Shown: one piece after another, positions 1 through 48,125 of the stretch
How the letters are laid out: each line of letters starts with the position of its first letter
Numbering within the stretch: position 1 is the first letter of the stretch
Source of the DNA: Streptomyces coryli
GTDB lineage: Bacteria > Actinomycetota > Actinomycetes > Streptomycetales > Streptomycetaceae
NCBI RefSeq assembly: GCF_011044975.1
Contig: NZ_JAAKZV010000033.1
Coordinates: 1-48,125, forward strand
Reading direction: 5' to 3'
DNA length: 48,125 bases
The notes under the pieces: generated by a model
What the model saw: only the letters and a program-made list of their open reading frames with translations
What the model was told of the DNA's origin: nothing
Databases searched by the model: none
Position numbers and translations under genes: made by a program

Positions 1-909
1 GGTGAGGAGGGGGCGGGTGGCGGTGGAGAGGGTGAAGATCGTGTCGCCGTCCGAGAGGAGGTGGCCCGGGCGGACGCCGCGGGCCAGGCCGTCGTGGGCT
101 GTGCCGGCGAGCTTCTGGGCCTGGGCGCGGGTGAGGGTGGCGTCCGTCGCGACGACGGCGAGGGTGGTGTTCAGCGGGCCGGTGGGTGGGGCCGCCAGGC
201 GGCGGGCCGTTTCCTCGCGGGCCGCGGACAGGCGAGTCTGGGCGGACGCGTGCACCTCGGGCCGGGGGATCTCCGGAACGCCCCCGAAGAGGCGGCCGTA
301 CAAGGCGCCTGTCTCCGGGTCGAAAACCGAGCCCGCGACGTTCACCGCCGCCAGCGCACCGACCGTGGCCCCCGACGGCAGCAGCGCACTCGCCGTGCCG
401 ATACCGCCCTTGATGCCGCCTGCCACCGCTCCCGTGCCCGCACCCACGTTGCCCTGCGGCACCTCCGCGCCCTCGGGCGTGGCCGCGGCTGCCGCCACCG
501 CCTCCCGGCCCAGCTCCGCGCCGGGCCGTGCCCGCCAGTCGCCGCCCCGGCCCAGATCGAAGAGTGCGGCCGCCGGCACCACCGGCACCAGGTGGGTCGG
601 CAGCGGGCCGGCCCGGAAGCCGCGGCCCTGGTCCTCCAGCCAGTGCACCACCCCGGAGGCGGCGTCCAGGCCGTACGCGCTGCCGCCGCTGAGGACCACG
701 GCCTCGATGCGCTGCACCAGATTCCGCGGATCCAGCGCATCCGTCTCCCGCGTCCCCGGCCCGCCGCCGCGCACGTCCACCGCGGCCACCGCGCCGCCCT
801 CGGGCGCCAGCACCACCGTCGTCCCCGTCAGCCAGCCGTCGCCGGTCCGCTGCGCATGCCCCACCCGGAAGCCCGGGACGTCCGTGATCGCGTCAACTCG
901 GTCAGCCAT
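1..909 (-). CDS. P1 (S58/DmpA-type) family peptidase, 3' end cut by window edge
   Basis: The leftward frame starts at the ATG whose first base is 909 (MADRVDAITDVPGFRVGHAQ) and runs off the left edge without a stop, so about 303 codons are visible and the C-terminus is missing. The N-terminal TDVPGFRVGH block, the VLSGGSAYGLDAA segment and the glycine-rich GNVGAGTGAVAGGIKGG stretch followed by GTAS are typical of the P1 (DmpA-like) aminopeptidase family. These enzymes fold like Ntn hydrolases and cut themselves into two chains. The Thr in GIGTAS is the likely nucleophile and new N-terminus (inference from the family). There is no signal peptide, so the protein is probably cytoplasmic. It diverges from the repeat protein at 933 across only 23 bp. 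The substrate cannot be inferred. Confidence 0.88.
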   Translation of the reverse strand, partial: MADRVDAITDVPGFRVGHAQRTGDGWLTGTTVVLAPEGGAVAAVDVRGGGPGTRETDALDPRNLVQRIEAVVLSGGSAYGLDAASGVVHWLEDQGRGFRAGPLPTHLVPVVPAAALFDLGRGGDWRARPGAELGREAVAAAAATPEGAEVPQGNVGAGTGAVAGGIKGGIGTASALLPSGATVGALAAVNVAGSVFDPETGALYGRLFGGVPEIPRPEVHASAQTRLSAAREETARRLAAPPTGPLNTTLAVVATDATLTRAQAQKLAGTAHDGLARGVRPGHLLSDGDTIFTLSTATRPLLT

Positions 910-932
910 GGCCGCACCGTACCCTTGAGCCC

Positions 933-1406
933 ATGAGCACCACCCCCGCGGCCACCCCGCGACAGCCGGAAGCCAAGGGCGCCGCCCACCCACCGGCCGC
1001 GAAGAAGCCCGCGAGCGATGCCGCGAACGAGCCCGCGGAGAAGCCCGCGAGCAAGGCCGCGAAGAAGCCCGCGAACGAGGCCGCGGAGAAGCCCGCGAGC
1101 AAGGCCGCGAACGAGTCCGCGAACGAGACCTCGAAGAAGCCCGCGAACGAGCCCGCGAGCAAGCCCGCGAGCAAGCCCGCGAAGAAGCCCGAGGCCAAGC
1201 CCAAGCGCCCCGCCCCCGAGACCGCGAAACCCGCCGCCGTCAAGCCCGCCAAACCGCGCGGCGCCGCCGCGCTCGTCTTCGACGACCCGCTGGCGCAGCA
1301 GAGCTCCGACGACACCGACCACGGGTGGGGCGAGCGCCCCCCGCGGAGCGGCTCCGCGGCCGACCTGGCGCGCTTTCTCGACGAGAAGCCGCCGCATCAC
1401 ATCTGA
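933..1406 (+). CDS. Lys/Ala/Pro-repeat protein of unknown function
   Basis: This 157-residue protein has three parts: a short N-terminus, a low-complexity stretch at about residues 25-90 built from four-residue units such as EKPAS, KKPAN and SKAA, and a non-repetitive acidic tail (FDDPLAQQ, DDTDHGWGE, LARFLDEKPPHHI). The middle resembles histone H1-like or HupS-like basic tails. The tail looks like a conserved streptomycete motif, and I would anchor homology searches there. There are no membrane segments or signal peptide. The ATG at 933 lies close to the divergent peptidase start, so the two share a very short promoter region. The function is unknown. DNA binding through the basic repeats is possible but unproven. 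Confidence 0.75.
   Translation: MSTTPAATPRQPEAKGAAHPPAAKKPASDAANEPAEKPASKAAKKPANEAAEKPASKAANESANETSKKPANEPASKPASKPAKKPEAKPKRPAPETAKPAAVKPAKPRGAAALVFDDPLAQQSSDDTDHGWGERPPRSGSAADLARFLDEKPPHHI
1005..1198 (+). repeat. Degenerate 12-bp in-frame tandem repeat
   Basis: Within the Lys/Ala/Pro protein the DNA repeats a 12-bp pattern like gcgaagaagccc or gcgaacgagccc, with many small variations. It encodes alternating K/E-K-P-A and N/S-E/K-A/P blocks. Such arrays change length easily by slippage, so copy number probably differs between strains. Confidence 0.7.
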
Positions 1407-1407
1407 C

Positions 1408-1446
1408 GCGACGGCTTCCCGGCGGTACGGCTGAACCGGCCGTCGC
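1408..1446. terminator. Possible bidirectional hairpin between convergent genes
   Basis: GCGACGGC (1408-1415) and GCCGTCGC (1439-1446) form a perfect 8-bp inverted repeat around a GC-rich loop. It sits exactly between the stop of the repeat protein and the stop of mscL. There is no T-tract, as is usual for streptomycete terminators. Support is positional only. Confidence 0.4.
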
Positions 1447-1994
1447 TACGGCTTGTCGAGCGGCCCACGTGTGCCGCCCGGGTCCGCAGGACCCGCCGCG
1501 TCGGTCGGACCCGACGGCCCCACCGGCCCCGGCGTGCTCGCCGCGCCCACCGGGCCGCCCCGCTGCGCCACCAGCGCATCGCGGATCTCCGTCAGCAGCT
1601 CCACCTCGGTGGCCTCGTCCGCCACCGGCTCGCCCTGCGCCGCCTGCCGCGCCTTGTACTTGTTCATGGGCAGGATCATCAGGAAGTACACGACCGCGGC
1701 CGTGATCAGGAAGCTCAGCGCCGCGCTCAGCACGTGGCCGTACGCGAGCGCCACGCCCTTGGTGACCACTCCGGCGTCGCTGACCGTGCACTTGTCGCTG
1801 AAGCAGGCCCGGTACTGCTCGAGGTTCTGCGAGCCGAAGAGGCCGACGATCGGGTTGATGATCCCTTCGACCACGGAATTGACGATCTTCGTGAACGCCG
1901 CCCCGATCACCACCGCGACCGCGAGGTCTATCACGTTGCCGCGCATCAGGAACTGCTTGAAGCCGCCCAGGATGCCCTCGTTCTCCGCGCTCAC
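1446..1994 (-). CDS. mscL: Large-conductance mechanosensitive channel MscL
   Basis: MscL is a pentameric inner-membrane channel that opens under membrane tension and releases solutes on hypo-osmotic shock. The N-terminal amphipathic helix and TM1 are clear (GFKQFLMRGNVIDLAVAVVI, then GAAFTKIVNSVVEGIINPIV), and TM2 is at about residues 90-115 (LSFLITAAVVYFLMILPMNK). The periplasmic loop contains two Cys (ACFSDKC), which is unusual and could allow a disulphide. At 182 residues it is longer than typical 130-150-residue MscL. The extra length is a Gly/Pro-rich tail after the cytoplasmic helix EVELLTEIRDALVAQR. The start is GTG at 1994 with AGGGG six bases upstream. Confidence 0.96.
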   Translation of the reverse strand: MSAENEGILGGFKQFLMRGNVIDLAVAVVIGAAFTKIVNSVVEGIINPIVGLFGSQNLEQYRACFSDKCTVSDAGVVTKGVALAYGHVLSAALSFLITAAVVYFLMILPMNKYKARQAAQGEPVADEATEVELLTEIRDALVAQRGGPVGAASTPGPVGPSGPTDAAGPADPGGTRGPLDKP

Positions 1995-2160
1995 GTACTG
2001 CCCCTATCTGCACTTCACTCCAGCGGATCAGCACCATAGGCCGCCGCACCGGTGCACTGTCCACCGACGTCACACGAACCGGTGACGGATGCGGTGTTGA
2101 CCTAAATCCCGTCATAGCATCACGTTTCCGATCTTTCACAGCAGAACAGAGGAGGCGTGA

Positions 2161-2550
2161 ATGCGGATTTTCCGCACAGCACTGGCCGTTGCCGCGACGC
2201 TGGTCATGGCGGGTGCCACCCCGGCCATGGCGGACTCGCAGGGGCGCTACAGCATCGCCCACGGCAACAAGGTCAAGGCGTCAGGGCCGTACTTCGTCAA
2301 CGAGCGCGCGGGGGACACCCGGGTGTGGTTCAAGGGGAACCTGACGAACAACGCCAAGCACGGCTGCGCGGTGCTCCGCGCGGGGTCCTCGGACTCGAAG
2401 ATCAACCTGAAGAAGCACTGCGGCCGCGGGTCGGTGCCGCTCGCCAAGTACGTGACGATGGGGGTCTTCTCCGACTCGGCGCAGGTCCAGGTCTGTCACC
2501 AGCTGGACGACAGCCTGGAGTGCGGCAGGGCGCAGACCATCAAGTACTGA
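2161..2550 (+). CDS. Small secreted protein with four cysteines, unknown function
   Basis: This 129-residue protein begins with a clear Sec signal peptide (MRIFRTALAVAATLVMAGAT, predicted cleavage after AMA at about residue 25). The mature part has about 104 residues and four Cys (in HGCAV, KKHCG, QVCHQ and LECGR), suggesting two disulphides. It is rich in Lys, Asn and small residues. The ATG at 2161 has a strong ribosome-binding site (GAGGAGG six bases upstream), which rules out the out-of-frame GTG at 2157. I recognise no domain. Size and cysteine pattern resemble the many small secreted proteins of streptomycetes. It diverges from mscL across 166 bp. Confidence 0.82.
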   Translation: MRIFRTALAVAATLVMAGATPAMADSQGRYSIAHGNKVKASGPYFVNERAGDTRVWFKGNLTNNAKHGCAVLRAGSSDSKINLKKHCGRGSVPLAKYVTMGVFSDSAQVQVCHQLDDSLECGRAQTIKY

Positions 2551-2580
2551 TCACCATCACGTACTGATCCCCTGACGAGC

Positions 2581-2612
2581 GGCGGTGTCGCGGTCAGCAC
2601 AGCGACACCGCC
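2581..2612. terminator. Strong hairpin between convergent genes
   Basis: GGCGGTGTCGC (2581-2591) pairs perfectly over 11 bp with GCGACACCGCC (2602-2612) around a 10-base loop. It follows the secreted-protein stop at 2550 by 31 bases and overlaps the last codons and stop of the opposing SAF-domain gene. It probably terminates rightward transcription and protects the 3' end of the leftward mRNA. Confidence 0.65.
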
Positions 2613-3259
2613 AGCCGTCCCGAGGCCGCCGCGCCGGCCAGCGCCGCGGCGGTCGGGCGCGGCACGGAGAGGACCACCAGAGCGCCCGCCTCGGCGGTCA
2701 GATCGGGTCCGGTGCCGGACGCCGCCCCGTCTCCTCGCGGGACTTGGGCGACCCGGGCCGCCCGCGCCACCACCTTCGCCGCCCTGTCCCCCGCGGCGCC
2801 GCCGCCCGCCGCCACCACATCCACCCGGTCTCCCGGGCGCAGCAGCCGCACCGACGCCGCGTCCGCGATCCGTACCGGGGCCGCGACCAACGCATGCCCG
2901 GCCCGGGCCCCGGGCTTCGGATGCGGCGCCGCCGTCGCCTGCCCCGCGGGCTCCGCCGCCGTCAGCCGGGCGTCACCGCCCCGCGGCGCGGCCGCCGCCA
3001 GCGCCGCCGCCGAAATCGCCAGCCCGGCCGCCACGACACGCCGCCGTCGCCGCACAGCCCGCCGCAGCCGATGCCGCCCGCCCCCGGCCCGTAACGGCGC
3101 GAAGTCGGGCACCACACAGCCGGGAGGGACAGGGGAGTGTCTGCCTGTAGGGCCGGGGAGCACGACCTCGGCCGAGGGGAGAGACGGACCCTCGGCCGAG
3201 GGGTGCGGGGAGCGAGGGGAGTGAGAGGGAACGGAACTACCCGGCGCCATACGGGACAT
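2594..3259 (-). CDS. SAF-domain protein (CpaB/RcpC-like), membrane-anchored
   Basis: The protein has a Pro/Ser-rich cytoplasmic N-terminus, a basic stretch (RLRRAVRRRRR), one membrane anchor (VVAAGLAISAAALAAAA) and an extracytoplasmic region. That region contains an SAF fold signature (APVRIADAASVRLLRPGDRVDVVAA), as in the Flp-pilus protein CpaB/RcpC. No other pilus genes are nearby, so a pilus role is not supported here; SAF domains also occur as sugar- or peptidoglycan-binding modules. I prefer the ATG at 3259 because AGGTGG lies eight bases upstream. The frame is open to a GTG at 3304, which would add 15 residues. The stop is embedded in the 2581-2612 hairpin. Confidence 0.75.
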   Translation of the reverse strand: MSRMAPGSSVPSHSPRSPHPSAEGPSLPSAEVVLPGPTGRHSPVPPGCVVPDFAPLRAGGGRHRLRRAVRRRRRVVAAGLAISAAALAAAAPRGGDARLTAAEPAGQATAAPHPKPGARAGHALVAAPVRIADAASVRLLRPGDRVDVVAAGGGAAGDRAAKVVARAARVAQVPRGDGAASGTGPDLTAEAGALVVLSVPRPTAAALAGAAASGRLAVSLC

Positions 3260-3387
3260 GACCATCGCCACCTGATGCGAGTCGCTTGCGGTTCGTAACG
3301 CCACTCACGATCCCGCTCGCCGAAGGCCCTCGCACCACCCTGTGGACTACTCCCCAGTTGTGGAAAAGTCGCGCGCCGGCCCCACCC

Positions 3388-4233
3388 TCACGGCAGCTCG
3401 ATCCCCGTATCCCACCCCTGCAACGCCCCCGCACACAGGCAGTCCCGCTCCCCGGCCGCAGGCAGCCCGGACACCACGTCGAAGAGCACCTCCCGCATCC
3501 GGTCCACATTCGCCGCGAAGACCTCCAGCACCTCCTGGTGCGAGACCCCCTCGCCCGTCTCCGCTCCCGCGTCCAGGTCCGTGACCAGCGTCAACGACGT
3601 GTAGCAAAGCTCCAGTTCACGCGCCAGCACCGCCTCCGGATGCCCGGTCATGCCGACCACCGACCAGCCCTGCGCCGCATGCCACTTCGACTCGGCCCGG
3701 GTCGAGAAGCGCGGGCCCTCGATGACGACCAGCGTGCCGCCGTCCACCGCCTCCCAGTCCCGCCCGCGCGCCGCCGCCAGCGCGGCCGAGCGGCCCACCG
3801 GGCAGTACGGGTCGGCGAAGGTGGTGTGGACGACGTTCGGGGTGCGGCCGTCCGGGAGTTGCTCGCCGTCGTAGTACGTCTGCGTGCGTGCCTTGGTGCG
3901 GTCCACCAGCTGGTCAGGTACGAGCAGCGTGCCGGGTCCGTACTCGGGACGCAGCCCGCCCACCGCGCACGGGCCCAGCACCTGCCGTACGCCCACCGAG
4001 CGCAGCGCCCACAGATTGGCGCGGTAATTGATGCGGTGCGGCGGCAGATGGTGCTTGCGGCCGTGGCGGGGGAGGAAGGCGACGCGGCGCCCGGCCACCT
4101 CGCCGACGAACAACGAGTCACTCGGCGGGCCGTACGGCGTCTCGACCGCGACCTCGGTGACGTCGTCCAGGAAGGAGTAGAAGCCGGAACCGCCGATGAC
4201 ACCGATCTCTGCGAGCGCAGCTGCCTCAGTCAT
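3388..4233 (-). CDS. mtnP: S-methyl-5'-thioadenosine phosphorylase
   Basis: The enzyme cleaves methylthioadenosine (from polyamine or ACC-type metabolism) with phosphate to adenine and methylthioribose-1-phosphate, feeding methionine and adenine salvage in the cytoplasm. Family marks are all present: IGVIGGSGFYSFLDD at the N-terminus (phosphate loop), FLPRHGRKHHLPPHRINYRA, GPRFSTRAESKWHAAQG and the VGMTGHPEAVLARELELCY block with the substrate-binding Met. The length of 281 residues is typical. ATG at 4233 follows a G-rich stretch that could serve as ribosome-binding site. Its neighbour upstream is fmdB in the same orientation with a 68-bp gap, so co-transcription is possible. Confidence 0.95.
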   Translation of the reverse strand: MTEAAALAEIGVIGGSGFYSFLDDVTEVAVETPYGPPSDSLFVGEVAGRRVAFLPRHGRKHHLPPHRINYRANLWALRSVGVRQVLGPCAVGGLRPEYGPGTLLVPDQLVDRTKARTQTYYDGEQLPDGRTPNVVHTTFADPYCPVGRSAALAAARGRDWEAVDGGTLVVIEGPRFSTRAESKWHAAQGWSVVGMTGHPEAVLARELELCYTSLTLVTDLDAGAETGEGVSHQEVLEVFAANVDRMREVLFDVVSGLPAAGERDCLCAGALQGWDTGIELP

Positions 4234-4301
4234 GCCCCCACAGTAATGACTGACCGCCGCGGCCTCACGGAGAGGCGGCGGCGGTCAGGGAAGCGTAAGG
4301 A

Positions 4302-4670
4302 TCAGGCGGCCGAGCTGCTGCTCGACGAGGACCCGGAGCCGGAGCTCGAGCCCGAAGAGGAGGAAGACGAAGAGGACGAAGACGAGGACGACGACGAGCC
4401 GTTCTTGTCCGACGACTTCGACTCACTCGACTTCGAATCCGACGACTTCGACTCACCGGACTTCGCCGTCGCCGGGCTGGAGCTCGACGAACCGCCCCGG
4501 CTGTCCGTCCGGTAGAACCCGGAGCCCTTGAAGACGACACCGACCGCCGAGAACACCTTCCGCAGACGGCCACCGCAGTTCGGGCACTCCGTCAGCGCGT
4601 CGTCGGTGAACTTCTGCACCGCCTCGAGGCCCTCGCCGCATTCGGTGCACTGGTACTGGTAGGTCGGCAC
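4302..4670 (-). CDS. FmdB-family zinc-ribbon protein with Ser-rich tail
   Basis: The first 60 residues form a single zinc ribbon: MPTYQYQCTECGEGLEAVQK, then ECPNCGGRLRKVFS, giving a Cys-X2-Cys ... Cys-X2-Cys site, followed by VFKGSGFYRTDSRG. This is the FmdB (putative regulatory protein) family, named from a formamidase gene cluster; its molecular role is poorly known. The last 60 residues are almost pure Ser, Lys, Asp and Gly and are likely disordered. The start is GTG at 4670 with AGGAGG nine bases upstream. A CIRCE-like inverted repeat lies directly upstream of that ribosome-binding site, suggesting HrcA heat-shock control. Confidence 0.9.
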   Translation of the reverse strand: MPTYQYQCTECGEGLEAVQKFTDDALTECPNCGGRLRKVFSAVGVVFKGSGFYRTDSRGGSSSSSPATAKSGESKSSDSKSSESKSSDKNGSSSSSSSSSSSSSSSGSSSGSGSSSSSSSAA

Positions 4671-4683
4671 TTTTCGTATCCTC

Positions 4684-4710
4684 CTGGCACTCTCACCTAT
4701 GGAGTGCTAA
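4684..4710 (-). promoter_or_regulatory. CIRCE-like element (HrcA operator) in fmdB leader
   Basis: On the coding strand of fmdB the sequence reads TTAGCACTC, nine bases (CATAGGTGA), then GAGTGCCAG. The CIRCE consensus is TTAGCACTC-N9-GAGTGCTAA: the left half matches 9/9, the right half 7/9, and the spacer is exactly nine. It lies 14-40 bases before the GTG start and abuts the AGGAGG ribosome-binding site, the usual CIRCE position in groE leaders. HrcA itself is not in the window. Confidence 0.75.
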
Positions 4711-4741
4711 CGACGCTCTATCTTGCAGCATTCCAGCCGTG

Positions 4742-6064
4742 TCAGTCCACCGCGACGGGGCTCTCGTGACGCGCCCCACGCGCGGCGATACGCCCTGTCA
4801 CCGGAGGAGCAGGCGGCGCAGGCGGCTCCAAACGCCGCCGCAGCACCACCAGCACCACGCACGCCAGCGCCGTACCGCCGAGCGGCACCAGGAAGCCGGC
4901 CCGCGCCCCGCCCGCGTCCGCCAGCTGCCCGGCCGCCGACGACGCCAGCGCCTGGCCGAGCGCGACCGCGCCGGTCAGCCACGTGTAGGCCTCGGTCCGC
5001 GCACCCGCCGGGACCAGCGAGTCCACCAGCGTGAACCCGGTGATCATCGCGGGCGCGATGCAGATGCCGACCAGCAGCCCGAGCCCGCCCTGCAGCCAGG
5101 CGTGCGGCGACGAGGCGCCGATCCAGAGCGGCACCGTGGCCGCCACCAGCACCGGATACGCCACCAGCAGCCGCCGGTCCGCGGGCCGCCGCCAGTGCAT
5201 CAGGCCGACGACCAGACCGGCGAGCATGTTGCCCGCCGCGAAGACGCCGTAGAGGACGCCGTTCAGCCCGGGATTGCCGATCTCCTCGCTGAAGGCGGTC
5301 AGCGATACCTGCATGCCGCCGAAGACCATGCCGATGCCCAGGAAGGCGACCGCCAGCGCCCGCACCCCGGTGATCCGCAGCGCCGATCCGCCAGAGCCGC
5401 CTGCGGCCCCCGAAGCGCCCGCGATACGCACCGACACCTGCGGCTGCGTACGCCGCTGGGCCGCGAAGAGCAGCCCGCCGGTCACGGTCAGCACCGCCTC
5501 GGCGACCAGCCCGGCCGCCGGGTGCACCCCGGTGCACAGCGCCGCGGCCAGCACCGGCCCGACCACGAAGGTGAACTCGTCCGTCACCGACTCGAAAGCC
5601 GCCGCCGTGTGCTGCAGCGGCGACCGCGGGTCGAGCCGCGCCGCCCACCGGGCGCGCACCATCGGCCCGATCTGCGGCACCGACGCACCGGCGAGCACGG
5701 CGGCGAGCAGCAGCGCCCACAGGGGCGCGCCGGACAGCGCCAGCACGATCAGCAGCGATACGGCCGCCGCGTGCACCAGCACCGCGGGCACCAGCACGGC
5801 GCGCTGCCCGTACCGGTCGGCGAGCTTGCCGCACAGCGGGGCGATCAGCGCGACCGCCAGGCCGGCCGCGGCCGCGACGATGCCGGCCGTGCCGTACGAG
5901 CCGGAGGTGTGCTCGACGAGCAGCACGATGCCGATCGTCAGCATCGCGAAGGGCTGCCGGGCCAGGAAGCCCGGGATCAGAAATGTCCAGGCCCTGGGCG
6001 TGCGCAGCAGCTGTGCGTAGCCGGGCCTGCGAGTGGTTTCCGAAGAGAGAGCCGTGGGCGCCAC
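4742..6064 (-). CDS. MFS transporter (12-TM exporter type)
   Basis: This is an integral membrane protein of about 440 residues with roughly twelve hydrophobic segments. The first is at LIPGFLARQPFAMLTIGIVL, followed by the MFS motif-A-like loop GKLADRYGQRAVL. The repeat of small hydrophobic helices and the DNA-helix-like loop place it in the major facilitator superfamily; the substrate cannot be told. I chose the GTG at 6064 because AAGGA lies seven bases upstream. The frame is open to an ATG at 6121. The promoter region holds a 13-bp-period direct repeat (6214-6237), a likely regulator site. No dedicated regulator gene lies beside it. Confidence 0.86.
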   Translation of the reverse strand: MAPTALSSETTRRPGYAQLLRTPRAWTFLIPGFLARQPFAMLTIGIVLLVEHTSGSYGTAGIVAAAAGLAVALIAPLCGKLADRYGQRAVLVPAVLVHAAAVSLLIVLALSGAPLWALLLAAVLAGASVPQIGPMVRARWAARLDPRSPLQHTAAAFESVTDEFTFVVGPVLAAALCTGVHPAAGLVAEAVLTVTGGLLFAAQRRTQPQVSVRIAGASGAAGGSGGSALRITGVRALAVAFLGIGMVFGGMQVSLTAFSEEIGNPGLNGVLYGVFAAGNMLAGLVVGLMHWRRPADRRLLVAYPVLVAATVPLWIGASSPHAWLQGGLGLLVGICIAPAMITGFTLVDSLVPAGARTEAYTWLTGAVALGQALASSAAGQLADAGGARAGFLVPLGGTALACVVLVVLRRRLEPPAPPAPPVTGRIAARGARHESPVAVD

Positions 6065-6213
6065 GGCCTCGTCCTTTCTGCCGCCCGAGGACGCGGGCCC
6101 GCTCCATGGGATCGGAGCCAAAGGGGGCGCGCCGAGAGCTGTCCACCACGGGGCGGGGCCGGGACGGCCCAGATCTGGCCCCGCGAGCTCTGCGTCAGGC
6201 AGGTTTCGGGTAC

Positions 6214-6237
6214 TGCTTTACTTCATTGCTTTACTTC
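6214..6237. promoter_or_regulatory. Direct repeat TGCTTTACTTC x2 upstream of MFS gene
   Basis: TGCTTTACTTC occurs at 6214-6224 and again at 6227-6237 (13-bp period). It is an AT-rich island in very GC-rich DNA. It lies about 150-175 bp before the MFS start and 24-47 bp beyond the 3' end of the antiporter gene. It may be an operator or part of the MFS promoter. Confidence 0.45.
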
Positions 6238-6260
6238 TCAAGCATAGCGGCGACGTGCGC

Positions 6261-7760
6261 TCACGTACCACCGGTCCCGGCAGTGCCCAGCCAGCCGGCC
6301 AGCTTGCCGCCCTTGCCGACCGCCCGCAGCCGCTTCTCCGCCTGGTCACGGACCTCGTCGGTGGCGACCACGAGAAGTTCGTCACCACGGCGCAGCACCG
6401 TGGTCGGGCCCGGCACGAAGCTGGACCCGTTCCGTACGATCAGGGTCACCGCCGCGCCCTTGGGCAGCCGCAGCTCGGCGATCTCCACGCCGTGCATCCG
6501 CGACCGCTCCGGTACGGACAGCGAGAGCAGGTGGCCGCGCAGCCGCTCCAGCGGGGCGGACTCGATGCCCAGGTCGTACGCGGCGTCGGAGTCGCCGAGC
6601 CGCAGCGCCCGGGCCAGCCAGGGGAGGGTCGGGCCCTGCACCAGGGTGTAGACGATCACCAGCACGAAGACGATGTTGAAGATCCGGGTGGAGTCCGGGA
6701 CGCCGTTCACCATCGGGATGGTGGCCAGGATGATCGGTACCGCGCCGCGCAGGCCGGCCCAGGACATCAGGGCCTGCTCGCGCCAGGGGATGCGGAAGGG
6801 CAGCAGGCTCAGGAACACCTCGGCGGGGCGCGCGATCATCGTCAGCACCAGCCCGATGATCAGCGCCGGGACGATGTCGTCGAGCAGGTTGTGCGGCGTG
6901 ACCAGCAGCCCGAGCAGCACGAACATGCCGATCTGGGCGATCCAGCCGAGGCCGTCGGCGAAGCCGCGGGTGGCGGCGAAGTGCGGCAGCTTGGAATTGC
7001 CGAGGATCATCGCGGCCAGATAGACGGCCAGGAAGCCGCTGCCGTGGAGCAGGGCGCCGGCCGCGTACGCCGCGATGGCGATGGCCATGACGGCGATCGG
7101 GTAGAGGCCGGAGGCGGGCAGCGCGACGTGCTTCAGCCCCTGGGCGCCGAGCCAGCCGATGAGCAGGCCGACGGCGGCACCGATGGCCAGCTCCAGCGCG
7201 ATGGTGCCGAGGATCTCGTACCAGGGCTGCATCTCGCCGATCGCGGAGAACGCGACGACGAGGAGCACCACGGGCGCGTCATTGAAGCCGGACTCCGCTT
7301 CGAGGGTGCCGGTGATGCGTCTGGGGAGCGGCACCCGGCGGAGTACGGAGAACACCGCGGCGGCGTCGGTGGACGACACGACGGCCGCGATGATGAGGGA
7401 CTGCTGCCAGGGGAGGCCCACCAGATAGTGCGCCCCTGCCGCCACCACTCCGACGCTGATCGCCACACCGACCAGCGACAGCGTGATCGCGGAGCCCAGC
7501 ACCGGTTTGATGTCCGCCCACTTGGTGCCGAGGCCGCCCTCCGCCAGGATGATCGCCAGCGCCGCGTAGCCGAAGACCTGGGTGAGCTCCGCGTCGCTGA
7601 ACGGGAAGCCGAAGCCGTCCTCGCCGACCGCGACCCCGATGCCCATATAGAGCAGCAGGCTGGGCAGCCCTGTCCGGGACGCGAGCCGGACCGCCGTGAC
7701 CGCGACGAGCAGGATCAGCGCCGAGATCAGCAGCAGCCGGTTGAGGTCTTCGACGGACAG
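6261..7760 (-). CDS. CPA1-type K+(Na+)/H+ antiporter with TrkA_C domain
   Basis: A 12- to 13-TM cation:proton antiporter of the NhaP2/CvrA type. Motifs include SRTGLPSLLLYMGIGVAVGE in the early helices, SSTDAAAVFSVLRR and ESGFNDAPVVLLVV (the ND pair of electroneutral CPA1 exchangers), and SWAGLRGAVPIILATIPMV. The last 80 residues form a TrkA_C ligand-binding domain (LPKGAAVTLIVRNGSSFVPG, RRGDELLVVATDE), which gates such antiporters with nucleotides in relatives. The conserved N-terminus extends beyond the first ATG (7646) to SVEDLNRLLLISALILLVAV. The only start before it is a CTG at 7760 with GGAAAGG eight bases upstream, so I infer a CTG start. The predicted length is 499 residues. Confidence 0.9.
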   Translation of the reverse strand: MSVEDLNRLLLISALILLVAVTAVRLASRTGLPSLLLYMGIGVAVGEDGFGFPFSDAELTQVFGYAALAIILAEGGLGTKWADIKPVLGSAITLSLVGVAISVGVVAAGAHYLVGLPWQQSLIIAAVVSSTDAAAVFSVLRRVPLPRRITGTLEAESGFNDAPVVLLVVAFSAIGEMQPWYEILGTIALELAIGAAVGLLIGWLGAQGLKHVALPASGLYPIAVMAIAIAAYAAGALLHGSGFLAVYLAAMILGNSKLPHFAATRGFADGLGWIAQIGMFVLLGLLVTPHNLLDDIVPALIIGLVLTMIARPAEVFLSLLPFRIPWREQALMSWAGLRGAVPIILATIPMVNGVPDSTRIFNIVFVLVIVYTLVQGPTLPWLARALRLGDSDAAYDLGIESAPLERLRGHLLSLSVPERSRMHGVEIAELRLPKGAAVTLIVRNGSSFVPGPTTVLRRGDELLVVATDEVRDQAEKRLRAVGKGGKLAGWLGTAGTGGT

Positions 7761-7889
7761 GGTGCGTACCTTTCCGGCAAGTGTGGCGAAGTTGAGCGCT
7801 TGACAGAGAATTTACCTTCTCATCAGCCCGCACGACGTCCGGGGGGTTGCCGCCGGGCCCCGTGCACCTGTGAGCGTCGTGCGCTCTAC

Positions 7890-7919
7890 AGTGGCACCTG
7901 CCCGTAGTGGCACCTGCCC
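7890..7919 (+). repeat. 14-bp direct repeat in upstream region of the acylase gene
   Basis: AGTGGCACCTGCCC occurs at 7890-7903 and 7906-7919 (16-bp period), ending 29 bases before the acylase start. It could be a protein-binding site or a simple duplication. The flanking divergent promoter region (7761-7948) also contains GAGAA-N6-TTCTC at 7805-7820. Confidence 0.4.
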
Positions 7920-7948
7920 TTGAGGAACACGCCCCGCGAAGGACAACG

Positions 7949-10735
7949 ATGCCCGCCAGTGAGACAGGCGCCTCCGCGCAGCCTTCCGGCCGCCGGGGTG
8001 CGCGCGGCAGCTCCAAGGCCACTACCGGCAGGGGAGGCCGCCGGCGCCGGCTGCGCCTCATCGTCATCGGCCTCGCGTTTCTGCTGGTCGTCGGCCTCGG
8101 CGCGGGCACGTACTGGTCGATCTCGACGGTCCGCGACTCCTTCCCGCAGACCACCGGCTCGGTGAAGGTGCCCGGCATGTCCGCCCCGGCCACGGTCAAG
8201 CGCGACGGCAGCGGCATCCCGCAGATCTACGCCAGTACCCCCGAGGACCTGTTCCGCGCCCAGGGCTACGTCCAGGCGCAGGACCGCTTCTGGGAGATGG
8301 ACGTGCGCCGGCACATGACCGCCGGCCGGCTGTCCGAGATGTTCGGCAAGAGCCAGGTGGACACGGACAAGTTCCTGCGCACGCTGGGCTGGCGGCACAT
8401 CGCGCAGAAGGAATACGACACCAAGCTCTCCGCGAGCACGAAGAACTACCTCAAGGCCTACTCCGACGGGGTCAACGGCTACCTGAAGGACCACAAGGGC
8501 TCGGCCCTGTCCGTCGAGTACGCGGCCCTCGGCTTCACCAATGACTACGAGCCCGGCAAGTGGACCCCGGTCGACTCCGTCGCCTGGCTGAAGGCGATGG
8601 CCTGGGACCTCCGCGCCAACATGGAGGACGAGATCGACCGCTCGCTGCTGACCAGCCGGTTCAGCGAGAAGCAGATCGCCGACATGTACCCGTCGTACCC
8701 GTACAAGCGGAACCGTCCGATCGTCGACGGCGGCAGTGTCCGGGACAAGACCTTCCGCCCCAGCGGCGGTACGTCCACCCAGGCCGCCGCCGCGTCCACC
8801 GAGTCCCCCGCGGCCGCCACCGAGGACGCCCGTACCCAGATGTCCGAGGTGCGCAAGAAGCTCGAGGAGATCCCGGCCGCGCTCGGCACCAACGGCAACG
8901 GCATCGGCTCGAACTCATGGGTCGTCGACGGCGCCCACACCACCACCGGCAAGCCGCTGCTCGCCAACGACCCGCACCTGTCGGCGTCGCTGCCCGGCGT
9001 CTGGTACCAGATGGGCCTGCACTGCAAGACGGTCAGCAAGGCCTGCCCGTACGACGTCAGCGGCTTCACCTTCTCCGGCATGCCGGGCGTGGTCATCGGC
9101 CACAACGACAAGATCTCCTGGGGCATGACCAACCTGGGCGCCGACGTCTCCGACCTCTATCTGGAGAAGATCACCGGCGAGGGCCGGTACGACTCCGGGG
9201 ACGGCGAGAAGGAGTTCCGCACCCGCAAGGAGACCATCAAGGTCGCCGGCGGCGACGATGTGGAGATCACCGTCCGCTCCACCGACAACGGCCCGCTGAT
9301 CTCCGACCGCGGCGGCGAACCGGAGGACGTCGGCGAGCGCGCCCCGGTCGACGCCTCGGCGCCCGACCGCGGCGACGGCTACGGCGTCGCGCTGCGCTGG
9401 ACCGCGCTGGAGCCGTCGAACACGATGGACGCGGTCTTCGGGATGAACAAGGCGCAGGACTTCAAGCAGTTCCGCGCCGCTTCCCGCGACTTCGCGGTGC
9501 CGTCCCAGAACCTGATCTACGCGGACACCGCCGGCAACATCGGCTATCAGGCGCCGGGCCGCATTCCGATCCGCGGCAAGGGCGACGGCACCATGCCCGC
9601 GCCCGGCTGGGACCCGGACTACCGCTGGAAGGGCTACATCCCGCAGTCCGCGCTGCCGTACGAGTACAACCCGGAGCGCGGCTACATCGTGACCGCCAAC
9701 CAGGCCGTGATCGACCCGGACAACTACCCGTATCTGATCACCAAGGACCCGGGCTACGGCACCCGCAGCGAGCGGATCAACAACCTGATCGAGTCCAAGA
9801 CCAGGGACGGCGGCAAGATCTCGCCGGACGACATGCAGACCATGCAGATGGACAGCTCCAGCGAGATCGGCCGCGAGCTCACCCCGCTGCTGCTGAAGCT
9901 CGACATCAAGGACCCGTACGTCAAGGAGGCCCAGGACCTGCTGAAGGACTGGGACTTCAAGCAGGACTCCGACTCGGCCGCGGCCGCGTATTTCAACGGC
10001 GTCTGGCGGCACGTCCTCAAGCTCGCCTTCGGCGACAAGATGCCCAAGGAGCTGCGCGTCGAGGACGAGTGCCTGAACGTCCGCCGGGCCGACTCGGAGC
10101 TGAACCCGGACGACTCGACGATGGTCCGCGAGTGCGGGGAGCGCGCGCCGGAGGACGCCCAGCCGGACGGCGGCGACCGCTGGATCGAGGTGATCCGCGG
10201 GCTGATCGACGACAAGCACGAGAAGAGCGAGTGGTGGCGCACGCCGGAGACCCGGCAGGGCCGCGATGACTCCACCGACACCCGCGACGAGCTGCTGGCC
10301 AAGGCGATGAAGAACGCCCGCTGGGAGCTCACCTCGAAGCTCGGCAAGGACGTCTCCACCTGGACCTGGGGCCGGCTGCACCAGCTGACCCTGAAGAACC
10401 AGACGCTGGGGAAGGAGGGCCCGGGCATGATCCAGTGGCTGCTCAACCGCGGCCCCTGGAACCTCAGCGGCGGCGAGGCCGCGGTGAACGCCGCCGGCTG
10501 GAACGCGGCGGGCGGCTACGAGGTGGTGTGGGTGCCATCGATGCGGATGGTCGTGAACCTCGACAACCTCGACAAGTCCCGCTGGATCAACCTGACCGGC
10601 GCCTCCGGCCACGCCTACAGCGAGCACTACACCGACCAGACCCCGAAGTGGGCCAGGGGCGAAATGCTCGACTGGCCGTCGAGCAAGACCGGCGTGAACG
10701 ACGCGACCGAGGCGACGATGTCGCTGACGCCGTAG
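7949..10735 (+). CDS. Penicillin acylase family Ntn hydrolase, membrane-anchored
   Basis: A 928-residue penicillin G acylase/quorum-quencher-type amidase. It has a basic cytoplasmic N-terminus, one signal-anchor helix (about residues 35-53, LRLIVIGLAFLLVVGLGAG), the alpha-chain domain (DGSGIPQIYASTPEDLFRAQ, QAQDRFWEMDVRRH), a linker, and the beta chain beginning at Ser321 in GIGSNSWVV. That Ser is the expected nucleophile after autocleavage. ANDPHLSASLPGVWYQ and a late NLSGGEAAVNAAGWNA support the family. The active site should face outside. The substrate (an acyl-amide such as a homoserine lactone, lipopeptide or beta-lactam) cannot be told. ATG 7949 with AAGGA five bases upstream is preferred over a frame-compatible start at 7907. 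The gene at 10743 follows by 7 bp. Confidence 0.93.
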   Translation: MPASETGASAQPSGRRGARGSSKATTGRGGRRRRLRLIVIGLAFLLVVGLGAGTYWSISTVRDSFPQTTGSVKVPGMSAPATVKRDGSGIPQIYASTPEDLFRAQGYVQAQDRFWEMDVRRHMTAGRLSEMFGKSQVDTDKFLRTLGWRHIAQKEYDTKLSASTKNYLKAYSDGVNGYLKDHKGSALSVEYAALGFTNDYEPGKWTPVDSVAWLKAMAWDLRANMEDEIDRSLLTSRFSEKQIADMYPSYPYKRNRPIVDGGSVRDKTFRPSGGTSTQAAAASTESPAAATEDARTQMSEVRKKLEEIPAALGTNGNGIGSNSWVVDGAHTTTGKPLLANDPHLSASLPGVWYQMGLHCKTVSKACPYDVSGFTFSGMPGVVIGHNDKISWGMTNLGADVSDLYLEKITGEGRYDSGDGEKEFRTRKETIKVAGGDDVEITVRSTDNGPLISDRGGEPEDVGERAPVDASAPDRGDGYGVALRWTALEPSNTMDAVFGMNKAQDFKQFRAASRDFAVPSQNLIYADTAGNIGYQAPGRIPIRGKGDGTMPAPGWDPDYRWKGYIPQSALPYEYNPERGYIVTANQAVIDPDNYPYLITKDPGYGTRSERINNLIESKTRDGGKISPDDMQTMQMDSSSEIGRELTPLLLKLDIKDPYVKEAQDLLKDWDFKQDSDSAAAAYFNGVWRHVLKLAFGDKMPKELRVEDECLNVRRADSELNPDDSTMVRECGERAPEDAQPDGGDRWIEVIRGLIDDKHEKSEWWRTPETRQGRDDSTDTRDELLAKAMKNARWELTSKLGKDVSTWTWGRLHQLTLKNQTLGKEGPGMIQWLLNRGPWNLSGGEAAVNAAGWNAAGGYEVVWVPSMRMVVNLDNLDKSRWINLTGASGHAYSEHYTDQTPKWARGEMLDWPSSKTGVNDATEATMSLTP

Positions 10736-10742
10736 AGAGCAC

Positions 10743-11819
10743 ATGCCCGCCCCCGACCGGCTCCTGTACGCCCGCCTGATACCGCTGCTGCTGTGCCTCG
10801 CGGCGCTCGCCGGCGGGGGTTACGTCGCCGTGGCCGGTGTCGGCCCGGAGGAGCGGGAGGCGCGGGCGTGGGAGGCCGCCGAGGCGTGTCCGGCGATGTC
10901 CGGGACGCCGGACATCGGCCGGGACTGCAGGACCACCGTGCGTGGCGTGGTCGAGGAGACCCACGCGGAGCGGCCCAAGCGCCGCGGCCACGCCCCGAAC
11001 TGGATCGCCTTCCGTAACGACAAGCCGGCGCCGAAGGTGAACGTCGCCGACTTCGACACCGCCGCCGAGTACGGCCCCGGCGACCGCGTCGAGCTGACCT
11101 GGTGGCGCGGGCGGCTGATGACGGTCTCGGGGGAGGGCCGCACCTTCGACCAGAACGTCCCGGCCCCGCGGGCGCTGGCGGTGCTGGTCACCGTCGCCGT
11201 GCCGATCGCCGCCGGCGGGCTCGTCCTCTGGCTGGGCCGCCGCCGGCGCGCCGGACAGTCCGTCGCCCCCGGCGAGCGCGGCGACGCCGGCGGCAAGGCC
11301 TTCCTCGTGCCCATCCTCGCCACCGCGGCCTGGACGATCCTGCTCGCGGCGCTACGGCCCGGGGTGGGCGTCGCCCAAGGGGTGGCCCTCGCCTGCGGAC
11401 TCGGGACACTGGCGCTCACGGCGATCGCCTGGCGCCAGACCGGCTCGCGCGGCCGGCCCGAGGAGCGGGTGTTGCCCGCCGGCGAGGACACCTACGTGCC
11501 CGCGATGATCCTCGGCCGGGTGCCGTACGAAGGGCACTTCGGCGGCAGCTGGATCGTCGTCCGCGACGACTCCATGGCCCTGGTGCCCAGCAAGTCCCGC
11601 TTCGGCGCCAAGGAGATCCCGGTGCGCCGGCTCCGGGTGCAGCACGTCCGCCGCCCCCGCGCCGAGGAGGAGGGCGTCCCGTCGTCCTGGCACGTCGCCG
11701 AACTCCTCGACGGCGATACCCCCGTACGGCTCACCGCCGCGCCGGACGACCTCGCGGCGCTGCTGGACCGGATCAGGTCGGTCGCGCTTCCGGAAAGCGG
11801 TGCAGCGCCGACGGCGTGA
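10743..11819 (+). CDS. Multi-pass membrane protein of unknown function
   Basis: The 358-residue protein starts with a membrane segment (LIPLLLCLAALAGGGYVAVA), followed by an outside domain of about 110 residues with two Cys (EACPAMSG and GRDCRTTV). Further hydrophobic segments are at about 140-160 (ALAVLVTVAVPIAAGGLVLW), 182-200 and 207-223. A cytoplasmic C-terminal domain of about 130 residues follows, with SWIVVRDDSMALVPSKSRFG. I do not recognise a family. It lies 7 bp after the acylase gene and is almost certainly co-transcribed, so it may be an accessory or sensor for that enzyme. Its 3' end overlaps the convergent cyclo-ligase gene by 47 bp. Confidence 0.85.
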   Translation: MPAPDRLLYARLIPLLLCLAALAGGGYVAVAGVGPEEREARAWEAAEACPAMSGTPDIGRDCRTTVRGVVEETHAERPKRRGHAPNWIAFRNDKPAPKVNVADFDTAAEYGPGDRVELTWWRGRLMTVSGEGRTFDQNVPAPRALAVLVTVAVPIAAGGLVLWLGRRRRAGQSVAPGERGDAGGKAFLVPILATAAWTILLAALRPGVGVAQGVALACGLGTLALTAIAWRQTGSRGRPEERVLPAGEDTYVPAMILGRVPYEGHFGGSWIVVRDDSMALVPSKSRFGAKEIPVRRLRVQHVRRPRAEEEGVPSSWHVAELLDGDTPVRLTAAPDDLAALLDRIRSVALPESGAAPTA

Positions 11820-12381
11820 CCGCCGCCCGTACGGACCGGTCGTGCGGCTCCGCCGGCACGTGCTCGACGACCTCGTCGTCGTACAGCACCACCACCAGCG
11901 CCGGATCGAAGCCACCGCCCGCGAGCCGCGCCAGCACCCGGTCGTACGAGCCCCCGCCGCGCCCGAGCCGCAGCCCGCGGCGGTCCACCGCGAGACCCGG
12001 CAGCAGCACCACGTCCGCTTCCGTCACGGCGCCGACGCCGAGCGCCGCGGCCGACGGCTCGAGCAGGCCGCGGCGGGCCCGTACCAGCGAATCGGCGCCC
12101 TCATAGGCGGCCCAGTCGAGGTCGTTGTCGGGCCGGAGCACCGGCAGCAGGACCCGGGTGCCGCGGTCGCGCAGCGTGTCGATGAGCTCCCGGGTCGACG
12201 GCTCGCGGCCCACCGACACGTACGCCGCCACCGTCCGCGCCGCGGCGAGTTCGGGCAGCCCGACCGCGCGCCGGGCGATCGCGGCGCCGGCCACCCGCAG
12301 GTCATCCGGCGGCAACCCGGCCCTCACAGCGAGGACGCGCTCGCGCAACGCCGCCTTCGTAACCTGACCCGAATTACTCAC
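11773..12381 (-). CDS. 5-formyltetrahydrofolate cyclo-ligase
   Basis: This enzyme converts 5-formyl-THF to 5,10-methenyl-THF with ATP in one-carbon metabolism. Family features in the 202-residue product are the N-terminal basic helix KAALRERVLAVRAG, central VSVGREPSTRELIDTLRDRG, and the ATP/phosphate motif LGRGGGSYDRVLARL at residues 139-153, then a late LYDDEVVEHVPAEPHD. The start is taken as GTG at 12381 (SNSGQVTKAAL) because homology begins just after it; the frame remains open further upstream but that part is antisense to galU. It diverges from galU across 49 bp. Confidence 0.93.
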   Translation of the reverse strand: MSNSGQVTKAALRERVLAVRAGLPPDDLRVAGAAIARRAVGLPELAAARTVAAYVSVGREPSTRELIDTLRDRGTRVLLPVLRPDNDLDWAAYEGADSLVRARRGLLEPSAAALGVGAVTEADVVLLPGLAVDRRGLRLGRGGGSYDRVLARLAGGGFDPALVVVLYDDEVVEHVPAEPHDRSVRAAVTPSALHRFPEARPT

Positions 12382-12430
12382 CGCCGTAAACCCCAAACTT
12401 TCCGACACCTCTGTCGATATGGTGCTCAAT

Positions 12431-13339
12431 ATGACCTCACCCCGCCCTCGCATCACCAAGGCTGTCATCCCGGCAGCCGGCCTCGGCACCCGGTTCCTTC
12501 CCGCCACCAAGGCGACGCCGAAGGAAATGCTGCCGGTCGTGGACAAGCCCGCGATCCAGTACGTCGTGGAGGAGGCCGTCAGCGCGGGGCTGCCCGACGT
12601 GCTGATGGTCACCGGCCGCAACAAGCGCCCGCTCGAAGACCACTTCGACCGCAACTACGAGCTCGAAGAGGCGCTGCGCCGCAAGGGTGACGAGTCGCGG
12701 CTGGCGAAGGTGGAGGAGTCGAGCGAGCTCGCCAACATCCACTACGTCCGCCAGGGCGACCCCAAGGGCCTCGGCCACGCCATCGCCATGGCCGAACCGC
12801 ACGTCGGCGACCAGCCCTTCGCGGTCCTCCTCGGCGACGACCTGATCGACCCGCGCGACCCGCTGCTGAAGAGCATGATCGACGTCCAGCGGCGGCACGG
12901 CGGCAGCGTGATCGGCCTGATGGAGGTCGACCCGTCCCAGATCCACCTCTACGGCTGCGCGGCCGTGGAGAACAACGGCGACAGCGACTGCGTCCGCATC
13001 ACAGGCCTGGTCGAGAAGCCGACCGCCGCCGACGCGCCCAGCAACCTCGCCATCATCGGCCGGTACGTCCTCGCCCCCGGCGTCTTCGACGTGTTGCGCC
13101 GTACGCCCCCGGGCCGCGGCGGCGAAATCCAGATCACCGACGCGCTGCAGACCCTCGCCGCCGACGAGTCCATCGACGGCCCGGTGCACGGCGTGGTCTT
13201 CAAGGGCCGCCGCTACGACACCGGCGACCGCGCCGACTACCTCCGCGCGATTGTCAGACTCGCATGCGAACGTGATGACCTGGGTCCTGAATTCAGTACC
13301 TGGCTGCGGAAGTATGTTGCGGAGGAGCTGGGCAGTTGA
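12431..13339 (+). CDS. galU: UTP--glucose-1-phosphate uridylyltransferase
   Basis: GalU makes UDP-glucose from UTP and glucose-1-phosphate for cell-wall polymers, trehalose and glycogen-like polysaccharides. The nucleotide-binding signature is at the N-terminus (AVIPAAGLGTRFLPATKATP, KEMLPVVDKPAIQYVVEEAV), followed by FAVLLGDDLID (metal-binding Asp pair) and LVEKPTAADAPSNLAIIGRY. The 302-residue length is typical. I start at ATG 12431 (MTSPRPRITK). An in-frame ATG at 12419 adds four residues, and neither has a convincing ribosome-binding site, so the message may be leaderless or nearly so. The stop overlaps the TTG start of the next gene (TTGA), showing translational coupling. Confidence 0.96.
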   Translation: MTSPRPRITKAVIPAAGLGTRFLPATKATPKEMLPVVDKPAIQYVVEEAVSAGLPDVLMVTGRNKRPLEDHFDRNYELEEALRRKGDESRLAKVEESSELANIHYVRQGDPKGLGHAIAMAEPHVGDQPFAVLLGDDLIDPRDPLLKSMIDVQRRHGGSVIGLMEVDPSQIHLYGCAAVENNGDSDCVRITGLVEKPTAADAPSNLAIIGRYVLAPGVFDVLRRTPPGRGGEIQITDALQTLAADESIDGPVHGVVFKGRRYDTGDRADYLRAIVRLACERDDLGPEFSTWLRKYVAEELGS

Positions 13340-14691
13340 GTACGACGATGGAGAAGCCGGTGGCCACGGAAGAGAAGAGCGCGGAGCGGGCCGTCTGGTC
13401 CGTGGACGAGCATCTCGACGACATCCTCCGGCAGCTCCGTCCCCTGGAGCCGCTGGAGCTGCAGCTCCTCGAGGCCCAGGGCTGCGTCCTGGTCGAGGAC
13501 GTCAAGGTCCCGGTCTCGCTGCCGCCTTTCGACAACAGCTCGATGGACGGTTACGCGGTCCGCGTCGCCGATGTCGAGAGCGCCGGTGCGGAATACCCCA
13601 TCGTGCTCACGGTCATCGGCGACGTCGCGGCGGGCAGCGGCGAGCTGCCCACCGTCGGCCCCGGGCAGGCCGCCCGGATCATGACCGGTGCGCCGCTGCC
13701 CCCTGGCGCCGACGCCGTGGTGCCGGTGGAGTGGACCGACGGCGGCCTCGGCGAGGGCCCGGTCGAGGGCATGACGGCGGCCAGCGCCGCGCCCGAGGGC
13801 GCGACCGGCGAGGTCGCGGTGCACCGGCCGGCCGAGGAGGGCCAGTATGTGCGCCGCCGGGGCAGCGATGTCACCGCCGGCGACCTTGCGCTGGAGGCGG
13901 GCACCGTCCTCGGCCCGGCGCAGATCTCCCTGCTGGCCGCCATCGGCCTCGGCACGGTCACGGTCCGGCCCCGCCCCCGCGTCGTGGTGCTCTCCACCGG
14001 CAGCGAGCTGGTCCCGCCCGGCGAGCCGCTCGGCCCCGGCCAGATCCACGACTCCAACAGCTATGCGCTGACCACCGCCGCCATCGCCGCGGGCGCCATC
14101 GCCTACCGGGTCGGCGCCGTCGCCGACGACGCCGAGACGCTGCGCGCCACGATCGAGGACCAGCTGATCCGCGCCGACGCGGTGGTCACCAGCGGCGGCG
14201 TCAGCGTCGGCGCGTACGACGTGGTCAAGGAGGCGCTCTCCGACCTGGGTTCGGATGGCGCGGGCGGCGTGGAGTTCCGCAAGCTCGCCATGCAGCCCGG
14301 CAAGCCGCAGGGCTTCGGCCGCATCGGCGACGACCGCACCCCGCTGCTCGCCCTGCCCGGCAATCCGGTCAGCGCGTATGTCTCCTTCGAGCTGTTCGTA
14401 CGCCCCGTGATCCGCACCCTGATGGGCCTGGAGCCGGTCCGCCGCGAGCCGCGCCGGGCGCGGATCGTCGCCAAGGAGGCGCTGAGTTCGCCGGACGGCA
14501 AGCGCCAGTTCCTCCGCGGACGGTACGAGCCCCCGGCGAAGGGGAAGACGGTCGGCAAGGTGACCCCGGTCGGCGGCGCCGGATCGCATCTGGTGGCGGC
14601 GCTGGCCCAGGCCAATGCGCTGATGGTGATCCCGGAGGGCACGACATCGGTCGCGCCGGGCGCGACACTGGACGTACTCGTACTCGACTGA
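13336..14691 (+). CDS. glp: Gephyrin-like molybdotransferase (Glp / MoeA family)
   Basis: Domains of the MoeA family occur in order: MoeA N-terminal region (about residues 25-190, with PPFDNSSMDGYAVRVADVES and GDVAAGSGELPTVGPGQAAR), the MoCF-binding domain (about 215-360, VVVLSTGSELVPPG, DSNSYALTTAAIAAGA, TSGGVSVGAYDVVKEAL, ALPGNPVSAYVSFELFVRP) and the C-terminal domain (about 380-451). MoeA inserts molybdate into molybdopterin. In actinobacteria one paralogue, Glp, instead works in cell division with its receptor GlpR/SepX. The matching membrane gene lies four genes downstream (16595), which favours Glp. The TTG start at 13336 overlaps the galU stop. Catalytic activity is plausible but not shown. 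Confidence 0.9.
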   Translation: MSTTMEKPVATEEKSAERAVWSVDEHLDDILRQLRPLEPLELQLLEAQGCVLVEDVKVPVSLPPFDNSSMDGYAVRVADVESAGAEYPIVLTVIGDVAAGSGELPTVGPGQAARIMTGAPLPPGADAVVPVEWTDGGLGEGPVEGMTAASAAPEGATGEVAVHRPAEEGQYVRRRGSDVTAGDLALEAGTVLGPAQISLLAAIGLGTVTVRPRPRVVVLSTGSELVPPGEPLGPGQIHDSNSYALTTAAIAAGAIAYRVGAVADDAETLRATIEDQLIRADAVVTSGGVSVGAYDVVKEALSDLGSDGAGGVEFRKLAMQPGKPQGFGRIGDDRTPLLALPGNPVSAYVSFELFVRPVIRTLMGLEPVRREPRRARIVAKEALSSPDGKRQFLRGRYEPPAKGKTVGKVTPVGGAGSHLVAALAQANALMVIPEGTTSVAPGATLDVLVLD

Positions 14692-14716
14692 GCCGCCTCG
14701 AGCCCCGGGGGCGGCC

Positions 14717-14730
14717 CGGTACCGGTACCG
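14717..14730. promoter_or_regulatory. 14-bp perfect palindrome upstream of moaC
   Basis: CGGTACCGGTACCG is a perfect palindrome in the 78-bp gap between glp and moaC, 40 bases before the moaC start. It may be a regulator site or a weak hairpin within the operon mRNA. Confidence 0.4.
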
Positions 14731-14769
14731 TTGGCGCCGCACCGTACGGACCCCGGGAGCGCACGCGAC

Positions 14770-15273
14770 ATGGCAGCGAAGTCAGCAGAGGGCCAGCAGC
14801 ATCTGACCCACCTCGACGAGGCGGGAGCGGCCCGCATGGTCGACGTCTCCGCGAAGGACGTCACCTCGCGCACCGCCCGCGCCACCGGCCGGGTGCTGGT
14901 CGCACCGCGGGTCGTCGAGCTGCTGCGCGGCGAGGGCGTCCCGAAGGGCGACGCGCTGTCCACCGCCCGCCTCGCCGGCATCATGGGCGCCAAGCGCACC
15001 CCCGACCTGATCCCGCTCTGCCACCCGCTCGCCGTCTCCGGCGTCAAGGTGGACCTGTCGGTCGCCGACGACGCGGTCGAGATCGCGGCGCAGGTGAAGA
15101 CCACGGACCGTACCGGCGTGGAGATGGAGGCGCTCACCGCGGTGGCCGTCGCCGCGCTCACGGTGATCGACATGGTCAAGGCCGTCGACAAGTCGGCCGT
15201 CATCACGGACGTCCGCGTCGAGGAGAAGACCGGCGGCAAGTCCGGCCATTTCCTCCGGGAGGCCGACGCATGA
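14770..15273 (+). CDS. moaC: Cyclic pyranopterin monophosphate synthase MoaC
   Basis: MoaC rearranges 3',8-cyclo-7,8-dihydro-GTP to cyclic pyranopterin monophosphate, an early step of molybdenum cofactor synthesis, as a cytoplasmic hexamer. The 167-residue product carries the family blocks LTHLDEAGAARMVDVSAKDV, IMGAKRTPDLIPLCHPLAVS (with the conserved Cys-His), VKTTDRTGVEMEALTAVAVA and DMVKAVDKSAVITDVRVEEK. ATG 14770 is chosen over an upstream in-frame start at 14731, because homology begins at about residue 8 and GGGAG lies ten bases before it. The stop overlaps the moaB start (ATGA). No moaA, moaD or moaE is in the window. Confidence 0.96.
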   Translation: MAAKSAEGQQHLTHLDEAGAARMVDVSAKDVTSRTARATGRVLVAPRVVELLRGEGVPKGDALSTARLAGIMGAKRTPDLIPLCHPLAVSGVKVDLSVADDAVEIAAQVKTTDRTGVEMEALTAVAVAALTVIDMVKAVDKSAVITDVRVEEKTGGKSGHFLREADA

Positions 15274-15833
15274 GCCCGGCTCCCACCGCCTCCGCAGGCG
15301 GCGAGTCCGGCGCGGCGCCGGACGCCGCGCCCGCGCGCCGAGCGCTGGCAATCACCATTTCCAATCGGGCCTCCGCCGGCGTCTACGCCGACAAGGGCGG
15401 CCCGTTGCTCGTCGACGGCCTCGAGGCCATGGGCTTCGCCGCCGACGGCCCGCGCGTCATCCCCGACGGCGAAGCCGTCGAGACCGCGCTGCGCGAAGCC
15501 GTCGCCGTCGGCTACGACGTGGTCCTCACCACCGGGGGTACGGGGATCTCCCCGATGGATCTCACCCCGGAGATGACCGCGCGGGTGCTGGACCGGCAGG
15601 TCCCCGGCATCCCGCAGGCCATCCGCGCGTACGGCATGCCCAAGGTCCCGACCGCCGCCCTCTCCCGCGGCCTCGCCGGCACCGCGGGCCGCACCCTGAT
15701 CGTCAATCTGCCGGGCTCCTCCGGCGGCGTCCGCGACGGCCTGGCCGTCCTGGCGGAGCTGCTTCCGCACGCGGTCGACCAACTGCACGGCGGCGACCAT
15801 CCGCGGCCGAGTGCCGCTCGCGGAGAGGCCTGA
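15270..15833 (+). CDS. mog: MogA/MoaB family molybdopterin adenylyltransferase
   Basis: The 187-residue protein has a short Ala/Pro-rich N-terminus, then a complete MoCF-binding domain: ALAITISNRASAGVYADKGG, VVLTTGGTGISPMDLTPEMT (the GGTG pterin/ATP loop) and NLPGSSGGVRDGLAVLAELL. It adenylylates molybdopterin so that molybdate can be inserted by MoeA. It starts at ATG 15270 overlapping the moaC stop. The same frame is open far upstream through glp and moaC, but that part is noncoding shadow. The next gene begins within three bases of its stop, so translation is coupled. Confidence 0.93.
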   Translation: MSPAPTASAGGESGAAPDAAPARRALAITISNRASAGVYADKGGPLLVDGLEAMGFAADGPRVIPDGEAVETALREAVAVGYDVVLTTGGTGISPMDLTPEMTARVLDRQVPGIPQAIRAYGMPKVPTAALSRGLAGTAGRTLIVNLPGSSGGVRDGLAVLAELLPHAVDQLHGGDHPRPSAARGEA

Positions 15834-15835
15834 CG

Positions 15836-16453
15836 CTGAACGCCTACTGGCCCGCCGAGCTGGTGGAGGGACCCGTCACCCTCCGCCCCATCCGGCTGCG
15901 CGACCAGCGCCTCTGGCGCGACGTCAACCGCCGCAACCGCGACTGGCTGCGCCCCTGGGAGGCGACGGTCCCGCCGCCGCTGCCCGGCACCCCGCCGACC
16001 CGCCGCCCCACCTTCCGGCAGATGGTCCGGCACCTGCGCGCGGAGGCGCACGCGGGCCGGATGCTGCCGTTCGTCATCGAGTACGAGGGCCGGCTCTGCG
16101 GCCAGATCACCGTCGCCGGCATCACCTGGGGCTCGATGCGCTCGGGTCACATCGGCTATTGGGTGGATCAGGATGTGGCGGGCCGCGGCGTCATGCCCAC
16201 GGCTGTCGCACTCACCGTCGACCACTGCTTCCGGCGGGTCGGACTGCACCGTATCGAGGTCTGCATCAGGCCCGAGAACACGCCGAGTCGGCGCGTGGTG
16301 GAGAAACTCGGATTCCGCGACGAAGGGCTGCGCCCGCGCTACCTTCACATCGACGGCGCCTGGCGCGACCACCTGGTCTTCGCGCTTACGGCCGAAGAAG
16401 TTCCGGAAGGGCTGCTGGCCCGCTGGCGCTCGCTGTGGCACTCACAGAAATAA
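15836..16453 (+). CDS. RimJ/RimL-like GNAT N-acetyltransferase
   Basis: A GNAT acetyltransferase of the ribosomal-protein-alanine N-acetyltransferase type. The N-terminal beta strand is VTLRPIRLRDQRLWRDVNRR. The acetyl-CoA part contains GHIGYWVDQDVAGRGVMPTA and the late HRIEVCIRPENTPSRRVVEK with the RimJ-type ENTPSRRVVEKLGF motif. The shortest conventional start is GTG 15863, but that removes the conserved-looking NAYWPAELVEG before the domain. CTG at 15836 has GGAGAGG seven bases upstream, so I infer a CTG start immediately after the mog stop. The substrate is unknown. Its place between Moco genes and sepX/glpR looks like an ancestral streptomycete gene order. Confidence 0.88.
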   Translation: MNAYWPAELVEGPVTLRPIRLRDQRLWRDVNRRNRDWLRPWEATVPPPLPGTPPTRRPTFRQMVRHLRAEAHAGRMLPFVIEYEGRLCGQITVAGITWGSMRSGHIGYWVDQDVAGRGVMPTAVALTVDHCFRRVGLHRIEVCIRPENTPSRRVVEKLGFRDEGLRPRYLHIDGAWRDHLVFALTAEEVPEGLLARWRSLWHSQK

Positions 16454-16594
16454 AATAAGTGTTCGAGATTCTGCCGCACTTGAGCATTTCGCGGCGGAAT
16501 AGTCACAAGAAAAGCTCGAGATATCAGCCAGATGGTGCGACACACCGAGCCAATTGGCCGATGCGCTGCGCCGTTCACCTCTACCGTGTAAGGC

Positions 16595-18151
16595 GTGAGC
16601 AGCAGCGGCCTCATCTACGCAATGATCGTCGGGGCCTGGGCCGCCTACCTCGTGCCGATGTGGCTGCGCAGGCAGGACGAGTTGAACGAGGCTCGTCCGA
16701 CGGAACGCTTCAGCACGGCCATCCGCCTGCTGACCGGCCGGTCGGCCGGGCGGCGGGAGGCCGGGCCCGACGATCATGGCACTGCCGAGGACGGCGCGGG
16801 GGACTACGACCCCGGCGCCGCCGACGACGGCAGCGCGCACCCGGACGCCGCACCCGCCGCCCCGGCAGCGCATGATGCGTCTGGCCGCGGCCGGCCGGTG
16901 GACGTCCGGGCCGCAGCCGTGCCCGCGACCGGCGCGTACGACGCCCCGGAGGGCGACGCCAAGCCCGCGGCCCCGGCCGCCCAGCCCAGCCTCGCCGAGC
17001 GCCGGGCCCGCGCGAAGGTACTCGCCCGCCGGCGCCGCACCACGACGCTGCTGTTCGTCGCCCTCACCGCGGGCGCGATCGCCGCCGCCACGGGCGGCAT
17101 GCGCTACCTGTGGGCCGTACTGATCCCGGTGCTGCTGCTCACCGCGTACATCGTGCGGGTGCGCGGCCAGGAGCGGCGGCGCTACGCGTACCAGGCCGAC
17201 GAGGCCCGGGCCCAGGCGGCGGCGCAGCGGGTGCGGCAGCGTGCCGCCGACCGCCGGGATGTGCGTGCGGACGCGGCGGAGCGGCGGGCGGAGCGCGAGG
17301 GCCGGGCGAGCGGCGGGTCGGGGCGTGACGGTGGTTCGAGCGGGCGGCCGGGCCGTCCCGGTGCGACCGACCGGCGGGCTACGCGCGAGCGGCGTGGGGG
17401 CCGGGACCGGGCTGGCGCGCCTGAGCACGACGGCGCTCCGCGCCCGCCGGGGCGCGAGGCGCCGCCGGCGCCGCGCTCTGGCTCCGGATCCGGCTCGGTG
17501 GAGGGTGCCCGGCACCGCGACGCCGCCCCCACGCGGCGGAGCCCGGCGGGGGACCGGGACGAGCGACTTTCGTACGGGGACCGCGACGAGCGCGCCGCTT
17601 ACGGGGACCGCGACGAGCGTGCTTCGTATGTCGACCGCGACGGGCGAGCTTCGTACGGCGACCGCGACGAGCGTGCTTCGTACGGCGACCACGACGCGCA
17701 CCAGACGTACGGCACCGCGCCGCACGGCGACGCCGGTGCGGAGGGCGCCGTCGGTGACCCGTCCGCGCAGGGCCGTATCTCCGACCCGTCCGCCGACCGG
17801 CGGGCGCTGGTGGAGCAGACCGACCACGCCGAGTGGGTGGACCAGGAGCGTTCCGGCGGCCGGGCGGAGGCGTCCGGCTGGGAGCCGGTGCCGGTGCCGC
17901 TGCCGACGTACGTCACGGCGCCGGTGGCCCCGCGGGCTACGGACGGCGTGGACCTCGGCGCACCGGACACCTGGTCCTCGGCCCGTTCCTCCGCCGTCGA
18001 GCCGCAGCGCCGCCGCGCGGCGGAGCCGGAGGCCGCCGCCGAGGCCACGGCCCCGGACGAGGCCGCGAAGCGCCGCCCGCGTGAGCGCGGCCGCACCCCG
18101 CTCTTCGACCAGTACGCGGACTCGGACCGCCCGCGCGCCGCGAACGAGTAG
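16595..18151 (+). CDS. sepX: SepX / GlpR: cell-division membrane protein, gephyrin-like Glp receptor
   Basis: A 518-residue protein with an N-terminal membrane helix (about residues 4-22, GLIYAMIVGAWAAYLVPMWL), a conserved juxtamembrane stretch (RRQDELNEARPTERFSTAIR), a long Ala/Pro/Asp-rich loop, and a basic RARAKVLARRRR before two close membrane segments (about 149-188). A large, highly charged disordered tail ends in TPLFDQYADSDRPRAANE. This architecture matches actinobacterial GlpR, called SepX in Streptomyces, which sits at division septa and binds the MoeA-like Glp linked to FtsZ. The assignment is from recalled family features. The start is GTG 16595, with AAGGC just upstream. Five 9-residue repeats lie in the tail. 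The glp gene at 13336 strengthens the call. Confidence 0.82.
   Translation: MSSSGLIYAMIVGAWAAYLVPMWLRRQDELNEARPTERFSTAIRLLTGRSAGRREAGPDDHGTAEDGAGDYDPGAADDGSAHPDAAPAAPAAHDASGRGRPVDVRAAAVPATGAYDAPEGDAKPAAPAAQPSLAERRARAKVLARRRRTTTLLFVALTAGAIAAATGGMRYLWAVLIPVLLLTAYIVRVRGQERRRYAYQADEARAQAAAQRVRQRAADRRDVRADAAERRAEREGRASGGSGRDGGSSGRPGRPGATDRRATRERRGGRDRAGAPEHDGAPRPPGREAPPAPRSGSGSGSVEGARHRDAAPTRRSPAGDRDERLSYGDRDERAAYGDRDERASYVDRDGRASYGDRDERASYGDHDAHQTYGTAPHGDAGAEGAVGDPSAQGRISDPSADRRALVEQTDHAEWVDQERSGGRAEASGWEPVPVPLPTYVTAPVAPRATDGVDLGAPDTWSSARSSAVEPQRRRAAEPEAAAEATAPDEAAKRRPRERGRTPLFDQYADSDRPRAANE
17564..17698 (+). repeat. Five tandem 27-bp repeats coding a 9-residue unit
   Basis: Five in-frame copies of a 27-bp unit (17564-17590, then every 27 bp to 17698) encode variants of RASYGDRDE at residues 324-368 of SepX/GlpR. 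Copies 4 and 5 are nearly identical at DNA level, pointing to recent duplication. Confidence 0.9.
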
Positions 18152-18216
18152 CTGACCAGCGGGATAACCGATTTCCGATCTCCTCTGCCGGGATGCTAAA
18201 GTTCCAGACGTCGCAA

Positions 18217-18290
18217 GGGCGTGTAGCGCAGTCCGGTAGCGCACCTCGTTCGCATCGAGGGGGTCAGGGGTTCAATTCCCCTCACGTCCA
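18217..18290 (+). tRNA. tRNA-Ala (anticodon CGC)
   Basis: A complete 74-nt cloverleaf is visible. Acceptor GGGCGTG pairs with CACGTCC and includes the G3-U70 wobble pair that identifies tRNA-Ala. The D stem is GCGC/GCGC. The anticodon stem is CCTCG/CGAGG with loop TTCGCAT, giving anticodon CGC at 18251-18253, which reads GCG. The T arm is AGGGG-TTCAATT-CCCCT. CCA is not encoded and must be added after transcription. Confidence 0.96.
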
Positions 18291-18298
18291 CGCACATG

Positions 18299-18334
18299 AA
18301 GATCCCGTCCAGTCGTAAGACTGGGCGGGATCTT
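18299..18334. terminator. Strong bidirectional terminator hairpin
   Basis: AAGATCCCGTCCAGTC (18299-18314) pairs with GACTGGGCGGGATCTT (18319-18334): a 16-bp stem with one G-T pair and a GTAA tetraloop, followed by TTGCTTT. It lies 9 bases after tRNA-Ala and 25 bases before the stop of the opposing aldehyde dehydrogenase gene, so it can end transcription from both sides. Confidence 0.88.
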
Positions 18335-18358
18335 TGCTTTGCGGGCGGGGGGACGGGG

Positions 18359-19789
18359 TCAGCAGTCGCCGACGGCCACCGTTTGTGGGCTGAGGAATGC
18401 CTCGAGGCCCAGGTGGGAGCCCTCGACGCCGAGGCCGCTGTCCTTCAGGCCGGCGAAGGGGACCTGCGGGGTGTTGGGGCTTCCGGTATTCACGCCGACG
18501 ATGCCTACGTCCAGGGACCGGGCCACGTCGGCGGCCCGGCGGGGCGGGCCGATCACGTATCCGCCCAGGCCGTAGGGGCTGGCGGCGACGGCTTCGAGGA
18601 CGGTTTCGAGCGCGTCGTATTCGAGCACGGACACGGCGGGGCCGAAGATCTCCTCGCGGACCAGGGTGCTGTCCCGGCCCGGCCGCACGCTCACCGCGGG
18701 CCCGGCGAAGTGGCCGGTCGGCGGTGCCGGGGTGGCGGCGCGCCACACGTCGCCGCCGGAGGCGTCCAGCAGGCCGTCGACCCGGGCGGGGTCGGTGGGC
18801 AGGGCCAGTGGTCCGAGCGTGGTGGCCTCGTCGGCGGGGTCGCCGAGCACGAGGCGGTCCGAGGCCCGGCAGAAGCGGTCGGCGAGTTCGTCGGCCAGCG
18901 AGCGGGGCGCCCATACCTGGTTGGCGGCGATGCACGACTGCCCGTTGTTGCGGTACTTGGCCACCATCAGGGTGTCCACCGCCAGGTCGAGGTCGGCGTC
19001 GTCGAGTACGACGAAGGGGGCGTTGCCGCCGAGTTCGAGCACCGCCCGGGTGAAGCGGGGCGCGACGGCCGCGGCGAGCAGGCGTCCCACGCGGGTGGAG
19101 CCGGTGAAGGTCAGGCCGCGGACGCGGCGGTCGGACAGCCACACATCGGATATCGCCGCGGGCTCGCCCACCACGGTCGAGACGACTCCGCTTGGCACGT
19201 GCCGTTCGACGACCTCGGCGAGGAGCAGCGCCGAGGCCGGGGCCACCTCGGAGGGCTTGAACAGCACCGAGCATCCCGCCGCCAGGGCGGGTGCGATCTT
19301 GCGGGCCGGGATCGAGACCGGAAAGTTCCACGGGGTGAGGACGGCGACCACGCCCAGGGCCCGCTCTCCCACCTCGTGGCGCAGGCCGGGGACATGGCTC
19401 CAGACCCGCCCTGAACGACTGCCGGCCAGGTCGGCGAACCACTCGAAGAAGGCGGCCGACAGGCCGACTTCGGCGCGGGCCTCGGCGATCCGCTTGCCGG
19501 TCTCGCGGGTGATCAGGCCGGCCAGTTCCGCGGTGAGCCGGTCCTCGCGGAGATCGGCGGCGATCGCCCGTAGCGATGCGGCCCGTCGTCCCGGTGCCAG
19601 GCCGGCCCAGTCCGGCAGCGCCTTGGCGGCGCTGTCCAGCGCGCGGCGGGCCTCCGGCTCGCCGCCGTACTCCACGCTCGCCCATGCGGCACCCGTCGCC
19701 GGGTCGGTCAGCTCGTGCCGTACCGGGTTTTCGGGCGTCGGCGTCCCGCCGTCGATGCGGACGCCGCCGATGGTCCGGGATGCATGCAT
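18359..19789 (-). CDS. NAD(P)+-dependent aldehyde dehydrogenase in sugar-acid cluster
   Basis: A 476-residue aldehyde dehydrogenase superfamily member. Visible are TPWNFPVSIPARKIAPALAA (residues 152-171), FKPSEVAP, the NAD fold TFTGSTRVGRLL, the general base Glu252 in LELGGN and the nucleophile Cys286 in NNGQSCIAANQ. It resembles the succinate-semialdehyde/ketoglutarate-semialdehyde branch. The ATG at 19789 shares a base with the stop of the enolase-family gene (TAATG), so it is the last gene of a three-gene operon with a GntR regulator. It probably oxidises the aldehyde left after aldol cleavage of a 2-keto-3-deoxy sugar acid (for example glyceraldehyde, glycolaldehyde or lactaldehyde). The exact aldehyde is not readable. 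Confidence 0.93.
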   Translation of the reverse strand: MHASRTIGGVRIDGGTPTPENPVRHELTDPATGAAWASVEYGGEPEARRALDSAAKALPDWAGLAPGRRAASLRAIAADLREDRLTAELAGLITRETGKRIAEARAEVGLSAAFFEWFADLAGSRSGRVWSHVPGLRHEVGERALGVVAVLTPWNFPVSIPARKIAPALAAGCSVLFKPSEVAPASALLLAEVVERHVPSGVVSTVVGEPAAISDVWLSDRRVRGLTFTGSTRVGRLLAAAVAPRFTRAVLELGGNAPFVVLDDADLDLAVDTLMVAKYRNNGQSCIAANQVWAPRSLADELADRFCRASDRLVLGDPADEATTLGPLALPTDPARVDGLLDASGGDVWRAATPAPPTGHFAGPAVSVRPGRDSTLVREEIFGPAVSVLEYDALETVLEAVAASPYGLGGYVIGPPRRAADVARSLDVGIVGVNTGSPNTPQVPFAGLKDSGLGVEGSHLGLEAFLSPQTVAVGDC

Positions 19790-20928
19790 TACGGAATCTC
19801 CAGGGTCTCGTCGTGGCAGGTCAGCCGCTCCAGCGCCGCGGCGTCGAACCGGACGCCGAGGCCGGGCAGGTCGGGCAGGCCGAGCCGGCCTTCGCCGGGC
19901 GCCGGCGGGGAGAGCAGCAGCGGGTCGCGCAGCGGGTTGTCCCGTACGTCGTACTCGACGGCGGTCACCGCATCGGCGGCCGCGGCCACCTGCAGCGTCG
20001 CCGCGAAGGCCGCGGCGCCACCGTAGAGATGGGGCATGACGGCGGTGTCGTGCTTGGCCGCCAGGTCGCAGACCGCGAGCGCTTCGGTGATCCCGCCGGC
20101 CTTGGCGACGTCGGGCTGCAGGACGGCGATGGCGGGCGAGGTCGCGTAGGCGGCGAACTTCGCGCGGCCGTAGAGGTTTTCGCCGGTCGCGATCACCAGG
20201 CCGGTGCGGCGGTGCAGTTCTTCCAGGTCGGTCAGCTCGTCGCCCTCGACGGGCTCCTCGATCCACCCGACCCCGGCGTCGCGCAGCACCGGCGCCATCG
20301 CCACCGCCTCCTCGAGGTCCCAGCCCTGGTTCGCGTCGGCGTAGAGGAGCGCGTCCGCGCCGAGCGTCTCGCGCGCGGCGAGGAGATTGCGCGTATCGGT
20401 CTCCCGCCCGAAGCCCAGCTTGACCTTCACGGCGGCATGTCCGGCGCGGCGGCAGTCCGCCGCCTGTTCGGCTACGGAACGCGGCCCCAGGCTGCTTGCG
20501 TATACGGGGATGTGCTCCCGTATCCGGTGCGCGGCCACGCGGGCGATCGCGGCGCCGGCCCGCTGTCCTTTGAGGTCCCACAGCGCCACGTCCACCGCGC
20601 TGATGGCCTGGCGGATCGGGCCGGGCGCGCCCCACTGCCGCCCCAGGGGGTCGAGCCGCTCGCACAGGACGGCGTGGGTCGCGGGCACATCGTCGACCCG
20701 GCGTCCGGCCAGCAGCGGCAAGACGCCCTCGCGCAAGGTGGCGGTGCGCTCGGTGGCGGCCCAGGGGGGATAGTTGACCCAGCTCTCGCCGTGGCCGGTC
20801 CTGCCGTCCTCGTCGGTGAGCGAGACGAGGACCATCGCACGGTGCCGCAGCGGCGAGAACGACATCGCGATGCCGTCGCGGACCGGCGCGCGCAGGACCC
20901 GGACCCGGGCGCGGGCTATGTGGGTCAA
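19789..20928 (-). CDS. Mandelate-racemase-subgroup enolase-superfamily protein (probable sugar-acid dehydratase)
   Basis: This 379-residue protein has the full catalytic set of the mandelate racemase subgroup: Lys168 and Lys170 in KVKLG, metal ligands Asp198 (YADANQGW), Glu224 (WIEEPV) and Glu250 (TGENL), and the Asp273/His300 dyad (LQPDVAKAGG, VMPHLYGG). Such enzymes abstract the proton next to a carboxylate, and most with this set dehydrate acid sugars (gluconate, fuconate, galactonate, tartrate and similar). The stop overlaps the aldehyde dehydrogenase start, and its own ATG overlaps the GntR stop (ATGA). With an IlvD/Edd dehydratase encoded opposite, the cluster holds two unrelated dehydratases. 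Confidence 0.92.
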   Translation of the reverse strand: MTHIARARVRVLRAPVRDGIAMSFSPLRHRAMVLVSLTDEDGRTGHGESWVNYPPWAATERTATLREGVLPLLAGRRVDDVPATHAVLCERLDPLGRQWGAPGPIRQAISAVDVALWDLKGQRAGAAIARVAAHRIREHIPVYASSLGPRSVAEQAADCRRAGHAAVKVKLGFGRETDTRNLLAARETLGADALLYADANQGWDLEEAVAMAPVLRDAGVGWIEEPVEGDELTDLEELHRRTGLVIATGENLYGRAKFAAYATSPAIAVLQPDVAKAGGITEALAVCDLAAKHDTAVMPHLYGGAAAFAATLQVAAAADAVTAVEYDVRDNPLRDPLLLSPPAPGEGRLGLPDLPGLGVRFDAAALERLTCHDETLEIP

Positions 20929-21578
20929 CGCGGCTCCCCTGCCTGCTCGGCGAGGGTGGACCGGAGGCCGGCGATGTGGGCGCGGGCGGCCTGCTCCGCG
21001 GCGGCCGGGTCGCCGGCCGCCATGGCGGTGAAGATCGCGCGGTGGTCGGCGACCGCCAGCTTGGGGCCGCGGGTGACCTGGGTGGTCCGCATCGCCAGCC
21101 GGACCTGGGTCTGCACCTCGTCGAGCATGCGGACCACCTCCGGGTTGTCGGCGGCCTCCCGGATCAGCCGGTGGAAGGTCATGTCGGCCTCGGACGCGGC
21201 GGTCAAGTCGACCGCGGCGACCGCGCGTTCGTGCTCCCCGAGTACGTCCTCGAGCGTGCGGATCAGCCGGCGACCGGCGTTCTCGACCGCGAGCCGCGTC
21301 GCGAGACCCTCCAGGACCTCGCGGACCTCGTAGATGGCGATCAGGCTCTTGAGGCTGACGTCGGCCACCACGGCGCCCCGGCGGGGCTCTTCGCGGGCCA
21401 GCCGCTCGTGCACCAGGCGGACGATCGCCTCCCGGACCGGGCTGCGGCTCACGCCGAGGCTCGCGGCCAGGGCCGGAACGCTCAGCCGGGCGCCCGCGGG
21501 GAGCTCCCCGGCGAAGATCTGGTCGCGCAACTCCTGGTGGACGCGATCGGTGACGCGGGGATCACTCGCGACGGTCAT
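20925..21578 (-). CDS. GntR-family (FadR/FCD) transcriptional regulator
   Basis: A 217-residue regulator with an N-terminal winged helix (about residues 8-75; VHQELRDQIFAGELPAGARL, LAASLGVSRSPVREAIVRL) and a C-terminal FCD ligand-binding domain (about 80-205; IYEVREVLEGLATRLAVENA, DMTFHRLIREAADNPEVV, DHRAIFTAMAAGDPAAAEQA). FCD domains bind small carboxylates, often through a metal, so the sugar acid or its keto-deoxy product is the likely inducer. ATG 21578 follows AGGGGTGA. It is the first gene of the leftward operon and faces the dehydratase gene across 139 bp containing the TACATG boxes, its probable operators. Confidence 0.94.
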   Translation of the reverse strand: MTVASDPRVTDRVHQELRDQIFAGELPAGARLSVPALAASLGVSRSPVREAIVRLVHERLAREEPRRGAVVADVSLKSLIAIYEVREVLEGLATRLAVENAGRRLIRTLEDVLGEHERAVAAVDLTAASEADMTFHRLIREAADNPEVVRMLDEVQTQVRLAMRTTQVTRGPKLAVADHRAIFTAMAAGDPAAAEQAARAHIAGLRSTLAEQAGEPR

Positions 21579-21621
21579 GACTCACCCCTGGCTTCTGCAT
21601 CCGTGGACTGGCTCCCCCGAG

Positions 21622-21692
21622 CCTACATGCTGCTTTGAAAAGTTACATGTAAATCCCTCTTGCTGCGTGCTGATCGATGATGTTACATGTCA
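21622..21692. promoter_or_regulatory. Phased TACATG operator boxes between the two arms of the sugar-acid cluster
   Basis: TACATG occurs at 21624, 21644 and 21684. A degenerate version (TGCGTG) falls at 21664, so sites recur every 20 bp. The copy at 21643-21652 is a perfect palindrome (TTACATGTAA), and the one at 21683-21692 has TTACATGT. FadR-type GntR regulators bind short palindromes of this kind. The boxes lie 44-114 bp upstream of the GntR gene and 26-96 bp upstream of the dehydratase gene. Confidence 0.7.
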
Positions 21693-21717
21693 GCAATCCA
21701 CTGGCGAAGGGAACGAG

Positions 21718-23442
21718 ATGCCTGAGCGGCGCAGCGCCTCATGGTTCGGGCTCGACGGAAAGCTGGGGTTCGTTCACCGGTCGAAGCTGTACAACCGGGG
21801 CGGATCGCCGGAGATGTTCGACGGCCGCCCGGTCATCGGGATCGCAAGCAGCGCGTCGGACCTCGCGCCGTGCAACGCCCACCTCCGGCAGGTGGCCGAG
21901 GCGGTCAAGCGCGGGGTGCTGATGGCAGGCGGCGTCCCGATGGAGTTCCCGACGATCTCCATCGGCGAGACGCTGATGCGGCCCTCCGCGATGCTGTTCC
22001 GCAATCTCATGGCGATGGACGTCGAGGAGACGCTCCGCGCGAACCCGCTCGACGGCGTGGTCCTGCTGGGCGGCTGCGACAAGACCGTGCCGGCACAGGT
22101 GATGGGCGCGCTCAGCGTCGACCTGCCCACGGTCATGGTCACCGGAGGCCCCGCGCTCAATGGCCGCTTCCGCGGCGAGGCGGTCGGCTCCGGCACCCAC
22201 GTCTGGAAGTTCAGCGAGGAGGTCAGGGCGGGGCGGATGTCCGCGTGCGAGTTCCGCTCGGCGGAGGCGTGCCTGTCCCGGAGCGCCGGCCACTGCACCA
22301 CCATGGGTACGGCGTCGACCATGGCCTGCGTCACCGAGGCGCTCGGCCTCTCGCTGCCCGGGAGCGCGACGATTCCGGCCGTGGACGCCGGCCGGGCCCG
22401 TATCGCCGAGCAGGCCGGGCAGCGGATCGTCGCCATGGCCGACGAAGGGCTGGCTCCCTCCCGCTTCCTGGACCGGCGGTCGTTCGAGAACGCGGTGCGG
22501 GTCAACGCGGCGATCGGCGGCTCCACCAACGCGGTCGTGCACCTGCTGGCCATGGCGGGCCGGGCCGAGGTCGACCTGGCGCTGGACGACTTCGACCGGC
22601 TGGCGGCCGATGTCCCGCTGCTGGTCGACCTCCTGCCCTCGGGCCGGTTCCTGATGGAGGAGTTCCACGACGCCGGCGGACTGCCGGCCGTCATCCGCGA
22701 GCTCGGCGACCTCGTGGACGGCGCCGCCATGACGATCAACGGCCGGACGCTCGCCGAGAATTGCGCGGACGCCCCCAACTGGCGGCCCGAGGTCGTACGC
22801 AGCCGGAAGGACCCGGTCGCGCCGCCGGGCTCGCACACCGCGGTGCTGCGCGGCAACCTCGCCCCCGACGGCGCCGTGCTCAAGCTCTCCGCGGCGTCCC
22901 CCGAACTCACCCGGCACACCGGCCCCGCGCTCGTCTTCGACACGATCGAGGACTACGACGCGCAGAAGGACTCGCCGGAGCTGCCGGTGACCCCCGACAC
23001 CGTCCTGGTGGTCCGTAACGCGGGCCCGGTCGGCTATCCGGGCATGCCGGAGATCGGCAATCTCGCGATTCCGAAGAAGATGCTGGACCAGGGCGTACGG
23101 GACATGGTCCGGATCACCGACGGCCGGATGAGCGGGACTTCGTACGGGACCGTGGTCCTGCACGTGGCGCCCGAGGCCGCCGCCGGCGGGCCGCTCGCCC
23201 TGCTCCGCAGCGGCGACCGCGTCACCCTCGACGTCCCCGCCCGGCGGCTGGAGATGGACGTACCGGAGGCGGAGCTCACCGCCCGCGCGTCCGGGAGCGC
23301 CGACAGCTTCAAGAAGGCCCCGACCCGGGGAGCGGGCTGGGCGGGCCTCTACCGGAGCCAGGTCAACCAGGCCGACACGGGCGCCGACTTGGACTTCCTG
23401 ACCGGCCGCCGCGGGCATGCCGTCCCGCGCCGGCCCTTCTGA
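21718..23442 (+). CDS. IlvD/Edd family sugar-acid dehydratase, [2Fe-2S] type
   Basis: The 574-residue protein belongs to the dihydroxy-acid dehydratase/6-phosphogluconate dehydratase family and looks closest to the pentonate/aldonate branch (L-arabinonate, D-xylonate). Three cluster-ligand Cys are seen: Cys52 (LAPCNAH), Cys120 (GGCDKTVPAQ) and Cys193 (GHCTTMGTAS), fitting a [2Fe-2S] centre. The catalytic Ser is in DGRMSGTSYG. It would dehydrate an aldonate to the 2-keto-3-deoxy acid. ATG 21718 has AAGGGA five bases upstream; the frame is open farther left only as shadow of the GntR gene. It is the first gene of the rightward operon, 39 bp before the aldolase. Confidence 0.94.
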   Translation: MPERRSASWFGLDGKLGFVHRSKLYNRGGSPEMFDGRPVIGIASSASDLAPCNAHLRQVAEAVKRGVLMAGGVPMEFPTISIGETLMRPSAMLFRNLMAMDVEETLRANPLDGVVLLGGCDKTVPAQVMGALSVDLPTVMVTGGPALNGRFRGEAVGSGTHVWKFSEEVRAGRMSACEFRSAEACLSRSAGHCTTMGTASTMACVTEALGLSLPGSATIPAVDAGRARIAEQAGQRIVAMADEGLAPSRFLDRRSFENAVRVNAAIGGSTNAVVHLLAMAGRAEVDLALDDFDRLAADVPLLVDLLPSGRFLMEEFHDAGGLPAVIRELGDLVDGAAMTINGRTLAENCADAPNWRPEVVRSRKDPVAPPGSHTAVLRGNLAPDGAVLKLSAASPELTRHTGPALVFDTIEDYDAQKDSPELPVTPDTVLVVRNAGPVGYPGMPEIGNLAIPKKMLDQGVRDMVRITDGRMSGTSYGTVVLHVAPEAAAGGPLALLRSGDRVTLDVPARRLEMDVPEAELTARASGSADSFKKAPTRGAGWAGLYRSQVNQADTGADLDFLTGRRGHAVPRRPF

Positions 23443-23481
23443 TCCGACCACTCCGAAACGTCCGAAAGGAAGGGCCGCACC

Positions 23482-24117
23482 ATGAGCGATCTCCTGAGTG
23501 ACCTGGAGCGCCACCGCATCCTGACGATCTTCCGCGGTCAGTCCGCCGACCAGTGCGCGGACCTGGCCGAGGCGCTCTATGCGGCCGGCATCCGGCTGTT
23601 CGAGGTGACGCTGCACAGCGGGGATCCGCTCAAGGCGATCGCCGCCATCCGCGGCCGGCTCGGCGCCGATGCCCGTGTCGGCGCCGGGACCGTGCTCACC
23701 ACCGAGGACGTGGAGCAGGCCGCCGGTGCCGGTGCCCAGTTCGTCGTCTCCCCGGACATCGACGCCGCTGTAGTGGAGCGGACCAAGGAGCTCGGCATGG
23801 GCTCCGTGCCCGGCGCCCTGTCGCCGACCGAGGTGCTGCGGGCGGTACGTGCCGGTGCCGACGCCGTGAAGGTCTTCCCGGTCAGCTCGGTCGGCGCAGG
23901 CCACATCCGGCAGCTGCGCGGCCCGCTGCCGGACGTGCCGTACGTGGCCACCGGGGGCGTCGACGAAAGCCTGGCGGAAGCGTGCATCGAGGCCGGGTGC
24001 GTGGGCGTGGGCGTCGGCGTCCAGCTGTTCGGCGATCCCGCCGACACCGAGGCGGTGGTCAGGGGCGCCGAGCGGTTCGCGGCCGCCACCGCGCGGGCGA
24101 GCCGCCCGCGGAGCTGA
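23482..24117 (+). CDS. 2-keto-3-deoxy-(6-phospho)gluconate-type aldolase (Eda/DgoA family)
   Basis: A 211-residue class I aldolase of the KDPG/KDPGal family. The key residues are Glu41 in LFEVTLHS (proton transfer) and the Schiff-base Lys130 in DAVKVFPVS, with the phosphate/carboxylate loop region TGGVDESLAEACIEAGCVGV. It cleaves a 2-keto-3-deoxy acid to pyruvate plus an aldehyde. No sugar kinase lies in the cluster, so the substrate may be the unphosphorylated keto-deoxy acid, or a kinase is encoded elsewhere. ATG 23482 has AAGGA upstream. It lies between the IlvD/Edd dehydratase (39 bp) and the transporter (40 bp) in one operon. Confidence 0.93.
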   Translation: MSDLLSDLERHRILTIFRGQSADQCADLAEALYAAGIRLFEVTLHSGDPLKAIAAIRGRLGADARVGAGTVLTTEDVEQAAGAGAQFVVSPDIDAAVVERTKELGMGSVPGALSPTEVLRAVRAGADAVKVFPVSSVGAGHIRQLRGPLPDVPYVATGGVDESLAEACIEAGCVGVGVGVQLFGDPADTEAVVRGAERFAAATARASRPRS

Positions 24118-24157
24118 CCTGCCAACGGCCCGCCGGCGCCTCTCGAAGGAGCACACC

Positions 24158-25567
24158 TTGAGTGCCACCGAAGTCCGCACCCCCGTCCGTGATTCCTACG
24201 AGCTGCGCGCCGAGGACGTCCGCACCCCTCCCCGGACTCTCCGGGAGCGGATGCGCTACCTCGGCCCCGGCTTCGTACTCACCGCGTCCGTCGTCGGATC
24301 CGGCGAGCTCATCGTCACCACCTCACTCGGCGCGAAAGCCGGGTTCGCCCTGCTCTGGCTCGTGATTCTCGGCGCCGCGGTCAAGGTCTGGGTGCAGGTC
24401 GAACTGGCCCGCTGGACCATCCTCAACGGGGAGACCGCGCTCGCCGGATACGGCAAGGTCCGGCCGCGAATAGGCCGCATGGGGTGGATCAACTGGCTGT
24501 GGATCGGCCTGGATCTCGCCAAGAACTTCCAGCGCGGCGGCGTCATCGGCGGTACGGCCGCGGCCTGTTCCATCGCCTGGCCGATCGCCGGCGGGGAGCT
24601 GAGCCGCACCTCGCTGGTCACCTGGACCGTCATCGTCACCGTGGTGAGCGTGCTGCTGATGAGCAGCGCCCGGTACAGCGTCGTCGAGCGGATCACCACG
24701 CTCTCCGTGGCGCTGTTCACGAGCAGCACCATCGCCCTCGCGCTGTCGCTGCCCTTCACCCCTTACTCCTACTCGGCGGGCGACCTCGGCTCGGGGCTGA
24801 GCTTCGCGATCCCGGCTGGGGCCGTCGGCCTCGCGCTGGCGATGTTCGGCTCGACGGGGGTCGGTGCCGACGACATGACCAACTACACGTACTGGTGCCT
24901 GGAGAAGGGCTACGCCCGCTGGACCGGGCCCGACGACGGCACCGAGGAGCGGGCCCGGCGGGCCGCGGGCTGGCTGAAGGTCATGCAGCTGGACGTGCTG
25001 GTCTCCTGGGTGGTCTGCACGCTGACCACCCTCTCCTTCTACATCGTGGGCGCCTCGGTACTGGCGCCGCAGAAGGCCGTCCCCGAGGGGAACGACGTCA
25101 TCACCACGGTGTCGCGCATCTACACCGACACCCTCGGCCCCTGGGCCGAGGTGCTCTTCCTGGTCGGCGCCGTCACGGTGCTGTTCTCCACGCACGTGGC
25201 CGCCGTGGCGGCGGTGCCCCGGCTGTGGACCAACACCCTCGGGCTGATGGGGGTGATCGACTGGCACGACCTGGCGGTGCGCACCAAGTGGCTGCGGATC
25301 TTCACCTTCGTGCTGCCGGTCATCTGGGCGGTCATGTATCTGTTCGTCCAGTCCCCGCTGCTCCTGCTGCAGATCGGGGCCATCGGCAACGCCATCTTCC
25401 TGCTGGCGGTGCTCGTCGCGGTCTGGCACCTGCGCACCACGGAGGTGGACCGGCGCTTCCGCGCCGGCTCCTGGGTCACGGCCGTCCTCGCGGTGAGCAC
25501 CGTGGCGATCACCGGTCTCGCCGTCTACTCCTTGCTGGAGGTCTTCGGCGTCTCCGTGGGTGGCTAG
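24158..25567 (+). CDS. Nramp-fold transporter lacking canonical metal-binding motifs
   Basis: A 469-residue polytopic protein (about 11 TM) that resembles Nramp-family carriers at the start (RYLGPGFVLTASVVGSGELI). Typical Nramp proteins bind Mn/Fe with DPGN in TM1 and MPH in TM6. Here the TM1 motif is GSGE and the TM6 area reads AMFGSTGVGADDMTNYTYW, so a different cargo is likely. Being last in a sugar-acid operon, it may import the acid itself, or supply the Mg/Mn/Fe the dehydratases need. The start is TTG 24158 with AAGGAG six bases upstream. It is convergent with the AlbA_2 gene, with only 7 bp between stops. Confidence 0.85.
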   Translation: MSATEVRTPVRDSYELRAEDVRTPPRTLRERMRYLGPGFVLTASVVGSGELIVTTSLGAKAGFALLWLVILGAAVKVWVQVELARWTILNGETALAGYGKVRPRIGRMGWINWLWIGLDLAKNFQRGGVIGGTAAACSIAWPIAGGELSRTSLVTWTVIVTVVSVLLMSSARYSVVERITTLSVALFTSSTIALALSLPFTPYSYSAGDLGSGLSFAIPAGAVGLALAMFGSTGVGADDMTNYTYWCLEKGYARWTGPDDGTEERARRAAGWLKVMQLDVLVSWVVCTLTTLSFYIVGASVLAPQKAVPEGNDVITTVSRIYTDTLGPWAEVLFLVGAVTVLFSTHVAAVAAVPRLWTNTLGLMGVIDWHDLAVRTKWLRIFTFVLPVIWAVMYLFVQSPLLLLQIGAIGNAIFLLAVLVAVWHLRTTEVDRRFRAGSWVTAVLAVSTVAITGLAVYSLLEVFGVSVGG

Positions 25568-25574
25568 GGCCCGC

Positions 25575-26945
25575 TCAGCGGATGATGTTCGGCGCGTAGC
25601 CCAGTGACGTCTGCAGGTCGGTGACCGTGTGGGTGTGCTGCTGTGGGTGCGGGCCGGCCGTCAGGAAGTCGTAGACGCTCAGTTCGGTGGCGTTCAGGAG
25701 GGGCTTGCTCGCTGTCTGCGGGGTCGGCTTGTGCAGGACCGCCGTGAAGCGGATGCCGGCGTCGATGAACTGGGCCGGGGGGAGGCCCGCGTCGTTGAGG
25801 ACGTCGGAGACGGCGGGGATGCCGCTGGCCAGGGCTTCGATGACACGGCTGCCGGTCTGCGGGGAGCGGGCGTGCTGGCAGATGGCGACGAGGCGGGCGT
25901 TGCGGGCCGAGGTGACGGCCTCGCGGCCGAGGCGTTCCATGGACAGACCGTAGAGGCCGCCCGGGTTGGAAATGACCAGGCGGTCGGGGCGGAGCCGGAC
26001 CTCGATCGCCATCCCGGCCGACCACTGGTCGAGGTCGCGGTGCACGAGGGCGTTGGCGATCAGCTCGCGGAAGGCGAGCAGCGGGTATTCCGGCTGGTCC
26101 CGTACGACGCCGTCGGCCTCTGAGGTGATCGTGGTGTCGAAGGTGCGCCGCGCCCAGTCCAGCGCCTGGTCCAGCATCCGCGGGATGGCGCCGGTCAGGG
26201 TGATCTGGTTACGGGCCCGGGTGCCCAGCGGGTCGGACGGGTGCGGGTCGGCGGCGAGCTGGATCGTATAGCGGGGGAAGAACTGCTGCGGGTGCACGCC
26301 CAGCGCCAGCAGCCCGGCCACCGAGGGGGTGCCCTCCGGCAGCAGGATGCCCGCCCGCACCATCAGCTCGGCGTCGTCGGCGAAGCGGCCGAGGCCGTAC
26401 GGGTCGCGCTCGCGGACCGCCTGCAGAAAGGCCGTCGTCAGCTCGTGGTCGAGGTCGTCGATCTTGGCGCCCGACACCGGCTGGCGGTCGAAGGCGGGTG
26501 GGAAGCGGGTGGTGGGATAGGCCTGTTCCTCCAGCTCGGAGAGCTGGTAGTCGCACTCGTATCCGCGCATGTAGGCGGCGCCGGAGGCGGCCAGCCGGCA
26601 GGGCTTCGCCGGGCGCTCGCACTCGTGGACCGTGGCCGCCAGCACCGGCGAGCCGTCGACCTCCGCGTCCTCGACGGTGAGCCGGATCGGCGGGCTGAAC
26701 GCGTCCGCCATCTCGGCCAGGGCCTGCCGGAGGCCCTGCATGTCGGTCAGCGGTACGGGACGGAAGCCGCTCCGTTTGTCCAGACCCAGGATGACCATCC
26801 CGCCACCCGGCAGGTTGGCGAACGCACCCAGGGTCGAGGCCAAGGAGTCCGGAAGACCACTTGCGGCGGACTTCACTTCCACGTCGGTCGCGTATCCACC
26901 GGCAGCGCGGAGGCCGGAAACAACACGGTTAAGGTCTTTCGTCAC
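25575..26945 (-). CDS. AlbA_2 (Schlafen-like) / HATPase_c_4 putative regulator
   Basis: The protein combines an N-terminal AlbA_2 domain (about residues 15-125; VEVKSAASGLPDSLASTLGA, NLPGGGMVILGLDKRSGFRP) with a middle region containing a predicted helical bundle, and a C-terminal GHKL-like ATPase domain (HATPase_c_4; RELIANALVHRDLDQWSAGM, RLVISNPGGLYGLSMERLGR). Such proteins are annotated as predicted transcriptional regulators or ATP-binding proteins. AlbA_2 relates to the Schlafen fold, which binds nucleic acid. The start is uncertain: GTG 26945 gives 456 residues; a GTG at 27011 would add 22. Neither has a clear ribosome-binding site. No partner gene sits beside it. Confidence 0.85.
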   Translation of the reverse strand: MTKDLNRVVSGLRAAGGYATDVEVKSAASGLPDSLASTLGAFANLPGGGMVILGLDKRSGFRPVPLTDMQGLRQALAEMADAFSPPIRLTVEDAEVDGSPVLAATVHECERPAKPCRLAASGAAYMRGYECDYQLSELEEQAYPTTRFPPAFDRQPVSGAKIDDLDHELTTAFLQAVRERDPYGLGRFADDAELMVRAGILLPEGTPSVAGLLALGVHPQQFFPRYTIQLAADPHPSDPLGTRARNQITLTGAIPRMLDQALDWARRTFDTTITSEADGVVRDQPEYPLLAFRELIANALVHRDLDQWSAGMAIEVRLRPDRLVISNPGGLYGLSMERLGREAVTSARNARLVAICQHARSPQTGSRVIEALASGIPAVSDVLNDAGLPPAQFIDAGIRFTAVLHKPTPQTASKPLLNATELSVYDFLTAGPHPQQHTHTVTDLQTSLGYAPNIIR

Positions 26946-27071
26946 GATCGGAAAGGTAACCGGGTGGTCGTTATGTGCGCGGTTGACGCTGTTCGTTCGG
27001 TCAACTTCCACTGGAACGAGTGAGGTGACGTGCGCGAAGTCGACACCGGCGCAAAGATGCGCGAATAGTGA

Positions 27072-28370
27072 TCAACCGCGGTCGTCGACCACCCTGCGGA
27101 TCTTGCCCACCGAGCGCTCCAGTGTCTCCGGGTCCACCACCTCCGCGGCCACCGTCACCCCGATGTGATCCTTTACGGCCCGCACCAGCTCCGCCGCCGC
27201 GGCCGCCCGCTGCTGCGGCAGCGCGCCGGGGCGGGCCTCCGCGCGGACCGTGAGCCGGTCGAGGCGGCCCTCGCGGGTGAGGCGGAGCTGGAAGTGCGGG
27301 GCCAACTGGTCGGTGCGCAGGACGATTTCCTCGATCTGGGTGGGATAGAGGTTCACGCCGCGGATGATCAGCATGTCGTCGCTGCGGCCGGTGATCTTCT
27401 CCATGCGGCGGAAGGCCGGGCGGGCGGTGCCGGGGAGGAGGCGGGTGAGGTCGCGGGTGCGGTAGCGGATGACCGGCATGGCCTCTTTTGTGAGGGAAGT
27501 GAAGGTCAGTTCGCCGGTTTCGCCCTCCGGCAGGACCTCGTCGGTGAGCGGGTCGAGGACCTCCGGGTAGAAGTGGTCCTCCCAGATGTGCAGGCCGTCC
27601 TTGGTCTCCACGCACTCCTGCGCGACGCCGGGGCCGATTACTTCTGAAAGTCCGTATATGTCCACCGCATTGATCGCCAGCCGGCCCTCGATCTCGCGGC
27701 GCATCTCCTCCGTCCACGGCTCGGCGCCGAGGATGGCGGTGCGCAGCGAGGTGCTGCGCGGGTCGATGCCCTGGGCCTCGAATTCGTCGATGAGGGTGAG
27801 CAGATACGACGGCGTGACCATGATGACCTCGGGCCGGAAGTCCTGGATCAGCTGCACCTGCCGCGCCGTCATTCCGCCGGACGCCGGGATCACCGTGCAG
27901 CCGAGCCGCTCCGCCCCGTAATGCGCGCCCAGGCCGCCGGTGAACAGGCCGTATCCGTACGCCACATGCACCTTGTCGCCGGGCCTGCCGCCGGCGGCGC
28001 GGATCGAGCGGGCGACCAGGTCGGCCCAGGTGGACAGGTCGCCGTCCGTATAGCCGACGACCGTCGGGCGCCCGGTGGTGCCGCTGGAGGCGTGCAGGCG
28101 GCGGACCTGCTCCATGGGGACGGCGAACATTCCGAAGGGGTACGCCTCGCGCAGATCCGCCTTCGTGGTGCACGGGAAACGGGACAAGTCGGACAAGCTG
28201 CGGCAGTCGTCGGGGTGGATGCCCGCGGCGTCGAACTTCCGGCGGTAGAGCGGGACGTGCTCGTACGCGCGGTGCAGCGTGGTGCGCAGCCGGTCCAGCT
28301 GGAGGGCGCGGAGTTCGTCCGCCTTCAGCTGCTCGTTCTCGTCCAGGGCGTCGTTGACCTGAGGCGTCAT
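27072..28370 (-). CDS. paaK: Phenylacetate--CoA ligase (PaaK family)
   Basis: A 432-residue AMP-forming aryl-CoA ligase. Motifs: LHASSGTTGRPTVVGYTDGD (ATP loop), AVDIYGLSEVIGPGVAQECV (AMP/acyl site), IRYRTRDLTRLLPG and the C-terminal hinge RGVNLYPTQIEEIVL. It activates phenylacetate (or a similar arylacetate) with CoA, the entry step of phenylacetate degradation. None of the ring-opening paa genes are in the window, so it may work alone, in detoxification or precursor supply. ATG 28370 begins MTPQVNDALDENEQLK. The frame is open farther upstream only as shadow. Two adjacent palindromes lie about 97-129 bp upstream, suggesting a dedicated regulator. Confidence 0.93.
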   Translation of the reverse strand: MTPQVNDALDENEQLKADELRALQLDRLRTTLHRAYEHVPLYRRKFDAAGIHPDDCRSLSDLSRFPCTTKADLREAYPFGMFAVPMEQVRRLHASSGTTGRPTVVGYTDGDLSTWADLVARSIRAAGGRPGDKVHVAYGYGLFTGGLGAHYGAERLGCTVIPASGGMTARQVQLIQDFRPEVIMVTPSYLLTLIDEFEAQGIDPRSTSLRTAILGAEPWTEEMRREIEGRLAINAVDIYGLSEVIGPGVAQECVETKDGLHIWEDHFYPEVLDPLTDEVLPEGETGELTFTSLTKEAMPVIRYRTRDLTRLLPGTARPAFRRMEKITGRSDDMLIIRGVNLYPTQIEEIVLRTDQLAPHFQLRLTREGRLDRLTVRAEARPGALPQQRAAAAAELVRAVKDHIGVTVAAEVVDPETLERSVGKIRRVVDDRG

Positions 28371-28466
28371 GGTCGCGAACCTTCCGGTGCCGAAGCCCCG
28401 TGTCAAGACGGATGACGGCCCACGAAAGAGGTGTTTGAACGAGACGCCGTCAGCCCGCAGCCGTAC

Positions 28467-28499
28467 TCCTCCGGGAGGACCTACTGCCATGGCAGTAGG
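28467..28499. promoter_or_regulatory. Two abutting palindromes in the paaK/DMT divergent promoter region
   Basis: TCCTCC-G-GGAGGA (28467-28479) is followed without gap by the 20-bp perfect palindrome CCTACTGCCATGGCAGTAGG (28480-28499). They lie between the divergent starts of paaK (28370) and the DMT gene (28557). Length and symmetry suggest a dimer operator (TetR/PaaR-like), though a hairpin in RNA is also possible. Confidence 0.6.
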
Positions 28500-28556
28500 A
28501 CCGAGAGCGTCCCAGCGGATGACGATTCTCGCGGCGGAACGAGTCATCGTTAAGAC

Positions 28557-29711
28557 ATGAGCCCTTTCCTGCTGTCGGTGGTGCTGTCGCTGGTCTCGGC
28601 GGCGGCGTATGCCGGCGCAGCCGTGATCCAGGAGCGGGTCGCCGCCACCACGCCCGAGGCGGCCGACCCGGCTTCGCGCGCCTCCTACGCCCCCTACCAC
28701 CGCCCCGGTTGGTGGGCCTCCGTCGGGCTCAACGGTGCCGGCGCCCTGCTGCATGTCGCGGCGCTCGCCTTCGGGCCGCTCAGCCTGGTGCAGCCGCTGG
28801 GCGCGCTCACCATCGTGCTCGCGCTGCCGATCGCCGCGATCTTCGTACGCAAGCACATCGCCGGCGCCGCGTGGCGCGGCGCGCTGCTCACCACCGGCGG
28901 GCTCGGGCTGCTGCTGGCGCTCACCGACGGATCCGCGTCGGGCGAGGCGAGCGCGGCCGCCCGCGGGGTGCTGGCCGCGGTGACCATCGGCGGTGTGGCG
29001 GCGCTGGTGGTCGCTGCCCGCCGGATGCGCCGTCCGGCCGCGCGCAGCCTGACACTTGCCGTCGCCTCGGGCGCGGCCTTCGGCATGGCCTCGGTCTTCA
29101 CCAAGGCGGTTACGGACGACTGGACCGACCCGCTCAGCCTGGCGATGGTGGCCGTGCTGGCGCCGGCGGGGCTGCTGCTGTCGCAGGCGGCGTACCGCGG
29201 CGCCGGGCTCTCCGCGCCGCTGGCCACGCTGACCGTGGTGAACCCGGTGATCGCGGGCGCGGTCGGGATAGTCGCCTTCGGCGAATCGTTCCGCTTCGGC
29301 GCGGCGGGTGCCGTGCTGGCGCTGGTCGCCGCCGCGATCACCGCGGCCGGCCTGGTCGTGCTGACGGCGCAGGCGCCCAGCCCGGCGGCCGAGCCCGACC
29401 CCGCGGCGGCGGCCGTGCCCGCGCAGCGCGGCACGCAGCCGGCGGCTACCTGTGCCCGCGGCCTGGGCGTGTCAGGGTTGGCTCATGCGCGCCCCCGTCG
29501 TGACCTTCGTCGCCACCCTCACCCTGCTGACCGGATGCGGGGGGAATACCGGCAGCGCAGACGCGGCCCCGAGCGCGTCGAGCCGGTCCTCGAACCCGTC
29601 CGGGTCGAGCCCCTCGTCGAGCCCGTCCGGCAGCTCGTCCCCGGACGCCGGCGCCTCGAGCTCGAGCCCGCAGCGGCTGCGGGTGCAGGTCCGCCGGACG
29701 CTGCCGCATGA
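28557..29711 (+). CDS. DMT-superfamily (EamA-like) transporter with atypical C-terminal tail
   Basis: The first 280 residues hold about nine to ten hydrophobic helices (FLLSVVLSLVSAAAYAGAAV, LLHVAALAFGPLSLVQPLGA, VLALPIAAIFVRKHIAGAAW and the final AAGAVLALVAAAITAAGLVV) in the small-multidrug/DMT pattern. The PLSLVQPLGALTIVLALP block is typical of actinobacterial DMT permeases. After about residue 290 the frame continues for 94 hydrophilic, Arg/Pro-rich residues that lie entirely over the start of the next gene in another frame. That tail is probably not conserved; a lost stop codon or small indel near 29420-29450 could explain it. The substrate is unknown. Confidence 0.8.
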   Translation: MSPFLLSVVLSLVSAAAYAGAAVIQERVAATTPEAADPASRASYAPYHRPGWWASVGLNGAGALLHVAALAFGPLSLVQPLGALTIVLALPIAAIFVRKHIAGAAWRGALLTTGGLGLLLALTDGSASGEASAAARGVLAAVTIGGVAALVVAARRMRRPAARSLTLAVASGAAFGMASVFTKAVTDDWTDPLSLAMVAVLAPAGLLLSQAAYRGAGLSAPLATLTVVNPVIAGAVGIVAFGESFRFGAAGAVLALVAAAITAAGLVVLTAQAPSPAAEPDPAAAAVPAQRGTQPAATCARGLGVSGLAHARPRRDLRRHPHPADRMRGEYRQRRRGPERVEPVLEPVRVEPLVEPVRQLVPGRRRLELEPAAAAGAGPPDAAA

Positions 29712-30372
29712 CCCGGAGGCCTTCACCCAGGGCCTGGAGATGTCGGGGGACACCCTCTACGAGGGCACCGGGCTGACCGGCCGCTCCTCGGTGCGCGCGG
29801 GCCTGCCGGGCAAGCGCCCGGCGGCGCGCGCCGAGTTGCCGGCGGAGGTCTTCGGCGAAGGCATCACGCTGGTCGGCCGTGAACGGCTCTGGCAGCTGAC
29901 CTGGCAGGACGGCATCGCGTACGAGCGGGACCCGAAGACGCTCCGGGAGCGGCGGCAGGTGCACTACGAGGGCGAGGGCTGGGGCCTGTGCCACGACGCC
30001 GGAGGCGGCCGCCTGGTGATGAGCGACGGCTCGCCGACGCTGGCGTTCCGCGACCCGGCGTCGTTCCGTAAGACCGGCGAGGTGACGGTGCGGATGGCCG
30101 GGCGGCCGGTGTCCGAGCTCAACGAGCTGGAGTGCGCCGGGCCGCACACGGTCTACGCGAACGTCTTCCAGACCGACGACATCGTCCGCATCGACACCCG
30201 CACCGGCGAGGTCACCGGCGCGGTGGACGCCGGCGGGCTGCTGCCCGCGTCGGAGCGGTCCGGGGCCGAGGTGCTGAACGGGATCGCGGCGATTCCGGGC
30301 ACGGATGAGTTCTACGTGACGGGCAAGAACTGGCCGAAGCTGTTCCGGGTGCGGTTCGTGCCTACGAGCTGA
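29485..30372 (+). CDS. Glutaminyl-peptide cyclotransferase-family lipoprotein
   Basis: A 295-residue protein with a lipoprotein signal (MRAPVVTFVATLTLLTGCGG; lipobox LLTGC, Cys at residue 18), a Ser/Pro linker, then a beta-propeller of the glutamine cyclotransferase (PF05096) type: LPHDPEAFTQGLEMSGDTLY, EGTGLTGRSS, LWQLTWQDGIAYERD, EGEGWGLCHDAG, LNELECAGPHTVYANVFQTD, and NGIAAIPGTDEFYVTGKNWP. It would form N-terminal pyroglutamate on exported peptides at the outer membrane face. ATG 29485 has AGGG seven bases upstream; an in-frame GTG at 29452 would spoil the signal. The first 227 bp overlap the DMT open frame. Confidence 0.9.
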   Translation: MRAPVVTFVATLTLLTGCGGNTGSADAAPSASSRSSNPSGSSPSSSPSGSSSPDAGASSSSPQRLRVQVRRTLPHDPEAFTQGLEMSGDTLYEGTGLTGRSSVRAGLPGKRPAARAELPAEVFGEGITLVGRERLWQLTWQDGIAYERDPKTLRERRQVHYEGEGWGLCHDAGGGRLVMSDGSPTLAFRDPASFRKTGEVTVRMAGRPVSELNELECAGPHTVYANVFQTDDIVRIDTRTGEVTGAVDAGGLLPASERSGAEVLNGIAAIPGTDEFYVTGKNWPKLFRVRFVPTS

Positions 30373-30850
30373 TGGCCTTGCGCAGCGTGCGCAGGCACAG
30401 CGTCAGCGCCTCGTGCTTGGTGCCGCCGTCCCGGGTGCGCTGCCAGGCGACGTAGAGGAGCGACCACAGGACCTGGACGATCCAGTCGGTGTCCAGGCCG
30501 TCGTCGAAGTCGCCTTCGGTACGGCCCCGGTCGATCAGCCGGGCGAGGGCCCGGTCGGCGGCGGTCTCCTCCTCCCAGCCCTCCCACTTCCAGGTCGCCA
30601 CCAGCGATTCGTCGAAGACCAGGGTGAGCGCGGAGCCGAGCTCGAAGAGCTCCTGGCACAGCCGCTCCAGCGCGGCCGGGGCGGGGCTTTCCTCGATCCG
30701 GGCCCGCTCGGTGGCGGCGGCGACCTTCTCCAGCACGTCGGTGCCGAGGGCGCGCAGCAGGTCGATGCGCTCGGGGAAATAGCGGTGCACGGTGGTGCGG
30801 CCGACGTCCGCGGCGGCGTCGAGGATCGCGCGCCGGGTGCGGTGCGCGCT
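30362..30850 (-). pseudogene. TetR/AcrR regulator remnant with deleted helix-turn-helix
   Basis: The C-terminal ligand domain is intact (RYFPERIDLLRALGTDVLEK through TLCLRTLRKAISS). The DNA-binding part reads HRTRRAILDAAADVGRTTVHRYF: the usual 18-20 residues between the first helix (AILDAAA) and the recognition helix (ADVGRTTVHRYF) are missing, consistent with a deletion between short GCCGC repeats. No start codon with a ribosome-binding site precedes HRTRR; the frame is open to an ATG at 31009, but that stretch is antisense to the ABC gene and unlike a TetR N-terminus. I read it as a decayed regulator of the divergent ABC exporter. A sequence error could not by itself remove about 60 bases. 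Confidence 0.72.
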
Positions 30851-30858
30851 TCGCGAGC

Positions 30859-32641
30859 GACGTCGCCCTTCAGGCCGCCGGCAGAAGCAAGAGCGGCCTC
30901 GGTGAGGCCCCCGCCGGCAGGCGGGCCCGCACCGGCGCGCCCTCGGCGCCGGGCTGCTGCTCGCGCTGGCCGCGTCCGCGCTGGGTCTTGCCACGCCGAT
31001 GGTCACCAAGTGGGTCCTGGACGCGCTCGGCGACGGTGGCTCGCTGCGCGGCCCGGTGCTCGCGCTGCTGGTGCTGCTCGTCGTCGGCGCGGTGCTCTAC
31101 TGCGTCGAGTGGATTCTGCTCGGCACGCTGGGCGAGCGGGTGGTGCTGGAGGCGCGGGTGTCCATGGTGCGGCGGTTCTTCCGCGCCACCGTGCCCGGCA
31201 TCATGAAGCGGCCGCCGGGTGAGCTGGTGTCCCGGACGGTCTCGGACACGGTGCTGCTGCGCGAGGCCGCCTCTTCCAGCGTGATCGGGCTGATCAACGG
31301 CGTGGTGATGCTGATCGGCACGCTGGCGATGATGGCCGTGCTCGACCTGGTGCTGCTCGGCACGACGGTGGCGTCCGTCCTCGTCGTGGTGGTGCTCTTC
31401 AGCGCGCTGATGCCGAAGATCGCCAAGGCGCAGGAGCGGGCGCAGGAGCACGTCGGCCGGGTCGGCGGCCGGCTGGAAGGCACGCTGCGGGCGCTCCACA
31501 CGATCAAGGCGAGCGGCGCCGAGGTGCGGCAGGCGGAGCTGATCGCCAAGGACGCCCGGGAATCGGCGCGTTACGGCATCAGGGCCGTACGGCTCGAGGC
31601 CACCGTGTGGACGATCGCCTGGACCGGCATCCAGCTCGCGGTGATCGTCATCCTCGGCGTCGGCGCCTGGCGGGTGGGCGAAGGCCAGCTGGAGGTCTCC
31701 AGCCTGATCGCCTTCCTCCTTTACGCCTTCGGGCTGATGGAGCCGATCACCGAGCTGTCGCAGAACCTCACCGCCCTGCAGTCGGGCATCGCGGCCGCGG
31801 AGCGGATCCGCGCGATGGACGAGCTGGAGGTGGAGTCGGACGATCCGCGTACGCCGACCCCCGCACGCGCAGCCGCCGGCCCCGTGCTGGAGCTGCGCGG
31901 CGTCACGGCGGCGTACGGCCCGGACCTGGAACCGGCGCTGCGCGGCGTGGACCTGGCGATCCCGCGGCACGGCCACACCGCGATCGTCGGCCCGTCAGGC
32001 GCGGGCAAGACCACGGTCCTCTCGCTGCTGCTGCGCTTCCTGGAGCCGCGGGACGGGGCGCTGCTCCTGGACGGCGTCCCGTACGAGCGTCACGGCCACG
32101 CCGCGATCCGCTCCCGCCTCGCCTACGTCGAGCAGGACACCCCGGTCGTGCCCGGCACCATCCGGACAACCTGCTCATCTCCCGCCCCGAAGCGACCGAC
32201 GAGGAGCTGCGCCGGGTGCTCGCGGACGTACGCCTGGCGGAGAAGGCCGCGAGTCTCGACGACGGCCTCGACACGGAGCTGTCGTCGGCGGCGGTCTCCG
32301 GCGGCGAGCGGCAGCGGATCGCGCTCGCCCGCGCGCTGCTGCGGCGGCCGGACGTGCTGCTGCTCGACGAGGCCACGGCGCAGCTGGACGCCCTCACCGA
32401 GGCCGCCGTGCACGACTGCATTCGGCGGCGGTCCGGTGAGGGCGCCGTGGTCACCATCGCCCACCGGCTGTCCACGGTGATCGACGCCGACACGATCGTG
32501 GTGATGGAGGCGGGCCGGATACGGGCCCGGGGCACCCACCAGGAGCTGCTGACGGGAGACCCGCTCTACCGCGACCTGGTGGAGGCCCTGCGGATGGCCC
32601 AGGTGGCTCAGGAGGGCGACTCCGCGCCCTTGCGGGCGTAG
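30859..32641 (+). pseudogene. ABC exporter (TMD-NBD half transporter), frameshifted
   Basis: A half-size ABC exporter is recognisable: membrane domain (GAGLLLALAASALGLATPMV onward), Walker A GPSGAGKTT, then signature VSGGERQRIALA, Walker B VLLLDEATAQLD and the H-loop IAHRLS. The frame breaks at about 32164: GTIR should continue as DNLLISRP, and one G is missing from CCGGACAAC. The Walker A half is in one frame (from 30999), the signature half in another (to 32641). Near 30941 a second frame change or stop separates the membrane domain from any upstream start. The 3' end overlaps convergent narK by 34 bp. Sequencing error is possible for one lesion, less so for several. Confidence 0.72.
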
Positions 32642-34011
32642 TACCACCAGGTCACCGCGAGGCAGCTGGCGTAGAAGCCGACGAAGCCCCACATGGCGCT
32701 GGTCACCGCGAAGTTGGCGAACAGGGCCGGGATGGCGAAGAAGCCGTACGCGGCGATGGCGGCGGTGAAGCCGGTGACGGCGCCCGCCTCCATCTCGGTC
32801 TGCTTCAGCGCCTTGGCGTACTCCTCGGTGCCCTCGGTGAGGCCCTTCAGGTGCTGATTCCGGAAGATCACCGGGATCTGCGTGAAGGTCGAGCCGTTGC
32901 CGATGCCGGAGAAGGCGAAGGCGGCCAGGAAGCTGAAGAAGAAGCCGGTGAAGTTGCCGGAGCCCAGGAAGTTGATCACGCCGATGATCGACACCGCCAT
33001 GCCGGCGAAGGACAGGACGGTCACCCGGGCGCCGCCCAGCCTGTCCGCGATCCAGCCGCCCGCCCAGCGCATCAGCGCGCCGAGCGCCGGGCCCATCCAG
33101 GCGTAGGTGGCGACGGAGTAGCCGGGGAACTCGGTCTTGATCAGCATCGGCAGCGCGGCCGCGAAGCCGATGAAGGAGCCGAAGGTGCCGACGTAAAGCC
33201 AGGTCATCAGCCAGGTGTGCTTGCGCCGGAAGATCACCTTCTGGCGGGCGAAGGAGCTGGACGCGGTCTTGAGGTTGTTCTGCCCGAACCAGGCCGCGGC
33301 GGCCAGGATCACGACCACCGGGATCCACAGGAAGGCGGCGTTCTGCAGGTAGACCGTGTCGCCGTTCTCCTTCTGCAGGCCGGAGCCGATGGCCAGCGCC
33401 GAGGCGGTGATCAGGATCGGGGTGAGCAGCTGGACGACGGAGACGCCGAGGTTGCCGAGGCCGCCGTTGATGCCGGTGGCGTTGCCCTTCTGGGACTTCG
33501 GGAAGAAGAAGCCGATGTTGGCGAGGGAGGAGGAGAAGTTGGCGCCGCCGATGCCGCAGAGGGCGGCGATGATCGCCATGGTGGAGAAGGACGTGGACGT
33601 GTCCTGGACGGCGATGCCCAGCCACAGCAGCGGTACGACCAGCACGATCGTGGAGAGCGCGGTCCAGGTGCGCTGGCCGACCTTGGGGCCGAGGAAGGTG
33701 TAGAAGAGCCGGCCGGTGCCGCCGGTGAGGCCGGGTATCGCGGTCAGCCAGAAGAGCTGCGAGGTGGAGAAGGCGAAGCCGACGTCGGCGAGGTTGGTGG
33801 CGGTGACGCTCCAGACCTGCCAGACGACGAAGCCGACGAGCAGCGCGGGGACGGCGATCCAGAGATTGCGGGCGGCGACCCTTTTGCCGGTGGACTGCCA
33901 GAAGAGCTCGTTCTCCGGCTCCCAGTCGGTGATGGCACGTCCCGGCCGGTACTGGTCCGGATCGTACGTCCGACCGGTACTGGCGGTTGTTTCCTGCAGC
34001 ACAGGACTCAT
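32608..34011 (-). CDS. narK: NarK-type nitrate/nitrite transporter (MFS)
   Basis: A 467-residue MFS carrier of the nitrate/nitrite porter family: after a hydrophilic N-terminus, TM1 LWIAVPALLVGFVVWQVWSV, LTAIPGLTGGTGRLFYTFL (an NarK-type Arg in the pore), GGANFSSSLANIGFFFPKSQ and KGNATGINGGLGNLGVSVVQ (nitrate-signature Gly-rich helix), then a second such helix FAFSGIGNGSTFTQIPVIFR. It imports nitrate or exchanges it for nitrite. ATG 34011 has AAAGG six bases upstream. It stands apart from narGHJI (37362), and the promoter carries a Rex-like operator 24 bp upstream of the start, pointing to control by NADH/NAD+. Confidence 0.94.
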   Translation of the reverse strand: MSPVLQETTASTGRTYDPDQYRPGRAITDWEPENELFWQSTGKRVAARNLWIAVPALLVGFVVWQVWSVTATNLADVGFAFSTSQLFWLTAIPGLTGGTGRLFYTFLGPKVGQRTWTALSTIVLVVPLLWLGIAVQDTSTSFSTMAIIAALCGIGGANFSSSLANIGFFFPKSQKGNATGINGGLGNLGVSVVQLLTPILITASALAIGSGLQKENGDTVYLQNAAFLWIPVVVILAAAAWFGQNNLKTASSSFARQKVIFRRKHTWLMTWLYVGTFGSFIGFAAALPMLIKTEFPGYSVATYAWMGPALGALMRWAGGWIADRLGGARVTVLSFAGMAVSIIGVINFLGSGNFTGFFFSFLAAFAFSGIGNGSTFTQIPVIFRNQHLKGLTEGTEEYAKALKQTEMEAGAVTGFTAAIAAYGFFAIPALFANFAVTSAMWGFVGFYASCLAVTWWYYARKGAESPS

Positions 34012-34034
34012 GGCTCGCCTTTCCTCTCGGCGCT

Positions 34035-34050
34035 TGTGAAAGTTTTCACG
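34035..34050 (-). promoter_or_regulatory. Rex (NADH-sensing repressor) operator-like site at narK
   Basis: TGTGAAAGTTTTCACG (34035-34050) has the same 6-4-6 layout as the streptomycete Rex consensus TGTGAACNNNTTCACA and matches 10 of the 12 bases in the two hexamer arms plus position 7 (11 of 13 fixed positions if C is counted as a mismatch). It lies 24 bp before the narK start, where binding would block transcription. The rex gene is not in the window. Confidence 0.65.
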
Positions 34051-34156
34051 AGCTTTCTTCCCATGCTCGGGGAAGGGCGCGGGCGCGCTTAAGAGGAGTT
34101 GGTCACCAGTGCCGGAGGGGCGAAGGTCCCGGCGGGGAGGGCCGAAGGTCCCGGCC

Positions 34157-34221
34157 GTCGGCTACGAGGCGCGAAGCTGTCGGCTACGAGGCGCGAAGCC
34201 GTCGGCTACGAGGCGCGAAGG
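34157..34221. repeat. Three tandem 22-bp repeats at the 3' end of a small gene
   Basis: GTCGGCTACGAGGCGCGAAG recurs at 34157, 34179 and 34201 (22-bp period). Read leftward, each unit encodes Leu-Arg-Ala-Ser-stop, the last codons of the small membrane protein at 34206. The tail of that gene has been triplicated. Confidence 0.9.
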
Positions 34222-34448
34222 TCCCGGGCGAGCCGGCCGGCGAGCGCGGCGAAGGCGTCCTGCTCGGCCTCGCTGAGGTCGGCGCTCTCCATGGGGTGCG
34301 GGTGCGCGGACAGCCGCACGAGCCGCCGCGGCCCGCCGGAGCGCTCGAAGCTCCGCGAGACCAGCAGGCCGACGATGCCGGCGGGCGCCACCGCGAAGAC
34401 GGTGAACAGCCCTATGAAGATCAAGGTATGCGCTGACATGCGGGACAT
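34206..34448 (-). CDS. Small membrane protein, unknown function
   Basis: An 80-residue protein with one hydrophobic helix (about residues 8-29; LIFIGLFTVFAVAPAGIVGL) and a basic, then acidic cytoplasmic tail (SADLSEAEQDAFAALAGRLA). I do not recognise a family. The start is either ATG 34448 or ATG 34439, three codons in; neither has a strong ribosome-binding site. An OsdR/DevR-like inverted repeat lies just upstream (34462-34481). Its last codons are the unit that is triplicated downstream. Confidence 0.65.
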   Translation of the reverse strand: MSRMSAHTLIFIGLFTVFAVAPAGIVGLLVSRSFERSGGPRRLVRLSAHPHPMESADLSEAEQDAFAALAGRLARDLRAS

Positions 34449-34461
34449 TAGACATCATCGA

Positions 34462-34481
34462 AAAGGGGCCAAGGTCCCGAA
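34462..34481. promoter_or_regulatory. DevR/OsdR-like inverted repeat
   Basis: Read leftward, TTCGGGACCTTGGCCCCTTT compares with the hypoxia-regulator consensus TTSGGGACTWWAGTCCCSAA: the left half is exact and the core GGGACC-TT-GGCCCC is symmetric but for one base. It lies 14 bp before the small membrane protein start. AAGGTCCCG also recurs at about 34124, 34144 and 34217, so part of the match could come from local duplication. Confidence 0.4.
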
Positions 34482-34553
34482 AGTGACGCATCTCGCGCCG
34501 GCCGGATCGAAATGCCTTGCGGCGGGGACGGCCGGTGGCGTTGACTTCTCGTC

Positions 34554-35063
34554 ATGGTGACGAATTCGACGAAGTTCCTCTTCTTCTGGGGACACCGCCC
34601 GACGCGGGACGGCTCGGTGGGAAAGGGCTGCTTCAGCCAGTGGTGGCCGGCGCCGTTCACCGTCGACGGGGTGGAATACGCGACCGCCGAGCACTTCACG
34701 ATGGCGGGCAAGGCGCGCCTCTTCGGGGATACGGACGCCGAGCGCGCGATCGTCGCGGCCGGACATCCGAAGCAGGCCAAGGACCTGGGCCGCACGGTCC
34801 GCGGCTTCGACCAGGAGGCCTGGGCGGCACACCGGTACGACATCGTCGTGCGCGGCAACGAGGCCAAGTTCGGGCAGCACCCGGACCTGCGCGACTACCT
34901 GCTCCGCACCGGCGACCGGGTGCTGGTCGAGGCGAGCCCGGTGGACCGGGTGTGGGGGATCGGGCTCGCGGCGGACGACGAGCGGGCGCAGACACCGGCG
35001 GAGTGGCGCGGACTCAATCTGCTCGGGCTCGCGCTGATGGACGTACGGGAGCGGCTGCGCTAG
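34554..35063 (+). CDS. NADAR-family (YbiA-like) N-glycosidase
   Basis: The 169-residue protein is a single NADAR domain: FLFFWGHRPTRDGSVGKGCF, SQWWPAPFTVDGVEYATAEHF (conserved Trp and catalytic-type Glu in AEHF), MAGKARLFGD, then RYDIVVRGNEAKFGQHPDLR and RVWGIGLAADDE. NADAR proteins hydrolyse riboflavin-pathway intermediates (YbiA) and, in recent work, reverse ADP-ribosylation of DNA. No DarT-like toxin is next to it, so its role is not fixed. ATG 34554. Its 3' end overlaps the convergent TetR gene by 50 bp, so antisense effects between them are likely. Confidence 0.93.
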   Translation: MVTNSTKFLFFWGHRPTRDGSVGKGCFSQWWPAPFTVDGVEYATAEHFTMAGKARLFGDTDAERAIVAAGHPKQAKDLGRTVRGFDQEAWAAHRYDIVVRGNEAKFGQHPDLRDYLLRTGDRVLVEASPVDRVWGIGLAADDERAQTPAEWRGLNLLGLALMDVRERLR

Positions 35064-35748
35064 GGCCGGGGGACCGGGAGGGCCGCCGCCCCGGCGGGGT
35101 GTCGGCCGCGAGCGGGAGATCGCGCAGTGCCAGCGCCGCCGGCGGCGGCAGCGGCCGGCCGGCCGCGCCGGCGCGGAACGACTGGAGCAGGTAGGCGGTC
35201 AGGCGCCGGGACGCCGCGGCGTCATCCGGCAGGGCGGCGACCAGACCGCAGTGGGCCAGCAGGGCCACGGCGAGGTCGGAAGGGTGGAAGTCGGCCCGCA
35301 GCGCGCCCGCCGCCTGCGCCCTGCGTACCAGGGTCGTGAAGTCCCGCTCGGCTCGCTCCCTGGCCTGCGCGTGCCGCGGCATGCTGTCCGGGAAGGCGGC
35401 GAGGAACGCCGCCGGGAACCCGCGCTCTTCCCGTTGCAGCTCGCAGACCGTCTCGACCAGCTGCTGGAAGCCCTGCCACGGGTCAGGGGCGGCCAGCGCG
35501 TCGGTGAGCGCCCCTGCACAGGCCTCCATCTGCTGCGCGAACGCGCCCCGCACCAGGTCGTCCCGGGTCGGGAAATGCCGGTACAGCGTCGCTACGCCGA
35601 CCCCGGCCCGGCGGGCCACGGTCGCCATCGGGGCGTCGATCCCGTGCTCGGCGAAGACCGCGCGGGCGGCTTCGAGGACGCGCTCCCGGTTGCGCCGGGC
35701 GTCCGCCCGCACCCCGTCGCGGGCTGTGATCCGAGAGGATTCCGCCAT
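35014..35748 (-). CDS. TetR-family transcriptional regulator
   Basis: A 244-residue TetR regulator: HTH domain at residues about 18-66 (RRNRERVLEAARAVFAEHGI, MATVARRAGVGVATLYRHFP) and a larger C-terminal ligand domain. The last 45 residues are Pro/Arg/Ala-rich and overlap the NADAR gene; they may not be functional. ATG 35748 has GAGAG six bases upstream; an in-frame GTG at 35790 exists but lacks a ribosome-binding site. It diverges from the quinone-oxidoreductase gene at 35851, with two dyads between them (35775-35788 and 35811-35824), the usual layout for a repressor controlling itself and its neighbour. Confidence 0.92.
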   Translation of the reverse strand: MAESSRITARDGVRADARRNRERVLEAARAVFAEHGIDAPMATVARRAGVGVATLYRHFPTRDDLVRGAFAQQMEACAGALTDALAAPDPWQGFQQLVETVCELQREERGFPAAFLAAFPDSMPRHAQARERAERDFTTLVRRAQAAGALRADFHPSDLAVALLAHCGLVAALPDDAAASRRLTAYLLQSFRAGAAGRPLPPPAALALRDLPLAADTPPGRRPSRSPGPSAAAPVRPSARARAD

Positions 35749-35774
35749 CACTGTCTCTCGCTTCCGGTCCAAAC

Positions 35775-35824
35775 GGACGATCGCGTCCACTTACGAGCTT
35801 ACGGTCGCCGGTAGATACCTCTAC
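35775..35824. promoter_or_regulatory. Two operator-like dyads between TetR and quinone-oxidoreductase genes
   Basis: GGACG-ATCG-CGTCC (35775-35788) and GTAGA-TACC-TCTAC (35811-35824) are perfect 5+4+5 inverted repeats, 36 bp apart. The first extends imperfectly (AAACGGACG...CGTCCACTT). Each is a plausible TetR dimer site. Confidence 0.5.
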
Positions 35825-35850
35825 GGCCACCGGTGTGTGAAGGCGGAACG

Positions 35851-36816
35851 ATGAACGACCGGATGATGAAGGCAGTGCTCTTCGACCGTTACGGCGGCCC
35901 CGAGGTGCTCTACGTGGGCCGGGTGCCACGCCCCGAGCCGGCCCCCGGCGAGGTGCTGGTGAAGGTGCGCGCGTTCAGCGTCAACGGCGGCGAACTCGCG
36001 GCCCGGGCCGGCCGGCTCCGCCTCGTGTCCGGCCGGACGTTCCCCAAGCGCGTCGGGCTGGACTTCACCGGCGAGGTCGCCGCGCTGGGCGGCGGAGTCA
36101 CGCGGCCGGCCGTCGGCGAGCGCGTCTGGGGCGTCCTGGGCCGCACCTCCGGGTTCGGCAGCGCCGCCGAGTACGTGACCGTGCCCGCCGAGCGGGTCGG
36201 CCGGGTCCCCGACGGGCTCGACCTGGTGGACGCCGCCGCGCTGCCGGTGGCCACCACGGCCGTCACCGCGCTGCGGGACAAGGCCGGGCTGCGCCCCGGC
36301 GAGCGACTCCTCGTGCGCGGCGCGGCGGGCGGCGTCGGCAATGCCGCCGTCCAGCTCGGCCAGGCATACGGCGCCGAGGTCACGGCCCTCGCCCGCGCCG
36401 CCAACCTCGACTTCGTCCGCGGTCTCGGGGCGCACCAGGCGGTCGACCACCGGAGCGTCCGGCCCGCGGACCTCGGCCGCTTCGACGTCGTCCTGGACAC
36501 CGCGGGCACCGACCTGGAGACCTTCCGGCGCCTGCTCAACCCCCGCGGGCGCATGGTCACCATCGCCTTCGACCTGAAACGGCCCGTCGCATCGCTCGGC
36601 TACCTCGCGGCGAGCACGGTCCACGGCCGCGGCCGGGTGCGCTTCTTCAGCGGCAACCCCACGCAGGACCACCTCGACGACCTCGCCCGCTACGTACGCG
36701 AGGGAAAGCTGCGCCCGGCGGTGCACACCGTCTTCCCGCTGGAGGAGACAGCAGCGGCCCACCGCGCACTGGAGGCGGGCGGCGTGCGGGGCAAGTACGT
36801 CGTCAGGGTCGCGTAG
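35851..36816 (+). CDS. NADPH:quinone-oxidoreductase-like zinc-free MDR dehydrogenase
   Basis: A 321-residue medium-chain dehydrogenase/reductase of the quinone oxidoreductase/zeta-crystallin type: MMKAVLFDRYGGPEVLYVGR, the GroES-like N-domain (LDFTGEVAALGGGV, VGERVWGVLGRTSGFGSAAE), cofactor fold RGAAGGVGNAAVQLGQAYGA, and VVLDTAGTDLETFRRLLNPR. The structural-zinc Cys set is absent, as in this subfamily. It reduces quinones or enals with NADPH. ATG 35851 with AAGGCGG four bases upstream is preferred to GTG 35833. It is divergent from, and probably controlled by, the TetR regulator at 35014. Its end overlaps the DUF1801 gene by 14 bp. Confidence 0.93.
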   Translation: MNDRMMKAVLFDRYGGPEVLYVGRVPRPEPAPGEVLVKVRAFSVNGGELAARAGRLRLVSGRTFPKRVGLDFTGEVAALGGGVTRPAVGERVWGVLGRTSGFGSAAEYVTVPAERVGRVPDGLDLVDAAALPVATTAVTALRDKAGLRPGERLLVRGAAGGVGNAAVQLGQAYGAEVTALARAANLDFVRGLGAHQAVDHRSVRPADLGRFDVVLDTAGTDLETFRRLLNPRGRMVTIAFDLKRPVASLGYLAASTVHGRGRVRFFSGNPTQDHLDDLARYVREGKLRPAVHTVFPLEETAAAHRALEAGGVRGKYVVRVA

Positions 36817-37168
36817 CGCCCTTCGAGGCCAGCGCCGCCCGTAGCAGCTCGGTCAGCTCCGGGCGCTCCAGGTCCGCGGTCGCGTGCAGCTTTACGTGGC
36901 GGTGGACCTTTCCCGTGCCCTGCAGCAGGCCGGCCGGGTCGGGCAGGGACGCGCCGCCCGCGATGCCCAGGGTCACGTGGGCCTTCGCCGGGGAGAGGGT
37001 GAAGACCAGCCCCCGGTAGCCGGCGTCCGTGCCGAAGCCGATGTCGTTGCCGTCGACCGTCACCACCGCTTCGGGAAAGAGCGCGAGCAGCCGCTCGTAA
37101 GTGCTGCGGCCCAGCGCCGCGATCGCCGGGTCGCGGGCCGCGAAGATCTCCGCCACGTCCTCTCTCAT
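36803..37168 (-). CDS. DUF1801-family protein
   Basis: A 121-residue protein: MREDVAEIFAARDPAIAALG, STYERLLALFPEAVVTVDGN, DIGFGTDAGYRGLVFTLSPA and KVHRHVKLHATADLERPELT. The late H-R/K-H-V-K-L block is typical of DUF1801 (YdhG/YjbR-like). Its function is unknown. ATG 37168 fits the family start; the frame is open to 37204. It is divergent from narG across about 190 bp; nothing in the sequence links it to nitrate metabolism apart from position. Confidence 0.82.
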   Translation of the reverse strand: MREDVAEIFAARDPAIAALGRSTYERLLALFPEAVVTVDGNDIGFGTDAGYRGLVFTLSPAKAHVTLGIAGGASLPDPAGLLQGTGKVHRHVKLHATADLERPELTELLRAALASKGATRP

Positions 37169-37235
37169 GCAGACCAGCGTGTCCGTGCCGCTGTCGCGGG
37201 GCAACTCGGACGGGCGTCTTCAGGGGGCGCCGTAT

Positions 37236-37247
37236 GGCACGCGTGCC
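37236..37247. promoter_or_regulatory. 12-bp palindrome upstream of narG
   Basis: GGCACGCGTGCC is a perfect palindrome in the 193-bp region between the DUF1801 and narG starts, 115 bp before narG. A second short dyad, GGCCG-TT-CGGCC, is at 37261-37272. Either may serve the nar promoter. Confidence 0.4.
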
Positions 37248-37361
37248 TACGTTCGAGGGAGGCCGTTCGGCCCGGCGGAAGGGCAGGGCGGCCCCTGCGG
37301 CGGCGGTGGGTGCCACGTGCACCGTGGCGCTGCCGACGTTGTCTGCCCCGAGGAGATGCAC

Positions 37362-40300
37362 GTGCCAGGACCCGACAGCGCGGGCAGCGGACTGCTGCAC
37401 CGCACCGGCAGGTATTTCGCCCGCGGCGCCGTGTCCCCGGACCACCGCACCATCTACAAAAAGGGCGGCCGCGACGGCGACGTCTTCTACCGCGACCGCT
37501 GGAGCCACGACAAGGTCGTCCCCTCCACGCACGGGGTCAACTGCACCGGCTCCTGCCGCTGGAAGGTCTACGTCAAGGACGGGATCATCACCTGGGAGGC
37601 CCAGGACACCAGCTATCCGTCGGTGGGCCCCGACCGCCCGGAGTACGAGCCGCGCGGGTGCCCCCGCGGCGCGGCCTTCTCCTGGTACACGTACTCGCCG
37701 ACCCGGGTCCGCTACCCGTATGTCCGCGGCGTGCTGCTGGAGATGTACCGCGAGGCCAAGCAGCGGCTCCGCGACCCGGTCGCGGCCTGGGCCGACATCC
37801 AGGCCGACCCCGAGCGCCGCCGCCGCTACCAGCAGGCCCGCGGCAAGGGCGGTCTCGTACGGGCGAGCTGGGACGAGGCCGTCGAGCTCGTCGCCGCCGC
37901 GCACGTCCACACCATCAAGAAGTACGGTCCCGACCGCGTCGCCGGCTTCTCGCCCATCCCCGCCATGTCGCAGGTCTCGCACGGCGTCGGCGCCCGCTTC
38001 ATGGGCCTCATCGGCGCGCCGATGCTCTCCTTCTACGACTGGTACGCCGACCTCCCGGTCGCCTCACCCCAGGTCTTCGGCGACCAGACCGACGTGCCCG
38101 AGTCCGGCGACTGGTGGGACGCCGCGTATCTGATGATGTGGGGCTCCAACGTCCCCGTCACCCGCACCCCGGACGCGCACTGGATGGCCGAGGCGCGCTA
38201 CCGCGGCCAGAAGGTCATCGTCGTCGCGCCCGACTACGCGGACAACGCCAAGTTCGCCGACGAGTGGCTGCACCCCCACCCCGGCACCGACGCCGCGCTC
38301 GCCATCGCGATGGGGCACGTCGTCCTCAAGGAGTGCTTCGTCGACCGCCAGGTCCCCTTTTTCGAGGACTACGTCCGGCGCTACACCGACCTGCCCTTCC
38401 TCATCACGCTCACCGAGAAGGACGGCGCGTACGTCCCCGGCAAGTTCGTCCGCTCCGCCGACCTCGGCGACACCGGCGAGGGCGCCGAGTGGAAGACGGT
38501 CGTCGCCGACGACGAGACCGGCGACCCGGCCGTCCCCAACGGCTCCATCGGCTTCCGCTGGACCGACTCCGGCAAGGGCAAGTGGAATCTCGACCTGGAG
38601 GACATCAGCCCCCGCCTCACCCTCTACGCCACCGAGGGCTCCGAGGCCGCCGAGGTGCTGCTGCCCCGCTTCGACACCGAGGGCGGCGACCACGGGCAGG
38701 GCCGCGGCGAGGTGCTGCACCGGGGCGTACCGGCCAAGCGGCTGCCGGGCAGCAATCAGCTGGTCACCACGGTCTTCGACCTCCTGCTCGCCCAGTACGG
38801 GGTGGAGCGCTACGGCCTCCCCGGCACCTGGCCGACCGGATACGACGACGCCACCCAGCCCGGCACCCCCGCCTGGCAGGAGGTGCACACCTCGGTACCC
38901 GCCGCACAAGCCGTCAAGATCGGCCGCGAGTTCGCGCAGACCGCCGAGCAGTCCAATGGCCGCTGCATGATCCTCATGGGCGCCGGGACCAACCACTGGT
39001 TCCACTCGGAGATGATCTACCGCGCCTTCTTCGCGCTCCTGCAGCTCACCGGCTGCCAGGGCCGTAACGGCGGCGGCTGGGCGCACTACGTAGGCCAGGA
39101 GAAGTGCCGCCCCGTCACCGGCTGGGCCACCTACGCGGGCGCCATCGACTGGCAGCGGCCGCCGCGGCAGATGATCGGGACCGCCTTCTGGTTCCTCAAC
39201 ACCGACCAGTGGCGCTACGACCAGTTCTCCGCCGACGTCCTCGCCTCGCCGCTCGGCGAAGGCCGCTTCGAGGGCATGACAGGCGCCGACTGCCTGGCGC
39301 ACTCGGCCCGTTCGGGGTGGATGCCGTCGTATCCGACCTTCGACCGCAACTCCCTCGACCTCGCCGACGAGGCGCTCGCCTCCGGCCAGGACCCGGCCGC
39401 GTACGTCGCGCAGCAGGCCAAGGAGGGCAGCCTCGGCTTCGCCTGCGAGGACCCGGACGCTCCCGAGAACTGGCCGCGGGTGCTGACCGTATGGCGGGCC
39501 AATCTGCTCGGGTCCTCGGCCAAGGGCGTCGAGTACTTCCAGAAGCACCTCCTCGGCACCCACGACGCCGTCCGCGCCAACGAGGCCCCGCCCGAGGTCC
39601 GCCCGCGCGACGTGACCTGGCGGGAGGAGGCGCCCGAGGGCAAGCTCGACCTGCTGCTGACCATGGACTTCCGGATGACGTCCACGACGCTGCTCGCCGA
39701 CGTCACGCTCCCGGCGGCCACCTGGTACGAGAAGGCCGACCTGTCCACCACGGACATGCACCCCTACGTGCACAGCTTCACCCCCGCCATCGACCCGCCC
39801 TGGCAGGCCCGCAGCGACTTCGCCACCTTCCACGCCATCGCGCAGAAGCTCAGCGAACTGGCCCACGGGCACCTCGACACCCGCCAGGACCTGGTCGCCA
39901 CCGCGCTGCAGCACGACACCCCGGGCGAGCTGGCGCTGCCCGGCGGGGTGGCGCCCGACTGGAAGCGCGGGGAGTGCGAGCCGATCCCCGGCAAGACCTT
40001 CCCGAACATCGCCGTCGTCGAGCGCGACTACACCGCGGTCGGCGACAAGATGGCGGCGCTCGGCCCGCTGGTGGAGCAGCTCGGGCTGCCCGCGAAGGGC
40101 ATCGCGCTCAGGCCGGACGAGGAGGTCGAGTACCTCAAGCAGCAGAACGGGACGATGCGTTCGGGCCCGGCCGAAGGGCGCCCGCTGCTCGACACCGCCG
40201 TGAAGGCCTGCAATACGATCCTCGCCCTCGCCGGGACGACGAACGGCCGCCTCGCCACCCAGGGCTTCCACACCCTGGAGCAGCGCACCGGCCAGGAGAT

Positions 40301-41057
40301 GGCGCACCTCGCCGCCGAGCACGAGGGCAAGCGGATCACGTACGCCGACACCCAGGCCGCTCCCGTACCGGTGATCACCTCTCCGGAGTGGTCCGGCAGC
40401 GAGGCCGGCGGCCGCCGCTATACGGCCTTCACGCTCAACACCGAGCACCTCAAGCCCTGGCACACCCTCACCGGCCGGCAGCAGTTCTTCGTCGACCACG
40501 ACTGGATGCACGAGCTGGGCGAGGCGCTGGTCACCTACCGGCCACCCCTCGACATGAACCGGCTCTTCGGCGAGCCACGCCTCGGTCCCGACGGCCAGGC
40601 GGAGGTGACGGTCCGCTACCTCACCCCGCACAACAAGTGGTCCATCCACTCCGAGTACCAGGACAACCTGTTCATGCTGTCCCTCTCCCGCGGCGGCCAG
40701 CTGATCTGGATGTCCCCGCAGGACGCCGACGCCATCGGGGTCCGCGACAACGACTGGATCGAGGCGATGAACCGCAACGGCGTCGTCGTCGCCCGCGCCG
40801 TCGTCTCGCACCGGATGCCGGCCGGGACGGTCTACATGCACCACGCACAGGAACGAACGGTGAACGTGCCCAAGACCGAGACCACCGGCCGCCGCGGCGG
40901 CATCCACAACTCCCTGACCAGGCTGATCCTCAAGCCATCGCATCTGATCGGCGGCTACGCCCAGTTCAGCTGGGCCTTCAACTACCTGGGCCCGACGGGC
41001 AATCAGCGCGACGAGGTCACCGTCATCCGCCGCCGCTCGCAGGAGGTGACCTACTGA
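37362..41057 (+). CDS. narG: Respiratory nitrate reductase alpha subunit NarG
   Basis: NarG is the molybdenum (bis-MGD) catalytic subunit that reduces nitrate to nitrite with quinol electrons. The 1231-residue product carries the FS0 [4Fe-4S] ligand set His57, Cys61, Cys65 and Cys100 (HGVNCTGSC, EPRGCPRG) and the Mo-ligand Asp226 in MLSFYDWYADLPVASPQ. VPVTRTPDAHWMAEARYRGQ, GMTGADCLAHSARSGWM and MHHAQERTVNVPKTETTG follow family order. I choose GTG 37362, six bases after AGGAG; the frame is open to 37101. The operon narGHJI-narK2 follows with 1- to 4-base overlaps. There is no twin-arginine signal, so the active site faces the cytoplasm. Confidence 0.97.
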   Translation: MPGPDSAGSGLLHRTGRYFARGAVSPDHRTIYKKGGRDGDVFYRDRWSHDKVVPSTHGVNCTGSCRWKVYVKDGIITWEAQDTSYPSVGPDRPEYEPRGCPRGAAFSWYTYSPTRVRYPYVRGVLLEMYREAKQRLRDPVAAWADIQADPERRRRYQQARGKGGLVRASWDEAVELVAAAHVHTIKKYGPDRVAGFSPIPAMSQVSHGVGARFMGLIGAPMLSFYDWYADLPVASPQVFGDQTDVPESGDWWDAAYLMMWGSNVPVTRTPDAHWMAEARYRGQKVIVVAPDYADNAKFADEWLHPHPGTDAALAIAMGHVVLKECFVDRQVPFFEDYVRRYTDLPFLITLTEKDGAYVPGKFVRSADLGDTGEGAEWKTVVADDETGDPAVPNGSIGFRWTDSGKGKWNLDLEDISPRLTLYATEGSEAAEVLLPRFDTEGGDHGQGRGEVLHRGVPAKRLPGSNQLVTTVFDLLLAQYGVERYGLPGTWPTGYDDATQPGTPAWQEVHTSVPAAQAVKIGREFAQTAEQSNGRCMILMGAGTNHWFHSEMIYRAFFALLQLTGCQGRNGGGWAHYVGQEKCRPVTGWATYAGAIDWQRPPRQMIGTAFWFLNTDQWRYDQFSADVLASPLGEGRFEGMTGADCLAHSARSGWMPSYPTFDRNSLDLADEALASGQDPAAYVAQQAKEGSLGFACEDPDAPENWPRVLTVWRANLLGSSAKGVEYFQKHLLGTHDAVRANEAPPEVRPRDVTWREEAPEGKLDLLLTMDFRMTSTTLLADVTLPAATWYEKADLSTTDMHPYVHSFTPAIDPPWQARSDFATFHAIAQKLSELAHGHLDTRQDLVATALQHDTPGELALPGGVAPDWKRGECEPIPGKTFPNIAVVERDYTAVGDKMAALGPLVEQLGLPAKGIALRPDEEVEYLKQQNGTMRSGPAEGRPLLDTAVKACNTILALAGTTNGRLATQGFHTLEQRTGQEMAHLAAEHEGKRITYADTQAAPVPVITSPEWSGSEAGGRRYTAFTLNTEHLKPWHTLTGRQQFFVDHDWMHELGEALVTYRPPLDMNRLFGEPRLGPDGQAEVTVRYLTPHNKWSIHSEYQDNLFMLSLSRGGQLIWMSPQDADAIGVRDNDWIEAMNRNGVVVARAVVSHRMPAGTVYMHHAQERTVNVPKTETTGRRGGIHNSLTRLILKPSHLIGGYAQFSWAFNYLGPTGNQRDEVTVIRRRSQEVTY

Positions 41058-42727
41058 TGAAGGTCATGTCGCAGATCGCCATGGTCATGAACCTCGACAA
41101 GTGCATCGGCTGCCACACCTGCTCGGTCACCTGCAAGCAGGCGTGGACCAACCGCAGCGGCGTCGAATACGTGTGGTTCAACAACGTCGAGACCCGGCCA
41201 GGGCAGGGCTATCCGCGCCGCTACGAGGACCAGCAGCGCTGGAAGGGCGGCTGGGAGCTCAACAAGCGCGGCAAGCTCAAGCTCAAGCAGGGCGGCCGCC
41301 TCAAGCGGCTCGCGGAGATCTTCTCCAACCCCGTGCTGCCGGACATCAAGGACTACTACGAGCCCTGGACGTACGACTACCACAAGCTCACCAACGCGCC
41401 CCTCGGCGATGACTTCCCGGTGGCTGAGCCGCGCTCGCTGATCTCCGGCAAGCCGATGAAGATCGAGTGGTCGTCGAACTGGGACGACAACCTCGGCGGC
41501 GCCCCCGAGCACGGCGACCTCGACCCGATGGTGGCCAAGGTCCGCGAACAGGCCGCGGAGAAGGTGAAGTTCGCCTTCGAGCAGACCTTCATGTTCTATC
41601 TGCCGCGGATCTGCGAGCACTGCATCAACCCGGCCTGCGTGGCCTCCTGCCCGTCCGGCGCGATGTACAAGCGGGCCGAGGACGGCATCGTGCTCGTCGA
41701 CCAGGACTCCTGCCGCGGCTGGCGGCAGTGCGTGACCGGCTGCCCGTACAAGAAGGTCTACTTCAACCACCGCACCGGCAAGGCCGAGAAGTGCACGCTG
41801 TGCTACCCGCGCCTGGAGGTCGGGCTGCCCACCGTCTGCTCCGAGACCTGCGTCGGCCGGCTGCGTTATCTCGGCGTGATCCTCTACGACGCCGACCAGG
41901 TCACCCGCGCCGCCTCCGCGCCCCGCGAGACCGACCTCTACGAGGAGCAGCTGGGCATCTTCCTCGACCCGGAGGACCCGGAGGTACGGGCTGCGGCCGA
42001 GCGCGACGGCATCCCGTACGACTGGATCGAAGCCGCCCGCCGCTCGCCGGTGCACGCGCTGATCAGCAAGTACAAGGTCGCGCTGCCGCTGCACCCGGAG
42101 TACCGGACGATGCCGATGGTCTGGTACATCCCGCCGCTCTCCCCGGTCGTCGACGCGCTCAACGAGACCGGCCACGACGGCGAGGAGGCGGACAATCTCT
42201 TCGGCGCCATCGACACCCTGCGCATCCCGCTCGAATACCTGGCGGAGATCTTCACCGCGGGCGACATGCGCCCCGTACGGGCCTCGCTGGAGAAGCTCGC
42301 CGCGATGCGCTCGCACATGCGCGAGATCAACCTCGGCGGCACGCCGGACGGCTCGACCGCGGAGCGGGTGGGGATGTCGGCGTACGAGATCGAGGAGATG
42401 TACCGGCTTTTGGCCGTCGCCAAGTACGAGGACCGCTACGTCATCCCGACCGCCGCGGTCGGCAACGCCCAGGCGCTGGAGGAGTCGGTCCTCCCCGAGG
42501 GCTGCAGCCTCGACTTCGAGGGCGGGCCCGGCATGGGCGGGTCCGGGCCCGTCGGCGAGGCGTCGGGCCGCCCGGCGCCCGTCGCCGTGGAGAACTTCCA
42601 CGTGCTCGCCGACCGCGCCACCGCCGACGAGCCCGCCGATACCGGCCGCAGCCGCGTCAACCTCCTCAACTGGGACGGCAACGGCCGCCCGGAGGGCCTG
42701 TTCCCCGACCGTGAGGAGAGGCAGTGA
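41057..42727 (+). CDS. narH: Respiratory nitrate reductase beta subunit NarH
   Basis: NarH passes electrons from NarI hemes to NarG through four Fe-S clusters. The first Cys set is in MNLDKCIGCHTCSVTCKQAW (Cys16, 19, 22, 26). The middle clusters are in RICEHCINPACVASCPSGAM, and in SCRGWRQCVTGCPYKKVYF a Trp replaces one Cys, as expected for the [3Fe-4S] centre. The late EKCTLCYPRLEVGLPTVC completes the set. The 556-residue length is slightly more than E. coli NarH because of an extended C-terminal tail. The ATG shares its first base with the narG stop (TGATG), giving strong translational coupling. Confidence 0.97.
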   Translation: MKVMSQIAMVMNLDKCIGCHTCSVTCKQAWTNRSGVEYVWFNNVETRPGQGYPRRYEDQQRWKGGWELNKRGKLKLKQGGRLKRLAEIFSNPVLPDIKDYYEPWTYDYHKLTNAPLGDDFPVAEPRSLISGKPMKIEWSSNWDDNLGGAPEHGDLDPMVAKVREQAAEKVKFAFEQTFMFYLPRICEHCINPACVASCPSGAMYKRAEDGIVLVDQDSCRGWRQCVTGCPYKKVYFNHRTGKAEKCTLCYPRLEVGLPTVCSETCVGRLRYLGVILYDADQVTRAASAPRETDLYEEQLGIFLDPEDPEVRAAAERDGIPYDWIEAARRSPVHALISKYKVALPLHPEYRTMPMVWYIPPLSPVVDALNETGHDGEEADNLFGAIDTLRIPLEYLAEIFTAGDMRPVRASLEKLAAMRSHMREINLGGTPDGSTAERVGMSAYEIEEMYRLLAVAKYEDRYVIPTAAVGNAQALEESVLPEGCSLDFEGGPGMGGSGPVGEASGRPAPVAVENFHVLADRATADEPADTGRSRVNLLNWDGNGRPEGLFPDREERQ

Positions 42728-43344
42728 AGAACACCGGCGTCTACCGTGCCGCGGGAGCGGCCCTGATCTATCCCGACGCGGACCTGTACGCCGACCTGCC
42801 CGCGATGCGCCGACTGGCCCCAGAGCTCGGCCCGTTCCTCGATCACGTCGAGGCCACCCCGCTCGACGAGCTCGCCGCCCACTACACCGAGGTCTTCGAC
42901 TTCCGCGCCCGCCGCTGCCTCTACCTCAGCTGGTGGCGCGACGGCGACACCCGCCGCCGCGGCGTCGCCCTGGTCGCCTTCAAGGAGAAGTACCGGGCGC
43001 ACGGCATGGAGTTCACCGGCGACGGCGAGCTGCCCGACTTCCTGCCCGCGGTGCTCGACTTCACCGCCACCACGGGTGACGCCGCGCTGCTGCACGAGCA
43101 CCGCCCCGGCCTGGAGCTGCTGCGGCTGTCGCTCGCCGACTGCGGTACGCCGTACGCGCAGGTGCTGGAGGCGGTCTGCGCCACCCTGCCAGGACCGTCC
43201 CCGAAGGACCGCGCCGCCGCGATGCAGATGGCGAAGAACGGCCCGCCGCGCGAGGACGTCGGCCTGGAGCCGTATGGCGGCAAGACCCCGCTCCCGATGC
43301 CGACGTTCACGCCCAGTGCCGCTCCGACCGGAGGCCCCCGTTGA
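42724..43344 (+). CDS. narJ: Nitrate reductase assembly chaperone NarJ
   Basis: The 206-residue protein belongs to the NarJ/TorD chaperone family, which holds NarG until Moco and FS0 are inserted. Visible are the N-terminal AALIYPDADLYADLPAMRRL, the HYTEVFDFRARRCLYLSWW block with the YTEVFD motif, LPDFLPAVLDFTA, and a long hydrophilic tail. It starts at GTG 42724, overlapping the narH stop by 4 bp, and is followed by narI with another 4-bp overlap. It is cytoplasmic and not part of the final enzyme. Confidence 0.95.
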   Translation: MKNTGVYRAAGAALIYPDADLYADLPAMRRLAPELGPFLDHVEATPLDELAAHYTEVFDFRARRCLYLSWWRDGDTRRRGVALVAFKEKYRAHGMEFTGDGELPDFLPAVLDFTATTGDAALLHEHRPGLELLRLSLADCGTPYAQVLEAVCATLPGPSPKDRAAAMQMAKNGPPREDVGLEPYGGKTPLPMPTFTPSAAPTGGPR

Positions 43345-44063
43345 CCACGCTGCTGTGGGGGATCCTCCCCTACGTCATCCTCGTCCTGCTGATCGGCGGG
43401 CTGATCTGGCGCTACCGCTACGACAAGTTCGGCTGGACCACCCGCTCCTCCCAGCTGTACGAGTCCAAGCTGCTGCGCTGGGCCTCGCCCGCCTTCCACT
43501 ACGGCATCCTCTTCGTGCTCGCCGGGCATGTGATGGGCCTGCTCATCCCCGAGTCGTGGACCGACAAGCTCGGCGTCAACGAGCACGCGTACCACCTGAT
43601 GTCGCTCATCGGCGGCACCGCGGCCGGCGTCCTCACCGTCGCCGGCATCGTGCTGCTGATCTACCGCCGCCGGACCACAGGCCCTGTCTTCCTCGCCACC
43701 ACCCGCAACGACAAGCTCATGTACCTGGTGCTGCTGGCCGCGATCGTGCTGGGCATGGTGGCCAAGCTGACGCACGCCTCCGGCGAGGGCTACAACTACC
43801 GGCACACCATCTCGCCCTGGCTGCGCAGCATCTTCACCCTCCAGCCCAAGACCGAGCTGATGGTGGGCGTGCCGGTGCTGTACCAGATCCACGTCGTGGT
43901 CGGGCTGGCGCTGATCGCCCTGGTGCCCTTCTCCCGCCTGGTGCACATGTTCAGCGCGCCGCTGCAGTACCTCTTCCGCCCCTACATCGTCTACCGCAGC
44001 CGTGACACCGAGCGCCTGACCGCACGCCCCGAGCGCCGCGGCTGGGAGCGGATCGGACAGTGA
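43341..44063 (+). CDS. narI: Nitrate reductase gamma subunit NarI (cytochrome b)
   Basis: NarI anchors NarGH and takes electrons from menaquinol through two b hemes. The 240-residue protein has five hydrophobic helices: WGILPYVILVLLIGGLIW; about 50-70 with His53 and His63 (FHYGILFVLAGHVMGLLIP); the segment TAAGVLTVAGIVLLIY; MYLVLLAAIVLGMVAKL; and about 175-205, with the second His pair in YQIHVVVGLALIALVPFSRL and LVHMF. The start is TTG 43341, coupled to narJ. The stop overlaps the narK2 start (ATG 44063). Confidence 0.96.
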   Translation: MTTLLWGILPYVILVLLIGGLIWRYRYDKFGWTTRSSQLYESKLLRWASPAFHYGILFVLAGHVMGLLIPESWTDKLGVNEHAYHLMSLIGGTAAGVLTVAGIVLLIYRRRTTGPVFLATTRNDKLMYLVLLAAIVLGMVAKLTHASGEGYNYRHTISPWLRSIFTLQPKTELMVGVPVLYQIHVVVGLALIALVPFSRLVHMFSAPLQYLFRPYIVYRSRDTERLTARPERRGWERIGQ

Positions 44064-45331
44064 TGACCGAAGCAACACCCGCCGCCGGGACGAGACCCTC
44101 CGCCGCCGCATACCGCAACCTCATCGTGGCCACGGTCGGCTTCGGGCTGACCTTCTGGGCCTGGAACCTGATCGCCCCGATCGCGGCGAACCTCAACGAC
44201 AAGCTGGGGTTCTCCTCGTTCCAGCAGTCGCTGATGGTGGCCGTGCCGGTCATCGTCGGCTCGCTCGGGCGGATCCCGGTGGGTGCGCTGACCGACAAGT
44301 TCGGCGCGCGGAAGATGTTCCCGCTGCTCGCGGCGCTCACCATCATCCCGGTGCTGCTGCTGATCCCGGCGAAGAGCTCGTACTGGGCGCTGCTGCTGGT
44401 CGGCTTCATCCTCGGCCTCGGCGGCACTACCTTCGCCATCGGCGTCCCGCACGTCAACTCCTGGTTCCCGCCGAAGCAGCGCGGCTTCGCGCTCGGCATC
44501 TTCGGCATGGGCATGGGCGGCGTCGCGCTGTCCGGCTTCTTCACGCCGCGGCTGTACAAGAACAGCGAGAACCTGCCGTTCTGGCTGCTGGCCATCGCGC
44601 TGGCCGTATACGCGGTGCTCGCGATGCTGCTGCTGTCCGACCACCCGGACCGGAAGGTGCCGGCGACATCGCTGATGTCCCGGCTGGCCGACGCGGGCAG
44701 CCTGCGGGTGACGTGGGAGCTGTCGGCGCTGTACGCGATCGGCTTCGGCGGCATCGTCGCCTTCGGCGTCTATCTGCCCACGTACCTGAAGACCTGGTAC
44801 GAGCTGTCGCCGACCGACGCGGGCACCAAGGCGGCGGGCTTCGCCCTGGTCACCGTCCTCTTCCGCCCCATCGGCGGCTGGCTCTCCGACCGCATCCACC
44901 CGGCGGTCGTGACGGCCTGGGCGCTGGCGGTCGTCGCGCTCTTCGCGATCGTCCAGGCCTTCGACCCGTCGCTGAACCCGGTCGGCACCATCGCCTTCCT
45001 CACCATGGCGGCAGGCCTCGGCACCGCGTCCGGCTCGGTCTTCGCACTCGTGTCGCAGGTGACGCCGCAGCAGCAGGTCGGCTCGGTCACCGGCATCGTC
45101 GGCGCGATCGGCGGCCTCGGCGGCTTCGTACCGCCGCTGGTGATGGGCGCGATCTACAGCGGCAAGCACTCGTACGCGCTCGGCTTCATGCTGCTGGCGA
45201 TGCTGGCGCTGGCCGGGTGCGTGTACGCGTACGGGCGGATGCGGGACGCCGGGGCGGCGGCACCACGCGTGGCGACCCGGCCGGCCGCGGGCTATCAGAC
45301 GCGGATGGCGGGCCGGGACCGCGACCAGTAG
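44063..45331 (+). CDS. narK2: Nitrate/nitrite transporter NarK2 (MFS)
   Basis: A 422-residue MFS carrier, shorter and of a different subtype than the narK at 32608. It has LIVATVGFGLTFWAWNLIAP, SLMVAVPVIVGSLGRIPVGA (pore Arg), GLGGTTFAIGVPHVNSWFPP and QRGFALGIFGMGMGGVALSG (NarK-type Gly-rich helix), then FRPIGGWLSDR in the C-half. It belongs to the NarK1/nitrate-proton symport-like type by length and motifs (inference). It is the last gene of narGHJI-narK2 with a 1-bp overlap with narI, so carrier and enzyme are made together. Confidence 0.93.
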   Translation: MTEATPAAGTRPSAAAYRNLIVATVGFGLTFWAWNLIAPIAANLNDKLGFSSFQQSLMVAVPVIVGSLGRIPVGALTDKFGARKMFPLLAALTIIPVLLLIPAKSSYWALLLVGFILGLGGTTFAIGVPHVNSWFPPKQRGFALGIFGMGMGGVALSGFFTPRLYKNSENLPFWLLAIALAVYAVLAMLLLSDHPDRKVPATSLMSRLADAGSLRVTWELSALYAIGFGGIVAFGVYLPTYLKTWYELSPTDAGTKAAGFALVTVLFRPIGGWLSDRIHPAVVTAWALAVVALFAIVQAFDPSLNPVGTIAFLTMAAGLGTASGSVFALVSQVTPQQQVGSVTGIVGAIGGLGGFVPPLVMGAIYSGKHSYALGFMLLAMLALAGCVYAYGRMRDAGAAAPRVATRPAAGYQTRMAGRDRDQ

Positions 45332-45336
45332 CGGCG

Positions 45337-45362
45337 GCCCGGAGGGGCCTCAACGGCCGGGC
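45337..45362. terminator. Possible terminator between narK2 and the dehydrogenase gene
   Basis: GCCCGG (45337-45342) and CCGGGC (45357-45362) form an inverted repeat in the short convergent gap, overlapping the 3' end of the leftward gene. Modest stem, no T-tract. Confidence 0.35.
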
Positions 45363-46360
45363 GTGACCAGGAAGTTCTCGCTGGTGCGCCCGGCCAGGTG
45401 GTCGCGGACGTTGTCGACGGTCGCGGACATGATCTGCCCGACCGCGTCCTGCGTGAAGTACGCCTGGTGCGAGGTGACGATGACGTTCCGGAAGGTCATC
45501 AGCCGGGCGAGGACGTCGTCGGTCATCACCTCGAGCGACTTGTCGTGGAAGAAGACCCCGGCCTCCTCCTCGTAGACGTCGAGGCCCACGCCGTCGAGCT
45601 TGCCCGTGCGCAGCGTCTCGATGAGCGCCTGGGTGTCGATGAGCCCGCCGCGGCTGGAGTTGACGAGGATCGCGTCCTCCTTCATCAGCGCGAGCGCGTC
45701 GGCGTCGATCACATGGTGCGTGGCGTCCAGCAGCGGCGTGTGCAGGCTGACGAGATCCGCCTCGCGGAAGAGGGTCTCCCGGTCGACGTAGGTCATCCCG
45801 AGCTCGAGGCACTCCGGATTCTCGGCGACATCGGTGCCCAGCAGCCGCATCCCGAAGCCGTGCGCGATCTTCGCGAAGACGGCGCCGATCTTTCCGGTGC
45901 CGAGCACGCCGGCCGTACGGCCGTGGAAATCGCGGCCCATCAGCCCGTCCAGCCGGAAGTTGAAGTCCCGGGAGCGGGCGGCCGCGCGCGGGATCCGCCG
46001 GTTCACGGCGAGCGCGAGCGACCAGGCGAATTCGGCGACGGAGTACGGGGAGTAGTACGAGACGCGGGCGACGGCGATGCCAGAGGCGCGGGCCGCGTCC
46101 AGGTCGATGTTGTTGTAGCCGGTGGACCGCTGGGCGATCAGCCGGGTGCCGCCGGCCGCGAGGGTCCGCAGCACATCGGCGTCCAGCTCGGCGTTGACAC
46201 TGGTCAGCACCACTTCGTAACCGGCGGCCGTGGCCACGGTGTCGGCATTGAGGAAGAGGCGCAGCATGCGCACCTCGTGCTCCCCGCCGAACCCCTTGGC
46301 GAAGGCCCGTTCCAGAATGGCCTGCTCGTCCCGCTGCACTCCGAACGCGATGATCTCCAC
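45350..46360 (-). CDS. ldhA: D-2-hydroxyacid dehydrogenase, D-lactate dehydrogenase type
   Basis: A 336-residue D-lactate-dehydrogenase-like enzyme: MEIIAFGVQRDEQAILERAF, ARVSYYSPYSVAEFAWSLAL, NAD fold TAGVLGTGKIGAVFAKIAHG, catalytic Arg in ILVNSSRGGLIDT, Glu in LDVYEEEAGVFFHD and His in TSHQAYFTQDAVGQI. The long insert and FFHDKS block are typical of fermentative LdhA rather than phosphoglycerate dehydrogenase. It would regenerate NAD+ from pyruvate at low oxygen. ATG 46360. It lies convergent to the nar operon. Its 235-bp upstream region contains a dyad (46402-46422), a possible control site. Confidence 0.9.
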   Translation of the reverse strand: MEIIAFGVQRDEQAILERAFAKGFGGEHEVRMLRLFLNADTVATAAGYEVVLTSVNAELDADVLRTLAAGGTRLIAQRSTGYNNIDLDAARASGIAVARVSYYSPYSVAEFAWSLALAVNRRIPRAAARSRDFNFRLDGLMGRDFHGRTAGVLGTGKIGAVFAKIAHGFGMRLLGTDVAENPECLELGMTYVDRETLFREADLVSLHTPLLDATHHVIDADALALMKEDAILVNSSRGGLIDTQALIETLRTGKLDGVGLDVYEEEAGVFFHDKSLEVMTDDVLARLMTFRNVIVTSHQAYFTQDAVGQIMSATVDNVRDHLAGRTSENFLVTPGR

Positions 46361-46401
46361 GCAATCATCGTCGCAGGAACGGGGAAGGCCCGCTCGGCTG
46401 C

Positions 46402-46422
46402 GGCATCCAATTGGAAGATGCC
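46402..46422. promoter_or_regulatory. Inverted repeat upstream of ldhA-type gene
   Basis: GGCATC-N9-GATGCC (46402-46422) surrounds the 10-bp palindrome TCCAATTGGA (46406-46415). It lies 42 bp before the gene start. It is not a Rex-type sequence. The rest of 46361-46595 holds no gene that I can see. Confidence 0.45.
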
Positions 46423-46595
46423 TCGCCGCGCGGGCCCAGACGTGGCAGATACATCCTGCCCGGCAATCACTGAGCAGGGATTACTGCCGCGAAGAATCCT
46501 TCACGCGCATCACTCCTCGGCTATCGGGACCGATTTTCGGGCCGGTCCGTCTGTCACCCAAGGAGCCCGCCGAAGCGGACTGCACGGCCATTATC

Positions 46596-47075
46596 TCACT
46601 CTTGGAGATCCTTTGCGAAGTACTGCGCATCCGCCTCGTTCCGGTAGAGCCCGAAGCGGTCCGTAGGGGCGTAGCCGGAGGACTGGTAGAGGGCGATGGC
46701 CTCGGGCTGCTCGCCGCCCGTCTCCAGCACCATGCGCAGCCGGCCCGCGGCCCGCGCGCTGTCCTCCAGCGCGGCGATCATCGCCCGCGCCAGCCCCCGC
46801 CCCCGCGCCTCACGGACGACGAACATCCGCTTCATCTCGGCGTCCCCGTCCCGCAGCCCCTCCGGCGTCGCGCTCTTGGCGCGCCAGCCGCCGGTGGCGA
46901 CGGGGACCTCGTCCTCGTCGTAGGCGAGCAGATAGACCCCGTGCGGCGGCTCGAAATGCGCCGGATCCATCGGGCTGGCATCGCTTTCGCCGTAGCGCTC
47001 GACGTACTCGAGCTGCACCAGCTCATCGAGCTTCACGGCATCCGGGTGGTCGTACGGGACCGGGACTATGCGCAT
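46596..47075 (-). CDS. GNAT-family N-acetyltransferase
   Basis: A 159-residue GNAT protein: the acetyl-CoA motif is AEMKRMFVVREARGRGLARA (V-x-x-x-x-R-G-x-G-x-A), preceded by a strand VYLLAYDEDEVPVATGGWRA and followed by RMVLETGGEQPEAIALYQSS and a late GYAPTDRFGLY. It acetylates an unknown small molecule or protein. ATG 47075 (MRIVPVPYDHPDA) is the family-like start. It diverges from exonuclease III across 55 bp. Confidence 0.9.
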   Translation of the reverse strand: MRIVPVPYDHPDAVKLDELVQLEYVERYGESDASPMDPAHFEPPHGVYLLAYDEDEVPVATGGWRAKSATPEGLRDGDAEMKRMFVVREARGRGLARAMIAALEDSARAAGRLRMVLETGGEQPEAIALYQSSGYAPTDRFGLYRNEADAQYFAKDLQE

Positions 47076-47130
47076 GTCAGGAATCGTACGGCGCCCCGGC
47101 CGCCTCCTCCCGACCGGATATCGTGCCGGG

Positions 47131-47943
47131 ATGCTCACCGTGACCTCCGTGAACGTGAACGGCCTGCGGGCCGCGACCCGCAAGGGCTTCCTGCCGTGGC
47201 TGGCGGAGACCGCCGCCGAGGTGATCTGCCTCCAGGAGGTACGGGCCGAGCCCGAGCAGCTGCCGGCCGAGGCGCGCACGCCGGAGGGCTGGCACACGGT
47301 GTTCGCCCCGGCGTCGGCGGCGACGAAGGGCCGGGCAGGGGTGGCGCTCTACACCCGCCGGGAGCCGGACGCGGTCCGCATCGGCTTCGGCTCGACGGAA
47401 TTCGACAGCAGCGGCCGCTACGTGGAGGCGGACCTGCCCGGCGTGACGGTGGCGTCGCTCTACCTCCCCTCGGGCGATGTGGGCACCCCACGCCAGGAGG
47501 AGAAGGAACGCTTCATGGCGGAGTTCCTCCCGTACCTGAAGGCCCTGCGCGAACGCGCGGCGGCGGACGGCCGCGAGGTCCTGATCTGCGGCGACTGGAA
47601 CATCGCCCACACCGAGGCCGACATCAAGAACTGGCGCGGCAACCGCAAGAACTCAGGCTTCCTGCCGGAGGAGCGGGAGTGGCTGTCGCAGGTCTTCGCG
47701 GAGACTTCGGGCTACACGGACGTGATGCGCGCCCTGCATCCGGGCGCGACGGGCCCGTACACGTGGTGGTCGTACATGGGCCGCGCCTTCGACAATGACT
47801 CGGGGTGGCGCATCGACCTCCACGTGGCGACGAAGGGCCTGGCGGGGCGGGCGATCAAGGGCTGGGTGGAGCGGGCTAACTCGCATCCGGAGCGGTGGAG
47901 CGATCATGCGCCGGTGACGGTGGCTTATGGGGCTGTGCGCTGA
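47131..47943 (+). CDS. xth: Exodeoxyribonuclease III (Xth/AP endonuclease)
   Basis: A 270-residue AP endonuclease/exonuclease III. The N-terminal metal site has SVNVNGLR and Glu36 in VICLQEVRAEPEQLP; later marks are GRAGVALYTRREPD, the catalytic GDWNIAHTEADIKNWRGNRK (Asp, Asn), TWWSYMGRAFDNDSGWRID and the terminal SDHAPV Asp-His. It nicks abasic sites during base-excision repair. ATG 47131 is chosen because MLTVTSVNVNGLR matches the family start; the frame is open to 47068. Confidence 0.96.
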   Translation: MLTVTSVNVNGLRAATRKGFLPWLAETAAEVICLQEVRAEPEQLPAEARTPEGWHTVFAPASAATKGRAGVALYTRREPDAVRIGFGSTEFDSSGRYVEADLPGVTVASLYLPSGDVGTPRQEEKERFMAEFLPYLKALRERAAADGREVLICGDWNIAHTEADIKNWRGNRKNSGFLPEEREWLSQVFAETSGYTDVMRALHPGATGPYTWWSYMGRAFDNDSGWRIDLHVATKGLAGRAIKGWVERANSHPERWSDHAPVTVAYGAVR

Positions 47944-48014
47944 GGGGCCTGCCGGCCGGCCCACGCCCAGAGCAGCAGCCACAGGCCTCGCCTCTAGGTC
48001 TGGGGGGGAGAGAG

Positions 48015-48079
48015 GCGGGTGGCTTGGCATCGGATGGCTTGGCGTCGGGGGAGGCGGCGGGTGGCTTGGCATCGGATGG
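48015..48079. repeat. 22-bp direct repeats near the right edge
   Basis: GCGGGTGGCTTGGCATCGGATGG occurs at 48015-48037 and 48057-48079 (42-bp offset), with a partial third copy (ATGGCTTGGCGTCGG) between. The 182 bp after the exonuclease gene hold no other feature that I can support. Confidence 0.75.
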
Positions 48080-48125
48080 TGACGGCCGCGCTGCCGTCTT
48101 GCGATCGGCTCGGTGCCGGTGGGAG

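Follow-up and report, generated by a model that had tools for sequence, protein, structure and literature searches.

Introduction

The question raised by this locus is what controls a small zinc-ribbon gene of the FmdB type in Streptomyces, and what its product may do in the cell. By the window we mean the whole stretch of DNA analysed here, 48,125 nucleotides long. Its first-pass annotation placed a CIRCE-like inverted repeat ahead of the gene, proposed HrcA as the regulator, and considered that this would tie a family of proteins having no clear function to chaperone biology. For the present branch of the family such a view of the function is outdated, and the tie itself was already published in 2020 for Mycobacterium tuberculosis, so that the core link, an FmdB zinc ribbon under HrcA with a role in chaperone biology, is known from that organism (PMC7448276).

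According to the excerpts of that publication on which we draw, Rv0991c was named Ruc and is a zinc-binding, disordered protein which becomes a chaperone on oxidation and aids refolding by DnaKJE; the oxidation-dependent prevention of aggregation and delivery to DnaK were both reported, and Ruc is accordingly regarded as a redox-regulated chaperone (PMC7448276). The same excerpts describe direct repression of ruc by HrcA and its induction by SigH on heat, with overlapping binding sites for the two, and they state that in an hrcA mutant Ruc is already abundant at 37 degrees (PMC7448276), so that activation of SigH by heat is no absolute requirement in that species. The portion of PMC4803200 considered here tabulates SigH-dependent expression and gives Rv0991c a value of 40.3 +/- 12.2.

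The gene, its product and its neighbourhood

The ruc/fmdB-type gene occupies positions 4302-4670 of the window on the minus strand, reading from a GTG start at 4670 to 4302, and encodes 122 amino acids. Its product is an FmdB-type zinc ribbon by both Pfam PF09723 (E 8.1e-16) and NCBIfam TIGR02605 (E 4.3e-21), with the N-terminal cysteines Cys8, Cys11, Cys29 and Cys32 arranged as CxxC-N17-CxxC. Beyond the ribbon lies a hydrophilic tail, variable among relatives, in which serine makes up 42 of the 68 residues of the stretch 55-122. The M. tuberculosis protein, as described in the excerpts of its report, belongs to the same zinc-ribbon family, with cysteines at 8, 11, 29 and 32, and its tail is hydrophilic too; in Streptomyces the tail is mostly serine and longer than the 7-61 residues given there.

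Aligned over approximately the first 100 codons each, the Streptomyces protein is 51 and 64% identical to those of two Mycobacterium relatives (loci L055 and L059). Because the CxxC-N17-CxxC motif stands at the same residue numbers, the identity is of this order and the gene order is shared, the window gene is, as judged from sequence, the ruc orthologue and the counterpart of Rv0991c, an assignment based on the published motif and on these other Mycobacterium loci rather than on the M. tuberculosis sequence.

The shared order runs mscL, a SAF/RcpC-type gene, ruc, the 5-formyltetrahydrofolate cyclo-ligase gene, galU and moeA, and is common to the window and to Mycobacterium celatum (L055). In the window mscL lies at 1446-1994 on the minus strand (Pfam MscL, E 3e-37) and is near ruc in L055 as well, in the opposite orientation; an RcpC/CpaB-type gene follows at 2594-3304 on the minus strand (PF16976, E 2.2e-09), at whose counterpart position L055 has a SAF-domain gene (PF08666, E 3.1e-09). 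The cyclo-ligase gene, at 11773-12654 on the minus strand (PF01812, E 3.9e-44), adjoins ruc in L055, and the galU-type nucleotidyl transferase and moeA genes, at 12419-14691 on the plus strand (PF00483 and MoeA domains), keep the order of that genome. The two loci differ in the inversion of mscL and in extra genes that separate the common neighbours in the window (MTAP and a block of MFS, antiporter and acylase genes). Immediately upstream of ruc and co-directional with it is the MFS transporter gene at 4742-6121 on the minus strand (TIGR00900, E 6.8e-18, which is below the model cut-off), and the gap of 71 nt between its stop and ruc holds the promoter and operator discussed below. Beside mscL, an open reading frame at 933-1406 on the plus strand has a repetitive translation rich in Lys, Ala and Pro.

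A CIRCE-type operator joined to the ribosome-binding site

The putative HrcA operator of CIRCE type takes positions 4684-4710 on the minus strand, with the left arm at 4710-4702, a spacer of 9 nt and the right arm at 4692-4684. Read as TTAGCACTC-N9-GAGTGCCAG, it agrees with the consensus TTAGCACTC-N9-GAGTGCTAA at 16 of 18 arm positions, with two mismatches and exactly the expected 9-nt spacing. It is the sole CIRCE-like match at three or fewer mismatches in all 48,125 bases, and none of 100 shuffles of the window yielded another at this threshold, which bears out the match and spacing first noticed ahead of the fmdB gene. The right arm ends in AG, and with these two bases the Shine-Dalgarno sequence AGGAGG (4680-4685, minus strand) begins. 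The first-pass annotation had described this contact with the ribosome-binding site as resembling groE leaders; the contact itself holds at ruc, and the resemblance does not hold where the start codon of a Streptomyces groE gene can be read. In Streptomyces leaders the right arm ends in CAG and not in TAA, perhaps because it is fused to the Shine-Dalgarno sequence; both the fusion and the CAG end set the Streptomyces operator apart from that of M. tuberculosis ruc.

Conservation of the operator

The leaders of 80 related actinobacterial loci were compared, being the best-scoring 80 of 160 confirmed relatives among the pattern matches listed for species-representative genomes; all bear actinobacterial titles, and close kin are over-represented among them. 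A CIRCE with up to four mismatches is present within 200 nt upstream in 66 of the 80, and in none of 1973 control windows, likewise 200 nt long, from the same loci; five of these windows reach five mismatches. Extension to 300 nt adds one locus, L077, and gives 67 of 80, distributed in our grouping as 27/27 in Streptomycetaceae, 12/12 in mycolic-acid actinomycetes, 9/9 in Micromonosporaceae and 19/32 in the others. The MAG L074, titled Streptomycetaceae and with a genome of 1.2 Mb, was put under the others; counted with Streptomycetaceae, it would change their figures to 27/28 for CIRCE and 26/28 for the SigR element considered below. The titles of L074 and of a second MAG, L079 (Bifidobacterium breve), look doubtful at genome sizes of 1.2-1.3 Mb.

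At the level of the genus, sampled as 199 genomes of the genus to which Streptomyces shenzhenensis (G002, locus L003) belongs, the exact RBS-fused pattern TTAGCACTC-N9-GAGTGCCAGNAGG was found in 196, one copy in each, and the reversed pattern in none of the 199. The three genomes without it gave no ruc protein match better than E 0.07, and five genomes taken as positive controls matched at E 8.6e-32 to 9.3e-36; on the simplest reading ruc is absent from these three genomes or from their assemblies. Outside Streptomyces the distance between the CIRCE and the start codon reaches 100 nt. The inverted repeat that was expected to recur in orthologous fmdB leaders is thus present both among the relatives and in the genus.

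In 13 of the 80 relatives the operator was not found within 300 nt upstream. Eleven of these loci are MAGs by title, and the other two belong to Ornithinimicrobium and Brachybacterium. We considered loss of HrcA as the cause and rejected it: an HrcA match was obtained in 12 of the 13 genomes, partial or split in four, therefore it is the operator and not the repressor that is missing in most of them. CIRCE-like sites occur elsewhere in the genome in 12 of the 13, in a search that covered the genomes of 29 of the 80 loci. Absence of the operator in 13 of 80 loci despite HrcA means that HrcA control is not universal in the family.

The HrcA regulon of Streptomyces

The presence of HrcA, SigR and groE was examined in genomes of the relatives, and HrcA is encoded in 34 of 35 of them (the genomes of 35 of the 80 loci). 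In eight Streptomyces genomes we counted 40 CIRCE sites with up to three mismatches, four to six in each, the reversed control giving four in total. Eight of these sites, one per genome, belong to ruc. Among the 32 others, 19, in 11 of the 12 loci examined, are ahead of GroES or GroEL; the remainder comprises two in L082, where the protein patterns gave no recognition, and 11 outside the loci examined.

The CIRCE nearest to groES ends 97-99 nt before the start (L083, L084, L085, L087 and L088), and that nearest to groEL2 ends 126-128 nt before it (L091 and L092). Around positions 1501-1575, six of these loci (L084, L085, L087, L088, L091 and L092) have two CIRCE each, with their starts 47 nt apart at groES or 36 nt apart at groEL2. 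The operator sequence of the groES-groEL1 and groEL2 leaders is the same as that at ruc; they differ from it in arrangement, since most groE leaders examined have two CIRCE at a distance of roughly 100 nt or more from the start codon, and ruc has one, at the ribosome-binding site.

Two weaker CIRCE sites with three mismatches (G007:C1:965701-965727 and G008:C2:180948-180974) are located beyond an HrcA-domain match, about 350 nt out from its N-terminal side. They probably stand just before hrcA, as judged from position, which suggests autoregulation of that gene. Taken together, the sites point to a small predicted CIRCE regulon in Streptomyces, which would consist of groES-groEL1, groEL2, probably hrcA, and ruc.

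In the portion of a 2009 paper on Streptomyces coelicolor considered here, groES/EL1 and groEL2 are named as controlled by HrcA (PMC2687793). The heat-shock text naming groE in that portion makes no mention of FmdB, an observation of little weight (PMC2687793). Module 239 of PMC3224704, as excerpted, contains groEL2 and has CIRCE-like upstream sequences, and it may contain ruc. Conservation of the leaders, HrcA in all but one of the genomes examined, and the M. tuberculosis orthologue, a proven HrcA target in the excerpts of its report, support the reading of the repeat as a putative HrcA operator.

A SigR-type promoter overlapping the operator

The first-pass annotation missed a SigR-type promoter that overlaps the operator. 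GGAAT-N18-GTT is the published SigR consensus of Streptomyces, as given in the excerpts of PMC2375139 and PMC9205884, and its single match in the window, at 4734-4709 on the minus strand, lies on the CIRCE. The predicted -35 element GGAAT of this SigR/SigH-type promoter occupies 4730-4734, in a position that is conserved, and the -10 element GTT occupies 4709-4711, the CIRCE left arm starting with two of its bases. Both the consensus of the SigR regulon, which responds to thiol-oxidative stress, and its spacing are thus exact at ruc, and unlike the consensus promoter of that regulon the ruc promoter is overlaid by a putative HrcA operator. By chance 0.25 matches are expected in the window, and one or more turn up in 22 of 100 shuffles, therefore the sequence match alone is weak and the position is what counts.

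The exact composite of GGAAT-N18-GTT and CIRCE is present in 189 of the 199 Streptomyces genomes, and this count is the later and fairer evidence, the SigR test having been framed after the sequence had been seen. Seven further genomes have the CIRCE and lack the exact composite, three by one extra T and four by a changed -35 box. Among the related loci the composite occurs in 26/27 Streptomycetaceae and 11/12 mycolic-acid actinomycetes, with random positions giving 53 of 20,000, and of the 37 loci in these two groups that carry the element all but one, 36, have a spacing of 18. A sigma factor of the SigH/SigR family scored above the curated cut-off in all 13 genomes tested. At the groE operators the SigR-type element was found in none of the 19 checked, in which they differ from ruc.

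The element was absent from all nine Micromonosporaceae leaders and from 29 of the 32 other loci; the remaining three have it at a shifted register. In these three (L033, L035 and L047, two of Nonomuraea and one Pseudonocardia MAG) a SigR-like -10 does not overlap the CIRCE and begins 7 nt ahead of it, the spacing again being 18 nt. The nine Micromonosporaceae leaders (L022, L028, L031, L041, L042, L046, L051, L052 and L062) show by eye a TGGACGAA motif about 27-45 nt upstream of the CIRCE, possibly a different type of promoter. A possible housekeeping -35 sequence, TGGACT, was also noticed by eye upstream in the leaders and was set aside, as it coincides in the window with the stop end of the MFS gene and its conservation may therefore be coding.

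Would an HrcA operator without any SigR promoter explain these observations? GGAAT-N18-GTT would then be a by-product of the GTT at the CIRCE edge and of local conservation, and the gene would be transcribed by a housekeeping sigma factor and induced by heat-only de-repression. The CIRCE itself indeed supplies two of the three -10 bases, the Micromonosporaceae leaders (9/9) do with a CIRCE and no SigR element, and the -35 is changed in 4 of the 199 genus genomes and in one of the 27 Streptomycetaceae loci. Against it stands the pattern of conservation, which over 28 anchored Streptomycetaceae leaders, the window included, amounts to 1.74 bits per column in the -35 box, to 1.28 in the interval separating the boxes and to 0.77 from -130 to -50, a region lying inside the upstream gene in the window. 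The constancy of the 18-nt spacing is also at odds with a by-product, and for the orthologue in mycobacteria the excerpts of PMC7448276 and PMC4803200 establish SigH dependence. We consider an operator acting without the SigR promoter unlikely, though it is the strongest of the competitors.

A much weaker competitor is an RNA structure, in which the inverted repeat would shade the Shine-Dalgarno sequence as a thermosensor or stability element and would not be an operator. The right arm does have two bases in common with AGGAGG, a transcript with the whole CIRCE folds into a hairpin of eight pairs, and in both folds made most of AGGAGG is paired with downstream bases of the gene start. In the whole-CIRCE fold, though, AGGAGG is outside the CIRCE stem, and after folding a hairpin was rejected as the main mechanism. 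The SigR transcript, moreover, should start inside the CIRCE and be devoid of most of the left arm, the CIRCE is as far as 100 nt from the start codon outside Streptomyces, and the portion of PMC2687793 considered here names the groE genes of Streptomyces, whose leaders carry this very sequence, among the targets of HrcA; we give the hairpin very little credence. A chance inverted repeat is refuted by the conservation, with 66 of 80 leaders against 0 of 1973 control windows and 0 of 100 shuffles, and its probability is practically nil.

Proposed mechanism

With these competitors weighed, we propose with considerable confidence that Streptomyces ruc is under composite control, in which a putative HrcA operator overlies a SigR-type promoter at its -10 element and start region and extends into the ribosome-binding site, and that its product would be a redox chaperone. 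HrcA would block the SigR polymerase because the operator and the promoter have bases in common. As long as the cell is unstressed, HrcA bound to the CIRCE would keep RNA polymerase from the -10 and start region. The activity of HrcA depends on chaperonin, and unfolded protein would tie up the chaperonin that HrcA needs and so free the operator. Under disulphide stress SigR would be released from its anti-sigma factor RsrA, and the SigR-RNA polymerase would then use the freed promoter. With zinc held by its four cysteines the product would be inactive, and on oxidation it would bind unfolded proteins and hand them to DnaK. Binding by HrcA, induction and activity of the protein in Streptomyces are what we infer here.

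In its control, too, the locus resembles M. tuberculosis ruc, with an HrcA site and an overlapping promoter of SigH type, and its gene order is that of the Mycobacterium relative L055. We suggest far more tentatively that ruc is the single Streptomyces gene in which the HrcA and SigR regulons meet and that it works as a coincidence gate, with full expression only when overload of chaperonin and an oxidised cytoplasm occur together. This is suggested by the position of the operator over the SigR -10 element, and we regard it as possible but rather doubtful. If the gate were true, the same condition would make the protein an active holdase, so that the control of the gene and the switch in the protein would read the same two signals. 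For M. tuberculosis a strict gate is argued against by the abundance of Ruc at 37 degrees on the loss of HrcA alone.

Significance

Our search of titles, opening lines of abstracts and excerpts in the open-access literature found no statement on HrcA control of ruc in Streptomyces, which is weak evidence of absence, and the SigR part of the control may already be in the SigR target lists. What is added here to the knowledge from M. tuberculosis is that nearly every genome of the Streptomyces sample has the composite and that the 19 groE operators checked are without the SigR part. The arrangement for control of ruc by HrcA and SigH/SigR, known from one pathogen, is kept at base-pair register across nearly all of the Streptomyces sampled, as it is in 11 of 12 loci of mycolic-acid actinomycetes. 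The redox chaperone is therefore open to study in a harmless and genetically tractable host, and competition between a repressor and a stress sigma factor for a single promoter can be examined in compact form on the ruc operator.
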